This document shows, in pieces, positions 1-64,000 of a stretch of 64,000 nucleotides of DNA. Each line of letters begins with the position of its first letter. The first letter of the stretch is position 1. The position numbers and the translations under genes were made by a program. Under the pieces are notes generated by a model, which was not told the origin of the DNA, made no database searches, and saw only the letters and a program-made list of their open reading frames with translations. The DNA comes from Pseudomonadota bacterium (GTDB lineage: Bacteria; Pseudomonadota; Gammaproteobacteria; Burkholderiales; SG8-39): assembly GCA_947455195.1 (NCBI GenBank), contig CANGMI010000005.1:378609-442608 (forward strand), given 5' to 3'.

Positions 1-656
1 CGGGCTGCGCGGATCTGGGCCAGTTCGGCGGCAAAGTCCAGTTGCCCCAGGCGTGGGTAGACTTCCTCGGCGATGTTGCCCTTGTAGAAGCGCTTGAATC
101 CGGTGAGTGCGTCGCGACCAGCCGGGTAATTCGGCGCGACGAGAAATACCGACTTGAATCCGCGATCGCTCGCGTACTTGCCGGCGGCCTCATGGTAGCC
201 GTCGTTCTGCCAGGCAGCACTGGCAAACCACGGGTTGCAATCCTTGCCCGAGAGTTGCGATGGGCCGGCATTGGAACTGATGTAGGGAATCGGTACCTCG
301 AAGACGGCAGGCGCCGCCGCGAGCAGGATGTTGGAGTAGATGATGCCGGTCATGAAGTCGACCTTGTCCTGGCGCAGCAGGCGCTCGCTGACCTGTTTGC
401 CGGTGTCAGGGCTGAACTGGTCATCGCGCACGATCGTGGTCGCGGGCAGTCCGCCGAGCTTTCCGCCCAGGTGCTTGAGCGCGAGATTCCAGCCATCGCG
501 CACTTCGACGCCCGGAACGCCGTTGGGCCCCGAGAGGGTGGTCACCATGCCGACCTTGATCGACGAGGCACCCAGCGCGGGCGAGAGGCCGAGGCAGGTG
601 GCGAGCGCTGCCAGGAGGCCGGTGGTAGCCGCTCGGCGAATCTGAATCGACTGCAT
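1..656 (-). CDS. ABC transporter substrate-binding protein, branched-chain amino-acid type (3' end outside window)
   Basis: This gene is missing from the ORF track because it runs off the left edge; I translated the reverse complement. It starts at an ATG with AAGGAG six bases upstream. A signal peptide ending near SPALGA is followed by SSIKVGMVTTLSGP, the usual first strand of periplasmic binding proteins of the LivJ type. About 218 residues are visible. The encoded protein is clearly paralogous to the next gene: both have a KVGMVTTLSGP block, a GGLPA block and an LMTGII/FMTGII block. The two genes are divergent, with a 155-base shared upstream region. The ligand cannot be inferred; relatives often bind aromatic or organic acids. 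No permease or ATPase is visible. Confidence 0.88.
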   Translation of the reverse strand, partial: MQSIQIRRAATTGLLAALATCLGLSPALGASSIKVGMVTTLSGPNGVPGVEVRDGWNLALKHLGGKLGGLPATTIVRDDQFSPDTGKQVSERLLRQDKVDFMTGIIYSNILLAAAPAVFEVPIPYISSNAGPSQLSGKDCNPWFASAAWQNDGYHEAAGKYASDRGFKSVFLVAPNYPAGRDALTGFKRFYKGNIAEEVYPRLGQLDFAAELAQIRAA

Positions 657-811
657 GGATGTCTCCTTCGTTGATGGGGGGCCGCCGAAGACGGGTTCTA
701 CCCCGATTCTACGCCGCGTGACGCGCGGGCCGCCATGCGGCACTATCTCGGTCGAGGTTCAGCCTCGTTCGAACTCGCCCTGAAACCGCGCACTTACCCG
801 GAGTCGCCTCC

Positions 812-2113
812 ATGAATGTCATTGCCTGCGCAATCACCGGCGCCGCGGCCGGCTTCAATCGCACTCTCATCGGAGCCGCCAGTCGAGCCGCTCGTGGCGT
901 ATCCGGTGGCCTTGCCGCATGGCGACCCGGGCAGCCGCCAGGCCGCCCGTACCGCGCGGCGGCCGCGCTTGCGGCGCTCATCGCTGCGGCGACGCCGGCA
1001 ACGGCGGCCGATCGGGTCAAGGTCGGCATGGTGACGACGCTCTCCGGGCCTGCTGCTGTCGATGGCGAGGATATCCGTGATGCCTTTCAGCTCTTTCTGA
1101 AGCTCAATGGAGGACGTCTGGGCGGCTTGCCGGCAGAACTGGTCATCGGCGATGACGCCGCCAATGCCGAGACCGGCAAGCAGGTCGTCGATCGACTGCT
1201 CAAGCGCGACCGGGTCGATCTGATGACCGGCATCATCTTCTCGAGCGTGCTGCTGCCCGCCTGGTCCACGATTGCCGAGTCGAATACCTTCTACGTCAGT
1301 CCCAATACCGGACCGCAGGAATTGGCCGGGGAGCGATGCAGCCCGTTCTTCTTCTCCACGGCCTGGCAGAACGAGGAGCCGCCGGCTGCGATGGGACAGC
1401 ATGTGCAGGAGCGAGGCTACAAGTATGTCGTCGGGCTTGCCCCCGGGTATGTCGGCGGGCGCGAGACGCTGGCGGGTTTCAAGCGCACCTTCAAGGGGCG
1501 TTTCGAGGAGATCTACTCGCGCATGGGGCAGGTTGACTACGCTGCCGAGATTTCCCAGATTCGGACGCTCAAGCCCGATGCCATTTTCGTGTTCCTCCCG
1601 GGTGGCATGGGCATCAATTTCCTGAAGCAGTACAGCGCCTCGGGACTCTCGCGCGACATCCAGTTGTTCGTGCCGGGATTTACCGCCGATGAGGACACGC
1701 TGCGGGGAACGGGCGACACGCTGCTCGGTGTGATCAACTCGAGCGAGTGGGCCCATGACATGGACAACGCGGCCAACCAGCGATTCGTTTCGGCATTCCA
1801 GAAGACGTACAACCGGCTGCCCTCGATGTACGCGGCACAGTCCTACGACGCTGCGCAACTCTACGATGCGGCCATCCGTGATGCCAAGGGCAAGCTCGAA
1901 GACAAGGATGCGATGCGCACAGCGCTGCGGGCAGCGAAGTTCGCATCGGTTCGCGGCAACTTCCGGTTCAATCGCAACCACATGCCGATCCAGGACTACT
2001 ACTTGCGGGTGGTGATTCGCGATGCACAGGGCCGCATCACCAACCGCCTGCTCAACCGCATCTATGCCGACAGGGCCGACAGCTTTGCCGCCGCCTGTCC
2101 GATGAAGTGGTGA
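812..2113 (+). CDS. ABC transporter substrate-binding protein, branched-chain amino-acid type
   Basis: A 433-residue periplasmic binding protein of the LivJ/Peripla_BP_6 type. The first roughly 66 residues are unusual: an Arg/Pro/Gly-rich stretch precedes a signal-like segment (AAALAALIAAATPATA), and no closer ATG or GTG is in frame, so I keep the ATG at 812. The mature part starts DRVKVGMVTTLSGP and continues through MTGIIFSSVLLPA and a C-terminal YYLRVVIRDAQGRI segment. It is a paralogue of the divergent gene to the left. No permease or ATPase lies beside either gene, so both probably feed a transporter encoded elsewhere. Confidence 0.88.
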   Translation: MNVIACAITGAAAGFNRTLIGAASRAARGVSGGLAAWRPGQPPGRPYRAAAALAALIAAATPATAADRVKVGMVTTLSGPAAVDGEDIRDAFQLFLKLNGGRLGGLPAELVIGDDAANAETGKQVVDRLLKRDRVDLMTGIIFSSVLLPAWSTIAESNTFYVSPNTGPQELAGERCSPFFFSTAWQNEEPPAAMGQHVQERGYKYVVGLAPGYVGGRETLAGFKRTFKGRFEEIYSRMGQVDYAAEISQIRTLKPDAIFVFLPGGMGINFLKQYSASGLSRDIQLFVPGFTADEDTLRGTGDTLLGVINSSEWAHDMDNAANQRFVSAFQKTYNRLPSMYAAQSYDAAQLYDAAIRDAKGKLEDKDAMRTALRAAKFASVRGNFRFNRNHMPIQDYYLRVVIRDAQGRITNRLLNRIYADRADSFAAACPMKW

Positions 2114-2114
2114 G

Positions 2115-2166
2115 CACCACGCCCCGGGTCGGGCACCACACCCGGGGTCAGGCGCCACGCCCGCGG

Positions 2167-2171
<5 letters not shown>
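2115..2171. repeat. Three tandem 19-bp imperfect direct repeats
   Basis: Three consecutive 19-base units fill the gap between two convergent genes: CACCACGCCCCGGGTCGGG, CACCACACCCGGGGTCAGG and CGCCACGCCCGCGGTCAGG. The last unit contains the stop codon of the oxidoreductase on the minus strand. Each unit has a GC-rich self-complementary core (CCCCGGG or CCCGGGG), so folding as a bidirectional stop signal is possible, but there is no T-run. Confidence 0.8.
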
Positions 2172-3636
<1,465 letters not shown>

Positions 3637-3667
3637 GGTCAGTATCGTTCAAGGTTGTACCGTAACG

Positions 3668-4327
3668 ATGATACAGGGCGCGGGTCTTCGCAGGCTCTGC
3701 CGCGCCGGCAGGCTCGTCCTTGCGATGATGGTGCTCGCCGCACCGGTGACCGCCTGTGCCCGCGAGTGGCGGTTTTCGGTCTACCTCGATGATGAGCCGA
3801 TCGGCACCCATCGCTTTGTCCTCGCCGAGCAGGGGGATGAGCGGACGCTCTCGAGCGAGGCGCGTTTCAGCTTCAAGTTCCTCTCGTTCGAGGTCTACCG
3901 CTATGAGCATCAGGCGCGCGAGACCTGGCGTGGCGATTGCCTTGAGCGGATCACGGCCCGCACCGATGACAACGGCACGGTCACCGAGGTCGACGGGCGC
4001 GCTGAAGGGGCTGGCATGCGGATCAGGCGAACCGGTGGCGGCGAAACGGTGACCGGCTGTCTGCGTTCGTTTGCGTACTGGAATCCACGCCTTCTGAGCG
4101 CGCCGCGGCTCATCAATCCGCAGGATGGCGTCCTTGCCGATGCCACCCTTGCCTTCGTCGGCAATGAGCCGGTGCGGGTGCGCGGGCAGACGGTTCCCGC
4201 CCGTCGTCAGCAACTGAAGAGCGCGAAACTCGTGATTGATCTGTGGCATGACGCAACCGGCGAATGGCTTGCGCTCGAGTCAACCACCGCGTCCGGGCGC
4301 AAGGTACGCTACCGCCTCGAACCGTGA
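3668..4327 (+). CDS. DUF6134 family secreted protein
   Basis: About 219 residues from the ATG at 3668, which I prefer over the upstream in-frame ATGs (3611, 3635) because it leaves a normal signal peptide (LRRLCRAGRLVLAMMVLAAPVTA). The mature part starts REWRFSVYLDDEPIGTHRF, which I recognise as the DUF6134 family: exported proteins of unknown function with an antiparallel-strand look. It precedes the lipocalin with a 43-base gap on the same strand, a common neighbourhood for this family in proteobacteria. The function is not known. Confidence 0.75.
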   Translation: MIQGAGLRRLCRAGRLVLAMMVLAAPVTACAREWRFSVYLDDEPIGTHRFVLAEQGDERTLSSEARFSFKFLSFEVYRYEHQARETWRGDCLERITARTDDNGTVTEVDGRAEGAGMRIRRTGGGETVTGCLRSFAYWNPRLLSAPRLINPQDGVLADATLAFVGNEPVRVRGQTVPARRQQLKSAKLVIDLWHDATGEWLALESTTASGRKVRYRLEP

Positions 4328-4370
4328 GGCAGGCGATGGCATCGGGCAGGTCTTCAGGGAGTTACCCGTC

Positions 4371-4976
4371 GTGAGTACATCAAGTCAAGTGTCGAACCGA
4401 TCGCCTCGCAGGCCGCTGCGCACATTCACCACGGCGGGGTTCGCTGCCCTTTGCGCAGCCCTGATCCTGTCGGGTTGCCAGACGATCGGGGCGCCACCGA
4501 TGCGCTCGGTGGAGAGGGTCGACATCGAGCGCTTCATGGGCGAATGGTATGTGATCGCCAACATTCCGACCTTCATCGAGCGGGGTGCGCACAATGCCGT
4601 CGAGTCCTACAAGCGACTGCCCGACGGGTCGATCGATACCGTCTTCAGCTTCAATGACGGGGCGTTCGATGGTGCGCGCAGGCGGTACAACCCGCGCGGG
4701 TTCGTGCTCGATCCGGTGTCCAACGCCATCTGGGGCATGCGCTTCATCTGGCCGATCAAGGCCGACTACCGCATCATTCATCTGACCCCTGACTATCGCG
4801 TGACCGTCATCGGGCGCGAGGCACGCGATTATCTCTGGGTCATGGCACGCACGCCCCAGATCGACGAGGGTGACTACCGCGAGGCACTGGCCGTGGCAAT
4901 GCGCGAAGGCTATGACATCGCACGGGTTGAACGCGTTCCGCAGCAACCGCTGGCCGAGCGCGTGAGCGGACGCTGA
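4371..4976 (+). CDS. Lipocalin family lipoprotein (Blc-like)
   Basis: An outer-membrane-type lipocalin. I choose the GTG at 4371 (AGGGAG about ten bases upstream) rather than the track start at 4236, which lies inside the preceding gene. From there the protein has a basic N-region, hydrophobic AALCAALILSGC with a lipobox cysteine, then the lipocalin signature FMGEWYVIANIPTF (GxW) and a second conserved block near DYRIIHL and LWVMARTP. Blc-like proteins bind fatty acids or lysophospholipids and help membrane maintenance. It ends exactly where the convergent Bug gene ends: the two stop codons abut as TGATCA. Confidence 0.88.
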   Translation: MSTSSQVSNRSPRRPLRTFTTAGFAALCAALILSGCQTIGAPPMRSVERVDIERFMGEWYVIANIPTFIERGAHNAVESYKRLPDGSIDTVFSFNDGAFDGARRRYNPRGFVLDPVSNAIWGMRFIWPIKADYRIIHLTPDYRVTVIGREARDYLWVMARTPQIDEGDYREALAVAMREGYDIARVERVPQQPLAERVSGR

Positions 4977-5993
4977 TCAATCGAACACGAGCCCCCGAGT
5001 CTTCACGAGAGTGCGCCAGGTAGTGATCTCCTCGGCGATGCGGCTGGCCAATTGCTCAGGTCCTCCACCGGCCGGCTCAGCCCCTTGAGCGAGGAGTCGG
5101 GCTCGCAGTTCGGGCTGTTCGAGAGCCCGGTTGAGCCCCTCGTTCAGGATCGCGATGCGTGCGGGTGACGTACCTGCGGTCGTGAGCACGGCGTAGAACG
5201 TGCCGGCGCTGTAGCCCGTGACCCCCGACTCGCTCACGGTGGCGGTTTCTGGCGCGAATGCGGGTCGGCGTGCCGAGGCCACGGCCAGCAGACGCATGCG
5301 TCCTGCCGTCACATGCCCGCCTGAACTCGACCAGACATCGAGGAGGATCTGCACCTGGCCGGCCACCAGATCGGCGATGGCAGGTGCCCCGCCCTTGTAC
5401 GGCACGTGCACGATGTCGATGCCCGTGCGGGCTCGCAACAGTTCGGTGGCCAGGTGGTTGCTGCTGCCAGAGCCGTAGGACGCGTAGTTGAGCTGACCGG
5501 GGCGCTCTCGTGCCAGTGCGAGCAGTTCTGCCAGATTGCGCACCGGCACAGAGGGATGCACCAGGAGGAGGTAAGGCGTACTTGCCACGAGTATCACCGG
5601 TGCAAAGTCGCGTATCGGGTCGTAGGGCAGGTGGGCCGTCACGGCTGGATTGGTGCCGTGCGTGCTGCCCGTGGCAAAAAGCAGGGTGAGTCCGTCGGCA
5701 GGCGCGCGTGCAACCGACTGGCTACCGATGCTGCCACTTGCCCCGGCGCGATTGTCGACCACGACCGCCTGGCCGCGCAGTGCCGGCTGGTCGGCAAGTG
5801 CCTGCGCGACCAGGCGCGCTGCGATGTCCACCGCACCCCCGGCGGGAAAGGGCACCACCAGGCGCACGGGGCGGTCCGGCCAGGGCTGGGCGAGGGCCGG
5901 TGTCGGCAGAGCGATCGCACAGAGGGTGACGAGGTGCGGCGCGGCCAGGGCACCCAGGGTGCCGAGCCGTCGAGCGATAAAGGACTTGATCAC
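4977..5993 (-). CDS. Bug-family tripartite tricarboxylate transporter substrate-binding protein
   Basis: 338 residues from a GTG at 5993, chosen because GGAGG lies nine bases upstream; the track start at 6221 overlaps the neighbouring gene. After a signal peptide (ending TPALA) it reads QPWPDRPVRLVVPFPAGGAVD, the canonical Bug opening, followed by VVDNRAGASGSIG, IRDFAPVILVAS and VHVPYKGGAPAIADLVAGQV. Bug proteins are periplasmic receptors for carboxylates that usually work with TctAB-type permeases; none is nearby, as is typical for the expanded Bug families of Burkholderiales. It is divergent from the next gene, with 85 bases between starts. Confidence 0.93.
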   Translation of the reverse strand: MIKSFIARRLGTLGALAAPHLVTLCAIALPTPALAQPWPDRPVRLVVPFPAGGAVDIAARLVAQALADQPALRGQAVVVDNRAGASGSIGSQSVARAPADGLTLLFATGSTHGTNPAVTAHLPYDPIRDFAPVILVASTPYLLLVHPSVPVRNLAELLALARERPGQLNYASYGSGSSNHLATELLRARTGIDIVHVPYKGGAPAIADLVAGQVQILLDVWSSSGGHVTAGRMRLLAVASARRPAFAPETATVSESGVTGYSAGTFYAVLTTAGTSPARIAILNEGLNRALEQPELRARLLAQGAEPAGGGPEQLASRIAEEITTWRTLVKTRGLVFD

Positions 5994-6078
5994 GCCACAA
6001 AGCCTCCTGCAGCCCATAGAATGCAGACCAGAACCAGCCGCCTCGCACACCTTACAAGCAGGCTGGACGGGAGACAAC

Positions 6079-7074
6079 ATGATCCGATCCAAATCGCATT
6101 CGATGCTCGCCCCTGCGTTGCGCCAGCGGCGGTTTCCTCTCCTCGGTACCCTCGCGCTTGCCCTGGTGCTGGGCGCGCAGGGCCTCGCGCAGGCGCAGGC
6201 GCCGTCGCAAGCGCGAACCACGGTGCGGGTTGCCTACATTCCGGTCGTGACCTGGCTGCCCTTTCTGGTCGCCAGGGAAAAGGGGTATTTCGACAAGAAC
6301 GGCATTGACGTCGCGATGACCCGGTTTCCCAATATCGTCAATTTGCCGCAAGCCCTTGGCAAGCAGTTCGACATCGTGCCGACAACAGCCCCTGACTTCC
6401 TCAATGCCGTGGGCAGTGGCGTCAATATCGTGGCCGTTGCAGGTGAGTCGCTCGAGACCTCGGCCAACAAGTCATTCCTCCTCATGGTGCGCAACGACGG
6501 CTCGGTGAATACCCTGCGCGACCTCGAAGGCAAGCGCGTCGCCAGTCCCGGGATCGGCTCGGTGATGCATGTGGCGCTTCTCTACGCAATCCGGAAGGAG
6601 GGCGGTGACCCCTCGAAGGTGATCGGGGTCGAGGTTCCGTTTCCGGCGATGGCCGATCAGCTCAAGGCAGGGCGTGTGGACGCGGTCGAGCAGTTGGAGC
6701 CCTTTGCGGGCCAGATGCTTCAGCGCGGCTTCAAGTCGCTGGGCGCACCGCTGCTGGCCATCGCCGACCCGGTGCTCTTTCCATTCTGGATCGCCGATGC
6801 CGAGTGGGCACGCGCCAATCGCGGCGTGATCCGGCGCTGGATTGCTTCGCTCGAGGAGGGGTTGGCCTTCATCCGGACGGATGAGCGCGAGGCGCGCGCG
6901 ATTCTGGCGCGTCTGAGCGGACTGCCCGAGGCCGTCGTGGCGGCAGTGCCGATTCCCGAGTTCAATTTCCGGATTGCCCCGGCGCAACTCGATGTGTGGC
7001 GCAATGTGCTCGTCTCGCAAGGGCGACCGCTGGCTGGGCTTGACATGAACCGGCTCGTGGTGAGCGGCGACTGA
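6079..7074 (+). CDS. ABC transporter substrate-binding protein, NMT1/SsuA-like
   Basis: 331 residues from the ATG at 6079 (GGGAG just upstream); the track extends further 5' only because the frame stays open. A signal peptide ends near GLAQAQA. The mature protein begins VRVAYIPVVTWLPFLVAREKGYFDKNGIDV, the typical opening of aliphatic sulfonate/nitrate/taurine-type receptors. IVPTTAPDFLNAVGSG and LEGKRVASPGIGS are further family blocks. It stands alone, without its own permease or ATPase, between a divergent Bug gene and a hydrolase. The substrate is unknown. Confidence 0.88.
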   Translation: MIRSKSHSMLAPALRQRRFPLLGTLALALVLGAQGLAQAQAPSQARTTVRVAYIPVVTWLPFLVAREKGYFDKNGIDVAMTRFPNIVNLPQALGKQFDIVPTTAPDFLNAVGSGVNIVAVAGESLETSANKSFLLMVRNDGSVNTLRDLEGKRVASPGIGSVMHVALLYAIRKEGGDPSKVIGVEVPFPAMADQLKAGRVDAVEQLEPFAGQMLQRGFKSLGAPLLAIADPVLFPFWIADAEWARANRGVIRRWIASLEEGLAFIRTDEREARAILARLSGLPEAVVAAVPIPEFNFRIAPAQLDVWRNVLVSQGRPLAGLDMNRLVVSGD

Positions 7075-7175
7075 ACCTGCCGCCCGCAAGCGCCAGCGGC
7101 TTGGTCTACGATCGAGCCAGACGATGACGAAGCGTTCGCCCTGACGGGCGTTCGCTGCCTCCCGGGAGCAGCAAG

Positions 7176-8378
7176 ATGTCAGGCAATACGCAACGCATGC
7201 GCGAGCAGGAATGGCTCTATGACCGGCTCATCCGGTCGGGTGGCCCCGATTTCTACTGGCCGATGACCGAGGAGTGTCTCAGTGCGGTCGGCATGGATGG
7301 GTCGGGTGATATCCGCGCCGTGCGCGGATCGATCCGGCGCTTTCTCGACATCACGCGCGAGATGCGTCGCATTGGCGAGAAGCGTGAAGCGATGGCTCGT
7401 GAAGCCGAGGCGGCAGGGCACCGGATCACGGCAGGGCAGAACTACTTCACGGCAGCGTGCTATTTCACGATGGCTCAGGGACCGATTCACACCGACGACA
7501 GTCCGCTGAATCTGGCACTGAGCGAGCGCAAGAATGGTTGTTTCGCGAAGTTCATCGAGCATGCGCGGCGTCCGATCCTGAAGGTGGAGATTCCCTTCGA
7601 GGACACGTCACTGCCCGGTTACCTGCATCTGCCGCCGGGCGCCGCCGGACCCGTGCCTTGCGTGGTGTTTCTGGGCGGCATGGACAACTTCAAGGAGTTG
7701 CTCGTCACCGAACCGTCCGACAAGTTTCTCGAGCGTGGCATCGCGGTTCTCGCCTTTGACGGTCCGGGGCAGAACGAGGCGCGGATTGCCCGGGGCATCA
7801 AGTGCACCGAGACCAATTTCGTCACGGCCGGGCGCGCCGTGATGGATTTCCTGCAAGGCCGCCCCGAGATCGATCACGACCGGATCGGCATCACCGGCAT
7901 CAGCATGGGCTCGTTCTGGCTCACGCAGATCGTGGCGGCCGATGCGCGGTACAAGGCGGCAGCCGGGTTCTACGTCTGTCATGAAAACGGCATGGACACC
8001 ATCTTCAATCGCGCGATCCCGGTCTTTCGCGATCGCTACATGTGGATGGCAGGCATCACGGATGATGCCCGGTTTGACGACTTCGCGACCCGCCTCACGC
8101 TCGAAGGATTGGGGGCGAAGATTCACTGTCCGACCCTGATCGTCGCAGGCGAGGACGACGACCTGAGCCCGATCGAGCACACCTACAAGCTCTACCACGA
8201 ACTGGCAGGGCCCAAGACGCTGATGGTCTATCGAGGTGAAGTGCATGGCGTGGCCGACAATCTGGATGTTCGCGCCCATATTGCCGACTGGATGCTCGAC
8301 CGCTTTGCGGGGCGAGCGTTCGAGTCGCGCATCATGATGATGGATTGCCGCACCGGACGGGAGTTGCCCCATGGCTGA
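7176..8378 (+). CDS. Alpha/beta hydrolase, FrsA/2,6-dihydropseudooxynicotine-hydrolase-like
   Basis: 400 residues with an N-terminal helical cap of about 130 residues followed by an alpha/beta hydrolase core. The nucleophile elbow is GITGISMGSFW (GxSxG); the acid is likely in VAGEDDDLSP and the histidine in GEVHGVADNL. The cap-plus-core architecture resembles the DUF1100/FrsA group, which includes C-C bond hydrolases such as 2,6-dihydropseudooxynicotine hydrolase. The start has GGGAGCAGCAAG upstream. It overlaps the next gene by eight bases, so the two are probably cotranscribed. The exact substrate is unknown. Confidence 0.8.
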   Translation: MSGNTQRMREQEWLYDRLIRSGGPDFYWPMTEECLSAVGMDGSGDIRAVRGSIRRFLDITREMRRIGEKREAMAREAEAAGHRITAGQNYFTAACYFTMAQGPIHTDDSPLNLALSERKNGCFAKFIEHARRPILKVEIPFEDTSLPGYLHLPPGAAGPVPCVVFLGGMDNFKELLVTEPSDKFLERGIAVLAFDGPGQNEARIARGIKCTETNFVTAGRAVMDFLQGRPEIDHDRIGITGISMGSFWLTQIVAADARYKAAAGFYVCHENGMDTIFNRAIPVFRDRYMWMAGITDDARFDDFATRLTLEGLGAKIHCPTLIVAGEDDDLSPIEHTYKLYHELAGPKTLMVYRGEVHGVADNLDVRAHIADWMLDRFAGRAFESRIMMMDCRTGRELPHG

Positions 8379-8835
8379 ATCGGCGCGCCGCGCTGGATTC
8401 AGGACGATTGTCGCGAGATTCTCCTGCGCATTCGGCGTGGCGCTGGCCTGTGTCGCCGGGTGTGCGCCGATGCAGGTGTTTCCCGCACTCGAGTCGATCG
8501 GCGGGCCACCCTGGACGCTTGCTGCCTGGCAGGCGAATGAGGCGGTAGCCGAAGGCATCGACATCACGCTCAGCCATATCGATGGAGCCCTTGTCGGCCG
8601 GTCGGGTTGCAACCGCTATCGAATGCCAGTCGCCGATGGGTACGAACCGGGCCGGTTGAGACCCGGGGCTGTCGCCGTTACCCGGATGGCCTGTGCCGAT
8701 GAGATTCTTCGTGCCGAGGCACGTTTCCTGGAACGACTGGCTCGAATCGACCGCTTCGAATTGCACGCGGGCGAATTGCGTCTGATCGAAGGATCGGCGG
8801 GTACTTCGAGCGCATTGCTGCTCACGCGCCGCTGA
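8371..8835 (+). CDS. META-domain lipoprotein (HslJ-like)
   Basis: 154 residues. The N-terminus has a hydrophobic segment ending in CVAGC, a lipobox, so the mature protein is probably lipid-anchored. The remainder carries the META/DUF306 signature: WTLAAWQ, then ALVGRSGCNRYRM, then VAVTRMACADE and a terminal ELRLIEG...LLLTRR strand. Relatives are envelope proteins linked to heat shock or motility, with no known activity. The start codon lies inside the end of the hydrolase gene, consistent with translational coupling. Confidence 0.82.
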   Translation: MAESARRAGFRTIVARFSCAFGVALACVAGCAPMQVFPALESIGGPPWTLAAWQANEAVAEGIDITLSHIDGALVGRSGCNRYRMPVADGYEPGRLRPGAVAVTRMACADEILRAEARFLERLARIDRFELHAGELRLIEGSAGTSSALLLTRR

Positions 8836-8877
8836 CCGTCGACCGGCAAGCCTCGAGATCCGGTGGGTGGAAGGCGC

Positions 8878-10689
8878 TCAGGGTGCCTTGAAGATCGTCT
8901 TTCCGTTCTTGATGGTCTCCACGATCTTGATGTCGCGGATCGTCATCGGGTCAACCTTGAGTGGATTGGCGCTGAGGATCACCAGGTCGGCCCGTTTGCC
9001 CGCTTCGAGTGATCCCTTGTCCTGCTCCTCGCGATAATCGAATGCAGCATCGATCGTCAGAGCGCGAAGACCCTGCCACGGTGTAACCCGTTCCGATTCA
9101 CCCAGCACCTTGCCGCTGAGCGTCACCCGGTTCACTGCGGTCCAGAGTAGAAACATCGGGTCGAGCGGGGTCACGATGTTGTCGGTATGGTTCGATGCGG
9201 GGATGCCGGCGTCGATTGCGCTCTTCAACGGGCTCAGGTAGGCGGCCCTCGCCTGTCCGAGGTTTGCCAGGTGCGTGTCGCCCCAGTAGAAGACGTGATT
9301 GGTGAAGAACGAGGGCAGGAGGCCGAGGCGCTTGTAGGCATCCATCTGATCGGGGCGCATGATCTGCGAATGGATCACCACCGTGCGTCGATCGGTCGAG
9401 GTTTCGCCGAGGGTCTTTTCGGCTTCTTCATGGGCCTTGATCAGCATGTCGATGGCGCCATCGCCATTGGCGTGGGCAAACACCTGCACCCGATTGCGAT
9501 ACGCGAGCAGGACCAGTCGGTTCACTTCCGCCTGCGGGATGGAGGGCAGCCCCTTGCAGTCGCGCGCGCATCCGGGCACCGCGGTGAGATACGGTTCGGT
9601 GATGAAGGCGGTCTTGCCCTGGGGTGATCCATCGAGCGCGAGCTTGATGCCAGCGTACTTCAGACCCTTGCGGTACTCGCCGAAACGCAACCCGCCTGTG
9701 TCCATCAGTTGATCGGCCATCATGTAGGCTGGCGTCGCAACGACGTCGATCGTGAAGAGGCCCTGATCGGCCGCGGCTTCGAGCACTTCGGGTTGACCGG
9801 GCAGAAGCAGGTGCTCGGCTGCCGTGGTCACCCCGTTGGCCGCGTAGTGGGCAATGCTCTGCCGGATGAGTGTCGCCTGCGCTTCCGGGGTGCGCTGGCC
9901 TTTGAGCATGCCGATGAAGGCGTGCATGGCGGTTTCCTGCACCAGCCCTCGTGGCTCGCGCGAACCCTTCTTGCGCAGGATGGCACCACCTTCGGGGTCA
10001 GGCGTGGCTGCGCTGATGCCGGCTGCCTTGAGTGCGGCACTGTTGGCGACCAGCATGTGGCCGGAGACGTGAAGAATCACCACCGGTTGGTCGGGAAAGG
10101 CCTGGTCGAGGTCGGCAGCATCGGGATGCCGCCGCTCCTTCAGTGTGTCCTGGTCGTAGCCCTGCCCGATCAGGATCGAGGTGTCCGTGGCAGCCCGAGC
10201 CGCCTTCAGCGCCTGCAAGGCAGTCACGATGTCGGCGATCGACTCGATCTTGCCGATCGGGGGGGCGTTGAGGGGGGCTTGCAGCAGCGAGTCGGCGTGG
10301 TTGAGCAGGTGGCTGTGGGCGTCGATGATGCCGGGCATGAGCGTCCTGCCGGCGAGATCGATCTGCAGGGTTGCAGGTCCCACCCGTCTCATGACCTCGG
10401 CTCGGGTGCCGGTCAGAAGGATGCGCCCATCCCGCACGGCCAGTGCTTCGACCGACTGTGGTTCATTGCCCACGAGGGTCAGGATGTCGCCGCCGCTGTA
10501 GAGGGTGTCGGCGACTGGCGCGGTGGCTTGTGGTGCTTCGTTCCGGCTGCAAGCAGCCATCAGCGCCACGGCGACGAGAGCGACTACCCGGAATGCCGCG
10601 CGCAGGGGGTAGGCCCGGAGCGAGCGAGACCGCAGGGCGGTCGTGAGCAGCGGGTCTGCAGGTGCCTCTCGGCAGGCGGGGCCTTTCAT
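8878..10689 (-). CDS. Amidohydrolase family lipoprotein (YtcJ-like)
   Basis: 603 residues. A long basic N-region leads to a hydrophobic stretch with lipobox LMAAC, suggesting an envelope-anchored enzyme. The catalytic domain has the amidohydrolase metal site LMPGIIDAHSHLLNH, a later histidine in VVIHSQIMRPDQM, and ASNHTDNIVTPLDP near the end, plus the composite beta-sandwich closing strands (GSLEAGKRADLVILS). The architecture matches the YtcJ/exoenzyme-regulatory AepA group of zinc hydrolases acting on C-N bonds. The substrate is not predictable. It is convergent with the META gene and transcribed in the same direction as DUF3443. Confidence 0.88.
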   Translation of the reverse strand: MKGPACREAPADPLLTTALRSRSLRAYPLRAAFRVVALVAVALMAACSRNEAPQATAPVADTLYSGGDILTLVGNEPQSVEALAVRDGRILLTGTRAEVMRRVGPATLQIDLAGRTLMPGIIDAHSHLLNHADSLLQAPLNAPPIGKIESIADIVTALQALKAARAATDTSILIGQGYDQDTLKERRHPDAADLDQAFPDQPVVILHVSGHMLVANSAALKAAGISAATPDPEGGAILRKKGSREPRGLVQETAMHAFIGMLKGQRTPEAQATLIRQSIAHYAANGVTTAAEHLLLPGQPEVLEAAADQGLFTIDVVATPAYMMADQLMDTGGLRFGEYRKGLKYAGIKLALDGSPQGKTAFITEPYLTAVPGCARDCKGLPSIPQAEVNRLVLLAYRNRVQVFAHANGDGAIDMLIKAHEEAEKTLGETSTDRRTVVIHSQIMRPDQMDAYKRLGLLPSFFTNHVFYWGDTHLANLGQARAAYLSPLKSAIDAGIPASNHTDNIVTPLDPMFLLWTAVNRVTLSGKVLGESERVTPWQGLRALTIDAAFDYREEQDKGSLEAGKRADLVILSANPLKVDPMTIRDIKIVETIKNGKTIFKAP

Positions 10690-10746
10690 GAGCGAATGTC
10701 ATCCGGATTGTTTCGCCGGATTATGCCCGAGCAGGTTCCGGGCCGT

Positions 10747-12006
10747 TCACCACGCCCAGAAGGGTCCCGCGCCATGGCGCGCAGTGACCCTGCCATCGAT
10801 GCCGAAGGCAACGGTGCGACCAAAGAAGAAGGGCAGCCCCCAGTCGAATGATCGGGTGTGTCCGGGGAAGGCCAGTTGTGCCGCCACCGATACCGCGATC
10901 ACGTTCGAGTAGGGGTTGGTGTCCCACGGTACCGCCTCGATGGTGAAATTGACCGTTCCCGACGCGTGGTTCACGGTTGAGGTATTGACCGCACTGAGCG
11001 TGATCGGCGCCGGGGGGCAGTAGAAGAGGGTCGAGATCGGGCAGCGCGTGAGGCTCGCATCGGTGAAATAGAGCACGTTCGATCCGCTGTCGATGAAACT
11101 CGCCGTGAGGGTATCGCCGCGGTAGGTCGTGCTGAAGTTTCCCGAGGCATCGGCAGCGTAGACGGTCTCGGTCGTCAACTGATTGTTCGGTTGGGTGTCG
11201 ATGCCGGTGATCAGCGACCCGCCCAGGGAACTCACGCCGCCGGATGGCACTGCGGGCAGCACCACGAGGGCGCCGTTGTTGTTTGCGCCCAGCGCGGCGA
11301 TCGGGTTTGCGACCTGGCTCGCCAGTGGCATCGTGCTTGCCGTGCACGTGACTGCCGAGCATGCGTAATAGGTGGCGGATATGGCCTGAGTGACGCAGGC
11401 CGCACCGCAATCCTCGTTCAACACCCCAATGCCCAGCACGCCGTTGGCCCCGAAGGCGCGAACCGAGCCCAGATTGGCGCCCAGACCGGCGCAGTCGGTC
11501 GGCACCGTCGCAAAGCGGGGGTCGGTATCGCCACCGATCTGGATCGGCAGCGACAACGCCGTGTCGCCGCCCAGTTTCACGTCGGCGAGTCGGACGCCAC
11601 CCCACAGGTAGCCACTGAAGAATTGGCCGCATTCACCCGCCGGGTTCCCGCCGGGCGCAGTCGACAGCGGGAGCCCCAGCGCCGGATCGAGCAGGCGCGC
11701 TTCGATGATGCGAAGCCCGTAGGAGCCCGTGTCGAGGAGAACGTGGTCAATGGTCTGGCAGATCGAGGTGCCGGGGCGACACAGGGTGACACTGACGTAG
11801 GGCACGTTGAAGATGCCAGCCGCCCCCGGGGGGCCATGGTCGAGCGTGATGGGAATCACGTTCTGACCTGCTGCCGTGAACTGGGCGCCGGGCGGGGCGA
11901 GTTTCGTGCTCGAGGAGCCGCCGCCACAGCCTGCCAGGGCAAGTCCCAGCACCACTGCGAGCAGCTCTCGAAGCATGAGGCGCGTGCGGGCGTCAGTCCA
12001 GGTCAT
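10747..12006 (-). CDS. DUF3443 family lipoprotein
   Basis: About 419 residues if the ATG at 12006 is used; an ATG at 11976 is a possible alternative. The N-terminus MLRELLAVVLGLALAGCGGG is a lipoprotein signal. The rest is the DUF3443 domain: NVPYVSVTLC, a DHVLLDTGSYGLRI block reminiscent of an aspartic-protease DTG loop, CGQFFSGYLWGGVRLADV and a second block SFIDSGSNVLYFTD (DSGS). The two D(T/S)G blocks suggest a pepsin-like bilobal fold, but activity is unproven. It overlaps the end of the DUF2844 gene by 14 bases. DUF2844-DUF3443 is a recurrent Burkholderiales pair of unknown function. Confidence 0.85.
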   Translation of the reverse strand: MTWTDARTRLMLRELLAVVLGLALAGCGGGSSSTKLAPPGAQFTAAGQNVIPITLDHGPPGAAGIFNVPYVSVTLCRPGTSICQTIDHVLLDTGSYGLRIIEARLLDPALGLPLSTAPGGNPAGECGQFFSGYLWGGVRLADVKLGGDTALSLPIQIGGDTDPRFATVPTDCAGLGANLGSVRAFGANGVLGIGVLNEDCGAACVTQAISATYYACSAVTCTASTMPLASQVANPIAALGANNNGALVVLPAVPSGGVSSLGGSLITGIDTQPNNQLTTETVYAADASGNFSTTYRGDTLTASFIDSGSNVLYFTDASLTRCPISTLFYCPPAPITLSAVNTSTVNHASGTVNFTIEAVPWDTNPYSNVIAVSVAAQLAFPGHTRSFDWGLPFFFGRTVAFGIDGRVTARHGAGPFWAW

Positions 12007-12499
12007 GCACATCGAATCCGGGTGGCAGTGCGGTGGGCAACCACGCTCGGCCGGCAAAGGCGCGCATGCGTCCACCCGAGCGGATGACGACCTCGGGTTG
12101 ATTCACCGTGATGCCTGATTGCCCGGCTCGTGATCTCGTGCCCGATTCGGCTGCGAGACTGTCGAAGTGGGCGCCCAGCAAGACCTTGAGGTCGGGCAGG
12201 AAGGGACCGCTCCAGGCAAGGGCAAACACCACCGGTTCGGTGCTTGATGCGCTGTCAGCCTTTGCACGGGTGCTGACTGCAACATACTCGGTGATGCGGG
12301 TGCCGCTGCCCAGCAGGGTCGTGCGAATGGCGTAGTTGCCACGCTGATCGACCGAGCGCGAGACCGCCACCATGCTCCCGCTGGCAAACGGCTCGGCCCG
12401 CCCACCCAGCTCGGCCCGCGCCATGAGCGGTATTGCGGCGAGAGCCAGGCCGAGGCAGGGCAGTCGTGCGAGCATGAACGCGCGCGCGATGGTTGCCAT
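11993..12499 (-). CDS. DUF2844 family exported protein
   Basis: 168 residues from the ATG at 12499, giving a signal peptide (MLARLPCLGLALAAIPLMARA). The mature part begins ELGGRAEPFASGSM and continues with VDQRGNYAIRTTLLGSGTRITEYV, PFLPDLKVLLGAHF and ITVNQPEVVIRSGGRMRAFAGRAW, the pattern of DUF2844. It is directly upstream of, and overlapping, the DUF3443 lipoprotein, so the two are one transcription unit and probably act together in the periplasm. Confidence 0.85.
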   Translation of the reverse strand: MATIARAFMLARLPCLGLALAAIPLMARAELGGRAEPFASGSMVAVSRSVDQRGNYAIRTTLLGSGTRITEYVAVSTRAKADSASSTEPVVFALAWSGPFLPDLKVLLGAHFDSLAAESGTRSRAGQSGITVNQPEVVIRSGGRMRAFAGRAWLPTALPPGFDVHDLD

Positions 12500-12559
12500 G
12501 AGTGCCCGGGTACAAGGGGCTGCCCATCCGGGTGGCACGCGCGGGTTCATGGGCAGGGT

Positions 12560-13348
12560 TCAGAGGCGAAATGAGGGGTCGAGTCGGTCGAGCATGCGCA
12601 GCAACGCTGGCCATTCAAGCGAGCCCATCGGGCTCCTGCCTTCGGTGTATTCGAGAACCGGTTCGTTGGTAAATCCCATTCGGGCCGTGCTGCGAGCCAC
12701 TTCGACCGGCGGTGTGGTCAGTGCCTGACCGCTCGCGAGCGCGTCGACCTGAGACTGCATCGCCTTTTCGAGGTGCCACATCATGCTGAACGCTTCTGCC
12801 ACAGTGTGGCCGCAGACCAGTGTGCCGTGGTTGCGCAGGATCATGATGGCCTTCTCGCCGAGGTCGGCCACAAGACGAGCCCGCTCGTCGGTATCGAGAG
12901 CAAGTCCCTCGCTCGCGTGATAGGCGACCCGATCGTGAAAGAGCATGGCGTGTTGCGTGATTGGCAGCAGACCGCATTGCATGGTCGATATCGCCATGCC
13001 GGCACGGGTGTGCGAATGAATGACGCACCCCACATCGGGCCGGGCGGCATGAATGGCGCTGTGAATCACGAAGCCCGCCTTGTGGATCGGGTGTGGCGAG
13101 GGTGCGACGATGTTTCCTTCGAGATCCACTTTCACCAGGCTTGATGCCGTGATCTCGTCGAAGAGGAATCCGAATGGATTGAGGAGGAAGTGGTCTTCGG
13201 GGCCGGGCACGCGCACCGAGATATGCGTGTAGATGAGATCGGTCCAGCCATAATGTGCGGCCAGCCGATAACAAGCTGCCAGATCGGTACGTGCCTGCCA
13301 CTCCGCTGCGCTCACGCGCGAGCGCACGCCTGCCTCGGGGGAATTCAA
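12560..13348 (-). CDS. Class II aldolase/adducin family protein
   Basis: 262 residues from a TTG at 13348, preferred because GGAG lies nine bases upstream; an ATG at 13411 would add 21 residues. The zinc-dependent class II aldolase fold is visible: a YGWTDLIYTHISVRVPG entry, VIHSHTRAGMAIS with the His-x-His metal ligands, and ILRNHGTLVCGHTVAEAF with the third histidine. Relatives include L-fuculose-phosphate aldolase and decarboxylases. This subgroup of about 260 residues is usually annotated only to family level. It stands alone between DUF2844 and a methyltransferase. Confidence 0.88.
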   Translation of the reverse strand: MNSPEAGVRSRVSAAEWQARTDLAACYRLAAHYGWTDLIYTHISVRVPGPEDHFLLNPFGFLFDEITASSLVKVDLEGNIVAPSPHPIHKAGFVIHSAIHAARPDVGCVIHSHTRAGMAISTMQCGLLPITQHAMLFHDRVAYHASEGLALDTDERARLVADLGEKAIMILRNHGTLVCGHTVAEAFSMMWHLEKAMQSQVDALASGQALTTPPVEVARSTARMGFTNEPVLEYTEGRSPMGSLEWPALLRMLDRLDPSFRL

Positions 13349-13498
13349 GGTGAAAGTCTCCAGTCTCGATGTCGTGCAAGGGATGCGAGGACGCGGCGGC
13401 TTGCCGGCCATCGATTTGGCGCGACAAGCACCCGCTCGCACGATATTACCGGGTTGCTTCGGATCTGCCTGAGCCGAAGGACGGCCCTGGCCATCGGT

Positions 13499-14167
13499 TC
13501 AGGCAGCAGATCCCAGGGCGGCACCGGTTCCCTGGCGCATGCCTTCATCGCGCGCCGGTGCGGAAAACCGCGGGAGGTGACGCAGCGCCATGTCGAGCAT
13601 CTGCGCGTCGCTGCGATCGGAGCAGGAGGCGATCGCCCAGAGGTCGAGGCTCGGGAGCCCCCGACGCAGGGAGCGTACCTGGGAAAACCCGCAGGTGATC
13701 AGCGTTGCATTGAGGACACGCTGGGTGAAGCCGCAATGATGGGCCATGAAGGTCTTGCCAGCACGCAGCGAGGGCCGATGACCATAGAGGATGTCGAGGG
13801 GTGTCACAGGCCCGGCCGGCGATTCGTAGGCGGTTTCGGTGAGCCGGTCGTCGGCAATCAGGCTCGCCACGGCCTGGAGGTCGGGGCAGCCGACGACGAG
13901 GAATCCGTCATCCCTCAGCACCCGACGAAATTCACCCAACGCGATCGGAACCTGATGCGCATAGAGGTGCTCGATGTTGTGGCTCGAGAGCACGGCATCG
14001 ACCGAGCCGCTCGCGATCATCGACATGTCGAGCGTGTCGCCCACGATGTCGGGTTCGACCCCGGGGTCGATATCGAAGCGGATCTCCTGCCACAGGGCAG
14101 GATCGAATCCGCCTGTGGGCGCCTGATTGCCGCGTTGGCCCGCGCCTACGTGAAGGAGTGATGGCAT
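13499..14167 (-). CDS. Class I SAM-dependent methyltransferase-like protein
   Basis: 222 residues from the ATG at 14167 (an ATG at 14197 is an alternative). The start SLLHVGAGQRGN is a glycine-rich motif I, followed by the acidic residue pair in FDIDPGVEPDIVGD and SGSVDAVLSSHNIEHLYAHQ, which resembles the methyltransferase_11 block with a histidine-containing loop. LGEFRRVLRDDGFLVVGCPDL is the strand before the C-terminal part. Such short HNIEHLY-containing methyltransferases often act in glycan or cell-surface pathways, but no such genes are nearby. Confidence 0.75.
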   Translation of the reverse strand: MPSLLHVGAGQRGNQAPTGGFDPALWQEIRFDIDPGVEPDIVGDTLDMSMIASGSVDAVLSSHNIEHLYAHQVPIALGEFRRVLRDDGFLVVGCPDLQAVASLIADDRLTETAYESPAGPVTPLDILYGHRPSLRAGKTFMAHHCGFTQRVLNATLITCGFSQVRSLRRGLPSLDLWAIASCSDRSDAQMLDMALRHLPRFSAPARDEGMRQGTGAALGSAA

Positions 14168-14287
14168 GAGGGTGACTCTGATCGGACGAACTGCCATCCT
14201 GGGGCGAACCCCTTGCGTCTGTCATGCCCGGTGCGGATCGCTCGCCGCACTATGTCACGAAAGCCCGACGATGGCGCTGTGCCCGGA

Positions 14288-14579
14288 TCAGGCCGAGCGC
14301 TCCCGTGCCCGGTAGAGGGCGTCGAGCGTGATCTTTCGGAGTTCGAGCTTGCTCCGTGCGATGTGGGCTCGCAGCAGCCGCTCGGCTTCGCCCGCGCGTC
14401 GCCGACGCAGCGCATGCAGGATCTGCGCATGTTCTTCGGATGTGGCATCGACCCGCGCACGCATCGTGAAGTCGAGTCGCCGGATGATGCGAATCCTTGA
14501 TCAGTTCCAACTCGACGATGATGCGTTTCATGGCTGCATGGGTCTGGTCGGCCAGCGACGTGACTGCCACGAGTTCCAT
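14288..14579 (-). pseudogene. GntR-family regulator FCD-domain remnant, frameshifted
   Basis: No intact ORF covers this stretch. On the minus strand the segment [20 protein letters not shown] runs to ELELIKD; a +1 shift then continues as RIIRRLDFTMRARVDATSEE, HAQILHALRRRRAGEAERLL and RAHIARSKLELRKIT, up to a TGA at 14290-14288. The EEHAQILHAL...RAGEAERLLRAHI block is the C-terminal FCD signature of GntR regulators. The wing-helix N-terminus is missing. The ATG overlaps the stop of the allophanate hydrolase gene (TGATG). It is either decay of the operon's old regulator or an assembly error; a single extra T would explain the shift but not the missing N-terminus. Confidence 0.7.
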
Positions 14580-16417
14580 CACGGCGGAGTCGCTCTCTGC
14601 GCGTCGAGCCAGGCGCGCCAGCCACCCCAGTGCGAGATGTCCTCGGCCCCTGCGACGCCGCTCGCTTCGCACACGAAGCCATGGACCCAACTGCCATCAG
14701 CCAGTTCGATCGAGCCCAGTCCGAGGGGGGCAACGATACCGGCAAGAAACGATCCGACCTCGGTCAGCGGCATCTCGTAGACTTCCACGTCGATGGCATG
14801 ACCGCCTGCGTTGACGCGCACCAGCCCGGGCTTGGGGGGGATGGTGCGAGGCAGTGCATGCAATCGGTAATGCGCGGCTGTTTTCGTTTGCGAAAGCAGG
14901 CGGCAACCGCGCTCGACCAGTTGAGCGTGCAGAGGCAGACCTGACAGATGTGCGCCGACGACTGCAAGGGCAAGCGTGGGCGCGCTACGCAGCGCGATCG
15001 CTGACGGTACCGGCGCGGCGTTGCGCGGGCCCAGATGAAGGCCCAGCGGCAGATCCAGGTTCTTTTCCCACGCGAGACCCGTGTGCGCCAGCGCCGCGTC
15101 TCGGCCACTGCCGGCGATGAGCGTGATGCCGAAGGGTATGCCGCTGGCCGACAGGCTCGCTGGCAGCGCAAGGGCCGACAGCCCGAGCAGATTGACGAAG
15201 TTCGTATAGCGGCCGAGCGCGCTGTTGCGTTCGATCGGATCCTTCGACACCGCGGCAAGGGTCGGGCAGGTGGGCGCCGTCGGTACCATCAGCAGGTCGA
15301 TCGAATTCCACAGCGGCTTGATCTGCACTTCCAGTTCGGCGAGGCGGTAGCGCGCTCTGAACGCGGCCGTCGCATCGTGGCGACGCGCCTGTTCGATCAC
15401 GGCCCGCACGACCGGATCGATGACATCGGGGCTGCGTTCGAGGAGTGATTCGATCACCGCGTAACGTTCGGCGACCCACGGCCCCGCGTAGAGCAGTTGC
15501 GCGACCTCCTCGAGGTTGTGCATGTCGATCGGTACGATGGTCCAGCCCATGGATCGGCCGCGCTCGACTGCCACGGCGAACGCCGAGTCAAAGCCCAGTG
15601 CCGGATCGCAATCGGGGTTCGCCGGAATGCCTACCCGCAGTGACTGGCCGGTGCGCTCGAGCCAGGCGGTGCCGGGCTCGGGGTGTGCAAACGCCGCTTC
15701 GCTCGCCGGACGTTGCCAGCATCCGGCAACCCGGGCCGCGTCGCTGACCGTGAGAGCGAGCACCGACACCACGTCGAGGGTGCGACAGGCAGGCAGTACG
15801 CCTTCCATGGGCACAAGCCCGGGACTTGGCTTGAGTCCCACGAGGTTGTTGAACCCGGCGGGAATACGGCCGGACCCCGCCGTGTCGGTGCCGAGGGCAA
15901 AGGGCACCAGACCGCGCGCCACCACCGAGGCCGACCCGGAGCTCGAGCCCCCACTGACATGGTCTGGCTTGAATGTGTTGGGCACTGCCCCGTAGGGTGA
16001 CCGGGTACCGACAAGGCCCGTCGCGAACTGATCCAGGTTGGTCTTGCCGACCGGTATGGCACCGGCTTCGACCAGTTGTCGTACGACCGTCGCATGGCGG
16101 TTCGGGGTAAAGGCATAGGCCGGACAGGCTGCCGTGGTCGGCAGCCCCGCTACGTCGATGTTGTCCTTCACGGCAAACGGTACGCCGTAGAGCGGCAGCG
16201 CTGCCGGATCGATCCCGTCGAGCCGGGCAAGGATGGGCTCGAGCGACTCGGGCGTGGCGCGGGTGATCCAGGCCGGATCATCGGCGGGCCAGGCGGCCAT
16301 CAGTCGAGCCATCAGTTCGCGCGGACGCATGCCACCCGTGCGGTAGGCCGACAGCCAGTCGTCGATCGTGATGGGTCGTGGTGTCGCGTCAACGGGCATG
16401 GTGAGTGGCCGGGTCAT
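14579..16417 (-). CDS. atzF: Allophanate hydrolase (amidase domain plus C-terminal domain)
   Basis: 612 residues, the usual AtzF length. The start ATG at 16417 overlaps the upstream stop as ATGA; the track start at 16699 lies inside that gene. The amidase-signature triad is visible: Lys in [15 protein letters not shown], cis-Ser in [14 protein letters not shown] and nucleophile Ser in [13 protein letters not shown]. The C-terminal domain ends with [20 protein letters not shown] and [10 protein letters not shown], characteristic of allophanate hydrolases rather than generic amidases. The reaction is allophanate to two ammonia and CO2 (first amide by the amidase domain). It is the last enzyme of the biuret operon and completes nitrogen release. 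Confidence 0.92.
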
Positions 16418-17181
16418 GATGCAATCGCCACACCGGTGGCAGCGCCGGGCATTGCGGTCGGGTTGATCGACGGTATGGTGGGGGCCGACAGGCCATCGGT
16501 GGTGGTCTGCGCGTCGGGGGCCTCGAGGCTGCCGATGAGCCGCTCGCTCGTGGTCGACCACCCGATGATGGCCCCTTGTGCGGTCATCATGGAGAGGGTT
16601 GCCGCCTTGTACGCGGCGAAGTAGCTCTCGGTGGCGTCCTCCACGATGAGGCACTCGTATCCGCGATCGTTGGCCTCGCGCATCGAGGTCTGTACGCACA
16701 CCTCGGTGGTGACACCGGTAAAGATGAGGTGCGTCATGGCCCTTGCCTGCAGTCGTTCATGCAGGCCGGTGGCATGGAATGCACCCTTTCCAGGCTTGTC
16801 GATCACCCACTCTCCCGCCGCCGGTGCCAGCGCTTCGATGATGTCGGCGCCGGGCTCGCCCGCGACCAGCAGTCGTCCCATGGGCCCTGCGTCGCCGATG
16901 CGAAGTGATGGCTTGCCGCGCAGCCGCTTGGCGGGCGGACAGTCGGTGAGGTCGGGGCGGTGGCATTCGCGGGTATGGATCACGAGGCCCCCGACATGGC
17001 GCCATGCGGCCAGCAGCTGTTGCAGCGTCGGAATGATGGCCTGAAGGCGCGTCACGTCATTGCCCAGCGACGCGCCAAATCCGCCCGCCTCGATGAAGTC
17101 GCGCTGCATGTCGATGACGATCAGCGCGGTGTGCGCGAGGTCGAAGGTGTATTCGAAAGGGGTTGCAGCCAGAGTCTTCAT
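16414..17181 (-). CDS. trtA: Isochorismatase-fold cysteine hydrolase, probable triuret hydrolase
   Basis: 255 residues. The Asp-Lys-Cys triad of the isochorismatase-like hydrolases is present: [22 protein letters not shown] and [20 protein letters not shown]. It shares the [14 protein letters not shown] segment and general layout with the biuret hydrolase five kilobases away in the same operon, but is a clear paralogue rather than a duplicate and has a Pro/Thr-rich C-terminal tail of about 30 residues. Triuret hydrolases (TrtA) are known BiuH relatives found with biuret genes, so I infer triuret to carboxybiuret/biuret. It overlaps both neighbours by four bases (ATGA). A second biuret hydrolase cannot be excluded. 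Confidence 0.6.
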
Positions 17182-18749
17182 GCGGCGATCTCGGTTTCGG
17201 ACAGCTGAACGGGCGGCGGATAGTCGTGCGGGATCCCGCCCATGGCAGCGCCGAGCGCCTGCCGGTCAGCGCCGGCAGCCGGGCAGGTCAGCACGACGCG
17301 TCCGGCACTGATGACCGCGATCCGGTCGGCAAGAAGCATCAACTCGTCGAGATCCTCGCTGATGAGCAGGACGGCGCAGCCTGCATTGCGGGCCTCGAGC
17401 AGTCGTCGATGGATGTCACGGGTGGCCGCGAAATCAAGGCCGAAGGTCGGGTTGCTCACCAGCAGCAGGTCGGCGCGGCCTGAGAGTTCGCGTGCCAGCA
17501 CCACACGCTGGATGTTGCCACCGGACAACTGGCGGATGGCCTCATCCGGACCCCGGGTGCGGACGCCAAAGGCAGCGATGGCGGTCGCTGCGAGGGATCG
17601 CAGCGCGCCCGGCTTGCGCCAGCCCAGATGCGCGAACGCTGGCTCATCGAAGGTGCGCAGCGAAAGATTGTCGGCGAGGCTCATCTCGGGTACGCATGCG
17701 TTGAGGAGCGGCTCTTCGGGCAGGCTTCTGACGGCAAGTTCGCGGTTCTGGGTTCGCGTGCCGCGAAACGGGGTGCCCGCAACGTGGATGCTCCCTTCGA
17801 GAATCCGGCGCTGGCCCGTCAGGGCTTGCATGAGTTCGCGCTGGCCGTTGCCGGATACGCCGGCCACACCGACGATTTCGCCGGCCGCGACGTCAAGGGA
17901 AAAGCCCTGCAGGGCCGGCGTGCCCCGGTCGCCGTGCGCATGCAGGTCATGAATGACAAGCCGCGCTGGCGCGGCGGGTGTCGCTTGACGCTCGATCGGC
18001 AGGGTGGCACTCACCGCTTCGCCCACCATCTGCTGGGCGAGGCTGGCCTGAGTGACGGTGGAAACCGGCGCACTCGCGACATGAAGCCCCCGGCGGAGGA
18101 CACTCACTTCGTCGGCATACGCCAGCACTTCGCGGAACTTGTGCGTGATGAGAATGATGCTGCATTCGCCGGCATGCGCTCGTGAGCGAAGCGCGCCCAG
18201 CACTTCGTCTGCCTCCTGCGGCGTGAGCACCGAGGTCGGCTCGTCGAGGATCAGCAGTCTTGGGCGCAGGCGCATCTGCTTGAGGATCTCGAGTTTCTGC
18301 TTCTGCCCGGCCGAGAGGTCGACCGGTCGAGCGTCGAGGTCGAGCTGGAAGGGGGTGCTCTGCATGAAGGCAGCCAGTTCAGCGCGCACGCGTGGCCAGC
18401 GGACGATGCCGGGCAATTCGCCCGTGGCGAGCAGCAGGTTCTCGGCCACCGTCATGCCGGGTACGACCGTGAAGTGCTGGTAGACCATGCCGATACCCAG
18501 GCGGCGCGCATCGGTGGGCGAGGCGAGGGTCTGTTCGCGCTGATCCAGAATCAGCGCGCCGGCATCGGCCGCGTGGTAACCCGACAGGCATTTCACGAGC
18601 GTGCTCTTGCCCGCGCCGTTCTCGCCCAGAAGAGCGTGCACGGTACCCGGCTGGACCTTGATCGAAACCCCATCGAGCGCCACGAAGTCGCCAAACCGCT
18701 TGGTCAGACCAATGGTCTCAAGGCGCATTGCGTTGGCGGGCAGGCTCAT
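17178..18749 (-). CDS. ABC transporter ATP-binding protein, double-domain nucleoside/BMP type
   Basis: 523 residues from the ATG at 18749; the track extension to 18908 is inside biuH. Two nucleotide-binding domains lie in tandem. The first has Walker [12 protein letters not shown], signature [15 protein letters not shown] and Walker [12 protein letters not shown]. The second has a degenerate Walker A ([13 protein letters not shown]) but a signature [15 protein letters not shown] and [10 protein letters not shown] instead of a standard Walker B, as in RbsA/YufO-type proteins. It powers the two permeases downstream of the BMP-family receptor in the same operon; the likely cargo is biuret/triuret or related ureides. 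It is separated from the biuH stop by one base. Confidence 0.92.
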
Positions 18750-18750
18750 G

Positions 18751-19437
18751 CTAGAGCGCCTCGAGACCTGCGATGGCTGCCGCCGAGTCGGCGACCGCGC
18801 CGAATACGCCCCCTTGCATCGTGACCATCTTGAGCGCGGCCAGATGGTTGCCGAGGTCGGTGGCACCGGTGCAGTCGGAGAGCACCAGGCACTCGAAGCC
18901 GCGGTCATTGGCTTCTCGCATCGTGGTGTGCACGCAGACGTCGGTCGTGATACCGGTGAGGATCAGATTGGTGATGCCGCGCGTGCGCAACATCAGTTCG
19001 AGATCGGTGGCGCAGAACGAGCCCTTGCCCGGTTTGTCGATGATCGGCTCGCCCGCGACGGGCGCCAGTTCCGGAATGATCTCCCAGCCGGGCTCGCCTC
19101 GGACGAGGATGCGACCGCAGGGCCCGGGGTCGCCGATGCCGGCTCCGATGCGTTGCGAACGCCAGCGCTTGTTGGCGGGCAGATCGCTCAGGTCAGGGCG
19201 ATGACCTTCGCGGGTATGGATGACCGGCAGCCCGATACGTCGCGCCAGCGCGAGCAGACGACTGATCGGTTCGATCGGCGCGCGCGTGAGCGACAGGTCG
19301 TAGCCCATCGAGTCCACATAGCCACCGATGCCACAGAAATCGGTCTGCATGTCGATCACGACCAGTGCCGTATTCGCAACCGACAGAGAGCCATCCCACG
19401 GCCAGGGGTAGGGATTGGCTTCGATGTGATGGGTCAT
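18751..19437 (-). CDS. biuH: Biuret hydrolase (biuret amidohydrolase)
   Basis: 228 residues from the ATG at 19437. The sequence closely follows the biuret hydrolase pattern I know from Rhizobium: [20 protein letters not shown], then [40 protein letters not shown] and [18 protein letters not shown]. Catalytic residues are Asp in VVIDMQTDF, Lys in [16 protein letters not shown] and Cys in [20 protein letters not shown]. The reaction is biuret + H2O to allophanate + NH3 in the cytoplasm. The product feeds AtzF, encoded two genes on. The operon also carries a dedicated ABC importer and lies behind a sigma-54-type promoter, as expected for nitrogen scavenging. Confidence 0.9.
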
Positions 19438-19469
19438 GGCGGATGTCTCTGTGTCGTGGGTTTGGCGAT

Positions 19470-20387
19470 TCAGCGCTGCACGCTCAGTTCCGAGGGGGCG
19501 CCTTGCAGCCGCCGGTAGGGCGTGCAGGCAAGCACGAGGATGAGCAGGGTGAGCGCGTAGGGAACCGCATTGAACAGGTAGTAGGCGCCGTTGATGCCGA
19601 CGGATTGCAGCGCCGGACCAAGCGCACCGGCACCCCCGAAGAGGAGAGATGCCCAAAGGCAGGCCAGGGGCCGCCAGCGGGCGAAGATCACCAGTGCGAT
19701 GGCGATGAGGCCCTGGCCACTGGAGAGCAGTTCGTTCCAGCTGCCAGGGTAGAAGAGCGACAGCGATGCGCCGCCAAGGCCGGCGATCGCCCCGCCTGCC
19801 ATGGTGGCGAGGGTACGAACCCGATTCACCGAGAGTCCTTGCGCGCGTGCTGCGTCGGCCGAGTCACCGACCATTCGAACGATCAGGCCCCAGCGGGTGT
19901 TGGCGAGCAACCAGGCCAGTGCGAGTGCAATGAGTACGCCCAGCGGAAAGAGCGGGTTGATGCTCAGCGCCGCCTGCAGTTGTGCTGAACTCGACGTGCT
20001 GCCGAGCATGATGGGCGCTAGCGTCGGTGCCTGAGGCTGAATGAGCGGTTTCCCGAGATAGAACGCAAGCCCGGTGCCGAGCATCATCACCGCAATGCCC
20101 ATGGCGATGTCGTTCACACGGCGCAAGCCGCAGAGCACACCGTGCACGCCCGCCAGCAGGGCGCCGGCGAGCATCGCCGCCATGACACCGATCCAGGGCG
20201 ATCCGCTCAGGTAGGCGCCACCAAAGGCTGCCATCGAGGAGAGCACCAGTACGCCCTCGAGTCCCAGGTTGATGCGACCCGATTGCTCTGTGAGGCATTC
20301 GCCCAGACTCACGAAGAGAAATGGCGTGCCGACCCGGATCGCTCCGCCCAGTACTGCCCACAGAACCGGTAACACGATGTCGTTCAT
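19470..20387 (-). CDS. ABC transporter permease, BMP/nucleoside type (second permease)
   Basis: 305 residues from the ATG at 20387, which overlaps the first permease's stop as ATGA. There are about nine hydrophobic segments. Family blocks are [21 protein letters not shown] near the N-terminus (typical of the YufQ/NupC-type second permease), then [40 protein letters not shown] and a C-terminal [13 protein letters not shown]. It pairs with the upstream permease and the double ATPase. Confidence 0.9.
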
Positions 20388-21445
20388 GGCGCCTTCGCTC
20401 CCCGCGCGCGTCCGGGCAGGCGTAGCCGGCCGCGGCCGACTTCGGCCGCCAGAATCAGGACGAAGGCAAACCCGAGCAGCACCTGGACAGACGCGTCGGG
20501 CATGCCGAGCCGGCGCTGCAGCAAGCTCCCGGCGGCTCCGAATCCGCCGAGAACGATGGCGACCGGAATGATCGCCAGCGGCTGGTGGCGCGCCACGAAG
20601 CTCACCAGGATCCCGGCATAGCCAAGACCCGAAATCACCGACGCATTGGCGGCCGTGTGGACGGCTGCCACTTCGAACCCACCCGAGAGCCCGGCCGCCG
20701 CGCCACCGATTGCGCAGGCGGTAATGACCAGGCGATGGGCGGGGAGGCCGACGAGGCCCGCCGCGCGCGGATTGCCACCGACCACCCGTGTGGAAAATCC
20801 ATGTGTGGTGAAGGCGAGCCAGATGCTGGCTGCGACGCAGGCGACGACGCCCCACACGAGGCCCCAGTGAACATCCATGCCGGGTATCGTGCCGATCATC
20901 AGCGAATCATCGAGTGGTCGGGTCGATGGCTTGTTGAGGCTCGCCGGGTCGCGCATCGGCCCTTCGACCACATGCTTGAACAGATTGATGACGAGGTAGG
21001 CGAGCAGGAGCCCGCTGATCGTCTCGTTGACACCGCGCCACTGACGCATGGCGCCGATCAGTGCGCCAAAGGCGGCCCCGGCGAGCACCGAAGCGAGGAG
21101 GATGAGCAGGGTGCCTGACAGGCTCGGCGGCACGGTCATCAGGTAGGGAAGTGCCGCAGTGGCCAGAGCGCCGACCACGAGGGCTCCCTCACCACCGATC
21201 ACCATGAGACCCGCTTGCGCCGGAATGGCCACGCAGAGCGCAGTCAGCATGAGGGGTGCCGCGCGTTGCAGCGAGTTCTGCCATGAGAAGGCATCCCCGA
21301 AGGCGCCCACGAAGAGAAGACGCCACACCTCGAGCGGCGGGTAGCCGCCCCAGGCGGCAAAGACACCAAAAGCCAGCAGCGCCGCTGCGACGGCCAGAAT
21401 CGGCAGTGCAGCGGCTTCGATCGTTGCGAGAAGTCGAGGTGACAT
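20384..21445 (-). CDS. ABC transporter permease, BMP/nucleoside type (first permease)
   Basis: 353 residues, with about ten hydrophobic segments. GGYPPLEVWRLLFVGAFGD and ALCVAIPAQAGLMVIGGEGA are typical of the YufP-type permease, as are GALIGAMRQWRGVNETISGL and GVNPAA-like RVVGGNPRAAGLVGLPA. It lies 39 bases after the BMP receptor gene and overlaps the second permease by four bases. Two permeases plus a double ATPase and a BMP receptor form a complete importer. Confidence 0.9.
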   Translation of the reverse strand: MSPRLLATIEAAALPILAVAAALLAFGVFAAWGGYPPLEVWRLLFVGAFGDAFSWQNSLQRAAPLMLTALCVAIPAQAGLMVIGGEGALVVGALATAALPYLMTVPPSLSGTLLILLASVLAGAAFGALIGAMRQWRGVNETISGLLLAYLVINLFKHVVEGPMRDPASLNKPSTRPLDDSLMIGTIPGMDVHWGLVWGVVACVAASIWLAFTTHGFSTRVVGGNPRAAGLVGLPAHRLVITACAIGGAAAGLSGGFEVAAVHTAANASVISGLGYAGILVSFVARHQPLAIIPVAIVLGGFGAAGSLLQRRLGMPDASVQVLLGFAFVLILAAEVGRGRLRLPGRARGAKAP

Positions 21446-21484
21446 GGCGCGATCGCGGTTCTGTGGTGCCGCGGTCTCTGGACG

Positions 21485-22603
21485 TCAGATCTTTCCGATG
21501 ACGCCTTCGACGAGGTAGTTCATCGACTCCAGTTCGATGGCCGTTTGCTTGAAAGCCTGCCCCTTGGGGATGACGATCTTGCCGGTATTGTCCTTCAGTT
21601 CGCCCGTGAAGATGTCGAACTGGCCGGCAATCATCTTGGCCTTGACCGCATCGGCATTCTTGCGCGCCGCCTCAGGCACCATCGACCCGTAGGGCGAGGT
21701 CTTGATGAAGCCTGCCTTCAGGCCGCCGCGAATGAAGTTCGGGTGCGGCTTGCCGGTGCGGGCGGCGTCGATGATGGCATTCATGGCGCTCGTCCAGTTC
21801 CACTCGGCGCCGGTGAGGTAGGCGGCAGGCGCAAGTTTCGACTGGTTGGCATGGTAGCCACAGACGAACTTGCCGCGCTTGGCTGCCGTCTCGACGACGA
21901 CCTTGGGTCCGTCGACGTGCATCGTGAACACGTCAACGCCCTGATCGGCGAGGCTGTTGGTGGCTTCAGCTTCCTTGACGGGCATCGACCAGTCTCCGGT
22001 GAAGATCACGGTGGTGGTGATCTTCGGATCGACCGAGCGGGCGCCGAGAGTGAATGCGTTGATGTTCTGCAGCACCTGGGGAATCGGCTTGGCCGCGATG
22101 AAGCCGATTTTCTTGCTCTTCGACATGTGGCCAGCGATGACGCCGTTGAGGTACTGACCCTCGTCGATGTAGCCGAAGTAGCTGCCGGTGTTGGCCGGAT
22201 GCTTTGCCGCCGTCCAGAGTCCGCCGCAATGCGAGAAGCGCACGTTCGGGTTCTTGCCCGCGATGGCGATCATGTGGGGATCGAAGTAGCCGAACGAGGT
22301 CGGGAACAGCAGCGTGGCGCCGTCCTGCGAGATCATGCCCTGCATGGTCTTCTGCACGGCCTGGGTCTCGGGGACGTTCTCTTCCTCGACCACCTTGATG
22401 CCCGGCACCTTCTTCAATTCTGCGGTGGCTTCCGCGTGTGCCTGGTTGTAGCCGTAGTCGTCACGCGGACCGACATAGATGACGCCGATGGTGATGGGGC
22501 TCTGGGCTTGCGCGCCCAGCGGCCAGGCACCGGCCAGGAGACTGGCGCCTGCAGCGCCGGTGCCCTGAATCCATTGGCGACGATTCCATTGCTTGTGTTC
22601 CAT
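21485..22603 (-). CDS. BMP-family ABC transporter substrate-binding protein
   Basis: 372 residues from the ATG at 22603, with AGAGG six bases upstream. The N-terminus MEHKQWNRRQWIQGTGAAGA has a twin-arginine-like stretch followed by a hydrophobic region and an AQA cleavage site, so Tat export is possible. The mature part TIGVIYVGPRDDYGYNQAHA matches the BMP (PF02608) family, with SYFGYIDEGQYLNGVIAGHM and DVFTMHVDGPKVVVETAAKR as later blocks. Known members bind nucleosides, purines or related ring compounds; here, from the operon, I infer biuret, triuret or another ureide. It is the first gene of the operon. Confidence 0.92.
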   Translation of the reverse strand: MEHKQWNRRQWIQGTGAAGASLLAGAWPLGAQAQSPITIGVIYVGPRDDYGYNQAHAEATAELKKVPGIKVVEEENVPETQAVQKTMQGMISQDGATLLFPTSFGYFDPHMIAIAGKNPNVRFSHCGGLWTAAKHPANTGSYFGYIDEGQYLNGVIAGHMSKSKKIGFIAAKPIPQVLQNINAFTLGARSVDPKITTTVIFTGDWSMPVKEAEATNSLADQGVDVFTMHVDGPKVVVETAAKRGKFVCGYHANQSKLAPAAYLTGAEWNWTSAMNAIIDAARTGKPHPNFIRGGLKAGFIKTSPYGSMVPEAARKNADAVKAKMIAGQFDIFTGELKDNTGKIVIPKGQAFKQTAIELESMNYLVEGVIGKI

Positions 22604-23007
22604 GATTGACCTCTCGGTGATGTAAAGCGACGGGGATGGCATTCGGGTGGCGCGATCAGGCATGCAGTGCGCCAGGCTGGCTTGAGGACGGCTTCGGCGA
22701 AGCAAGCGGTATGCCAGAGGGCTCGAGCCGGGCATCCCAAAGCGCCGGGTGCGGTCTGCGCTCCGTCGGCGTGCGTCGGGGTATCGCGCTGGTCCACTTC
22801 GGTGCAGAGGCCCGTAACGCGCGCTGTGTCCGGATCCCTTGCCGCAGGACATCCTTGTTTCGCGCCTGAAGCCTGGCCGGTGTCGCGGGACAGCGCGCCT
22901 TGAGTGCGGTCAATCGCCCGACCCGCTGCCCGCGTAAGGTCCGGACATGCGCCGGGCGTCAGGTTTGGAGCCACGAGGGCGCCCCTGAGGCTCACGTGGA
23001 TAGCGGC
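22604..23007. other. 404-bp intergenic region between divergent operons
   Basis: The region separates the biuret operon (minus) from the efflux operon (plus). It holds the sigma-54-type element at 22702-22716. I see no convincing small gene: track ORFs here (22636-22869, 22667-22903) lack ribosome-binding sites and family features. No clear promoter for the efflux operon was recognised. Confidence 0.6.
22702..22716 (-). promoter_or_regulatory. Sigma-54-type promoter of the biuret/triuret operon
   Basis: On the minus strand the sequence is TGGCATACCGCTTGCT. The -24 TGGCA and -12 TTGCT elements match the RpoN consensus (TGGCAC-N5-TTGCW) with correct spacing. Transcription would start near 22690, leaving a leader of roughly 87 bases before the BMP receptor. 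No enhancer site was assigned. Confidence 0.75.
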
Positions 23008-23724
23008 ATGGTCAAGGTTCGAGAGGAGGCGGTGGTGGCTTCAGGGCTGGTCAAGTGGTTCGGGATCGGTGAGGCACGCCTGCAGGCCGTCAGGCACGCC
23101 GGATTCAGGGCGTATTTCGGCGAAGTCATCCTTCTGGTCGGTCCGTCGGGCAGCGGGAAGACCACCTTGCTCAGCATGGTCTCGGGCATCCTGCGGCCCG
23201 ATGCCGGCACCGTGTCGGTGCATGGCAAGGATATCTGGGCGTTCGAGCCGGATGCTCTGGCCGAGTTTCGGCTGCGCACGCTCGGGTTCGTATTCCAGGA
23301 CTATCACCTCTTCGCGCGGCTCAGTACTGCAGAAAACGTCGCCATCCCGCTCATCCTCCAGGGCATGCCCTGGGACGCAGCCCTGGCCGAGGCGCGGCGT
23401 TACCTCGAGATTGTCGGACTGTCGAACCGGGCGCTGCTGCCCCCTGTCAAGTTGAGTGGCGGCGAGCAACAGCGCGTGGCGATTGCACGCGCCATCTGCA
23501 GCCAGCCCGAGATCCTCGTGCTCGACGAGCCGACCGCATCCCTCGATGGAGAGACCGGAAGGATGATCATCTCGTTCATTCGTCGCGACGTGCTGAACGA
23601 CCGGCGCTGCATCCTGATCGTCACGCACGATGCGCGCATCCATGAGTACGCCGACCGCGTGATGCGCATGGAGGACGGTGCGATCGTGGGCGTCGAGAAG
23701 GGGGGCGCATGCGACGGTCCCTGA
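23008..23724 (+). CDS. ABC transporter ATP-binding protein, MacB/LolD type (efflux operon)
   Basis: 238 residues from the ATG at 23008; a GTG at 22996 with GAGG upstream is an alternative start. It has Walker [22 protein letters not shown]-loop FVFQDYHLFARLSTAENVA, signature [16 protein letters not shown] and Walker B ILVLDEPTASLD. The MacB/LolD/DevA subgroup is indicated by length and by the FtsX-like permease three genes on. It overlaps the membrane-fusion gene by 16 bases. The set forms a tripartite exporter with its own outer-membrane channel. Confidence 0.92.
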   Translation: MVKVREEAVVASGLVKWFGIGEARLQAVRHAGFRAYFGEVILLVGPSGSGKTTLLSMVSGILRPDAGTVSVHGKDIWAFEPDALAEFRLRTLGFVFQDYHLFARLSTAENVAIPLILQGMPWDAALAEARRYLEIVGLSNRALLPPVKLSGGEQQRVAIARAICSQPEILVLDEPTASLDGETGRMIISFIRRDVLNDRRCILIVTHDARIHEYADRVMRMEDGAIVGVEKGGACDGP

Positions 23725-24800
23725 TCTTCATTCTGTCCGCGCTGGGTCTGGTGGCAGGCATCTGGCTTGCCGGGGTGTCGGGCATCAAGGGAACCGTGCA
23801 GCCGCCCGCCTACCGGCCGGTGTCGAGTCCGTGGGACAAGGTGCTCTTCGCCAACGGCATCGTGGAGAGCGACCAGAGCAGTGGGCAGAACGTGCCGGTC
23901 TATCCGGAGGTCGCGGGCGTTGTCGTCCGGGTTTTCGTGAAGGACGGTCAGATCGTGCGCAAGGGTGATGTCCTCTTCGTCCTCGACGACAGCGTGCCCC
24001 GTGCGGCCCTCGCACAGGCGCAGCGCCAGGTCGACGCGGCCGATGCGCTGCTGCAGGCCCTGCGCTCGCAGCCACGCCCGGAAGTCCTGGCGGTGGCCGA
24101 AGCGCAGGTGCGGCAGGCAGCGGCCGCCCTTGCTGCCGTCAGCGATCCGCTCGAGAAGCGGCTCGCCGTCCTCGCCCTGGCACCCGGGGCCATCAGCCGG
24201 GATGCGCTCGACAGCGCGGCAGGGGCTCGCGGTCAGGCCGTTGCCGCCCTCGAGGTGGCTGAGCGGCAGCTCGCCCTTGCTCGCGCGGGCGCCTGGGCCT
24301 TCGACATCGAGACCCAGGTCAGACAGCGCGAGGCGCTGCGCGAGGCGGCAAGCAGTGCCCGGGCCGTTCTCGATCGGTATACGGTTCGTGCTCGAAGCGA
24401 CGGTCGAGTGCTCTCGGTGGCCGTGGTCGCGGGGGCCTCGGTCGGGCCGGCCGGGGTCTACAACAGCTACACCCAGGGCAACGATCCGGCCCTCACGCTC
24501 GGTGGCAGCGGCGCGGCGCTTGCGGTGCGCAGCTACGTCGACGAGATTCTGGTGCCGCGTCTGCCGCCTGCCGACCGGATCAAGGCGCGCATGACCCTGC
24601 GAGGCACGACGATCGAAGTGCCGCTCGAGTTCGTGCGCTTTCAGGAAAGTCTGATTCCGAAGATCGCACTGTCCAGTCAGCGCCAGGAACGGGTCGACCT
24701 GCGGGTGCTGCCGGTGGTGTTCCGATTTGTCCGGCCCCCGGGCGTGCCGGTCTACCCGGGGCAGATGGTCGATGTCTTCATCGGCCAGCGGGAGGACTAG
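23709..24800 (+). CDS. HlyD-family membrane fusion protein
   Basis: 363 residues. The N-terminal hydrophobic anchor LIFILSALGLVAGIWLAGVS is followed by a lipoyl-like half PVYPEVAGVVVRVFVKDGQIVR KG with the typical V(x)D(x)V pattern, an Ala/Gln-rich alpha-helical hairpin of about 150 residues (AQRQVDAADALLQAL, AEAQVRQAAAALAAV), then YTVRARSDGRVLSV as the second lipoyl half and a beta-barrel domain. It bridges inner-membrane ABC components to the outer-membrane channel encoded next. It overlaps the ATPase gene and ends four bases before the channel start. Confidence 0.9.
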   Translation: MRRSLIFILSALGLVAGIWLAGVSGIKGTVQPPAYRPVSSPWDKVLFANGIVESDQSSGQNVPVYPEVAGVVVRVFVKDGQIVRKGDVLFVLDDSVPRAALAQAQRQVDAADALLQALRSQPRPEVLAVAEAQVRQAAAALAAVSDPLEKRLAVLALAPGAISRDALDSAAGARGQAVAALEVAERQLALARAGAWAFDIETQVRQREALREAASSARAVLDRYTVRARSDGRVLSVAVVAGASVGPAGVYNSYTQGNDPALTLGGSGAALAVRSYVDEILVPRLPPADRIKARMTLRGTTIEVPLEFVRFQESLIPKIALSSQRQERVDLRVLPVVFRFVRPPGVPVYPGQMVDVFIGQRED

Positions 24801-24804
24801 GTCA

Positions 24805-26349
24805 GTGCCCGGGTCAATGGCCTTTGTATGGCAGCGTCGCTTCGGATGGCCCTCGTGTTCGAGCCGCCTGAGCGCATGCCGGGCGGTCATCAATCTGGTC
24901 CCATGCGCCATCCTCGCAGCCTGCACGCTGGGGCCCGACTTCCTGCCGCCCGAGGCGCCGGCGGCAGAGCGCTACGGGTCGGGCAGCACCCCTGAATTCC
25001 TGCCGATCGAGAACGGCTCTCAAACCCTCGTTGCGGGAACGGCCCCCGAAGCGAGGTGGTGGCGCGGCCTGGGTTCCCCGAACCTTGACGCCATGATCGA
25101 ACGTGCACTCGACCGTGCTCCGGCTCTGGAGGCGGCGCAGGCTACCCTGCGACAGGCCGAAGAAGCATTGCGTGCCGGGTCCGGCGTGTTCTATCCGCAG
25201 GTCGATCTCGCCGCCAGTGCCCTTCGCCAGCGCCCCTCAGCCTATCGGGTCGGGCCGGTGGCACAGCCCACGCAACCCTTCACGCTCTACACGCTGACCG
25301 GATCGGTGGGCTACGTGCTCGACGTTTTCGGGGCACAGCGCCGTGCGGTCGAGGCGCTTGGCGCGCAGGTCCGGATCGAGGCCGAGGGCTTGCGCGGAGC
25401 GCGCCTCACGCTCGCAGCCAATCTGGCCAATACGGTGATTGCGGCGGCCGGCTATCGTACCCAGATCGGCCTGCTCGAGGAGCAGATCGAGCTTCAGCGG
25501 CAACAACTCGAACTCGCTCGATCGCTCGAAGCAACGGGCCTGCTGCCGCACGCCCTCGTTCTGAACGCGCAGGCCGCGCTCGATGCGATACGCAGCGCGC
25601 TCGCGCCGATCCGGATCCGGTACCGTGGTGCCTCACACCTGACCGCGATCCTGCAGGGCGATACGCCCGAAACAGCGGGGTCGCACGGCATTGACCTGAG
25701 CGATTTCCGTCAGCCTTCCAGCCTGCCCCTGACGCTACCCTCCAGACTGGTGCGGCAGCGTCCGGACCTGCGGGCTGCGCAATCTGCCGTCCAGGTGGCA
25801 AGCGCCAGGATCGGAGTAGCCACTGCCGCACTCTTTCCGAGCTTTCTGCTCGGTGCAAGCTACGGACGCAGTGCCCCGGAGTTTGCTCTGCCGGGTACCG
25901 CATCGGGCCGGTTCTGGAGTTTCGGACCGTCCCTCGATCTTCCACTTTTCAGTGGGGGTGCCATGCTGGCGCAGCGTCGGGCTGCGGTCGAGTTCCACCG
26001 GGGCGCACTGGCGCACTGGCGATCGGCCGTGCTCGCGGCCTTCGCGCAGGTGGCCGACTGCCTGGCCGCCCTCGAACACGATGGCGAGGTGCTGACGATT
26101 CAGGCCCGGCAGCTTCGTGTTGCCGGGCAGAGTCTTCGCCTCGTTGCTGCCAGCCGCCAGGCCGGGCTCGTCAGCGACATCGACCTGGTTGCGGCCCGCA
26201 TCCAGTACACGCAGGCTGCGCTCGCGCTCGCCCAGGCACAGACGGTGCGCCTGCAGGATGTGGTCGCGCTGATGGTGGCGCTTGGCGGGGAGGTCGAGAA
26301 CGACCCGACGCCTGTCCCCCTTGCGCGGATCGGGCAGGCGGTGCCATGA
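24805..26349 (+). CDS. Outer-membrane efflux lipoprotein, NodT/OprM family
   Basis: 514 residues from the GTG at 24805, chosen because GGAGG lies nine bases upstream (inside the end of the previous gene); the track ATG at 24727 lies well inside it. The N-terminus reaches a lipobox (AILAAC) followed by TLGPDFLPPEAPAAERYG, the common opening of RND-type outer-membrane lipoproteins. Two OEP repeats with long helices are visible: EAAQATLRQAEEALRAGSGV, then LVRQRPDLRAAQSAVQVASA RIGVATAALFPS. It provides the outer-membrane exit duct. It shares an ATGA overlap with the permease gene. Confidence 0.92.
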   Translation: MPGSMAFVWQRRFGWPSCSSRLSACRAVINLVPCAILAACTLGPDFLPPEAPAAERYGSGSTPEFLPIENGSQTLVAGTAPEARWWRGLGSPNLDAMIERALDRAPALEAAQATLRQAEEALRAGSGVFYPQVDLAASALRQRPSAYRVGPVAQPTQPFTLYTLTGSVGYVLDVFGAQRRAVEALGAQVRIEAEGLRGARLTLAANLANTVIAAAGYRTQIGLLEEQIELQRQQLELARSLEATGLLPHALVLNAQAALDAIRSALAPIRIRYRGASHLTAILQGDTPETAGSHGIDLSDFRQPSSLPLTLPSRLVRQRPDLRAAQSAVQVASARIGVATAALFPSFLLGASYGRSAPEFALPGTASGRFWSFGPSLDLPLFSGGAMLAQRRAAVEFHRGALAHWRSAVLAAFAQVADCLAALEHDGEVLTIQARQLRVAGQSLRLVAASRQAGLVSDIDLVAARIQYTQAALALAQAQTVRLQDVVALMVALGGEVENDPTPVPLARIGQAVP

Positions 26350-27488
26350 GACTGCCCGGTATCCTGCTCATCGCCTTCAAGCTGCTGGTGAACGACCGGG
26401 GCAAGTTCTCTGCCCTGCTGCTTGGCATCACCTTTGCCGTTTTTCTCATGGTGCAGATCACATCGATGTTTGCCGGCATCCTGGGTCGAGCCTCGGCCAG
26501 CATCACCAATATCGGTGCGGCGATGTGGGTGATGGACCCTGCGGTGAAGAACACGGTGAGTTCGATTCCGTTGCCCGGATACCTGCTCGACGCAGTGCGC
26601 AGCATGGAGGGGGTGAGCTATGCCGTTCCGCTCTATGTGGGAGGCGCGCAGGCCCGGCTTGCCGACGGGACCTTTCAGGGAGTCAGCGTGGTGGGGCTCG
26701 ACGACACCACGCTGCTCGGTCGCCCCCGGATGCTCGAGGGCCGACTGTCGGACATCTATGCGGACAATGCGTTTCTGGTGGTGCGGGATGCCGAGTTCTA
26801 CAAGCTTGGCAGCCCCCGGATCGGTACTGTCTTCGAGTTGAACGACCACCGTGCCACCGTGGTCGGTCTGGCGCAGGTCGCCTCCAACGGGCTGTTCGGC
26901 GTGCCCACCCTCTATACGACCTACAGTCGGGCTATCCAGTACCTGCCGGTGACCCGTTTCACGGCTTCGTACATCCTGGTCGAGCCCCGCAATGCAGCGG
27001 CAGCACCGCTCATCGAGCGTCAGGTCGCGGCGCTGGGTTATCAGGCGCTGACGCGCGAAGGCTTCGTGTCCAGGGTGTCACGCTTCTATACCTTCGAGAC
27101 GGGAATGGGCACCAACATACTCATCATGACTCTCATCAGCTTTCTGGTCGGTCTGTCGATCTCGGGCCAGACCTTCTATACCTTCATTCTCGAGAACCTG
27201 GAGAAGTTCGGTGCGCTCAAGGCGATTGGTGCGCAGGGGCGAGACCTCGTCGCAATGATTCTCTTTCAGGCAGCATTCACCTCGCTGACCGGCTACGGAC
27301 TCGGAATCGGTCTGGTCGTGGTGCTGATGCTCATCGCCCGTGCAAGGTTGCCCGACTATGCGGCAACCCTGACGGGTTGGAACCTCGGTCTGGCGTTCGC
27401 AATGGTGCTCGTGATCGCGGCCGCATCGAGCTATATCGGGGTACGGAAGGTGCTCCGGATCGAGCCCTTCGACATCTTCCGGGGGTGA
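26346..27488 (+). CDS. ABC transporter permease, FtsX/MacB type (DevC-like)
   Basis: 380 residues with an N-terminal membrane segment (LLLGITFAVFLMVQITSMFA), a periplasmic domain of about 200 residues, and three C-terminal membrane segments (MTLISFLVGLSISGQTFYTF, LTGYGLGIGLVVVLMLIA, LGLAFAMVLVIAAAS). The FtsX pattern is shown by ENLEKFGALKAIGAQGRDL and the final VRKVLRIEPFDIFRG. It lacks a fused ATPase, so it resembles DevC more than MacB. It completes the four-gene exporter. The exported compound is unknown. Confidence 0.9.
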   Translation: MRLPGILLIAFKLLVNDRGKFSALLLGITFAVFLMVQITSMFAGILGRASASITNIGAAMWVMDPAVKNTVSSIPLPGYLLDAVRSMEGVSYAVPLYVGGAQARLADGTFQGVSVVGLDDTTLLGRPRMLEGRLSDIYADNAFLVVRDAEFYKLGSPRIGTVFELNDHRATVVGLAQVASNGLFGVPTLYTTYSRAIQYLPVTRFTASYILVEPRNAAAAPLIERQVAALGYQALTREGFVSRVSRFYTFETGMGTNILIMTLISFLVGLSISGQTFYTFILENLEKFGALKAIGAQGRDLVAMILFQAAFTSLTGYGLGIGLVVVLMLIARARLPDYAATLTGWNLGLAFAMVLVIAAASSYIGVRKVLRIEPFDIFRG

Positions 27489-27515
27489 CTGTCGAGGGAC
27501 ATGTGCCGGCCTGTC

Positions 27516-28418
27516 TCAGGCCCGCATGGGCGCGTCTGCACCCTCCCACCCGTCGATTTCGGGCGCGGTGAACCCGGCCGCCAGCCGTGCCGGTCGATTG
27601 AGCGGAGGGCGGGCTGCCTTCATGTCCAGCAACTCGAGCAATCGGGCGAATTCGGCTTTCGGATCGCGCGCCTCGCGCTCGCAGAGCCACATGAACCACC
27701 GGTTGCCGGTGGCCACATGGTTGATTTCGTCCTGGAGGATGCGATCCAGAATGGTCGCTGCGGTGGCGTCGCCATGCGACGCCAGCCTGTCGCGGATGCC
27801 CGGTGTCACATCGAGGCCGCGAGCCTCCAGCACGCGGGGTACGAGCGCCATTCGCGCGAGGACATCGTTACGCGTGAGCCAGGCCATCTCCCACAGACCG
27901 TCATGGGCCTCGAAGTCGCCGTAATCATGGCCCAGCCTGCGCAGGTGCTCGCGCAACAGGGAGAAGTGCAGGGCTTCCTCGCTGGCGATGCGCAACCAGT
28001 CGGCGTGGTAGGCGGCCGGCATCCCGGCAAATCGGCAACTGGCATCGAGCGCAAGGTTGATCGCGTTGAATTCGATGTGGGCGATCGCGTGAACGAGAGC
28101 CGCACGTCCGAGCGGTGTGGCGAGGCCTCTCCGGGGAACCCGTGCCGGGTGAACGAGGCGTGGCCGCTCCGGGCGGCCCGGCGCGTCGACCTGCCACACG
28201 GTGTCGAGATCGGGCATGGCGGCGTGGTGGCCGCCCGGCACATCTGCAGGTTGGCCATCCGGCGCAGCATCGACCTGGCGGCGTTCGTGACCCTCGTCAC
28301 CCTCATGGCCCTCGTGAAGCTGGCGAGGGCGGCCAGCATCATGGGCTTCATGGGCCAGACGAATCTTCTCGTCTGGCCCGGTGGCTCGCAATGCCTCGAA
28401 GGCCGTGGGGCGGTGCAT
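27516..28418 (-). CDS. DUF455 family ferritin-like protein with His-rich insertion
   Basis: 300 residues from the ATG at 28418. The C-terminal two thirds is typical DUF455: RAALVHAIAHIEFNAINLAL, then HADWLRIASEEALHFSLLRE, MALVPRVLEARGLDVTPGIR and RILQDEINHVATGNRWFMWL, with Glu/His residues spaced as in ferritin-like diiron proteins. An oddity is a stretch of about 35 residues near the N-terminus, QLHEGHEGDEGHERRQV to PADVPGGHHAA, inserted before PGRPERPRLV, where relatives pass more directly. The function of DUF455 is unknown. It is convergent with the efflux operon and not obviously linked to the phosphate genes. Confidence 0.85.
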   Translation of the reverse strand: MHRPTAFEALRATGPDEKIRLAHEAHDAGRPRQLHEGHEGDEGHERRQVDAAPDGQPADVPGGHHAAMPDLDTVWQVDAPGRPERPRLVHPARVPRRGLATPLGRAALVHAIAHIEFNAINLALDASCRFAGMPAAYHADWLRIASEEALHFSLLREHLRRLGHDYGDFEAHDGLWEMAWLTRNDVLARMALVPRVLEARGLDVTPGIRDRLASHGDATAATILDRILQDEINHVATGNRWFMWLCEREARDPKAEFARLLELLDMKAARPPLNRPARLAAGFTAPEIDGWEGADAPMRA

Positions 28419-28444
28419 GGTCTTGGCTCGATGCACCCGGGGGA

Positions 28445-29455
28445 TCAGATGAAGAGCAGGCTCAACCAGTACGCGAAGGCGGCCACGAGGGCACTGGCAG
28501 GTATCGTGAAAATCCAGGCCCAGACAATGGTGCCCGCAACGCCCCAGCGCACGGCACTGGCTCGGCGCGTGGCACCCACACCAACGATTGCGCCCGTGAT
28601 CGTGTGGGTGGTTGACACCGGAATTCCCAGTCCGGTGGCGAGTGCGAGCGTGAGCGCGCCACCCGTTTCGGCACAGAAGCCATCGACGGGTTTGAGCTTC
28701 GTGATCTTCTGCCCCATCGTCTTCACGATGCGCCAGCCACCGAAGAGCGTGCCAGCCGCAATCGCCACATAACAGGAAACGACCGTCCAGAACGGCGGCG
28801 CCGTATCGCTCGCTGCGGCATGCCCCGAAGCGATGAGCAGAAGCCAGATGATGCCGATGGTCTTCTGGGCGTCGTTGCCTCCGTGGCCCAGGCTGTAGGC
28901 GCCGGCCGAGAGCAGTTGCAGTCGCCTGAACCAGCGATCGACGCGCGAGGGCGTCGATCGGCGCAGGAGCCAGGCGACGCAGACCATCATCATCGAGCCG
29001 AGCAGGAAGCCGAGCAGGGGCGAGACGAAGATGAAGACCAGCGTCTTCACGATGCCCTGGGTGAGGAGAATGCCAGGCCCGGCCTTGGCCATGGCTGCAC
29101 CAACGATGCCGCCAATCAGCGCGTGGGATGAACTGCTGGGAATCCCCAGGTACCAGGTCACGAGGTCCCAGAAGATCGCGCCTGCCAGCGCGCCGAACAC
29201 GACATTCGGCCCCACGGCCGAGGGGTCGACGATGCCCTTTCCGATGGTGGCAGCCACGCTCAGATGAAAGACGAAGATGGCGAGAAAGTTGAGAGCGGCT
29301 GCCATGGCCACCGCAGTACCCGGCCGCAGCACACCCGTCGAGACGACGGTAGCGATGGCGTTTGCCGCATCATGAAAACCGTTGATGAAGTCGAACGCAA
29401 GGGCGACCAGGACAAGCAGCACCACCACGCCGAGGCCGATCTGGAGAGGCTCCAT
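28445..29455 (-). CDS. pit: Low-affinity inorganic phosphate transporter, Pit family
   Basis: 336 residues from the ATG at 29455. Pit/PHO4-family repeats are clear: FDFINGFHDAANAIATVVST near the N-terminus and SLGHGGNDAQKTIGIIWLLL in the second half, with GIPVSTTHTITGAIVGVGA at the end. There are about ten hydrophobic segments. It mediates metal-phosphate symport driven by the proton gradient. It is eight bases downstream of the DUF47 gene, the standard pit-accessory arrangement in proteobacteria. Confidence 0.93.
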   Translation of the reverse strand: MEPLQIGLGVVVLLVLVALAFDFINGFHDAANAIATVVSTGVLRPGTAVAMAAALNFLAIFVFHLSVAATIGKGIVDPSAVGPNVVFGALAGAIFWDLVTWYLGIPSSSSHALIGGIVGAAMAKAGPGILLTQGIVKTLVFIFVSPLLGFLLGSMMMVCVAWLLRRSTPSRVDRWFRRLQLLSAGAYSLGHGGNDAQKTIGIIWLLLIASGHAAASDTAPPFWTVVSCYVAIAAGTLFGGWRIVKTMGQKITKLKPVDGFCAETGGALTLALATGLGIPVSTTHTITGAIVGVGATRRASAVRWGVAGTIVWAWIFTIPASALVAAFAYWLSLLFI

Positions 29456-29463
29456 GGTGCGGG

Positions 29464-30111
29464 TCAGGAATTCTCGAGGACGACGCCCTCGATGAGGTTG
29501 GCGACATCTTCGCAACGATCGGTAATCGTCTCGAGCAGTTCGTAAATGGCCTTGAGCTTGATGACCTCGCGCACATCGGGTTCGTTCCGGAAGAGCTTGC
29601 CCATGGCAGAGCGCAGCACCCGATCGGCGTCCGATTCCAGTTGGTCGATCTCTTCGCAGGTCTTCAAGGCCGCCTCGGCGGTCCTTGCGTTGGCCACGTC
29701 CTCGATCAGGGTCACGGCATGTCGCAGGCGCTGGCAGCAGCGAAGGCTCAGTTCGGTGAGCCGTTCGATTTCGGGCGTCACCTTGCGCACGTCAAACAGC
29801 ACCATGGTCTCGGCCGAGTCCTGGATGAGGTCGGCCACATCGTCCATGGTGTTGATCAGCGAGTGGATCTGCTCGCGATCGATCGGCGTGATGAAGGTCT
29901 TGTGCAGCGCCTTGTTCACTTCATGCGTGATGTGGTCGGCGGCATGTTCCGCGTCATCGATCTCGCGGCCGTACTGCTCGCGCAGGACCGGATCGTCGTA
30001 GTTGCCCACCAGATTCGACAGCGCATTGGCAGCCGCCACGATGTGGTCTGCGTGCTGATTGAACATCTGGAAGAATTGACTGTCGTGTGGCAGCAGTTTG
30101 GCGAAGAACAC
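29464..30111 (-). CDS. DUF47 (PhoU-like) protein paired with Pit
   Basis: 215 residues from the GTG at 30111, which has GAGGGG seven bases upstream and matches the family start FFAKLLPHDSQFFQMFNQHA; the track ATG at 30126 would itself contain the ribosome-binding site. The sequence is all-helical with PhoU-like repeats (YGREIDDAEHAADHITHEVN, CEEIDQLESDADRVLRSAMG). DUF47 proteins sit next to pit genes and are thought to modulate phosphate transport. Confidence 0.9.
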   Translation of the reverse strand: MFFAKLLPHDSQFFQMFNQHADHIVAAANALSNLVGNYDDPVLREQYGREIDDAEHAADHITHEVNKALHKTFITPIDREQIHSLINTMDDVADLIQDSAETMVLFDVRKVTPEIERLTELSLRCCQRLRHAVTLIEDVANARTAEAALKTCEEIDQLESDADRVLRSAMGKLFRNEPDVREVIKLKAIYELLETITDRCEDVANLIEGVVLENS

Positions 30112-30239
30112 GGGATGTCCCCTCATGTGGCCGGATCGTCGTGGCGCGACCGGTTCATGACATGAAAATGACAGCTAGTTTACGGCCGCGAAGGCCTTCC
30201 AGGGGCCCTTGTGCCGGATATCGGCCTCTCGAGGCCGCC

Positions 30240-30797
30240 TCAGTTCAACAGAACGGCCAGGCCAAGAGCGGCAAACAGGGCGGCGGCTGCGATGTGAACC
30301 AGGCGCATCGGGATCCGGTTCCCGAAGCGCTCGCCGACGAAGACGGCAGGCACGTCAGCGATCAGCATGCCCAGCGTGGTGCCTGCGACCACCAGTGCAG
30401 GGCTGGCGTAATGGGCGGCCAGAGCAACGGTGGCGATCTGCGTCTTGTCGCCCATTTCTGCCATGAAGAAGGTCACCAGCGTCGCACCGAAGATGCCGAG
30501 CCGATGGGCCATGTGGGCTTCCTCCTCCTCGATGGTGTCCGGAACGAGGGTCCAGGCCGCCATGCCGAGGAACGAGGCGCCCAGCATCCACCGCATGATC
30601 GCCGGATCGATCTGTGAGGTGATCCATCCTCCCAGTGCGCCGGCGAGGCCGTGATTGACCAGTGTGGCAACCAGAATGCCGGCCACGATGGGCGCGGGCT
30701 TGCGAAAGCGGGCCGCCAGCAGAAAGGCCAGCAACTGGGTCTTGTCGCCGATTTCGGCCAGCGCGACCACACCGGTTGAGAGGAGAAAGGCGTCCAT
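30240..30797 (-). CDS. TMEM165/GDT1 family membrane protein, probable manganese exporter
   Basis: 185 residues with six hydrophobic segments and two copies of the UPF0016 signature: VALAEIGDKTQLLAFLLAAR and FFMAEMGDKTQIATVALAAH (E-x-G-D-K-T). Bacterial members such as MneA export Mn2+ and protect against manganese toxicity. The ATG overlaps by one base the stop of a short upstream ORF (TGATG). The leader does not show a convincing yybP-ykoY manganese riboswitch. Confidence 0.9.
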   Translation of the reverse strand: MDAFLLSTGVVALAEIGDKTQLLAFLLAARFRKPAPIVAGILVATLVNHGLAGALGGWITSQIDPAIMRWMLGASFLGMAAWTLVPDTIEEEEAHMAHRLGIFGATLVTFFMAEMGDKTQIATVALAAHYASPALVVAGTTLGMLIADVPAVFVGERFGNRIPMRLVHIAAAALFAALGLAVLLN

Positions 30798-30853
30798 CAG
30801 CGCGTGCCTGCCTCGCGGGAAATGGCGCTGCGCTGTGGGTTGTCTGGGTTCAT
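30797..30853 (-). other. Possible 18-codon upstream ORF coupled to the GDT1 gene
   Basis: On the minus strand an ATG at 30853 opens MNPDNPQRSAISREAGTR and ends in TGA at 30797, where the last base begins the ATG of the GDT1-type gene. The TGATG arrangement is typical of translational coupling. The ribosome-binding site is weak (GGGA). It could be a leader peptide or a chance reading frame. Confidence 0.3.
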
Positions 30854-31123
30854 GAGGGATTTCCCGCTGCGGATGGAGAGGGGGGCATGCCGTGAAGCGC
30901 GCTGCATCGCGTACCCCGCAAGAGTACGCTCACTCCCTTGCACCCGTGCTGGCGTGACGCTGCGTCTGCCGATGTGGCAAGCTGAGCGCCCGTTCGGCAA
31001 GGCCTGCGGTGACCGGCGCTTCGCGCACCGGCAGGCTTCGTTCAATGGCCCCGAGGACCTCCTGTTCATGTCTCGTGCTGCACTGTTCGTCATGAAATGC
31101 CTGGCTTGCGGAGCGCTCGAGCG
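30854..31123. other. Intergenic region between GDT1 and soxB (divergent)
   Basis: About 270 bases that must hold promoters for both directions. The main visible structure is a perfect inverted repeat GCGTAC-N9-GTACGC at 30909-30929, possibly an operator or hairpin in the GDT1 leader. I see no convincing gene; the long minus-strand frame 30797-32932 is a shadow of soxB. Confidence 0.5.
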
Positions 31124-32866
31124 GTGAGCCTCGATCGGCGTGAGTTCCTGCAGATGCTTGCCGCCGCCCAGTTCGCCGGCATGGGGCTCGGGCGGTGGGC
31201 TGAAGCCGATGCGTCGAGGGCCCAGCACGGGCTCTACGAACTGCCGCGCTTTGGCAACGTGTCGTTGTTGCACATCACCGACTGCCATGCCCAGTTGCGT
31301 CCGATGCTCTATCGCGAGCCTTCGGTGAATCTCGGAGTCGGATCGATGCGTGGTCAGTGGCCGCATCGGGTCGGAGCGGCGACACTCGTCGCTGCGGGGC
31401 TCGCGCCCGGGTCGATGGCGGCGCATGCCTTGACCTCGCTCGACTTTGCGGCAGCAGCACGGCGCTACGGACGGGCCGGCGGGTTTGCGCATCTGAGTAC
31501 GCTCGTCAGGCAACTCAAGGCAAGCCGGCCAGGTGCGTTGCTGCTCGATGGGGGGGATACCTGGCAGGGCTCGGCGACCGCCCTCTGGACGCGCGGGCAG
31601 GACATGGTCGAGGCGGCGCAGGCCTTGTCGGTGGACGTGATGACCGGGCACTGGGAGTTCACGTATGGCCTCGATCGGGTGAAGTCGGTGGTCGACGGCG
31701 ACCTGGCAGGCAAGATCGAGTTCGTGGCGCAGAACGTGAAGACAAGCGACTTCGATGACGAGGTCTTCAAGTCGCATGTGCTGCGCGAGATCGGCGGTGT
31801 GCCGGTCGCCATCGTCGGGCAGGCATTCCCCTACACGCCGATCGCTCATCCGAACCATCTGGTCGAGGGTGTGGGGTTCGGCTTGCGCGAGCAGGATCTG
31901 CAGGAAACGGTCGATGCCGCACGGTCCAAGGGGGCCCGCGTGGTGGTACTTCTGTCGCACAACGGCATGGATGTCGACCTGAAGATGGCCTCGCGGGTGC
32001 GCGGGATCGATGTCATCCTCGGGGGACACACCCATGATGCCGTGCCGCAGGCGATCCCGGTGCGCAATGCCACCGGCACGACCCTGGTGACCAATGCAGG
32101 CAGCAATGGCAAGTTCATCGGTGTCATGGATCTCGACGTGCGAGAGGGGCGGGTACTCGATTACCGGTACACGCTGTTGCCGGTCTTCGCCAACCAGATC
32201 ACGCCCGACCCGGCGATGGAGGCGCTGATCGGCCGGGTTCGCGCGCCCTTCGAGGCCCGCCTCTCGGAGCCGCTTGCAACCACCGAAACGCTGCTCTATC
32301 GCCGCGGCAACTTCAACGGCAGCTGGGATCAGCTGATCTGCGATGCGCTCCGAGACGTGCTGGGTGCCGACATTGCCTTCTCGCCCGGCTTTCGGTGGGG
32401 TACGACACTGCTGCCGGGCGATCTGATCACGCGTGAGACGTTGATGGAGCAACTGGCCATCACCTATCCGCAGACGACCCTCAACCGCATGAGTGGCACG
32501 ACGATCAAGGCCACCCTCGAGGATGTCGCCGACAATCTGTTCAACCCCGACCCCTACCAGCAGCAGGGCGGTGACATGGTGCGCACCGGCGGACTGCGGT
32601 ACGCCTGCACGCCCGGTGCACGCATGGGCTCGCGCATCAGCGAGCTTCGCCTCGGGACGAGCGCGCTCGAGCCCGAGCGGCTCTACAGCGTCGCGGGCTG
32701 GGCATCGGTGACGGCTCCGGTACCCGGTGCACCCCCTGCGCGGCCCATCTGGGATGTGGTCGAGGAATGGTTGCGGGCCCAGCCCGATCGTCACGTCGGT
32801 ACGCGCCCGATCGACATGCCGCGAGTCATGGGGGAGGTGGGCAACCCGGGATTCGAACCCGCCTGA
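31124..32866 (+). CDS. soxB: Thiosulfohydrolase SoxB
   Basis: 580 residues from the GTG at 31124 (GGAG ten bases upstream), giving the usual SoxB opening SLDRREFLQMLAAAQFAGM with a twin-arginine-type signal. Metal-site blocks of the 5'-nucleotidase/SoxB fold are present: LLHITDCHAQL, LLLDGGDTWQGSATALWT, VDVMTGHWEFTYG, VVLLSHNGMDVD and ILGGHTHDA. SoxB hydrolyses the sulfate from SoxYZ-bound sulfane intermediates during thiosulfate oxidation in the periplasm. No soxXYZAC genes are in the window, so this copy is solitary; only a GlcG/HbpS-like gene follows it. Confidence 0.92.
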   Translation: MSLDRREFLQMLAAAQFAGMGLGRWAEADASRAQHGLYELPRFGNVSLLHITDCHAQLRPMLYREPSVNLGVGSMRGQWPHRVGAATLVAAGLAPGSMAAHALTSLDFAAAARRYGRAGGFAHLSTLVRQLKASRPGALLLDGGDTWQGSATALWTRGQDMVEAAQALSVDVMTGHWEFTYGLDRVKSVVDGDLAGKIEFVAQNVKTSDFDDEVFKSHVLREIGGVPVAIVGQAFPYTPIAHPNHLVEGVGFGLREQDLQETVDAARSKGARVVVLLSHNGMDVDLKMASRVRGIDVILGGHTHDAVPQAIPVRNATGTTLVTNAGSNGKFIGVMDLDVREGRVLDYRYTLLPVFANQITPDPAMEALIGRVRAPFEARLSEPLATTETLLYRRGNFNGSWDQLICDALRDVLGADIAFSPGFRWGTTLLPGDLITRETLMEQLAITYPQTTLNRMSGTTIKATLEDVADNLFNPDPYQQQGGDMVRTGGLRYACTPGARMGSRISELRLGTSALEPERLYSVAGWASVTAPVPGAPPARPIWDVVEEWLRAQPDRHVGTRPIDMPRVMGEVGNPGFEPA

Positions 32867-32937
32867 TGCCGGATCGGGCTGGCGCATCGCCTCCCGAGTG
32901 CCCAGAATGTCGGGTGTGGAACAAGGAGACACTCATC

Positions 32938-33486
32938 ATGGGATTCGAAGCGAGTGAACGCCCGCGGCGGTTGCCTTGGACCGGTCTCCTCGCCGGTCTG
33001 GTGATGGCGGTCGCCCTCGCCAACCCGGTGCCGACGGCCAGGGCCGCTTCGTCCGCAGCGACGTTCACGGTACGCCAGCTTGCACCCGAGATTGCGCTCA
33101 AGGCCGCGCGTGCGGCCCTCGAGCAGTGTCGTTCGATGGGCGCCCAGGTGAGTGTCGTGGTGGCCGATCGCTCGGGCACGCCGCAGGTGCTGCTGCGTGA
33201 TCGCTTCGCCGGGCAGCACACCATCGAGGCGTCGCGGCAGAAGGCCTGGACCGCAGCGAGCTTTCGGATGTCGACCGCCGCCCTGGCTGCGGAGACCGAG
33301 TCGGGGCGCCCGATGAGTGGTTTGCGAGCCCTCGGGCAGGTGCTCGCCGTGGGTGGTGGGCAGGTCATCGAGGCCGATGGTTCGCTGCTGGGTGCCATCG
33401 GGGTGTCAGGCGCACCCGGTGGTGATGCCGATGATCGTTGCGCCGCGGCGGGGCTTCGTGCGATTGCGGATGACATCGATTTCTAG
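32938..33486 (+). CDS. GlcG/HbpS family heme-binding-like secreted protein
   Basis: 182 residues from the ATG at 32938 with AAGGAG nine bases upstream; the track start at 32767 lies within soxB. A signal peptide ends near PTARAAS. The domain then shows the GlcG/HbpS pattern: ALKAARAALEQCRSMGAQVS, VVVADRSGTPQVLLRDRFAG, ASRQKAWTAASFRMST and GSLLGAIGVSGAPGGDADDR. Such proteins bind heme or small ligands; the role is unknown. A second member is encoded at 37667-38188. Confidence 0.85.
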   Translation: MGFEASERPRRLPWTGLLAGLVMAVALANPVPTARAASSAATFTVRQLAPEIALKAARAALEQCRSMGAQVSVVVADRSGTPQVLLRDRFAGQHTIEASRQKAWTAASFRMSTAALAAETESGRPMSGLRALGQVLAVGGGQVIEADGSLLGAIGVSGAPGGDADDRCAAAGLRAIADDIDF

Positions 33487-33558
33487 CGTTCGAACGCAGC
33501 CTCGGCACCGGCGCATCGATGCGGCCAGGCTTGTCAGCAAGGCAGCAGGGGAGGGGGC

Positions 33559-34896
33559 ATGAAGGATCCGGCAGAACTGGTGGTCGATGCGGTCGATCGC
33601 GGCATCTTCACGGTTGACCGGGCGGTGTTCACGGATCCGGCCATCTTCGAACTGGAGATGCGGCACATCTTCGAACACACCTGGGTCTATCTCGGCCTGG
33701 CCTCTCAGGTAGCTGCGCCCAACGACTATTTCACCACCTTCATCGGGCGCCAGCCCGTGATCGTCATGCGCGATGCCACCGGGCGCCTCGGGGCCTTCAT
33801 GAATACCTGCCGCCACCGAGGCGCCCTGGTCTGTCAGCGCCGCCAGGGCAATGCCCGGTACCACGTGTGCGCTTACCATGGTTGGGCCTACGGTAGTGAT
33901 GGTCGTTCGAAGACCATCAAGGACCTTGACACGGGCGCCTACAGCGAGCACTTCCTGGCTGATGATCACGACCTCGTACCGGTCGCGCGGTTCGGCGAGT
34001 ACCGCGGGTTTCTTTTCGCAAGCCTGAGTGCAGAGGTGCCCAGCCTCGAGATGCATCTGGGCGACATGCGCTTCTTTCTCGATCTTGTGGTCGATCAGGG
34101 GCCCAAGGGCATCGAAGCGGTGCCCGGGTCGTCGAGTTACACCTTCCGGGCCAACTGGAAACTGCAACTCGAGAACGGGATGGATGCCTATCACCTCACC
34201 TCGACGCATCCGAGTTTCATGAACATCGTCGACCGTCGCAACGCGGGCGAGTCGGCCAATCGTCTGAAGTCACTCGATTTTGCGGCCTATCGGGAACGTG
34301 GCGGATTTACCTTCGATCATGGCCACAGCGCGCTCTTCACGCCCAACCCGAACCCGCAGGTGCGCCCGCTCTTTGCGTCGATCGACGAGTTGCGATCGCG
34401 CGTGGGCGAAGCGCGTGCACGGTGGATGCTCAACACGCGCAACATCACCGTGTTTCCGAACCTGCAGATTGCCGAGAATGCATCGCTGCAGTTGCGCGTG
34501 ATGCGGCCGCTCTCCCACGACCTCACCGAGATGACCATCCACTGTCTGGCGCCGGTCGATGAGGCTGATGCAGCGCGCGATTTCCGCCTGCGGCAGTTCG
34601 AGGATTTCTTCAATGCCTCGGGACTGGCCACCCCCGACGACACGACCTGCTACGAGGACTGCCAGAGCGGTTACGGGGCCGGCATCGTTCGCTGGCAGCA
34701 GGGCTATTCGCGCGGGATCATGTCGGTGCAACCTGGCAGTGGTCCGATCGGCGAGTCCATCGGCATCGAGGCGAGGACGCATCAGATGGGAGCGGCCAAG
34801 GTGCAGGACGAGACCATCTTTCACGCCGGGTACCGCGAGTGGGTGCGTCTCATGAAAGCGGGACTCGCCCGCGACGCGGCAGGGGCGACCTCGTGA
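33559..34896 (+). CDS. Aromatic ring-hydroxylating dioxygenase, alpha subunit (benzoate/anthranilate type)
   Basis: 445 residues. The Rieske cluster motif is NTCRHRGALVCQ...VCAYHGWAYG (C-x-H, then C-x2-H). The mononuclear iron site is in LENGMDAYHLTSTHPSF (Asp, His, His). The C-terminal TTCYEDCQSGYGAG segment resembles BenA/AntA proteins. It is followed by the beta subunit with a GTGA overlap, forming a terminal oxygenase of alpha-beta type; no reductase or ferredoxin gene is nearby, so electron delivery must come from elsewhere. The substrate is probably an aromatic carboxylate, which fits the following Bug receptor. Confidence 0.92.
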   Translation: MKDPAELVVDAVDRGIFTVDRAVFTDPAIFELEMRHIFEHTWVYLGLASQVAAPNDYFTTFIGRQPVIVMRDATGRLGAFMNTCRHRGALVCQRRQGNARYHVCAYHGWAYGSDGRSKTIKDLDTGAYSEHFLADDHDLVPVARFGEYRGFLFASLSAEVPSLEMHLGDMRFFLDLVVDQGPKGIEAVPGSSSYTFRANWKLQLENGMDAYHLTSTHPSFMNIVDRRNAGESANRLKSLDFAAYRERGGFTFDHGHSALFTPNPNPQVRPLFASIDELRSRVGEARARWMLNTRNITVFPNLQIAENASLQLRVMRPLSHDLTEMTIHCLAPVDEADAARDFRLRQFEDFFNASGLATPDDTTCYEDCQSGYGAGIVRWQQGYSRGIMSVQPGSGPIGESIGIEARTHQMGAAKVQDETIFHAGYREWVRLMKAGLARDAAGATS

Positions 34897-35423
34897 GCGG
34901 CATCGATCCGGCCCGGGTCCTGTCCGAGGTCAGCGCGTTCCTGCATGACGAGGCGCTCGCGCTCGACGAGAGGCGCTGGTCTGACTGGCTCGACCTGTTC
35001 ACGGTCGATTGCGAATACTGGGTGCCAGCCTGGAAGTCCGAAGATGAGCAGACCAGCAATCCGGGGCGAGAACTCTCGCTCATCTACTACGGTGCGCGTG
35101 CCGGTCTCGAGGACAGGGTCTGGCGTGTCGAGTCGCGGCGTTCGGTGGCATCGGCCGTTTTGCCGCGCACCCAGCACCTCATCAGCAACGTGCGTGTCAC
35201 CGGTTCTCGCGAGATACCGGGTGTCTCGGGCGCCGCTGAGATCGATGTTCGCTGCGAATGGACCGTGCACCAGTATCTGCCCAAGGAGCGTGCGGTCGAA
35301 CTCTTCTTCGGCCGTTACGAGGTCTGTCTGGTGCGTCACCCTGAAGGCTTGCGCATTGCCCGCAAGAAGATCGTGCTGCTCAATGATTACCTGCCGGCAC
35401 GCATCGATTTCTACAGTCTGTAA
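34893..35423 (+). CDS. Aromatic ring-hydroxylating dioxygenase, beta subunit
   Basis: 176 residues from the GTG at 34893, overlapping the alpha stop as GTGA; the track start at 34839 is inside the alpha gene. The small-subunit cystatin-like fold is indicated by VSAFLHDEALALDERRWSDW, LFTVDCEYWVPAW, LSLIYYGARAGLEDRVWRVE and a final IARKKIVLLNDYLPARIDFY. It has a structural role in the oxygenase hexamer. Confidence 0.92.
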   Translation: MSGIDPARVLSEVSAFLHDEALALDERRWSDWLDLFTVDCEYWVPAWKSEDEQTSNPGRELSLIYYGARAGLEDRVWRVESRRSVASAVLPRTQHLISNVRVTGSREIPGVSGAAEIDVRCEWTVHQYLPKERAVELFFGRYEVCLVRHPEGLRIARKKIVLLNDYLPARIDFYSL

Positions 35424-35472
35424 TCGCTGCGCCCCGACAGATGAGGCCAGGCGTGGCCCGGAGGAGAAACCA

Positions 35473-36456
35473 TTGAAGGCTTACCGCTCGATCATCGTGA
35501 TGGCGATGGGCATTGCTTCCATCGTGGGGACGTCGATTGCCGTCGCGCAGGCCCCTGCTGAGGCATGGCCCGCGCGGCCGGTACGTATCGTTGCCGGTTT
35601 TCCGCCCGGTGGCAGCACCGACATCATTGCCCGTACCGTGGCGCAGGGGCTGGGCGAAGTCCTGCGGCAGGCTTTCGTGGTCGAAAATCAGCCCGGTGCC
35701 AGTACAGCCATCGCTGCGACCACCGTGGCTCGGGCTGCGCCCGATGGCTACACGCTGCTGGTCGGGGCGAGCAGCACCATGACCATCAACCCGGTACTCT
35801 ATCCCAACCTGGCCTATTCGCCCGAGCGCGATCTGCGGCCTGTCACCATCATGGGGAGCTTCCCGCTGATTCTTGCGGTCAATCCGTCGTTGCCGGTGAA
35901 CAGCGTGCGCGAGCTGATCGACTACAGCCGTCGCCCCGAACGGCAGCTGAACTACAGCACCGCGTCGGTTGCCTTTCAACTGGCGACCGAGATGTTCAAG
36001 CAGATGTCCGGTGCGCAGCTGTATCACGTGCCCTACAAGGGGAGCAGTCAGGCGATGCTGGCCGTGCTCTCGGGGGATGTTCAGGTGGTGATTCTCGACG
36101 GTGCGCCCCTTGTGCCTCACATGCAGTCAGGCCGGTTGCGAGCGCTGGCAGTCACATCGGCCACGCGCTCGCCACTCTATCCATCCCTGCCGACGGTGTC
36201 GGAAGCGGGAGTCCCCGACTATCAGGTCGAACTGTGGATCGGCCTCTTTGCGCCGGCGCGCACGCCCGGCGAGGTCGTGGCGCGTCTGCAAGCCGAGATC
36301 GCGCGCCTGATGCAGCGCACCGAGGTGCGCGAGAAGTTTGCTCGTCTGGGCATCGAGGCTCGAGGCGACTCCGCCGAACAGACTGCCGCCATGATCCGTG
36401 CCGAGGCTGTTCGCTTCGCCGCCATCATCCGGTCGGCTGGCATCAAGCCGGAATGA
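35473..36456 (+). CDS. Bug-family substrate-binding protein
   Basis: 327 residues from the TTG at 35473, chosen because GGAGGAGA sits eight bases upstream and the signal peptide KAYRSIIVMAMGIASIVGTS follows directly. The mature part AWPARPVRIVAGFPPGGSTD, then VVENQPGASTAIAATTVARA and LYHVPYKGSSQAMLAVLSGD is typical Bug. It lies 49 bases after the dioxygenase beta subunit on the same strand, so it may capture that enzyme's substrate. No TctA/TctB permease genes are seen. Confidence 0.92.
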   Translation: MKAYRSIIVMAMGIASIVGTSIAVAQAPAEAWPARPVRIVAGFPPGGSTDIIARTVAQGLGEVLRQAFVVENQPGASTAIAATTVARAAPDGYTLLVGASSTMTINPVLYPNLAYSPERDLRPVTIMGSFPLILAVNPSLPVNSVRELIDYSRRPERQLNYSTASVAFQLATEMFKQMSGAQLYHVPYKGSSQAMLAVLSGDVQVVILDGAPLVPHMQSGRLRALAVTSATRSPLYPSLPTVSEAGVPDYQVELWIGLFAPARTPGEVVARLQAEIARLMQRTEVREKFARLGIEARGDSAEQTAAMIRAEAVRFAAIIRSAGIKPE

Positions 36457-36572
36457 TTTCGTCGGGGTGCCCGGTTTCGAGCCAGAGGTGCATGCGGCCC
36501 GGCTGACGCGGCGACTGCCGGGCGCCAAGCCGGTTCAGCATCCGCAGCCTCTGGTGGCGGGGCGGTGCGGAA

Positions 36573-37637
36573 CTACTGCGGCACGAAGCCGATATCGCGC
36601 ACCAGCTTGCCGTACTTGGCGTGGTCGGCCTTGAGCAGATCGGCGAAATACTCGGGCGTTTCGGTGACGACGAGAAGGCCGGCTGCCTGGAGTTTCTCGG
36701 CCACCGCGGGCAGACGCATGGCGCGATTGATCTCCTCATTGAGTCGCAGCACGATCTCTCGAGGCAGACCCGCCGGGCCCACATAGCCGAACCAGCCGCC
36801 TGACTCCCATCCAGGCAGTACCTCGCTCACGGTGGCGGCGTCCGGCCACAGGGGGGCGCGAGAGCGGTTGGTGATGGCGAGCAGATTGATCCGCCCCGAC
36901 CGTACATGGGGTGCAAGACCGCTGATGCCGTCGATGCCTGCCATCACTTGCCCTCCGGCCAGATCGGTGACGATCTGCGCCGAGCCTTTGTAGGGAACGT
37001 GCGTAAAGGTGAATCCACCGGCAAGACGCAGATGTTCGAAGGCCAGATGGGGAAAGCCCCCCTCGCCGTTGGTGGCTACGGTGAGGCGGTCGGGATTGGC
37101 GCGTGCCCAGGCCAGCATCTCGGGAAAGGTCCTGAACGGGGCGGTGGTGCTGGCCACCAGCGCCTGATAGTTGGTGGTCGAGACCGCGATGAGAGTGAAG
37201 TCGCGCAGCGGGTTGTACGGAACAGTCTTGCTGGTGTGGGGCAGAACGACCATGTTGCCGCCCTGGGCAGCCGCGATCGTGTAGCCGTCTGGCGCTGCGC
37301 GAGCGACCTGCTCGAGCCCCATCATGCCGGAGGCGCCCGGCCGGTTGTCGATGATCACCGGTTGGCCCAGCCGTTCGCTGAGCAGCGGTCCGATGAGCCG
37401 GGTCATGATGTCGGTCGTGTTGCCAGCGGGAAACGGAATGACGACCCGGATGGCGCGGGCGGGCCAGGTCTGGGTCTGGGCCTGGCTCGGGGTGGCTCGA
37501 GCCAGGCACAGACCCAGAATCAGAACCAGCGCGAGCGTCAGAGCGCCGGCTCTCTGCCGGTCCTCACCAGGGTCTGGCGTGCCTCGGAGGGCAAGAACCG
37601 CGACGCCTTCGCGCAGGCGGCTGTCATCGACGCACAC
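36573..37637 (-). CDS. Bug-family substrate-binding protein
   Basis: 354 residues from the GTG at 37637 (GAGGAGAGAACC upstream). A long n-region of about 30 residues precedes the signal core LTLALVLILGLCLARATPSQ. Then TWPARAIRVVIPFPAGNTTD, VIIDNRPGASGMMGLEQVAR and FTHVPYKGSAQIVTDLAGGQ identify the Bug fold. It is convergent with the previous Bug gene and cotranscribed with the GlcG-like gene upstream (29-base gap). Confidence 0.92.
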   Translation of the reverse strand: MCVDDSRLREGVAVLALRGTPDPGEDRQRAGALTLALVLILGLCLARATPSQAQTQTWPARAIRVVIPFPAGNTTDIMTRLIGPLLSERLGQPVIIDNRPGASGMMGLEQVARAAPDGYTIAAAQGGNMVVLPHTSKTVPYNPLRDFTLIAVSTTNYQALVASTTAPFRTFPEMLAWARANPDRLTVATNGEGGFPHLAFEHLRLAGGFTFTHVPYKGSAQIVTDLAGGQVMAGIDGISGLAPHVRSGRINLLAITNRSRAPLWPDAATVSEVLPGWESGGWFGYVGPAGLPREIVLRLNEEINRAMRLPAVAEKLQAAGLLVVTETPEYFADLLKADHAKYGKLVRDIGFVPQ

Positions 37638-37666
37638 GGTTCTCTCCTCGCGGGAATTTGCTGTGC

Positions 37667-38188
37667 TCAGCGCAGCGCCGCCACGCCTGCCTTTGCTGCC
37701 ACTTCGTCCTGTGAGCCGGTGCCGCCCGAACAGCCTACCGCACCGATCACCTTCCCGTCGTCCACCAGGGGGATTCCGCCGCGCGAGGCAATGACGTCAT
37801 CGAGGGTAATGAGGTAGTTCATGCCGTTCTGTACCCCGGCCTCGAGCAGCTTCGTTTCGCGCCGGAACTTCACGGCCGCGCGAGCCTTGTGCAGGGCGAT
37901 GTCGATCGATGCAAGCGCAGCCCCGTCCTGGCGCTGGAACATGACCAGGTTGCTGCCTGCGTCGAACACGGCGCAGTTCAGCTTCCAGGTGCGCCGGGTC
38001 GACTCGGCCAGCGCGGCATGCAGGACGGCTTCGGCGCGGCTGAGCGTGATCGACGGACCGTAGGGGATGTCAAAGGGCATCTTGTCGGGAATCGCATCGA
38101 GCGGATTGGCCTGTTGCGCGAAGCTCGTACCGGCAGCCAGGAGTGTGGTGGCGGTCAGTGTCGCGCCGATGATCGACTGGATGGACAT
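37667..38188 (-). CDS. GlcG/HbpS family heme-binding-like secreted protein
   Basis: 173 residues from the ATG at 38188 with GGGGAGA upstream. The signal peptide is ATLTATTLLAAGTSFAQQ. The domain reads LSRAEAVLHAALAESTRRTW, KLNCAVFDAGSNLVMFQRQD, DIALHKARAAVKFRRETK and DGKVIGAVGCSGGTGSQD, as in GlcG/HbpS proteins. It is first in a two-gene unit with a Bug receptor and is related to the protein at 32938-33486. Confidence 0.87.
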   Translation of the reverse strand: MSIQSIIGATLTATTLLAAGTSFAQQANPLDAIPDKMPFDIPYGPSITLSRAEAVLHAALAESTRRTWKLNCAVFDAGSNLVMFQRQDGAALASIDIALHKARAAVKFRRETKLLEAGVQNGMNYLITLDDVIASRGGIPLVDDGKVIGAVGCSGGTGSQDEVAAKAGVAALR

Positions 38189-38404
38189 GCGTGCGTCTCC
38201 CCGATGGGTTGATCTTGTCGTGGTGCCCGGGAGTGCCCCTGGCGCTGGTGGCCTGCAGGCCGGTGCTCAGATTAACGTCAGGCACGGTCTGTTCGCAAAT
38301 GGCCTCGCCGCCTCGAGGCTCCGGGTGGACCAGTGGCCGTCGCGCGATGCTGGTTCAGGCCGGTGCGTGAACGCGCAGCCTGCCTTCGGCGACGGTGAGC
38401 TCGA

Positions 38405-39382
38405 CTATTCGGGTTCGATCCCGGCGGCCTTGACCATCCGGGCCGCATTGGCGAGGCTGCGCTTGAGTTCGGCAGCGAGTTCCTCGGGCGTGCCCGGGGT
38501 CGGAATGAACCCCAGCGCATCGATTCGGTCTCGCAGGTCGGGTGCAGCCAGGGCGCGGTTCACCTCGGCGTTCAGGCGCTCGACGATGTTGCGGGGCAGT
38601 CCGGCCGGCCCGAACCAGGCATTCCAGCCCGGTGGTGGCTCATAGCCGGGTATCTGTTCGCCGACGGTCGGAATGTCGGGCGTTCGCTGAAAGCGTGTCG
38701 TGTTGTTGATGGCGATGATGCGCAGTTTGCCGGCCAGATGATTCTGATGGAGGGTGCCGAATACCCCCCACCCGACGGGCAGCCGATCGGCCATGAGTTC
38801 GACACCCACCTGGTTGGGATCCTTGTAGGGCACATGGGTCATGCGCACGCTGGCCACGCTCTGGAACACTTCGCCGGACAGGTGATGCGTGGTTCCCACG
38901 CCCGAAGTGCCGTAGAAGAGCCTGCCCCCGTCAGCCTTCGCGCGTGCGACCAGATCGGTCATCGAGCGAATGCCCGAGTTGTTGCTGGCTGCGACCGCCA
39001 GCACGGCGTCGCTCATCATGCCGATCGGGGTGAAGTCGCGGATCGGGTCGTAGGGTACGTTCTTCGAGAGCAGCGTGCGGTACACCTGCGAATTCACCGC
39101 GGCGTAGAGGAGGGTGTATCCATCGGGTGCCGCGCGCGCCACGGTGTTGGCTGCGATGGCACCACCGGCGGCCGGCTGGGCGTCGATGACGATGGGCTGA
39201 CCCAGTGCCTGACTCATCTTCTCGGCAATCAGTCTGCCGAGGGCCTCTCCGCCACCACCGATGGCCACCACGGCACGGATGGGCCTGGCCGGGTAGCCTT
39301 GCGCGCCCGCGAGCGAGGGGCCCATGACGGCGCCGGCGATCATCATGCCGACAATGATCGAGGGTGCAATCGGACGATGCAT
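38405..39382 (-). CDS. Bug-family substrate-binding protein
   Basis: 325 residues from the ATG at 39382 (GGGAGA upstream). After the signal peptide (ending GPSLAGAQG), YPARPIRAVVAIGGGGEALG replaces the more common VPFPAGGxxD loop, a deviation in a ligand-contacting region. The remainder is standard: VIDAQPAAGGAIAANTVARA, YDPIRDFTPIGMM and MTHVPYKDPNQVGVELMADR. It lies 32 bases after the monooxygenase gene on the same strand, suggesting it binds that enzyme's substrate or a precursor. Confidence 0.9.
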   Translation of the reverse strand: MHRPIAPSIIVGMMIAGAVMGPSLAGAQGYPARPIRAVVAIGGGGEALGRLIAEKMSQALGQPIVIDAQPAAGGAIAANTVARAAPDGYTLLYAAVNSQVYRTLLSKNVPYDPIRDFTPIGMMSDAVLAVAASNNSGIRSMTDLVARAKADGGRLFYGTSGVGTTHHLSGEVFQSVASVRMTHVPYKDPNQVGVELMADRLPVGWGVFGTLHQNHLAGKLRIIAINNTTRFQRTPDIPTVGEQIPGYEPPPGWNAWFGPAGLPRNIVERLNAEVNRALAAPDLRDRIDALGFIPTPGTPEELAAELKRSLANAARMVKAAGIEPE

Positions 39383-39414
39383 CAGTGTCTCCCGAGCGGT
39401 GTGGTGCGAGCGTA

Positions 39415-41091
39415 TCAGGCGCCGCGCACGCGGTCGATGATGGCCAGAGCATCCTTCGGCGCTTCATCGCCGCGCCAGGCGACATGGCCATCGGGCCTCA
39501 CCAATACATGACGGCGTTCGTAGCAGGCGCTGACGGCCGAGTCGTCCAGGACCACGACCTCGAGCGGTACGCCACGGCTTCGTGCTGCCTCCTCGATAGC
39601 GATCGAGCCTGCGTCGCGAGCGGGCATCCTGTCGCTGTCGCGCGCAGCGTCGCGTGCGATGCCCGGCGAACCGCCGCAGGAGACCTCGCCCGAGCCCAGT
39701 TGCAGCAGGGTATAGCCGCGCCCAAACAGGTCGAGTGTCGAGCGGCCGTCGGCCAGTGGCATGTGGGGCGCGCGGGCGCCGGCCCTGGCCGTGGGCGTGT
39801 AATCGGCCGGACCGTCAGGCGGTGGTGTCGTGCCGTCGCTGATGCCGATGGGCGAGTCTTCGTAGCGAAATCCGATCTGCAGCCCGAGCGTGCGAAACAT
39901 CCGGCGGACATGCGCCACCACGGCCTCGCCCACCGTGGCGCGCAAGGCGGCGCCTTCGGGCGTGTCATCCTCGATGGCGTCGAGGCTCTGCTGGAACCGG
40001 GCCTGCCCCTCGTAGAAGCGGGTTGCCATCTCCACATTGCGCGCCCCGGCCGGTTGTCTGTCGGCGTTGTAGCTGCCGAGCAGCCGCGCGCCGCCCCAGC
40101 CCGCCAGCGTGCCGGCGAGTTTCCAGCCCAGGTCGACGGCATCGGCCATGCCTGTATTCATGCCGAGGGCGCCGGTGGGGGATACCTGGTGCACGGCATC
40201 GCCCAGGAGAAACACCCGTTCAGAGGCGTAGCGCTCGGCAACCACGCCGCGGCGCGTCCACTTGCTGGCGGTCAGCCACTCGACCTTCACCGGTCGTGCC
40301 ATCGCTCGCGCGAGGCAGGCGTCACGGTCGATGTCGCCTGCCTCGGTGCCCTCGGGGACGTCGAACAGCAGTCGCCACAATCCACTCGCCGGGTCGATCG
40401 CCCGCACGTTGCCCCACAGTCCGGCGCGATCGATCATCGAGAAGAAGGTGCCGGGTCGTACGCCGAGTTGTGCGAGCAGGTCGGGGGCGCGAAAGAAAAG
40501 GTGCATCGAGTGGCTGAGCGTCTCGCTGCCGAGCAGTTCGATGCCCAGTGCGCGGCGAATGCGACTCGAAGCACCATCGGCACCCGCCAGCCAGGTTGTT
40601 CGAATCACCTGCTGGCTATCATCGGCGAGGTTGGTGACCCGGGCCTCCACTCCCGTTGTCGTTTCGACGAATGATTCGAGGCGGTGCCGCTGCAGGATGC
40701 GCACACCGCTGAAGGATGCCGCACGTGCGCGCAGGATCGGGTCGAACCAGTGCTGCGAGCAGACCTGCAGGTTCATCGGACTGTGAGGGCCGGGCACTTG
40801 TCTGGCCCGCGCCGGTCGTTCGATGCGTCCAAGTTCATGGGCGCCCAGGCGTGTGGCAATCGCCACGTCCATCGGATAGTCGGCTGGGAAGGGGCAGTGC
40901 AGCACATCCTCTGCGATCCCCCAGCGCCGGCAGAATTCCATCGTCCGGATGTTCACCTCGTTCATCCTGGGCGTTGCGATGCTGCCGTCCGACTGATCGA
41001 TGACGATGCAATCCACCCCGCGCCAGCCCAGGTCGAGTGCCAGTGCGAGGCCGACCGGGCCTGCGCCCACGATGAGTACCGGCGTTTCCAT
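39415..41091 (-). CDS. FAD-dependent monooxygenase (aromatic hydroxylase, PheA/MhpA class)
   Basis: 558 residues. It has the N-terminal dinucleotide fold VLIVGAGPVGLALALDLGWR, the DG motif WLAGADGASSRIRRALGI and the GD motif RVFLLGDAVHQVSPTGALGM followed by NTGMADAVDLGWKLAGTLAG. A thioredoxin-like C-terminal domain ends the protein (YERRHVLVRPDGHVAWRGDE). This is the class A flavoprotein hydroxylase architecture of phenol or 3-hydroxyphenylpropionate hydroxylases. It forms a unit with the following Bug receptor. The substrate is unassigned. Confidence 0.92.
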   Translation of the reverse strand: METPVLIVGAGPVGLALALDLGWRGVDCIVIDQSDGSIATPRMNEVNIRTMEFCRRWGIAEDVLHCPFPADYPMDVAIATRLGAHELGRIERPARARQVPGPHSPMNLQVCSQHWFDPILRARAASFSGVRILQRHRLESFVETTTGVEARVTNLADDSQQVIRTTWLAGADGASSRIRRALGIELLGSETLSHSMHLFFRAPDLLAQLGVRPGTFFSMIDRAGLWGNVRAIDPASGLWRLLFDVPEGTEAGDIDRDACLARAMARPVKVEWLTASKWTRRGVVAERYASERVFLLGDAVHQVSPTGALGMNTGMADAVDLGWKLAGTLAGWGGARLLGSYNADRQPAGARNVEMATRFYEGQARFQQSLDAIEDDTPEGAALRATVGEAVVAHVRRMFRTLGLQIGFRYEDSPIGISDGTTPPPDGPADYTPTARAGARAPHMPLADGRSTLDLFGRGYTLLQLGSGEVSCGGSPGIARDAARDSDRMPARDAGSIAIEEAARSRGVPLEVVVLDDSAVSACYERRHVLVRPDGHVAWRGDEAPKDALAIIDRVRGA

Positions 41092-41249
41092 GCGATCTCC
41101 CAGTTGCGCCTGCGTGATGCGCGTGCGCGATTCGCCTGCCCCCTGCGGCGGCGAATAGTCTGGGTGTTTTCCCGAGATTCGCTCGCCCCACCGGGCAGGG
41201 GTGTCACTCTACGTCAATGACCGCCCCGATGGGCCTGGCCGGGTGACCA

Positions 41250-41280
41250 CCGACACCGCTCGGCAGCAGGCGGTTAGAAT
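41250..41280 (+). promoter_or_regulatory. Weak candidate sigma-70 promoter for the DUF1330-PCD-modBC unit
   Basis: A TAGAAT hexamer (41275-41280) resembles a -10 box and sits about 65 bases before the DUF1330 start. CCGACA at 41250-41255 is a poor -35 with 19-base spacing. Offered only as a candidate. Confidence 0.25.
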
Positions 41281-41345
41281 CCCCAGACGCGACCGCTCAC
41301 ATCCGGGCGGTGTGGGGCGCACGGAGTCACACAGGGAGCATGGAC

Positions 41346-41642
41346 ATGGCCAAGGGCTATTGGGTTGGTTGCTACAGTGAAGTGAGGAACCCCGAGGCAC
41401 TCGCCGCCTATGGCAAGCTGGCCTCCCCGGCGATTCAGGCAGCGGGCGGACGGTTTCTGGTGCGCGGCACGCCAGCGCATTGCTATGAGGCCGGGCTCAA
41501 TCAGCGTACGGTCCTGATCGAGTTTGATTCGGTCGCGGCCGCGGTGGCCGCGCACGACAGTCCCGGGTATCAGGCGGCACTTGCGGTGCTGGGCGACGCG
41601 GCCGTCCGTGACATCCGCATCTGCGAAGGTCTGCCCGGCTGA
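41346..41642 (+). CDS. DUF1330 family protein
   Basis: 98 residues from the ATG at 41346, chosen over 41340 and the track start because AGGGAG then sits seven bases upstream and the family start AKGYWVGCYSEV follows. NPEALAAYGKLASPAIQAAG, GGRFLVRGTPAHCYEAG and RTVLIEFDSVAAAVAAHDSP match DUF1330, a dimeric ferredoxin-like (ABM-type) fold of unknown function. It is eight bases from the pterin dehydratase gene. Confidence 0.88.
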   Translation: MAKGYWVGCYSEVRNPEALAAYGKLASPAIQAAGGRFLVRGTPAHCYEAGLNQRTVLIEFDSVAAAVAAHDSPGYQAALAVLGDAAVRDIRICEGLPG

Positions 41643-41649
41643 TCGCGGC

Positions 41650-41958
41650 GTGGAGATTCCCCGCACCTGGTTGCTCGAGCCCTCAGGCAAGGCCATCACG
41701 CGCGAGTGCCGTTTTGCCGACTTCGGCGAGGCATTCGCGTTCATGACCGAAATGGCACTCTTTTCTGCACAGGTGGACCATCACCCCGAATGGTCGAATG
41801 TGTACAACCGGGTGAACGTTCGCCTCACCACCCATGATGCGGGTGGGCTGTCCGAGCGCGATATCCGCTGGGCGATAGAGGCCGATCGGGTGCTTGCGCG
41901 CCGTGCATGGGGCGCTGATTCGACGCCTGCCCAGGGCGGCATCAACGGTGAACGTTGA
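41650..41958 (+). CDS. 4a-hydroxytetrahydrobiopterin dehydratase (PCD/DCoH family)
   Basis: 102 residues from a GTG at 41650. The signature [20 protein letters not shown], then [20 protein letters not shown] contains the catalytic His-His and the aspartate-histidine pair. The usual N-terminal helix before LPxW is absent: the sequence begins [20 protein letters not shown], so the protein is short at the N-terminus or starts upstream at an unrecognised codon. It recycles oxidised pterin cofactor or acts in molybdopterin-type metabolism. It overlaps modB by 11 bases. Confidence 0.87.
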
Positions 41959-42631
41959 CGCAGGCACGCTCGCGGCCATCAGGCTCACGGTGCAGCTTGC
42001 CGGTCTGACGACGCTCTGTCTGCTGATCATCGCCACGCCGCTCGCCTGGTGGCTTGCGCGTTCCAAATCGCGCTGGCGTGTGCCCGTCGGGGCCCTCGTG
42101 ACCCTGCCCCTCGTGTTGCCGCCGTCCGTGCTGGGCTTCTATCTGCTGCTGGCCCTCGGACCCGAGGGGCCGCTGGGACAGTTGACCCAGGCCCTCGGCT
42201 GGGGCGTGCTCTCGTTTACCTTCACCGGGCTCCTCATCGGGTCGATCTTCTACTCGCTGCCCTTCGCGGTGCAGCCGATGCAGCATGCCTTCGAAGCGAT
42301 GGGTGATCGTCCGATGGAAGTGGCTGCTACCCTGCGCGCACGTCCGGTCGATGCATTCTTCTCGGTTGCCCTGCCGCTGGCGCGCCCCGGCATCGCGACT
42401 GCGGCGATTCTGGGATTTGCCCACACCGTGGGCGAGTTCGGGGTGGTACTGATGATCGGGGGCAACATTCCCGGTCGCACCCGGGTCGTATCCACCGAGA
42501 TCTATGGCCATGTCGAAGCCATGGAGTACGCTCAGGCGCACGTGCTGTCGGCTGGCATGCTCATCTTCTCCTTTGTCGTGCTGCTCGCGCTGGCCCGGAT
42601 ACGCCGGAGTTGGGGGAGGGTGCCCTCGTGA
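41948..42631 (+). CDS. modB: Molybdate ABC transporter permease ModB
   Basis: 227 residues from the GTG at 41948, overlapping the end of the pterin dehydratase gene. There are five to six membrane segments. [20 protein letters not shown] is the ModB opening, and [20 protein letters not shown] to [20 protein letters not shown] is the EAA loop region characteristic of molybdate permeases. It is followed by modC with a GTGA overlap. No modA binding-protein gene is adjacent. Confidence 0.92.
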
Positions 42632-43740
42632 GCGTCTCAGCCACCGAGGGCGAGGCGCTGGCCGAGGGTATCGAGCTTCGATTCACCCTGCCGCGCACCG
42701 GATTCGATCTCGAAGTCGATCTGCGTCTGCCCGCTCGCGGCATCACCGTGCTTCACGGGCCCTCGGGTTCGGGCAAGACGAGCGTCCTGCGCTGCGTGGC
42801 TGGCCTGGAGCGTCCCCACAATGGGTATGTGCGCATCGGTGACCAGATCTGGCAGGATGACCGGCGCGGCCACTTTCTGCCGACCTGGCGACGTGCGCTG
42901 GGGTATGTCTTCCAGGAAGCGAGCCTGTTCGAGCATCTCGATGTGCGTGCAAACCTGCATTTCGGGCTGCGGCGTGATTCCGATTCACGGGCCCGGCAGA
43001 GCCTGGCTGAAGCCATCGAACTGCTTGGCATCGGGCACCTGCTCGGTCGTGCTCCGCATGCCCTCTCGGGCGGTGAGCGCCAGCGGATTGCCATTGCCCG
43101 GGCGCTCGCAGCCCGTCCGCGGGTCCTGCTGCTCGACGAACCCCTTTCCGCAATCGATCATTCGCGCCGACAGGAAATTCTCCCGTGGCTCGAGCGGATG
43201 CGAGACGAACTCGAAATGCCCATGATTCACGTGACGCATTCGGCCGACGAGGTGGCGCGTCTTGCGACCTACCTCGTGGTGCTGGAAGCCGGACGGGTGA
43301 AGGCATCAGGTGCCGTCGCCGGCGTGCTCAGCAGCCTCGATCTCCCGGTCGTCGTTGGTGAGGATGCGGCAGCCTTGCTAGAAGGTGAACTGCTCGAACG
43401 TGATGTGGCCTGGCATCTGGCTCGCGTGGGCTTTGCGGGCGGCAGTCTCTGGGTCGCCGATGGCGGACTTCCCCTGGGGCGTCGAGTGCGTCTGCGGGTA
43501 CTCGCGCGCGACGTGAGCATCACCACGCAGGAACCGGGGTACACCAGCATCCAGAATCATGTGCGCGGCGTCGTCGAATCGATGGCAGGCGATGTGCACC
43601 CGTCGCAGGTTCTGGTTCGCCTGCGCTGTGGTGACAGCGTGCTCCTCGCGCGGGTGACCCGTCGCGCGATGGCAAGCCTCGAACTGGGGCCGGGGCGCCC
43701 GGTCTGGGCTCAGGTGAAATCGGTCGCGCTCGTGCAGTGA
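42628..43740 (+). CDS. modC: Molybdate ABC transporter ATP-binding protein ModC
   Basis: 370 residues from the GTG at 42628 (GGGAGG upstream inside modB). It has Walker [21 protein letters not shown], signature [20 protein letters not shown] and Walker [13 protein letters not shown]. The C-terminal TOBE (Mop-like) domain is visible in [20 protein letters not shown] and [20 protein letters not shown], which supports molybdate or tungstate rather than another oxyanion. Confidence 0.92.
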
Positions 43741-43777
43741 CGCGCAGCGCACAGGGCATCACCCAGTGCCGCCGCCA

Positions 43778-44305
43778 TCAGGCCGGTGGAATCGGCACCT
43801 GGTGAACTTTCATGCCCAGCGCGACCGAGGTGTAGTACCCGAGCAGCACCAGCACCTCGGCAATGCCGGCGCGCCCGATGGCAGCTTCGATGGCTGCGTA
43901 CTCCTCGTCGGAAAGAACGGCGCCGTTGACCAGTGCCCGTGCAAACTGGCAGACGCCTTGCTCATGGGGATCGGCAAGTTCAGGCGCCCGGCCTGCCACG
44001 AGCGCCGTGAGGACATCCTCGGGCACACCGACCCGCCGCCCTTCGCGAACGTGAGCGGTCTGCACATAGGCTGCGTTCCAGTGGGTCGCGATGATGATGA
44101 TGCCCATCTCGACCTCGCGTGGGGTGAGCACGCCGCGCTTGTTGAGGTGGGTGCCGATGTGCTCCATGCCGGCGGCAACCACGGGTGAGTGGATCCAGAT
44201 CTTGTAGGGTCCGAGAATGCGTCCTCGTCCCTGAACCAGGTTGTCGAAGACGACCTTCTGTTCGGCGCTCAGTTGCTCGGGCGGGATGTCGATGAGGCGA
44301 TTCAT
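43778..44305 (-). CDS. Carboxymuconolactone decarboxylase family protein
   Basis: 175 residues, all-helical AhpD/CMD-like fold: LIDIPPEQLSAEQKVVFDNL, then GPYKIWIHSPVVAAGMEHIG, LNKRGVLTPREVEMGIIIIA and THWNAAYVQTAHVREGRRVG. The usual AhpD C-x-x-C is absent, so this is not a peroxidase of the AhpD type. The histidine in NAAYVQTAH is in the position expected for CMD-like lyases. Its substrate is unknown. It is convergent with modC. Confidence 0.88.
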   Translation of the reverse strand: MNRLIDIPPEQLSAEQKVVFDNLVQGRGRILGPYKIWIHSPVVAAGMEHIGTHLNKRGVLTPREVEMGIIIIATHWNAAYVQTAHVREGRRVGVPEDVLTALVAGRAPELADPHEQGVCQFARALVNGAVLSDEEYAAIEAAIGRAGIAEVLVLLGYYTSVALGMKVHQVPIPPA

Positions 44306-44434
44306 GGCAGTGCGTCTCCGGGTGCAGGGTCTGGCGGGTCGCCGCGGATGATACCGGAGCGTGTCCCAGGGGGGCGCGTGCTGGTGGCACCTGCCGGTCG
44401 GGGCGCATCCCCTGCCGCCCCGGGCACTTCCCCG

Positions 44435-45211
44435 TCAACGATACGCCCACCAGGTGAATCGACGCTCGACCACGACCATTGCGGCATACAGCACGATGCC
44501 GAGCACCGCCAGTGCGAGGAGCGAGGCGAAGACAAGCGGGACTTCAAAGGCGGCCTGTGCGGTAAGCATGAGATGCCCGACACCGCTGTTCGATCCCACC
44601 GTTTCTGCCATCACCGATCCCACGAAGGCGAGCGTGATGGCGACCTTGAGCGAACTGAAGAAGTAGGGCATGGCACGCGGCAGGCCGATCTTGGAAACGA
44701 TTTCCATGCGGCTCGCACCGAGCGCTTTCAGCACATCACGCAATTCGGGTTCCGTGGTGGCCAGACCGGTTGCCACGTTCACGACGATCGGAAAGAAGGA
44801 AATCAGGAATGCCGTGATCACGGCTGGAATGCTGCCGACCCCGAACCAGAGAATCAGGACAGGCACCACGGCCACCTTCGGAATCGAGTTGAACCCGATC
44901 ATGACCGGGTAGAGGCCTTCGTAGATCTGCGTACTGATGCCGATGAGCACCCCGATCAGGAGGCCCGCGACCGTTGCGATGCCGAAACCGGCCAGCGTCG
45001 TCCAGAGCGTTACGGCTGAATCCGCCACGATGGCCTTTCGGTATTCCCAGAGTGCCCCGAAGATTTGCGAGGGCGCCGGCAGGAAGGTTGGCGGTACCTT
45101 GAACCCACGACACCCGATTTCCCATGTCACGAACAGCGCAAGGGTGAAGAGCACTGGCCACGTGATGTAGGACGGAATGCGGTGTGAGGAGCGACGTGCG
45201 GTGGGCGACAT
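44435..45211 (-). CDS. ABC transporter permease, SsuC/TauC/ThiX type
   Basis: 258 residues from the ATG at 45211. There are about six membrane segments. The EAA motif is TEPELRDVLKALGASRMEIV followed by SKIGLPRAMPYFFSSLKVAI. The opening LALFVTWEIGCRGFKVPPTF LPAPSQI is typical of nitrate/sulfonate/HMP-type permeases. It is divergent from the NMT1-like receptor 196 bases away; both have sigma-54-type promoters. No ATPase gene is adjacent, so a shared ATPase is needed. Confidence 0.9.
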   Translation of the reverse strand: MSPTARRSSHRIPSYITWPVLFTLALFVTWEIGCRGFKVPPTFLPAPSQIFGALWEYRKAIVADSAVTLWTTLAGFGIATVAGLLIGVLIGISTQIYEGLYPVMIGFNSIPKVAVVPVLILWFGVGSIPAVITAFLISFFPIVVNVATGLATTEPELRDVLKALGASRMEIVSKIGLPRAMPYFFSSLKVAITLAFVGSVMAETVGSNSGVGHLMLTAQAAFEVPLVFASLLALAVLGIVLYAAMVVVERRFTWWAYR

Positions 45212-45258
45212 ATCGGGTGGTCCGGGTATCGATGCACTGAAGAGGTGCTCTCCCTTCA

Positions 45259-45273
45259 GCAAAGCGTATGCCG
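45259..45273 (-). promoter_or_regulatory. Sigma-54-type promoter of the permease gene
   Basis: On the minus strand the sequence is CGGCATACGCTTTGCT, matching RpoN -24 (GGCA, first T replaced by C) and -12 (TTGCT) elements with correct spacing. The predicted start is near 45247, about 36 bases before the permease ATG. Confidence 0.6.
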
Positions 45274-45344
45274 GGTGTCCGTCTGCCGCCGGGGCCAGGG
45301 TCTGTCGGGCCGCCGATCGGGCCGGTGGCAAGCGCCCGTACCGA

Positions 45345-45359
45345 TGGCACGCAAATTGC
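45345..45359 (+). promoter_or_regulatory. Sigma-54 promoter of the NMT1-like receptor gene
   Basis: TGGCACGCAAATTGCC is an exact match to the RpoN consensus TGGCACG-N4-TTGC. It ends 48 bases before the GTG start of the receptor gene; the transcription start is predicted near 45370. This is the best promoter match in the window. Confidence 0.88.
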
Positions 45360-45407
45360 CAAGGTCTGCCGGGTGCTGATCCCTTCCCCCATGACAAGGA
45401 GCTCTTC

Positions 45408-46448
45408 GTGAGAAAGTTGTTCGTTCCGACCCTGATGGCAGCCGCGCTCGGCATGGGGCTGAGTGCGCCCACGTTCGCCCAGACCGCGGTGAAGTTCTCG
45501 CTCGACTGGCGCCCCGAGTCACCGAATTCAGGGTTCATGGTTGCCGCCGACAAGGGCTTCTACAAGGCCGAGGGGCTTGATGTCACGATCGACCCGGGCA
45601 ACGGCTCGGTTGATGGCATCAACCGCCTGGCCAGTGGTTCCTACCAGCTCGCGATGTCGGACACCAATTCCCTGATCCGCTACCGCGACAATCCGGCCAA
45701 TCCGAAGATCAAGGCCGTCTTCATGCTGATGAATGCGCCGGCCTTCGCGGTGACTTCGCTGAAGAAGAATGGCATCTTGAAGCCCCGTGACCTCGAGGGC
45801 CGTCTGGTCGGGGCGCCCGCCGCCGACGGCGCCTACGCCAACTGGGCGCCCTTCATTCGCGCGGCCGGGGTCGACGGCACGAAGATCCGCATCGAAAACG
45901 TCGGATTCCCGGTGCGCGAACCGATGCTCATGCAGGGCAAGGTCGATGCCATCGTGAGCTTTGCCTACAGTTCGGTGGTGGCGCTGCGCAGCAACGGCTT
46001 CAACGCCGAGGACATCACGGTGATGTACATGCGCGACTACGGTCTCGAACTGTACGGCAACTCGCTGATGGCCTCGCCTCAGTTCATGGCCGAGAGTCCC
46101 GATGTGATCCGCAAGTTCGTGCGCGCGAGCATCAAGGGGTTCATGGAGGTTGCCGCGCGGCCCGAGGAAGGGGTCGCTGCCGTTCTGAAGCGCAATCCGG
46201 TAGCCAAGGAAAGCCCCGAAGCCATGCGCCTGGGCATCTTCATGAACGACAACTTCATGACGGCCGATGTGAAGGCCAATGGCGTCGGGCATGTTGACGC
46301 TGCGCGTATGGCGCGTTCGATCGAGCAGATCGGTGAGACCTTCAAGTACACCAACAAGCCCGCGCCGACCGACATCTACACCGACGAGTTCCTGCCGCCG
46401 AAGGCCGAGCGGGCCGTCCCGGCGGCCCTCGCCAGCAAGAAGTTCTAG
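45408..46448 (+). CDS. ABC transporter substrate-binding protein, NMT1/THI5-like
   Basis: 346 residues from the GTG at 45408, with AAGGAG six bases upstream; the track start at 45177 is upstream of the promoter. A signal peptide ends in APTFAQ. The mature part VKFSLDWRPESPNSGFMVAA, then DKGFYKAEGLDVTIDPGNGS and GINRLASGSYQLAMSDTNSL is the THI5/NMT1 pattern used for pyrimidine-like ligands (HMP, riboflavin precursors). With the neighbouring ring-opening amidohydrolase, a small N-heterocycle is a plausible ligand. The stop overlaps the convergent amidohydrolase stop in a CTAG sequence. Confidence 0.9.
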   Translation: MRKLFVPTLMAAALGMGLSAPTFAQTAVKFSLDWRPESPNSGFMVAADKGFYKAEGLDVTIDPGNGSVDGINRLASGSYQLAMSDTNSLIRYRDNPANPKIKAVFMLMNAPAFAVTSLKKNGILKPRDLEGRLVGAPAADGAYANWAPFIRAAGVDGTKIRIENVGFPVREPMLMQGKVDAIVSFAYSSVVALRSNGFNAEDITVMYMRDYGLELYGNSLMASPQFMAESPDVIRKFVRASIKGFMEVAARPEEGVAAVLKRNPVAKESPEAMRLGIFMNDNFMTADVKANGVGHVDAARMARSIEQIGETFKYTNKPAPTDIYTDEFLPPKAERAVPAALASKKF

Positions 46449-47554
46449 GCCGTTGCCACAGCGCAGGCGCCATCACGGAACACTACCGTGGTGACGCCGC
46501 CCCCTTCTGGTGCCTGATGCACCGAATCGGCGGAGACAAAGAAGCGCAGATGCCCCAGCAGACTGCCAAGTACCCCTGAGGCAGCGGCCCGGATGTGCGA
46601 TTCGGGTGCCCAGCTGCTCGTGTACACGATGGTGCGCGACCCGCGCACCATGCAGTCCTCGGCCACCATGGTCTTGGCAATGAGTGCCTCGATGCGGTTG
46701 CCATCGAGCAGTTCGCCGAACGCGTCGAACTGGAAACCTTCTTTCGCGAGCAGGGCCCGGATCGAGCGCTGATCGAGAATGTCACGTGTGTGGGTGGTTG
46801 CGATCCGCAGATCACCCCCGGCCCCGGGTCGATTACCCATGGCGATCACCTCGATCCGGGTGATCTCGGCACCGGTGATTCCCTGAACGTGCTTGGCGTA
46901 GATCGACAGATCGCGCGTGATCGACTCTTCGGTCAGACGGTTTCGATCGACTTCGCCCAGCGCAACGCCACCACCCAGCGCCGAAATGCCGCGGCCGCGA
47001 TGCATGGTCGAATTGGCTGGGGTTGCCGCTGGGTGGCGGGCTGCCAGAAGTGGAGACTTGATCATGAGGAGACGCACCTGATCGGGTGCAAGGTGGGCGT
47101 CACGCATGGCTGCCCGCGCGGTCTCGGCAACCCGGTCGACCAGAGCAAGCGTTCCGATGTCGGCGATCGGTACGGTATCGCTTCGCGCAGTGCCGAGCGC
47201 GAGTCGCGCCGGTGCGTTCCGGTTCGCGGTGCCTGGAGCGACAGGCGCAGCGCCGGGAGTCTCGGGCGGGTCGGCGAAGTCGGCGAAGGCAAAGCCCTTG
47301 GGCGAGCCCACGCCTTCGCTGCCGATGGCGAGCATCGAGAGCGCTCGGTCGGTGATGCCCAGACGCATGAACAACTCGTCGAGCTTGAGCTTCAGCAGGT
47401 CACGCGAGAAATCATTGGGTGAGTGGTGACCCTCGGTCTTGGCAAAGACCGCCAGACGCCGCAGTCGAGCCAGTGGCTGCGACTCGAGCCAGCGCTCGAG
47501 TGAAGAGACATCGCCCGCGCCAGCCATGTCAAAACAGGTCACGTTGGTGGTCAT
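46445..47554 (-). CDS. Ring-opening amidohydrolase, cyanuric acid amidohydrolase/barbiturase (AtzD) family
   Basis: 369 residues from the ATG at 47554, the usual AtzD size. Three pseudo-repeats are visible. Lysines fall at expected places: K39 in AVFAKTEGHHSPNDFSR, K166 in LLMIKSPLLAAR and K294 in LIAKTMVAEDCMVRGSR; arginine-rich partners follow each. RGRGISALGGGVALGEVD and HQAPEGGGVTTVVFRD are strong family blocks. In my recollection of AtzD the serines lie in S-x-G-x-E motifs; here these read AIGSEG, GITGAE and VSADSV, so two look altered. The fold is secure but the substrate (cyanurate, barbiturate or another cyclic imide) is open. It is last in the Rieske-RutB-like operon. Confidence 0.85.
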   Translation of the reverse strand: MTTNVTCFDMAGAGDVSSLERWLESQPLARLRRLAVFAKTEGHHSPNDFSRDLLKLKLDELFMRLGITDRALSMLAIGSEGVGSPKGFAFADFADPPETPGAAPVAPGTANRNAPARLALGTARSDTVPIADIGTLALVDRVAETARAAMRDAHLAPDQVRLLMIKSPLLAARHPAATPANSTMHRGRGISALGGGVALGEVDRNRLTEESITRDLSIYAKHVQGITGAEITRIEVIAMGNRPGAGGDLRIATTHTRDILDQRSIRALLAKEGFQFDAFGELLDGNRIEALIAKTMVAEDCMVRGSRTIVYTSSWAPESHIRAAASGVLGSLLGHLRFFVSADSVHQAPEGGGVTTVVFRDGACAVATA

Positions 47555-47558
47555 GGTG

Positions 47559-48359
47559 TCATTCCGTCGGTGATGGATGGAGGTGTTTTCGGCACAGGGC
47601 CAGCAGTGCGGTGGTCGCCGGGTCGGCCTGCATGCCCGCGCCCTCGTACAGGGCGAGATCCTTTTCGAGCCAGGCAAAGCGTCGGTCTGGATGGCTCTCG
47701 GGATCGCCGAGAGCGTGGCCCAGTCGTTCCAGTTGGACCGAGGCGGCGGTGCCTTGCGCGAGTGCTGCAAACACGCGCGCGAGTGGCAGGCCCTGCGCCA
47801 GGGCAAAGGAGCGGGCTGTTTCCAGACCGACGGCGATGCCGGCAATGGCGATCTGGTTGGCCATCTTGCAGGTCTGACCGGCACCTGGTCCGCCCAGGTG
47901 AATGACCTCGCGCGTGTAGGCGGCGAGAACGGCAAGTGCTCGCGCCAGGGCGTCCTCGGGCGCGCCCAGCATGGCCACCAGTTCACCACGCTCGGCGCCC
48001 GGAACGCCCCCCGAGAGCGGGGCATCACAATAGGCGATACCTTGTCTGGCAAGGTAGGCGTGAACTTCGCGCGCCCAGGTTGTGCTGGTGGTGGTGTGGT
48101 CGAGCACCAGGCTGCCCCGGGGCCAGCCCTGCGCTCGGTCGGCGATCACCGCTCGTGCGGCCGGTTCGTCCGTGACACACAGAACGACGACATCCGGGGC
48201 TTGGCGAGGATGGTCAGCCGGGGTTGCCCCACTGCGTTCACGCCACCGTGTTCGGGCCGACGGCAACGGATCGATGCCGTCGAGCGTATGGCCCGCCGCC
48301 TGCAGGTGCAGGGCCATGGGCAGGCCCATCGCCCCCAACCCGTGAAAGTGAATGTGCAT
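47559..48359 (-). CDS. NAD(P)-dependent oxidoreductase, 3-hydroxyisobutyrate dehydrogenase family
   Basis: 266 residues. Rossmann motif HFHGLGAMGLPMALHLQAAG; substrate-binding block YCDAPLSGGVPGAERGELVA; catalytic lysine in PGAGQTCKMANQIAIAGIAV. The family oxidises or reduces beta-hydroxyacids, including tartronate semialdehyde and 3-hydroxypropionate. Here it lies four bases upstream of the ring-opening amidohydrolase and downstream of the RutB-like gene. In the Rut pyrimidine pathway a 3-hydroxy-acid dehydrogenase step (RutE-type chemistry) disposes of malonic semialdehyde, so an analogous clean-up role is plausible. Confidence 0.9.
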   Translation of the reverse strand: MHIHFHGLGAMGLPMALHLQAAGHTLDGIDPLPSARTRWRERSGATPADHPRQAPDVVVLCVTDEPAARAVIADRAQGWPRGSLVLDHTTTSTTWAREVHAYLARQGIAYCDAPLSGGVPGAERGELVAMLGAPEDALARALAVLAAYTREVIHLGGPGAGQTCKMANQIAIAGIAVGLETARSFALAQGLPLARVFAALAQGTAASVQLERLGHALGDPESHPDRRFAWLEKDLALYEGAGMQADPATTALLALCRKHLHPSPTE

Positions 48360-48429
48360 CGCGAGCAGGTTTCTGGCGTGAGGCGATGGGTGTCGTTGCG
48401 TGTGTCAGGTTACCGCCATCGGCCGTGCC

Positions 48430-49158
48430 TCAGGCTGCCCTCAGCGCCGCGCCCGCTGCCGTTTCCGACGCAACGCCGAGGGCGGACTCGAAGCTCGCCA
48501 CCGGAGACGTCCAGCCGAAGAATCGTTCGACATTCCAGAGGGTCGCGTCGCGCAGGAAGGGCGGGCCGGCATGGTGGGTGGCATCGTCGATCAGCAGGCA
48601 GAAGTACTCGCGGTGATAGGCCTCGCGCAGCGTGCTCTCGACGCAGACATTGGCTGCCACGCCGCAGAACACCAGGTTGCGGATGCGCCTGGCCCGAAGT
48701 ACCTGATCGAGCGGTGTGCCAGCAAATGCGCTGTAGCGCGATTTGCGCACCACCAGTTCGGTCTCGAGAGGTTTCAGTTCATCGACGAGTTCGTAGTCCC
48801 AGGTGCCATCGGTGATGAGCTTCCAGGCCAGCTCGGGGCGCTCGCGCATCAGCACCTGCGCTTCCGACTTGTGCCAGACGGGCGCCGTGTCGCCGCCAAC
48901 AACCAGATGCCTGGCATCGAACCCGCTCTGGATGAAGGTAACGAACATGCCGGCGGCACGCGCGGCGGCAACCGTGCGGCCCACCCGCTCGATGGTGCCC
49001 GGTGCGTGGGCGAGGTCGTAACCCACCTGGTCGAAGTACCCTCCCGCCTTGAGAAAACCGTTCTGCATGTCCACCACCACGACGGCGGTTTCATCGGCAC
49101 GCCATTCCAGTGCAACCGGCTTTGCCTGCGGCAACGAGATGAATCCCGCATTTTTCAT
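48430..49158 (-). CDS. RutB-like isochorismatase-fold amidohydrolase
   Basis: 242 residues from the ATG at 49158, GGAG eight bases upstream and ATGA overlap with the Rieske gene. The sequence follows E. coli RutB closely: VVVVDMQNGFLKAGGYFDQV, WHKSEAQVLM, DGTWDYELVDELKPLETELV, RKSRYSAFAGTPLDQVLRAR and CGVAANVCVESTLREAYHRE YF. The triad is Asp in VDMQNGF, Lys in VVRKSRYSAF and Cys in AANVCVES. RutB hydrolyses (peroxy)ureidoacrylate made by RutA from uracil. No RutA is present; the partner here is a Rieske oxygenase, so the substrate is probably a different carbamoylated open-chain product. Confidence 0.85.
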   Translation of the reverse strand: MKNAGFISLPQAKPVALEWRADETAVVVVDMQNGFLKAGGYFDQVGYDLAHAPGTIERVGRTVAAARAAGMFVTFIQSGFDARHLVVGGDTAPVWHKSEAQVLMRERPELAWKLITDGTWDYELVDELKPLETELVVRKSRYSAFAGTPLDQVLRARRIRNLVFCGVAANVCVESTLREAYHREYFCLLIDDATHHAGPPFLRDATLWNVERFFGWTSPVASFESALGVASETAAGAALRAA

Positions 49159-50297
49159 GACTGCTTCTCCCTGATGCCCAGCACGCGATCGAGTACCCAG
49201 TTGTCGAGGGCGTGAACGATCTTTTCCTTCACGGAAAATCGCCCCGGGCTTGCATGCCGGCTCTGAAGCCCCGCCTGCTGCCATTCGGCGATGTCGTTGT
49301 CCTCGCCCACGACGATATCCTGTCTCTTGAAGTAATGGGATGCCAGCCGTTCGAAATCCGGACGCTCGAAGCGTTCAGCCGGGAAGCATGAACTGAGCAC
49401 GATCTTCGTCCGCAACGGGCCCTCGGGCCAGGCCTCGAAACACCACATCGTGTCGTTGGCAATTGCCAGCATCGCGTTCGGATAGATGAGGATGAACCGG
49501 CTGCCCAGGCTCGACTCGCCCGTCAGGGTCTCGATCGGCCCGAATCCTTCATCGCCCTGCAGCAGGGCGCGTGTGCCCTCGTGCCGCTCGTAGATGGCCG
49601 TGTACTCACCTCGCCCCGGCTCTTCGGGCATGTTCACGACCTTCTGGCGCGAGATGGTCGAGCGATGCACGCTGGGAATGTGATAGCCCTCCATGAAGTT
49701 CTCGACCCAGACCTTCCAGTTGCAGGCCACCGGGTACTCCACCCGCCGTGCGGTACGCATCGTGCCAAAGCCGTACATGGCCAAGCGCTCGGGAAGATCT
49801 CCGAGCCACTGGGCGAGGGGCGGTGCGTCCTCCGAGACGCAGACGAACATGAAGCCATCCCAACTGTCGATGCGTACCCGCTTGAGCGGGTAGTCGGCCA
49901 GGTTGAAGTTTGCGGTGTCCTGCATGCCGGGTGCCGCAGCGAGCGTACCGTCGAGCTTGTACGTCCAGGCGTGATAGGGGCAGGAGAAGGCGCGACAGTG
50001 GCCTTCGCCTTTCACCAGAGGTGCGCCCCGATGACGGCAGGTATTGGAGAGTGCCTGAAGGCTGCCATCCTCTGCTCGCGTGAGGATCAGGCTCACATCG
50101 CCGAAACCCACCGTGCAGAAGTCACCCGGGTCGGGAATACGGTCGGTGCGCCCGACCATCAGCCATCCTTGCGTGAAGATGGTGTCACATTCGCGCTGGT
50201 GGAACCCCGCGTCGTGGTAGCAGGCCGGTGGCAGACCGTGGGCCTGCTCGAGGGGCCTGCGTACTGCCTCGTAGGCGGTCGGGTCGAGCAGATTCAT
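49155..50297 (-). CDS. Rieske non-heme iron oxygenase (aromatic ring-hydroxylating/demethylase type)
   Basis: 380 residues from the ATG at 50297; upstream track sequence to 50411 has no family match. Rieske ligands: LSNTCRHRGAPLVKG and FSCPYHAWTYKLDGTL. Iron site: WVENFMEGYHIPSVHRSTIS (Glu/His/His). The alpha-only arrangement with no beta subunit resembles the choline monooxygenase, GbcA and CntA group, which often act on N-containing compounds. No reductase gene is in the unit. It is the first gene of the operon with RutB-like, dehydrogenase and AtzD-family genes, behind a sigma-54-type promoter. The substrate is likely a nitrogen heterocycle or N-methyl compound. Confidence 0.9.
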   Translation of the reverse strand: MNLLDPTAYEAVRRPLEQAHGLPPACYHDAGFHQRECDTIFTQGWLMVGRTDRIPDPGDFCTVGFGDVSLILTRAEDGSLQALSNTCRHRGAPLVKGEGHCRAFSCPYHAWTYKLDGTLAAAPGMQDTANFNLADYPLKRVRIDSWDGFMFVCVSEDAPPLAQWLGDLPERLAMYGFGTMRTARRVEYPVACNWKVWVENFMEGYHIPSVHRSTISRQKVVNMPEEPGRGEYTAIYERHEGTRALLQGDEGFGPIETLTGESSLGSRFILIYPNAMLAIANDTMWCFEAWPEGPLRTKIVLSSCFPAERFERPDFERLASHYFKRQDIVVGEDNDIAEWQQAGLQSRHASPGRFSVKEKIVHALDNWVLDRVLGIREKQS

Positions 50298-50528
50298 GCG
50301 GTGCGACCTGTCGTTGCATGGCTTTGGTGCGTGAGTCTGGTGCAGGGTTGCTCGACGGCGCCCTTTTCTGGTGCCGAAGGTTCGCCCAGCCCTGCGGCCG
50401 ATGCGGTGCATGCGCCGTCGATGCTGACGCCGCCACCGGCCGCGCTGGCAGGCGCGAGCGGTCGGTGAGTGGGGTGGCTGGCGTGTCTCATGGGTTCAAT
50501 CCCGGTACAGGGGTCCACCTGCCGGGAC

Positions 50529-50543
50529 GCAAGAGACATGCCA
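50529..50543 (-). promoter_or_regulatory. Sigma-54-type promoter of the Rieske-RutB-AtzD operon
   Basis: On the minus strand TGGCATGTCTCTTGCG has -24 TGGCA and -12 TTGC elements at correct spacing. The predicted transcription start near 50517 leaves a long leader of about 220 bases before the Rieske gene. Confidence 0.72.
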
Positions 50544-50557
50544 TTTCGCATCGGGCG

Positions 50558-50573
50558 TGGCATGGCGCTTGCT
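50558..50573 (+). promoter_or_regulatory. Sigma-54-type promoter of the flavoprotein gene
   Basis: TGGCATGGCGCTTGCT matches the RpoN consensus at both elements with correct spacing. The predicted start is near 50584, about 50 bases before the ATG at 50635. It lies only 14 bases from the oppositely oriented element. Confidence 0.78.
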
Positions 50574-50634
50574 CAGCCTCGATGGAGCGTCTGCGGTGGC
50601 GGACGCGTGCTGGTTTGAGTGGAACGATCCCCCG

Positions 50635-52089
50635 ATGAGCATGGAAACGACCCCGGATACCGAGGCGACGCGCGCCCTGCGCAAGCGCATCGCGCATGAC
50701 ATCGAGTGCCTGAGTTACCCGGCAAGACCCTGGGTCACGCCGCGAGATGCCGAGGGTCAGATTCTCAATTGCATCATCGTTGGTGGTGGACAGTACGGAC
50801 AGAGCCTCGCCTTCGGCCTCGCGCGCGATCGGGTCGATCGGGTAGTGGTGTTCGATGCCAATCCGGCCGGTTTTGCCGGCCCGTGGATGACCTTTGCGCG
50901 CATGATCATGCTGCGTACGCCGAAGGATCTCACGGGCCCTGATCTCGGTATCGGCAGCCTCACCTTCCGGGCCTGGTACGAGGCGCGCTATGGCGTCGAG
51001 GCTTGGGACAGGCTCTTTCGCATCCAGCGGCCCGACTGGCAGGCCTACCTCAATTGGCACCGTGATGTCACCGGCATCGATGTGCGCCCGGCCAGCGTGG
51101 TGACGCGCGTGGCTCCGGTGGCGGCCGATCTGTTCGAGGTCGATGTCCTGAGTGCCGGGCAGACCGTGACCCATCGGGCGAGAACCGTCATCCTGGCCAG
51201 CGGCGCTGAGGGGAGCGGTGCGCGTTCCGTGCCCTCCCTCTTTGCCGGACTGTCACGCAGTCTTTACGCCCACACCAATGACCCGATCGATTTCAGCCGT
51301 GTCGTGGGCAAGCGCGTGGGTATTCTGGGGGCGGGTGCCTCGAGTTTCGACAATGCGACGGCAGCACTGGTCGCCGGGGCGGCGAGCGCCGACTTGTGTT
51401 TTCGTCGACCTCAGTTGCCCCTGTCCAATCCGCGGCGCTGGATGGAGTTTGCTGGCTTTCTCGCCCATTACCCCGAGTTGCCCGACGAGCAGCGCTGGCG
51501 CTACATGAAGCGTCTGTACGACATCAGCCAGCCACCGCCTGAGCCCACGTTCAAGCGTGCCGTGAGTCTGCCCGGATTCCGGATGCGTCCGGCGACGCCC
51601 TGGCTCGCCTTGCACGAGCACGACGGGGTCGTGCACGTCGAGACGCCCGATGGCACGCTCGAATACGATTTCGTCATCGCGGGTACCGGAATCAGCGTCG
51701 ACCTGAACCAGCGCCCCGAACTGGCCGCGATCGCACCGCATGTCGCTCTTTGGGGAGACCGGTTCGTGCCACCGGCTGGCGAAGCCGATGACCGCCTGGC
51801 GCGATTCCCCTACCTGGACCGCTATGGCGCGTTCATGGAACGCACGCCCGGCAGCGCACCCTGGGCGGGACGTCTGTTCGCGATCTTTCGTGCCGCCACG
51901 CTGAGCCTGGGCCCGAGTTCGGCCTCGAACAGCAACATCCGCTACACCGCACCGCGCATCGTTTCCGGTGTGACCCGCGCGCTCTTTCTCGATGAGGCCG
52001 ATTCGGTGTTTGCCGAGTTCATGGCCCAGGCGCATCACGAACTGCAGCCCGATGCCGTGATTCAGGCGGCGGGTCAGCCTGCGGGCTGA
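50635..52089 (+). CDS. FAD/NAD(P)-dependent oxidoreductase, N-hydroxylating/Baeyer-Villiger monooxygenase-like
   Basis: 484 residues from the ATG at 50635. It has two dinucleotide folds: FAD site LNCIIVGGGQYGQSLAFGLA and NADPH site KRVGILGAGASSFDNATAAL, plus a C-terminal EYDFVIAGTGISVDL motif (ATG-like) typical of flavoprotein monooxygenases and SidA-like N-hydroxylases. ASGAEGSGARSVPSLFAG links the domains. It is divergent from the Rieske operon and has its own sigma-54-type promoter; a role in oxidising the same nitrogen compound is inferred. It overlaps the convergent deacetylase gene by 16 bases. Confidence 0.85.
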   Translation: MSMETTPDTEATRALRKRIAHDIECLSYPARPWVTPRDAEGQILNCIIVGGGQYGQSLAFGLARDRVDRVVVFDANPAGFAGPWMTFARMIMLRTPKDLTGPDLGIGSLTFRAWYEARYGVEAWDRLFRIQRPDWQAYLNWHRDVTGIDVRPASVVTRVAPVAADLFEVDVLSAGQTVTHRARTVILASGAEGSGARSVPSLFAGLSRSLYAHTNDPIDFSRVVGKRVGILGAGASSFDNATAALVAGAASADLCFRRPQLPLSNPRRWMEFAGFLAHYPELPDEQRWRYMKRLYDISQPPPEPTFKRAVSLPGFRMRPATPWLALHEHDGVVHVETPDGTLEYDFVIAGTGISVDLNQRPELAAIAPHVALWGDRFVPPAGEADDRLARFPYLDRYGAFMERTPGSAPWAGRLFAIFRAATLSLGPSSASNSNIRYTAPRIVSGVTRALFLDEADSVFAEFMAQAHHELQPDAVIQAAGQPAG

Positions 52090-52961
52090 GGCAGACAGGT
52101 CGCCGCATGTGCGGCGATGTCGCCCGGGCGCGCGATCCAGACCTCGTTGCGGTGCGCCGCCAGATGCGCCAGGAAGCGTCTGAAGGGATTCAGCCGGAAG
52201 GCATGCCCGATGAGATAGGGATGCAGGCTCAGGTTGAAGACCAGCGGCCGGCGACGACTCGTTTCGAGCATTTCGTCAAAGGCGTCGAAGAGGGTCTCGA
52301 CCCACGAGCGCGGTGTCATTTTCGCCCCGTGCAAGGCGCTGATGTCGTTGGTGGGGCGCGCATAGGGCAGGGCCATGAGCGGCCCGTTGGCCGTTCCGAG
52401 CCAGAACGGCTGGTCGTCGCACGGCCAGTCGAGGAGATATTCAAGCCCGGCCGCCGCCAGCAGCTCCGGCGTGCGAGCGCTCTCGTTGACCCAGGGGCTC
52501 ATCCAGCCCCTCGCGGGGCGCCCCTCGGCCCGGTGAATGCGGGCCAGGCAGTCGGTGATCATCGCGGCTTCATCGGCCTCGCTCATGTCGCACTGGCGAT
52601 TGGCATTGGTATGACCGTGGCCGACGATCTCGTCACCGCGCGCACGCAGCGCCTCTGCGATGCGCGGATGCGCTTCATAGACCGCCGTGTTCATCAGCGC
52701 TGCCGCCGGCAGCTGATGGGCATCGAGCGCTTCGAGCAGATGCCAGATGCCGACCCGGTTGCCCCAGTCTCTCCAGCCATAGTTCACGACATCGGGTTCG
52801 GGCTGGCGTGGATTCAGGTCAGGCGCGAGGCCTTCGCCGAACGGGAACGTCTCCACGTTGATGGCGATGTAGACGGCGAGTCCGTGACCGCCGGGCCACT
52901 GCCAGGTCGGACGATCGATGATCGCCGAATAGGGGTAGCGACCGTGGCCGCGCAGACTCAT
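52074..52961 (-). CDS. Polysaccharide deacetylase family protein, PuuE allantoinase-like
   Basis: 295 residues of the NodB-homology fold: LAVYIAINVETFPFGEG, TAVYEAHPRIAEALRARGDE IVGHGHTNANRQ with the metal-binding histidines, WMSPWVNESARTPELLAAAG and VFNLSLHPYLIGHAFRL. The VPFP-like short loops and the GHGHTNA block match the PuuE/allantoinase subgroup, which hydrolyses cyclic ureides, rather than chitin deacetylases. It overlaps the AllA-like gene by four bases, supporting ureide chemistry. A different cyclic amide substrate is possible. Confidence 0.85.
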   Translation of the reverse strand: MSLRGHGRYPYSAIIDRPTWQWPGGHGLAVYIAINVETFPFGEGLAPDLNPRQPEPDVVNYGWRDWGNRVGIWHLLEALDAHQLPAAALMNTAVYEAHPRIAEALRARGDEIVGHGHTNANRQCDMSEADEAAMITDCLARIHRAEGRPARGWMSPWVNESARTPELLAAAGLEYLLDWPCDDQPFWLGTANGPLMALPYARPTNDISALHGAKMTPRSWVETLFDAFDEMLETSRRRPLVFNLSLHPYLIGHAFRLNPFRRFLAHLAAHRNEVWIARPGDIAAHAATCLPQPAG

Positions 52962-53506
52962 GCGCTGACCGGCGTCGGCAATACGAGCCGATAGGCGCGG
53001 CCAAACTGCTCGTCGAGACGGCAGTTGTGATGGTCCACGAGATTGGTGTCAGCCAGTTCGAGGTTGAAGAAGTCCACACGCTCGGCTTCGAAGAACGGGC
53101 CCACGTGCCAGGTGGACCGGTGCATCGCCACGGCCACGTTGCCCGGGATGCTGAAGGCACGGATCGAAGCCGGATCGGCCAGTGCCTCGGGGTTGTCGGG
53201 ATCCCCGGGTGTGGCAACCGCCATCAGCCAGGGGTGACCGCCGACGGAGGCGAGGCATTGGGTCACGGACAGGTGGCGCGTGAGATGCCGGAAGGTGAGT
53301 TCCCGATGGTGCAGGCGCATGACATAGAAGCGGGGCGTGCCCCGGGCAAGGTCGAGTTGCGCTTCATCAGGCCCGAAGGGCTTGCCGTCTTCCGCCGACT
53401 CGATCAGCGTTCCGTAAGGGGAAAAGGCGGCGGCGCTGATGGGCTCGACGATGAGATCGATGAGTTCTACGTGGCGTGACGCGGCAGTTCCGGGCGGATG
53501 GCTCAA
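52958..53506 (-). CDS. allA: Ureidoglycolate lyase (AllA family)
   Basis: About 182 residues if the TTG at 53506 is used. The recognisable domain begins VELIDLIVEPISAAAFSPYG, then VMRLHHRELTFRHLTRHLSV, QCLASVGGHPWLMAVATPGD, RSTWHVGPFFEAERVDFFNL and ELADTNLVDHHNC, the AllA cupin pattern. The valine before ELID is GTA, not GTG, so the natural start is unclear; no ATG or GTG lies close upstream. AllA splits ureidoglycolate to glyoxylate and urea. No allantoicase is in the window. It sits between the deacetylase and the ABC receptor gene in one operon. Confidence 0.82.
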   Translation of the reverse strand: MSHPPGTAASRHVELIDLIVEPISAAAFSPYGTLIESAEDGKPFGPDEAQLDLARGTPRFYVMRLHHRELTFRHLTRHLSVTQCLASVGGHPWLMAVATPGDPDNPEALADPASIRAFSIPGNVAVAMHRSTWHVGPFFEAERVDFFNLELADTNLVDHHNCRLDEQFGRAYRLVLPTPVSA

Positions 53507-53573
53507 GGGGTTTCTCGCTGGGTTGATCGATGGCGGGTCGGGCGTGGTCTTTTCGATGGCTCGATGTCGGCTG

Positions 53574-54356
53574 CTACTGGAACCACTTGCGGTCGAGTCG
53601 ATCGAGAAAGCCGTCGCGGCGCAGTTCGTCGAGCAGGCGGTTGATCTCCTGCAGCAGGGCGGTGTCCTCCAGACGGGTATTGATGCCGACCTCTCGGGTG
53701 TCGAAGGCGGGTGACACCAGCAGTTTGCCACCGCGGCGTGACGCGTTGTACTTCAGCACCGGCAGCGTGTTGACGACCACGTCGGCGCGCCCGGTTTCGA
53801 CATCGGCGAAGGCCAGTGGAAATTCGTTGAAGACCTTGATCTGTTTCACGACCGAGCCGTACTCGTCTTTCACGAAGCGCTCGCCCGAGCTGCCGCCCTG
53901 TACCGCCACGATCTTGCCGGCAAGGTCTGCTGCGCTCGCGACGTTGACGCCTGGCCGCGCCGCCGCCGCGATGCCCGAGTTGTAGTACGAGGTGGAAAAC
54001 GCCATGCGCTCGGCGCGTTGCGGTGTCTTGGTCATGGCGGTGATGAGAACGTCGACTCGGCGCGAGGTAAGCGAGGCAATGAGACCGCTGAAGTCGGTCT
54101 TTTCCCACTGTGCCTTGACGCCCATGCGCCGGGCAATTTCGTTGCCCAGATCGATGTCGAACCCGACCAGCTGGCCGTTCTCGACGAACTCGAAGGGCGG
54201 GAAGGCTGCTCCGTTGCCGATGACGATCGTTCCGCGCGCCTTGATGCTTTCGGGTGTGCTCTGGGCACTTGCGTGGTGCGCGAGGCCGAGGTCGAGGCCA
54301 AGACTGAACAGGGCCGCGCCGAGCAGACGCAGGACGGGGCGACGTGATGGTTTCAA
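53574..54356 (-). CDS. ABC transporter substrate-binding protein, polar amino-acid type (family 3)
   Basis: 260 residues from the TTG at 54356 (AAGGA about seven bases upstream); the track ATG at 54512 is inside the ATPase gene. After a signal peptide (ending HHASAQ), IKARGTIVIGNGAAFPPFEF, then NGQLVGFDIDLGNEIARRMG and TAMTKTPQRAERMAFSTSYY is the family 3 fold. The ligand may be an amino acid or, from context, a ureide such as hydantoin-like compounds. It is part of the aminohydrolase-permease-ATPase-receptor-AllA-PuuE operon. Confidence 0.9.
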   Translation of the reverse strand: MKPSRRPVLRLLGAALFSLGLDLGLAHHASAQSTPESIKARGTIVIGNGAAFPPFEFVENGQLVGFDIDLGNEIARRMGVKAQWEKTDFSGLIASLTSRRVDVLITAMTKTPQRAERMAFSTSYYNSGIAAAARPGVNVASAADLAGKIVAVQGGSSGERFVKDEYGSVVKQIKVFNEFPLAFADVETGRADVVVNTLPVLKYNASRRGGKLLVSPAFDTREVGINTRLEDTALLQEINRLLDELRRDGFLDRLDRKWFQ

Positions 54357-54369
54357 GGTGTGTTCCTTT

Positions 54370-55158
54370 TCAGTGAGTTGAAGGGGTCGACAGGCCGAGG
54401 AACTCGCGGGTTCGGGCGGCGCTCGGCTGGCTGAACAACAGTGCGGGTGGCCCTTGTTCGACGATGAGGCCACCGTCCATGAAGACCACGCGGTCGGCGA
54501 CATCGCGCGCAAATCCCATCTCGTGGGTCACGATGAGCATCGTGAGGCCGTCCTGCCTCAACTGGCGCATCACCGCAAGCACTTCGCCCACCAGCTCAGG
54601 GTCCAGAGCCGAGGTCACCTCATCGAACAGCATCAGCGCCGGGCGCATCGCAAGGCAGCGAGCGATGGCAACACGTTGCTGCTGACCACCGGACAATTCG
54701 CCCGGATAGGCCCCGGCCTTGCCCAGGAGGCCGACCTTCTCGAGGAGTGCAAGGGCGTGCTTGCGCGCCGCCGATTCGCTCTGGCGCAGCACCTGCATCG
54801 GCGCTTCCATGAGATTGGCCAGAACGGTCATGTGCGGGAACAGATTGAACTGCTGGAACACGATGCCGATACCGGCGCGCAGCCGATCCAGTTCACGCTC
54901 CGACTGGCGTACGCGTGTGCCCTCGGCGCCCGCGGACCACCCGATCGGTTCGCCATTGACCCGCACTTCACCGGTGTCGAAGGGTTCGAGAAAATTGATG
55001 CATGACAGGAGCGTGCTCTTGCCCGATCCCGAGGGGCCGATCACGACGACCGCCTCGCCGTGCGCGACATCGAGATCGATGCCGCGCAGCACCGGATGAG
55101 CGCCGTAGTGCTTGTGCAGATTGCGGACGCGCAGCATCGCAGGGTTGTCGCTCATCAT
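54370..55158 (-). CDS. ABC transporter ATP-binding protein, polar amino-acid type
   Basis: 262 residues from the ATG at 55158, overlapping the permease stop as TGATG; an ATG at 55155 is equally possible. It has Walker [21 protein letters not shown], signature [20 protein letters not shown] and Walker [21 protein letters not shown]. It is the GlnQ/HisP-type ATPase that works with the adjacent permease and receptor. Confidence 0.92.
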
Positions 55159-55811
55159 CAACGGATCCGGTAGCGCTGCTCGAGCACGCGGTTGATGACG
55201 AGCAGCGGAATGGTGAGTGCGAGATAGAGCAGTCCCACGCCCGCGAACGGGCTGAACGTATTCGCCTTCCAGGTCATGGCGTCTACTCCTGCGCGCAGGA
55301 GATCGGAGATCGCGATGACCGAGACGAGTGCGGTGTTCTTCACCAGGGTGATCGCCTCGTTGGTGAGGGGCGGCAACACGCGCCGGAAGGCTTGCGGCAG
55401 GATGATGCGGCGCATCGCCAGTGCGTAGGACATCCCGAGTGATCGGGCGGCCCGCATCTGCCCGCGATCGATCGACTCGATGCCACTGCGAACGATCTCT
55501 GTCACGTAGGCACCATTCGTGATCGAGAGCGCCAGGATGGCCACCGCCGGTGCCGACAGCAGGATTCCGACAGAGGGCAGGCCGTAGTACAGGAAGAGCA
55601 GTATCACGAGGAGCGGGAGTCCGCGCACGAAGAGCACATAGGCGAGGGCAGTTCCACGCAGGAGCCGGTTGGATGAAACCCGTGCCAGGCCGCCCAGAAG
55701 GCCGAAAACGAGTCCCAGCAGCGCGGCACCGAAGGCCAGTTGTGCGGTGACGAGAGCACCCGCCAGCAGGGCCGGGAAGACTTCGCGGAAGATGGCCGCA
55801 TCGAAATCCAT
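55158..55811 (-). CDS. ABC transporter permease, polar amino-acid type
   Basis: 217 residues, with five hydrophobic segments. The motif [20 protein letters not shown] and the EAA loop [30 protein letters not shown] are diagnostic of HisMQ-type permeases. A single permease gene suggests a homodimer. It lies three bases after the aminohydrolase stop. Confidence 0.92.
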
Positions 55812-55813
55812 GA

Positions 55814-57391
55814 TCAGACGCTCGCCCTGTCAGGGGTTGTCGTTTTGCAGCGTTGCAGCACACGGGTGATCAATGGATCGAATCGCGCGCCGCTCGCGAC
55901 CTGTTCGGGCAGCCAGTCACGTCGCCAGATCGCGGCTGCCTCGCGCGCCTCGTCGAGAATCGCGTCCTCATCGAAAGCCGTGATACGTCGCTTGCGCATG
56001 AGCACCGAACCGGCGACGACCACCGTGTCGATCGCATCGGGTGCTGCTGACCACGCCAGCTGTGCGATCGGGTCGTGCATGGGCACGAAGGCGCGGTGCC
56101 GGGTATCGACGAGCATCAGGTCGGCAGGGGCGCCCGCGACCAGGCGGCCATGGTCAGGCCCCAGTCGCATGCTTGCCGCACCCGAGCGCGTCGCCGCATG
56201 CCAGGCCTCGCCCGGCGTGATCCAGCGGGTGTGCGATTCCTCGGGCGAGCGGTGAATCAGGCTGGCAGCACGCAGAACGGCCAGCATGTCGGCCGTGTCG
56301 CCCGTTGCCGGGCCGTCAGATCCGAGTGCAACCGGTACGCCTGCGTCGAGGAGCGCGCGCACGGGAGTACGGCCACTGCCCAGGCGCAGGTTGCTCAAGG
56401 GGTTGTGCGTCACACATGCACCGCCTCGAGCCATGTGGTCGATGTCCGACGCGTCGACCCAGACGGCGTGGTTCACCGTCATCCTTGGATCGAGGAGCCC
56501 GGTTGCGTGCAGGCGCCGGACGAATCCGCCACCCGGTTGAAGCGACGAGGTCACGCGCTGGGCGTTGCTTTCGAGCACGTGCATGTGCAGCGAGGCATCG
56601 TGTCGGTCGCGCAGTTGCGCGAGGAGGCGCAAGAGTTCATCGCTGCACCGCTGCGGGCCTCGCGGCCCGAGCATGATGCTCAGTCGTCCTCCTGCCGCGC
56701 CGTGCCAGTGCTGATGGGTCCGGGAGAAGAACGCGGCCTGCTGTTCGATCGGCAATGGCGTGATGGCGTCGAGGCAAGTCTGCAGTTCGTGCGGGCACTC
56801 CTCGCGGGCAAAGGGCAACCCGTCAAGGTACTGCCGGTCGGAGAATGTCGTTGCGACGGCAGCGCGCAGCCCGCTGTCGGCCCAGCCCTGCATGACCTGA
56901 TCGATGGCTTCCGGGTCACAACCGGGGTTCAGGCAGTCATCCTGCAAGGCAACGGTGCCCGAGTGGATGGCGTCGCAGGCCACCAGCAGCACTCGCAGGT
57001 AGTGCCAGCGTGCCGGCACGCGGGGCAGACCCAGTGGTGGATAGGCGCGGGCGAGCCACGGTTCGAGGGCTACCGAGCCATGCAGTCCGCGCTCGAAGGC
57101 TTCGTTGGAGTGCACATGCGCGTTGACAAGACCCGGCAGGGCCATCAGGTGCGTCGCATCGATCGAGGCGACTTTCGCCGGCCCGATGGCGGCTGCAACG
57201 CCAGGCCCTGCGGCAAGGATCGCTCCACCACCGATCACGATGTCGACGGGGGCGATCCGTCCCGAGAGTGGGCCGGCAACGGCATTGCGGATGACAAGGT
57301 CGGGCTTGATCGCTGTGACTCCATCCTCTGCTGCCCGTCGCGGTGTGCAATCGGGCTGAGGCTGTCGAGCGACTAGCCAAAAGCATGCCAA
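55814..57391 (-). CDS. Amidohydrolase-superfamily aminohydrolase (cytosine/TrzN/AtzB-like deaminase)
   Basis: Up to 525 residues; the real start is uncertain because the N-terminal part has only a TTG at 57391 without a clear ribosome-binding site, while the family fold begins around [12 protein letters not shown]. Metal site: [20 protein letters not shown], later [44 protein letters not shown] and [12 protein letters not shown]. This is the pattern of the cytosine deaminase/chlorohydrolase/guanine deaminase group acting on N-heterocyclic amines. It is the first gene of the ABC-AllA-PuuE operon, suggesting imported ring compounds are first deaminated. Confidence 0.87.
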
Positions 57392-57479
57392 ATTCTGGTG
57401 CGTGAGCCATCGGGCCGGGGGGAGGGGTCTCCCTGTCCTCGGGCAAGCGAAACCCCTTCACCGGCACCCGTTGACGTGC

Positions 57480-58151
57480 TCAGGCGAGCGCAGCAGCGCC
57501 TTGCACGCCGTTGTCAGGACGGCGACGGCGCGTCATGAGTCCTGCCATCCCGAGGCCGCTCAGCATCAGCAGATAGGTCTCGGGTTCCGGCACCGCCGTC
57601 ATGCTGATTTCGGCCTGCGAAGCCGTTTGTCCGGGCGACGAGCGCCAGACGGTGAGGTTGTAACCACCGGTCGCCGCGCCGAGCGTGGTCGCCCACGTGT
57701 TGGCGACAGCATCGACGGTTGCGTTCACCGATCCGGCATAACTGCCGTCATAGACGACTTTCCAGAGGGCCTCCTGAAACTCGGCTGCCGTCGTTGCGTT
57801 GGTGACAGCGGCGTAGTGCTGCGTGAAGAGCTTGTCGATGTTGCTCTTCACCGTCGGGCTGAACACGCCATCGCTCGCGAGCGATGTCGGCGTGTACTGG
57901 GCCGGGGTGAGCAGCGTGTTCATGATGTCGACACAGAAGGCGTTGAAGGTCGTGCTGGTCGTGGTGTCGGTCACCGAGAACTCCGACGCCACCGAGGTGA
58001 CGTTGTTCGGGCTCGTGATCGTCACTGCCGGCGGGCTCGGATAGACGCTGCCGTTGTAGACGAGGGTGTCCGCGAGGGCGCTGCCTGCGCCAAGGGCGAG
58101 GACAACGGCGCAGGCCAAGTGTGACGGGTGTTTCTTGAACGTCGAAACCAT
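57480..58151 (-). CDS. PEP-CTERM sorting domain protein
   Basis: 223 residues from the ATG at 58151 with GGAG seven bases upstream. A signal peptide (ACAVVLALGAGSALA) is followed by a beta-rich, Thr/Ser-rich domain with VTSPNNVTSVASEFSV-like repeats and two cysteine-free halves, and the C-terminal VPEPETYLLMLSGLGMAGLM TRRRR motif that directs exosortase processing. No exosortase or EPS gene is in the window. It lies divergent from the sigma-54 activator. Confidence 0.87.
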   Translation of the reverse strand: MVSTFKKHPSHLACAVVLALGAGSALADTLVYNGSVYPSPPAVTITSPNNVTSVASEFSVTDTTTSTTFNAFCVDIMNTLLTPAQYTPTSLASDGVFSPTVKSNIDKLFTQHYAAVTNATTAAEFQEALWKVVYDGSYAGSVNATVDAVANTWATTLGAATGGYNLTVWRSSPGQTASQAEISMTAVPEPETYLLMLSGLGMAGLMTRRRRPDNGVQGAAALA

Positions 58152-58607
58152 GATGGTTCTCCATTGATTGAGGAGCATGCGTTTGAGGGACTTGCAAGGC
58201 TCATTCAATGTCATTGCTTCACGCGTGTCCATGCCGCGAGGGCGTCTATTCAGGGTGAATTGACCGCGATCACCTGACGCCGCGCAAGCTTGCGCGCGAG
58301 AGCATCGAGGCGCCCTGAACGTGCCTTCGCCTTCACTGGCAGAAGCCGTTCGAACGGTGCGGTGACGGGGGCTGACATCGCGTCCTTTACCGAGGTGGAC
58401 AGACGCTGGTGCAGCGGTCCACAACGCGGGCCTCCGATGATGCGTCTGGTATCGCGGGTCGGGTATCGATCGGCGCACCCCATCGACACCGGTTGACTCG
58501 TCTCAACTGCTTGTGGTCGTGCAGTCCTCAGAATCGGCGACTGCGACGAGGTGGCCATGCGAGCCCGTCCAGTACGCCGACCCGGTGGCCTGGTCCCGGA
58601 GGCGTCC
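58152..58607. other. 456-bp intergenic region with a 16-bp palindrome
   Basis: The region separates the PEP-CTERM gene and the sigma-54 activator gene. It contains the perfect palindrome CGCGCAAGCTTGCGCG at 58281-58296, about 130 bases upstream of the PEP-CTERM start. The minus-strand ORF 58250-58609 covers it but has no family features. A TTGCA -12-like element precedes the PEP-CTERM gene without a convincing -24 partner. Confidence 0.45.
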
Positions 58608-60017
<1,410 letters not shown>

Positions 60018-60109
60018 CCTCGGCGCAGGTTGCGGTCCGGAAGCACAGGTACCAGCAGGGGAAAACCTCGCGGTCGGTGTCGACCGCGCCACCAGGGAGG
60101 GGAAAGGCC

Positions 60110-61285
60110 ATGAATCAGTCGATGATGAAGAAGCCCGCAAACGGGGCTGGCGGTACGGTGCGCATCGGAGCAGGCGCGCCCCGAGCGGCAGGCGCGATGT
60201 CAAGGTCACTCCTGCGCGGTGTGCTGGGTCTGGTCGGGGCGGCCACCTTCCTTCACGCGGAGGGGGTCCTTGCGCAGGCGCAAGGTGCCCGCGGCTCTGC
60301 CCAGGGGCCTGTCGGTCAGGCGCCGGAAGCCGCAGGCAAACCTGCCGAGGTGGCGTCGATCTTCGAGCAACCCGGTGTCCTCACGGGGCCAGGCCGTCTC
60401 GTGCTCGAACCGTCGCTGCAGTACTCGTACTCGTCGAGCAACCGGGTGGCGCTGGTTGGGTACACCGTCATCCCGGCGATCAACATCGGACTCATCAATG
60501 TGCAGGAAGTGAAGCGGGACACCTTCATCGGGACCCTCACTACCCGCTACGGCCTCACCAACCGTCTCGAGATCGAATCGAAGGTGCCCTATGTGCATCG
60601 ATCGGACAGTCAGGTGGCTTTTCCGACCGGGCAAGGCTCGGGGCAGGCCCAGGTGTTCGACGCATCGGGCTCCGACGTCGGGGATGTCGAGATGACTGCA
60701 CGCTATCAGTGGAATGACGGCGGCGCCGATTCGGCCTATTACATCAGTACGCTGCGTCTGAAGAGCCGTACCGGTCGTGACCCGTTCCAGTCGGAACTCG
60801 CCACCAATTTCGGCACGACGTTCAACAACATCGCATTGCAACGCACGCTGCCTACCGGGTCTGGCTTCTATGCCGTTCAGCCAGGCCTCACGATGTTGTT
60901 GCCGAGTGACCCTGCCGTGTTCTTCGGCAGCGTCAGCTATCTGGCCAACATCAAGCGACATGGGGTCACGCAGAACACCGATCAGGGCGCTGCCTTCGTC
61001 GGCGACGTCGCTCCTGGGGCCATCATCGGGTTCAACTTCGGCATGGGCATGGCCATCAACGGCAAGACTTCGCTGAGCATCGGCTACGACCACGCCTCCG
61101 TTGGCAAGACCCTGATCAATGGCATGGCACCTGCAGGGGCGACGCGACTCGAACTCGGTACGCTGCTTCTCGGGTTCTCGCATCGAATCTCGGAGAGCCG
61201 CACCATCAACGTGTCGATCGGCGCCGGCATTACCCGAGATACGCCCGACTTGACGCTGACCCTGCGCCTGCCGTTCACGCTCTGA
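60110..61285 (+). CDS. Outer-membrane beta-barrel transporter (phenol-degradation MetA-pathway type; FapF-like candidate)
   Basis: 391 residues from the ATG at 60110 with GGGGAAAGG upstream. A signal-like segment (VLGLVGAATFLHAEGVLAQA) and a Gly/Ala/Pro linker with a short helical part precede the barrel. IFEQPGVLTGPGRLVLEPSL, then YGLTNRLEIESKVPYVHRSD and alternating strands to TPDLTLTLRLPFTL with terminal aromatic residue indicate a 12-strand-like outer-membrane protein. The family is called MetA-pathway of phenol degradation, but such barrels also serve as FapF-type amyloid pores; its position beside the C39 peptidase operon favours secretion. Confidence 0.75.
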   Translation: MNQSMMKKPANGAGGTVRIGAGAPRAAGAMSRSLLRGVLGLVGAATFLHAEGVLAQAQGARGSAQGPVGQAPEAAGKPAEVASIFEQPGVLTGPGRLVLEPSLQYSYSSSNRVALVGYTVIPAINIGLINVQEVKRDTFIGTLTTRYGLTNRLEIESKVPYVHRSDSQVAFPTGQGSGQAQVFDASGSDVGDVEMTARYQWNDGGADSAYYISTLRLKSRTGRDPFQSELATNFGTTFNNIALQRTLPTGSGFYAVQPGLTMLLPSDPAVFFGSVSYLANIKRHGVTQNTDQGAAFVGDVAPGAIIGFNFGMGMAINGKTSLSIGYDHASVGKTLINGMAPAGATRLELGTLLLGFSHRISESRTINVSIGAGITRDTPDLTLTLRLPFTL

Positions 61286-61354
61286 CGGGGCGTGTGTCCG
61301 AGGGGCATGGCGCGGCGCGGTGTCGGGGCGCGGCACCGCCTGTCTCGGGCAGGC

Positions 61355-62035
61355 TCAGCGGCGCGTGGCGTTGACGAACCCGAACTGCAACGCCGTGTTG
61401 AGACTGATTGCCTTCAACAGCGCAAGGCTGTTCACGGTTGCGTCAATCACGGTACTGACGCTGAGCTTCTGATTGTCCATCGCGTTCTGAACCACCGTTG
61501 CCGGCACGACGACGCCGGCGATCGCGAGGCTCCCCGGACTGCCAGCCACGCTACCCAGTTGTGCATTCAGTTGGCGCGCCTGCTGGCTTGTCATCTGCGC
61601 GAGATCGGGAATGCTGATGACGGTCGAGGAGATCACCTGTCCGTTCTGGGTCACGGTGCGTGTGAGACCGATGCCCACCGTGAGTCCGCCGACATCGAAG
61701 CCACCGCGCACCTGGGCGAGCGACGCCGTATTGATGGCACTGCCCCATGTGGCGCTGGCACTGACGCCCGACCACGGTGGTGGCGGGGTAGGGCTTGTCG
61801 AACCGAGCGCCAGGCTCTCGGCCTCCAGAGCGGCGAGGCCGGGGTTGAACGCGGCATCCCAGGTGTCGCGACCCTCCAGTGCGTCGATCCTCTCGATGGT
61901 CTCCTCCACGGCACGGGAAAGGGTCGTCATCCCTGTGGGGAGGTCGTTGTATGACAGGCGCGCACCCGAACTGGGTGAAACGGGGAGAGTCAGCGCGAGC
62001 GCTGCCATCAGCATGGGGATCGATTGGGTGGCCAT
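61355..62035 (-). CDS. Secreted protein with internal double-glycine site, functional-amyloid locus
   Basis: 226 residues with a signal peptide (LMAALALTLPVSPSSGA). A Pro-rich linker (GSTSPTPPPPWSGVSA) leads to SAINTASLAQVRGGFDVGGL, then TVGIGLTRTVTQNGQVISST. The sequence INTASLAQVRGG resembles a double-glycine leader: hydrophobic at -12, -7 and -4 with Gly-Gly at -2/-1, the type of site cut by C39 peptidases. It lies two bases after the C39 gene, so it may be a substrate or accessory of the fibre system. I know similar RGGF...GLxxxxGIxR proteins in this context but no defined function. Confidence 0.6.
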   Translation of the reverse strand: MATQSIPMLMAALALTLPVSPSSGARLSYNDLPTGMTTLSRAVEETIERIDALEGRDTWDAAFNPGLAALEAESLALGSTSPTPPPPWSGVSASATWGSAINTASLAQVRGGFDVGGLTVGIGLTRTVTQNGQVISSTVISIPDLAQMTSQQARQLNAQLGSVAGSPGSLAIAGVVVPATVVQNAMDNQKLSVSTVIDATVNSLALLKAISLNTALQFGFVNATRR

Positions 62036-62037
62036 GA

Positions 62038-62748
62038 TCAGAAGTCGCCCGGGCTGAAGCGCCCCAGTGTCAGCAGTTGCAGCCCCTGCCGGTCGATGCC
62101 GCTCGCAAGGGGTGCCATCGGTGCTGCCTGCCAGTCGCTCGCCTGATCGAACCGGGCGTCGTTGTCGCGGTTGGTGATGACGAATACGATGCCCCCCACC
62201 CAGATCGCCTCGAAGGCCTGGCGAGGCAGGGAGCGCGTGCCTGCAGAGGGGTCGCCAAACAGCACGCGACCCGATTGCATGCCTTTCACCACCACAAAGT
62301 GGTTGTAGCCCGATTCCTTCACGAGCACGATCGCAGGCAGCTTTGCGTCCACCAGTCGGTCAAGCGTTACCTGGAAGCCATCGGCTTTCAGGCTGCGCCG
62401 CTCGAGATAGGTCTTCATGTCGAGCAGGGAAAACCCTTCGGCGCGAATGCGTGTCTGGTCACCTTGCTCGTACATTTCCTGAAAGGTTTGTGCTTCGGTC
62501 ACCGGGGTGCCGAACTGGTAGGTCAGCAGCGTTGCCAGCGCAGCCGAGCCACAGCTGAAGTCGTACTGCTGGTGCACCGTCGTCGCGAAGCGCCGCTCGG
62601 TGATGCTCTGGACAGGTACCGTGAGGTAGCTGCCGAATTCAGCGGGCAGCGCGATCGAGCCGGCCCAGCTCGGGCCGTCAGTTGCGGCCAGCAGCAGGAT
62701 CGAGCTTGCCAGTATCCGATGGAGCCAGGGGCGGAGTCGTGTCTGCAT
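62038..62748 (-). CDS. Periplasmic C39-family cysteine peptidase (FapD-like)
   Basis: 236 residues from the ATG at 62748 (GAGG seven bases upstream). A signal peptide (ILASSILLLAATDGPSWAG) sends it to the periplasm. The papain-like C39 triad: Cys in HQQYDFSCGSAALATLLTYQ, His in VKESGYNHFVVVKGMQ and Asp in RVLFGDPSAGTRSL. It lacks the ABC transporter domain of bacteriocin exporters, as does FapD of the Pseudomonas amyloid system. The neighbours with double-glycine motifs are probable substrates. Confidence 0.88.
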   Translation of the reverse strand: MQTRLRPWLHRILASSILLLAATDGPSWAGSIALPAEFGSYLTVPVQSITERRFATTVHQQYDFSCGSAALATLLTYQFGTPVTEAQTFQEMYEQGDQTRIRAEGFSLLDMKTYLERRSLKADGFQVTLDRLVDAKLPAIVLVKESGYNHFVVVKGMQSGRVLFGDPSAGTRSLPRQAFEAIWVGGIVFVITNRDNDARFDQASDWQAAPMAPLASGIDRQGLQLLTLGRFSPGDF

Positions 62749-62831
62749 GGGACTGCCTCGAGACGGGATTGACGGCAAGCAGGGCACCGGCACCCGGGGC
62801 GGCCTGCGCCACGATGGGCCTGCAGTGGGCA

Positions 62832-63215
62832 TCATTTGAGCTGCACGTTGACGATCGTCGAACTCTGGATCAGCACGTTGTTGCCCGAATTCTGAATGAC
62901 CACCGGCAAGCCCATGGCGTTGGCGAATGCCCCGTCGGCAATGGTGTTCGCGCCGGTGCCCAGGTTCGTCGCCGAGTTGTCGCTCACCACGCCGCTCAGT
63001 CGCGCGGTGCCCAGCACCTGGCTCAGGTCCTGCCCGCCGCGTTGTCGCGACAATTCATCGGTCGGGAGTGCGACCATCGCGCCGAATCGATGCGCGGTAA
63101 CGGCAACCGACACCTCCCTTGCCGCGACCGCCTCGGCCTCTGCCCACGCTGTGCCACGTACCAGGCTCAGCCCCATCGTTGCTGCCATGATCAGAAATTG
63201 TTGCTGCTTGTTCAT
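62832..63215 (-). CDS. Small secreted fibre-like protein with double-glycine leader motif
   Basis: 127 residues from the ATG at 63215 (AAGGGG six bases upstream) with a signal peptide ending in TAWAEA. Residues around 50-62 read ALPTDELSRQRGGQDLSQVL: L-x-x-x-E-L...GG fits the double-glycine consensus (E at -8, L at -7, GG). After it come LSGVVSDNSATNLGTGANTI and a C-terminal VVIQNSGNNVLIQSSTIVNV with Asn/Gln-spaced beta repeats reminiscent of amyloid subunits. I infer a minor fibre subunit or nucleator processed by the C39 peptidase. Confidence 0.65.
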   Translation of the reverse strand: MNKQQQFLIMAATMGLSLVRGTAWAEAEAVAAREVSVAVTAHRFGAMVALPTDELSRQRGGQDLSQVLGTARLSGVVSDNSATNLGTGANTIADGAFANAMGLPVVIQNSGNNVLIQSSTIVNVQLK

Positions 63216-63347
63216 CGCGAACCCCTTCTGCTGCTTGGCCGTGTCGATCAATTGCCGTCTGCGGGTGCGCTCGGCCCGCTGCCTCGCCGGGCAACGGGCC
63301 GGCGGCCCGGTGACTGCCGGACCGCCTGACCCCTGGTGCCGGACCGC

Positions 63348-64000
63348 TCAGCGACCCACTGTCAGATTGGACTGCACGTTGACGGCCTGCTGGATCGACG
63401 CTGCGATCCCGGTGTTCTGCGATATCACCATGATGCCGGCGGCGCTCTGCGCGACATTGCTCATGGTGTTCGACAGGTTGAATACCCCCGCACTCACGAT
63501 GTTCCGGCCACCGTTGCCACCGGCGCCACCGACGGCGCCATTGCCCACGCCACCGGCGCCACCGTTTCCGGCGCCACCGACGTTGGAGCCGCCACCGTCG
63601 CCGCCGGCTCCGCCATTGCCACCGTTGCCGCCGTTGCCGCCGTTGCCGCCGCTACCCGCAGTCGCGCTGCCGTTGGACGCGGTGACCGTGACGCTGCCCT
63701 GGGTTGCACTTCCCCCTGCGCCACCGGCCCCGCCGGTATTGCTGGCCGCAGCGCCCGCGCCGGCGGTCTGGTTGTTGTTGCCGCTGGTGGCCGATTGGGT
63801 GCCGGTCGAGCCGGCGCCGGCTGTCGCTGTGGAGGTCGACGTACCAGCCCCACCGGTGATCGAGGCCGTGCCATTGGTGGCACTGCCTGCGGTCGTCGTG
63901 TTGGTGCCGTTAGTCGTCGAACTCCCGGCGCCACCCGCACCCGCACTGCCACTGGCATCGGGGCTGCCGCCTGCGCCACCGGCGCCGGAACGGCTGCTGG
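63348..64000 (-). CDS. Gly/Asn/Thr/Ser-rich fibre-like protein (5' end outside window)
   Basis: The ORF track lists only the last 66 codons, but the frame stays open to the window end, giving at least 216 residues of a larger protein. The visible part is low-complexity (GAGGAGGS, STATAGAGSTGTQSATSGNN, GGNGGNGGNGGNGGAGGDGG), consistent with a repetitive secreted polymer. It ends with a conserved segment VFNLSNTMSNVAQSAAGIMV, then ISQNTGIAASIQQAVNVQSN, which resembles the C-terminal repeat of the small neighbour (VIQNSGNNVLIQ). I infer the major fibre subunit or an adhesin of the Fap-like locus. Confidence 0.65.
   Translation of the reverse strand, partial: SSRSGAGGAGGSPDASGSAGAGGAGSSTTNGTNTTTAGSATNGTASITGGAGTSTSTATAGAGSTGTQSATSGNNNQTAGAGAAASNTGGAGGAGGSATQGSVTVTASNGSATAGSGGNGGNGGNGGNGGAGGDGGGSNVGGAGNGGAGGVGNGAVGGAGGNGGRNIVSAGVFNLSNTMSNVAQSAAGIMVISQNTGIAASIQQAVNVQSNLTVGR

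Follow-up and report, generated by a model that had tools for sequence, protein, structure and literature searches.

C39 peptidases such as ComA and LahT read a leader with hydrophobic residues at -12, -7 and -4 followed by GG, GA or GS, and the known peptidases of this type are described as cleaving after these pairs (PMC10885120). In the Fap system of Pseudomonas, the C39 peptidase FapD is reported to act in the periplasm, and its catalytic cysteine (Cys38) to be required for FapC secretion (PMC5557850). No proof of a FapD substrate was found in the literature searched, where FapE and FapF are proposed without the motif described here, and a search for FilA of the putative Fil pilus system (FilA, FilB, FilC) returned only unrelated uses of the word. 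Here we describe a locus from a Burkholderiales genome in which a FapD-like C39 peptidase gene sits between two genes for exported proteins, each with one L-x-x-x-R-G-G site. It is probably a Fap-like locus whose exported accessory proteins carry a Sec signal and a double-glycine-type leader that is read by the periplasmic C39 peptidase.

A Fap-like locus and its C39 peptidase

In the window (the whole 64,000-nucleotide stretch of DNA that was analysed), the gene order is two Gly-rich proteins, a small partner, the C39 peptidase and a FapE-like protein, with a FapF-like barrel gene convergent to them (Table 1). A sequence-only reading had named the central gene as a FapD-like C39 peptidase, and profile searches agree: it matches PF03412 (Peptidase_C39) with 79.2 bits against a gathering cut-off of 22, and the FapD equivalog NF058616 with 142.3 bits, which is under the cut-off of 330 and makes it FapD-like only. 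Next to it lies the gene for a FapF-like barrel. Translation of the peptidase may in fact begin later, at the Met of codon 30. Q89 (oxyanion), C95, H179 and D195 are invariant in 83 aligned peptidases, and the AF2 model (pLDDT 86) has a papain-like C39 fold whose closest structures are PCAT1 (8vp5, Z 17.2), ComA (3k8u, Z 17.1) and 6mpz (Z 16.3), the last a protease with leader peptide.

Table 1. Features of the locus in window coordinates
Feature	Position	Strand	Basis or remark
Sigma-54 activator with VpsR-type N-terminal domain	58551..60017	+	Possible locus regulator, from its position
FapF-like outer-membrane barrel, convergent with peptidase operon	60077..61285	+	NF058560 (FapF equivalog) 157.9 bits, E 3.3e-46, cut-off of 700 not reached, hence FapF-like only; FilC 65.8 bits
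FapE-like secreted protein, 226 aa	61355..62035	-	Signal-like N terminus, propeptide of ~86 aa, motif, beta-rich domain
Leader-type motif INTASLAQVRGG (-12 to -1) in FapE-like protein	61700..61735	-	RGG codons 61708-61700
C39 peptidase, periplasmic (signal-bearing), FapD/FilB-like, 265 aa	62038..62835	-	PF03412, NF058616, catalytic residues, AF2 model
Small secreted upstream partner, 127 aa from ATG at 63215	62832..63215	-	C-terminal VIQNSGNNVLIQ repeat-like segment
Leader-type motif LPTDELSRQRGG (-12 to -1) in upstream partner	63033..63068	-	RGG codons 63041-63033
C-terminal part of 546-aa Gly-rich secreted protein, candidate fibre subunit	63348..64000	-	No motif; runs out of window

As in Pseudomonas Fap, the signal-bearing C39 peptidase has a FapE-like gene directly downstream and a FapF-type barrel, and Pseudomonas FapE carries the aligned motif LxxLRG[RK]Y. 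The window locus differs in having Gly at -1, an extra small partner between fibre genes and peptidase, Gly-rich proteins instead of FapB/FapC, and a barrel gene that converges on the operon instead of closing it; no FapA was seen at the locus, the peptidase and barrel score under the FapD and FapF cut-offs, and the fapABCDEF gene order with FapB/FapC repeats is not found. Likeness to Fil lies in the FilB (119.6 bits) and FilC models, the second-best NCBIfam matches of peptidase and barrel, whereas Fil loci are without a FapE-like partner by profile and have Gln at -1. PCAT/AMS peptidases (ComA, LahT, PCAT1) share the C39 fold, the catalytic residues and the -12/-7/-4 plus GG leader pattern, but the window peptidase is free-standing, signal-bearing and without an ABC transporter, its candidate substrates are Sec-type exported with the leader internal rather than at a cytoplasmic N terminus, and Arg at -3 is near-invariant here, with R/K at -1 in the Fap clade.

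The part of the 546-aa Gly-rich protein inside the window has no Pfam or NCBIfam match, and a second Gly-rich copy of 622 aa lies upstream of it. The small partner would be 139 aa if started at an upstream TTG, and has a single match within the genome. A sigma-54 promoter scan gave 22 matches against 10.3 expected, with a pattern too loose for promoter assignment.

Conservation of the leader-type motif

Both neighbours of the peptidase carry the motif on minus-strand ORFs, as the sequence-only reading had reported. Its placement of the sites inside exported proteins rests on signal-like N termini judged by eye. In the FapE-like protein, hydrophobic residues at -12 (I101), -7 (L106) and -4 (V109) and small residues at -2 (G111) and -1 (G112) give the pattern of a double-glycine leader; the upstream partner has Leu at -12 and -7, Gln at -4 and Gly at -2 and -1. 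No leader-family match was found for either protein among NCBIfam models at E <= 10.

Relatives were collected from loci selected by peptidase similarity. The match lists of 55 and 51 rows yielded 80 wide regions, with duplicates and some low-scoring rows left out, and these gave 96 loci with 99 peptidase ORFs, or 97 rows once ORFs under 165 aa were dropped. Downstream rows were gathered with a profile that includes the motif, so that motif-less FapE relatives could have been missed; this profile found no FapE-like partner in 18 of the 97 peptidase rows. The resulting FapE-like alignment has 79 rows, one per peptidase, and the Gly-clade alignment (A2) holds 35 of 42 downstream rows.

Conservation in orthologues, on which the earlier reading had made itself depend, is found: [LM]xxxRG[GRK] is kept throughout the 79 downstream proteins apart from three single-residue changes (-3 in two cases, -2 in one), and, leaving aside the start Met, the two best-conserved alignment columns belong to the motif. 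Position -7 is L/M in 79/79 rows, -3 is R in 77/79, -2 is G in 78/79 and +1 is F/Y in 76/79, with residues after the motif conserved too. L/I/V/M occupy -12 in 77/79 and -4 in 58/79 rows, and hydrophobic counts among the 79 rows at -11, -10, -9, -8, -6, -5 and -3 are 0, 0, 3, 8, 0, 3 and 0. At -1 only G (42 rows), R (22) and K (15) occur. Strict GG in FapE-like proteins is confined to the window's clade, Pseudomonas FapE having RG[R/K]Y. In three loci (L017, L091, L170) a hydrophobic segment at the N terminus and a long coiled coil come before the FapE-like domain, which is still preceded by LxxMRGG or LxxIRGG.

The downstream window protein groups with FapE by profile similarity, which suggests homology: GG-clade and true FapE profiles align (hhalign) with 95.3% probability and E 2.4e-8 over 39 columns, which take in the motif and the first part of the domain. 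The FapE equivalog NF058559 did not match the window protein at E <= 10. The AF2 model of the window protein is weak overall (mean pLDDT 64.7, pTM 0.37) and places the motif in a low-confidence stretch directly before an ordered domain.

The upstream family (A4, 36 of 43 rows, with L100, L016, L149, L153, one L142 copy, L143 and L162 omitted) keeps -12, -7, -3 and -2, has L/I/V/M at -4 in 9/36 rows, and varies at -1 (G 17, R 10, M 4, K 3, T 1, Q 1) even in loci with GG in the downstream protein. That variation makes the upstream partner the weaker candidate. Among the omitted rows, L100 departs from the motif and L162 resembles FilA. The claim of GG at both sites holds downstream in the window's clade and fails for Pseudomonas FapE and much of the upstream family. 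The E/L-x-x-V/Q-x-G-G rule from which the claim started does match both window proteins, but as a strict rule it was rejected, V/Q at -4 not being kept in relatives; hydrophobic -12, -7 and -4 plus R-G-[GRK] fits them better.

Similar motifs occur in upstream small proteins and 'LWDE' proteins, and DUF6160/FilA partners show Lxx[VI]TGQ close to the mature N terminus. Of 27 FapA-like rows, the 15 that belong to Pseudomonas-type loci (L021-L028, L128-L134) can be read by eye as carrying [FI]xx[VI]x[SG]G, a pattern that is not clear in most of the others. A weight matrix built from 41 downstream motifs exceeded 8 bits in the first 170 residues of 10 of 92 FapF-like ORFs; by eye the linker sites of L140, L100, L165, L108, L091 and L017 are plausible, and L115 and L102 are coiled-coil look-alikes. 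Matches in L139 and L150 could by eye be either. Scores above 14 bits were reached by 74/79 downstream, 12/43 upstream, 0/99 peptidase and 17/3823 other ORFs, and by 1/4044 reversed and 0/4044 shuffled ORFs; just 1 of 97 fibre-like repeat proteins scored above 8 bits. Among 370 genomes of the class, FapE-like profile matches occur in 20, each of which also belongs to the 46 peptidase-bearing genomes; all these matches adjoin the peptidase.

Proposed cleavage at the motif and its alternatives

Taken by themselves, the two matches are only mildly unusual against chance: [EL]..[VQ].GG appears in 2.3% of shuffles of the upstream and 2.7% of the downstream protein; for L...RGG the corresponding rates are 0.4% and 0.7%. 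The former pattern also matches 9 of the 248 window ORFs with a length of 90 aa or more. The two matches rise above chance because they are conserved in relatives. That they are meaningless GG pairs in Gly-rich secreted proteins would suit these shuffle rates, but is contradicted by the alignments of 79 downstream and 36 upstream rows, and the very Gly-rich, GG-full proteins of the locus reach best matrix scores of -3.6 and -4.3 bits; chance is practically inconceivable. On the same scores, any GG in the locus was rejected as a site. A motif that serves the FapF-like barrel or the FapE fold, with peptidase adjacency incidental, would account for the conserved residues past the motif, and linkage cannot tell barrel from peptidase as the partner because their genes nearly always co-occur (a FapF-like ORF is present in 92/96 loci). 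The -12/-7/-4 pattern is nonetheless the C39 leader pattern as described, and similar motifs stand in upstream small proteins, 'LWDE' proteins and FapF linkers of a few loci, which leaves such a role very improbable.

Two further alternatives keep the peptidase as the reader of the motif. It could dock there, or act as a chaperone, without cutting, as the catalytically inactive C39-like domains reported from type I secretion systems (PMC5557850) might suggest, and R, K or M at -1 would then be tolerated; the catalytic residues are, however, invariant in all 83 aligned peptidases and secretion in Pseudomonas depends on Cys38 of FapD (PMC5557850), so that binding without cleavage seems quite unlikely. 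A cut after -2, leaving G, R or K as the new N terminus, is unlikely: all 79 downstream and all 36 upstream rows have G/A at -2, with -1 variable, and a single enzyme could thus handle GG, GR, AK and GM sites of one locus, but the -12, -7, -4 spacing described for ComA and LahT substrates puts the cut after -1, and the peptidase clades split along with the -1 residue. In the peptidase tree (76 of 79 rows, L024-L026 being omitted as near-copies), one branch with support 100/100 parts Gly at -1 (42) from Arg/Lys (34), and R and K swap about seven times within the R/K side. None of the peptidase columns that differ between these clades is an obvious acidic S1 residue, and such columns are confounded with ancestry because of the single split.

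Known C39 sites are GG, GA or GS, yet 37/79 FapE-type proteins have R/K at -1, which counts against cleavage at the motif. Mass spectrometry in Pseudomonas UK4, as reported in PMC5557850, left roughly the first 70 FapE residues uncovered and detected peptides from all parts of FapA; with the motif near residue 40 in precursors of Pseudomonas FapE, the unseen stretch is longer than what a cut there would remove, and this too weighs against cleavage at the motif.

A proposed periplasmic maturation pathway

The preferred reading, that a periplasmic C39 peptidase reads a second leader, takes the motif as its putative recognition and cleavage site, a role suggested by its presence, conservation and spacing, by gene linkage, by the peptidase fold and by the split of the peptidase tree where -1 changes from Gly to Arg/Lys. 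The Sec signal would carry the accessory proteins to the periplasm, where the tandem double-glycine-type leader would be read by the free-standing peptidase, which may bind it as a short helix via the hydrophobic -12, -7 and -4 residues, as ComA and LahT do. The R-G-G stretch would then be placed in the active site, and Cys95/His179/Asp195 would cut after -1; the FapE-like domain would thereby lose its propeptide, as the small upstream partner probably would too. Once released, the FapE-like domain could interact with the FapF-like barrel and so license the export of fibres. The corresponding site of the true Fap clade has Arg or Lys at -1. The earlier proposal of periplasmic maturation by a FapD-like protease is supported, with a shift away from amyloid-type subunits in general as substrates: accessory or minor subunits, not the main fibre subunit, are the likely substrates, because the Gly-rich candidate fibre proteins lack the motif.

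More tentatively, and with somewhat less than even confidence, we propose that periplasmic maturation follows a general pathway, with a C39-type leader as a second signal located after the signal peptide of Sec-exported proteins. This pathway would serve Fap, Fil and related peptidase-barrel systems and act on FapE, the small upstream partner, 'LWDE' proteins, Pseudomonas FapA, some FapF linkers and DUF6160/FilA, one peptidase branch having shifted its -1 preference from Gly to Arg/Lys. Such a shift would explain why no canonical C39 site has been recognised in Pseudomonas Fap proteins. The motif conserved in FapE and its relatives gives a strong prediction of what FapD cuts, open to a simple biochemical test since both the scissile bond and the residues to mutate are specified; it would also carry the concept of double-glycine leaders beyond the cytoplasm into the periplasm.

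Sites and gene layout at the window end

The sequence-only reading proposed that both secreted neighbours of a FapD-like C39 peptidase are cleaved by it in the periplasm at sites following the rule E/L-x-x-V/Q-x-G-G. The neighbours are a small secreted protein upstream and a FapE-like protein downstream, and both sites are present, reading L-x-x-x-R-G-G. Taken alone they are weak, because the rule also matches 2-3% of shuffles of either protein and 9 of the 248 window ORFs of at least 90 aa. By ORF coordinates, the small gene's end overlaps the peptidase ORF by 4 bases and 2 bases separate the latter from the FapE-like gene, which makes co-transcription of the three probable.

Features at the window end and in compared peptidase loci (L numbers)
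Feature	Coordinates	Strand	Remarks
Gly-rich secreted protein	63348-64000; L005:6957-10585 (tandem pair)	-	first in transcription order; exits window; second copy further upstream
Small secreted protein, 127 aa		-	second in transcription order
C39 peptidase, 265 aa		-	third in transcription order
Secreted protein, 226 aa (FapE-like)		-	last in transcription order
FapF-like barrel		+	convergent with peptidase operon
Sigma-54 activator		+	
Secreted protein	57480-58478		adjoins sigma-54 activator
FapE-like domain proteins with N-terminal extension	L017:6677-7828; L091:5472-6683; L170:1294-2700		
Small secreted proteins, each near a distant periplasmic C39 gene	L163:3162-3476; L164:1110-1661; L126:5445-5747		

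The tandem Gly-rich proteins are candidate fibre subunits, composed to more than 80% of N/G/S/T/A/Q/D, with QQAVNVQSNLTVGR at both C termini and 69-71% DNA identity over matching stretches. The secreted protein beside the sigma-54 activator has VPEPETYLLMLSGLGMAGLMTRRRR near its end followed by a short tail and looks like a PEP-CTERM protein; the activator's second half scores 370 bits with the PEP-CTERM response regulator model, under the 502.6 cut-off. The peptidase is patchily distributed: of 98 genomes in the same family as the window, 7 have a match, and the other two genomes from the window's genus have none.

A conserved motif in FapE-like proteins

Loci were gathered by peptidase similarity only, with wide surroundings taken for 80 of the matches plus 15 named contigs, and 99 peptidase ORFs were found across all 96 loci, one of which is the window's. 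A FapE-like gene lies directly downstream of the peptidase in 79 of the 97 rows kept, these having been collected with a profile that contains the motif itself. For Pseudomonas-type loci the downstream gene is true FapE (344.9 bits in L128, cut-off 250). The FapE model did not match the window's own downstream protein; the FapE profile aligned to that of the window clade (probability 95%), precisely at the motif and the domain start. One locus (L142) carries two sets of peptidase, upstream and FapE-like genes, identical in scores and partners, and another (L135) has the FapD-FapE set twice.

Positions are counted back from the proposed cut. The 79 downstream rows have 137 occupied columns, of which, the start Met aside, G at -2 (78/79), R at -3 (77/79), an Ala that, judged by eye, forms the end of the signal peptide, and L/M at -7 (79/79) rank highest; F/Y at +1 (76/79) ranks 8 and G/R/K at -1 (79/79) ranks 10. 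L/I/V/M occupies -12 in 77, -7 in 79 and -4 in 58 rows, and -11, -10, -9, -8, -6, -5 and -3 in 0, 0, 3, 8, 0, 3 and 0. As described in PMC10885120, ComA and LahT read a helix with hydrophobic residues at -12, -7 and -4, then GG, GA or GS. A weak AF2 model of the window protein places a short helix at 103-109 (pLDDT below 50 at 106-109) and has the ordered beta domain begin at 118, so in this model the motif sits where the variable propeptide meets the domain.

In three related proteins (L017, from a Woeseiaceae contig, L091 and L170) the FapE-like domain is preceded by about 200 coiled-coil-like residues, and these by a basic N-terminal end and a hydrophobic stretch (top hydropathy over 19 residues: 2.0 for L017, 1.53 for L091). 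Each retains the motif directly before the domain. Should the hydrophobic stretch anchor the protein in the membrane, the domain would be freed only by cutting at the motif or close to it.

A weight matrix trained on downstream motifs only exceeded 14 bits in 74/79 downstream proteins, 12/43 upstream proteins, 0/99 peptidases and 17/3823 other ORFs, and in 1/4044 reversed and 0/4044 shuffled ORFs. Six of the 17 represent a single Pseudomonas gene (LAETSLNEMLPGF) and probably reflect chance; inspection by eye places nine of the other 11 among the secreted proteins of these loci, including two FapF-like linkers and a FapE-like protein that the profile missed. Only 1/97 fibre-like proteins exceeded 8 bits, its match lying at the signal peptide end.

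The upstream partner and the -1 residue

The 36 aligned upstream rows have L/I/V/M at -12 in 33, and L/M at -7, R/S at -3 and G/A at -2 in all; L/I/V/M at -4 is limited to 9 rows, and -1 varies: Gly (17), Arg (10), Met (4), Lys (3), Thr (1) or Gln (1). Scored with the downstream-only matrix, upstream proteins surpassed their own shuffles at p <= 0.01 in 26/43 and p <= 0.05 in 35/43. This partner is a plausible substrate, though a less certain one than FapE.

At -1 the 79 downstream proteins have Gly (42), Arg (22) or Lys (15). The peptidase tree (76 rows) separates 42 Gly-partner from 34 Arg/Lys-partner peptidases with support 100/100, with about seven Arg-Lys switches inside the latter side, and the upstream partner occurs in all 42 Gly loci and 0/37 Arg/Lys loci. 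Peptidase and site changing together once fits this pattern, a single event from which the cause is not provable; no pocket residue accounting for the split could be named.

Similar motifs, linkage and prior work

One family of small secreted proteins, found in many Fap-like operons (L097, L100, L108, L112, L115, L120, L135, L136 and L141), shares a [VLT]xLWDE-like segment at the C terminus and carries a similar motif, e.g. VEDSELHEISGKG, VSDSVLHGVNGRG and LSAQELGEVSGAG. FilB-like peptidase loci (L158-L162, L123) show Lxx[VIA]TGQxG in the upstream partner, close to the N terminus of its mature form; the two partners scanned (L162, L123) were hits for the DUF6160 and FilA models. In loci with distant periplasmic C39 genes (L163 and L164, both from the window's own family, and L126), small secreted proteins nearby have LSDAELDDITAG, LSDAELDDVYAG and LSDADMDGVTAG, resembling canonical leaders.

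A scan of 370 class genomes with the FapE-like profile gave hits in 20, all within the 46 having the peptidase and each hit adjoining it; no orphan FapE-like gene without a peptidase was found in this search. Linkage alone cannot tell whether the motif serves the peptidase or the barrel, because the two genes nearly always co-occur. Also counting against the proposed reading are the basic -1 residues, foreign to known C39 sites, the varying upstream -1 within loci having GG downstream, a UK4 mass spectrometry gap longer than the motif predicts, and the gathering of downstream rows with a motif-bearing profile.

FapE as FapD substrate is a suggestion already in the literature: one paper has the FapD substrate as still to be determined (PMC6173800), a 2025 review names FapE and FapF as presumed FapD substrates (PMC12822426) and, in a differing statement, FapC is modified by FapD (PMC10638192). 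The shared motif, leader pattern, extension to other families and Gly to Arg/Lys split were not found in searches of the open-licence PMC literature and passages from their hits. The proposal of periplasmic recognition is sharpened and supported as a hypothesis: the FapD-like peptidase would recognise the FapE-like protein via a C39-type leader in the periplasm, and the predicted cut probably falls after R-G-[G/R/K].
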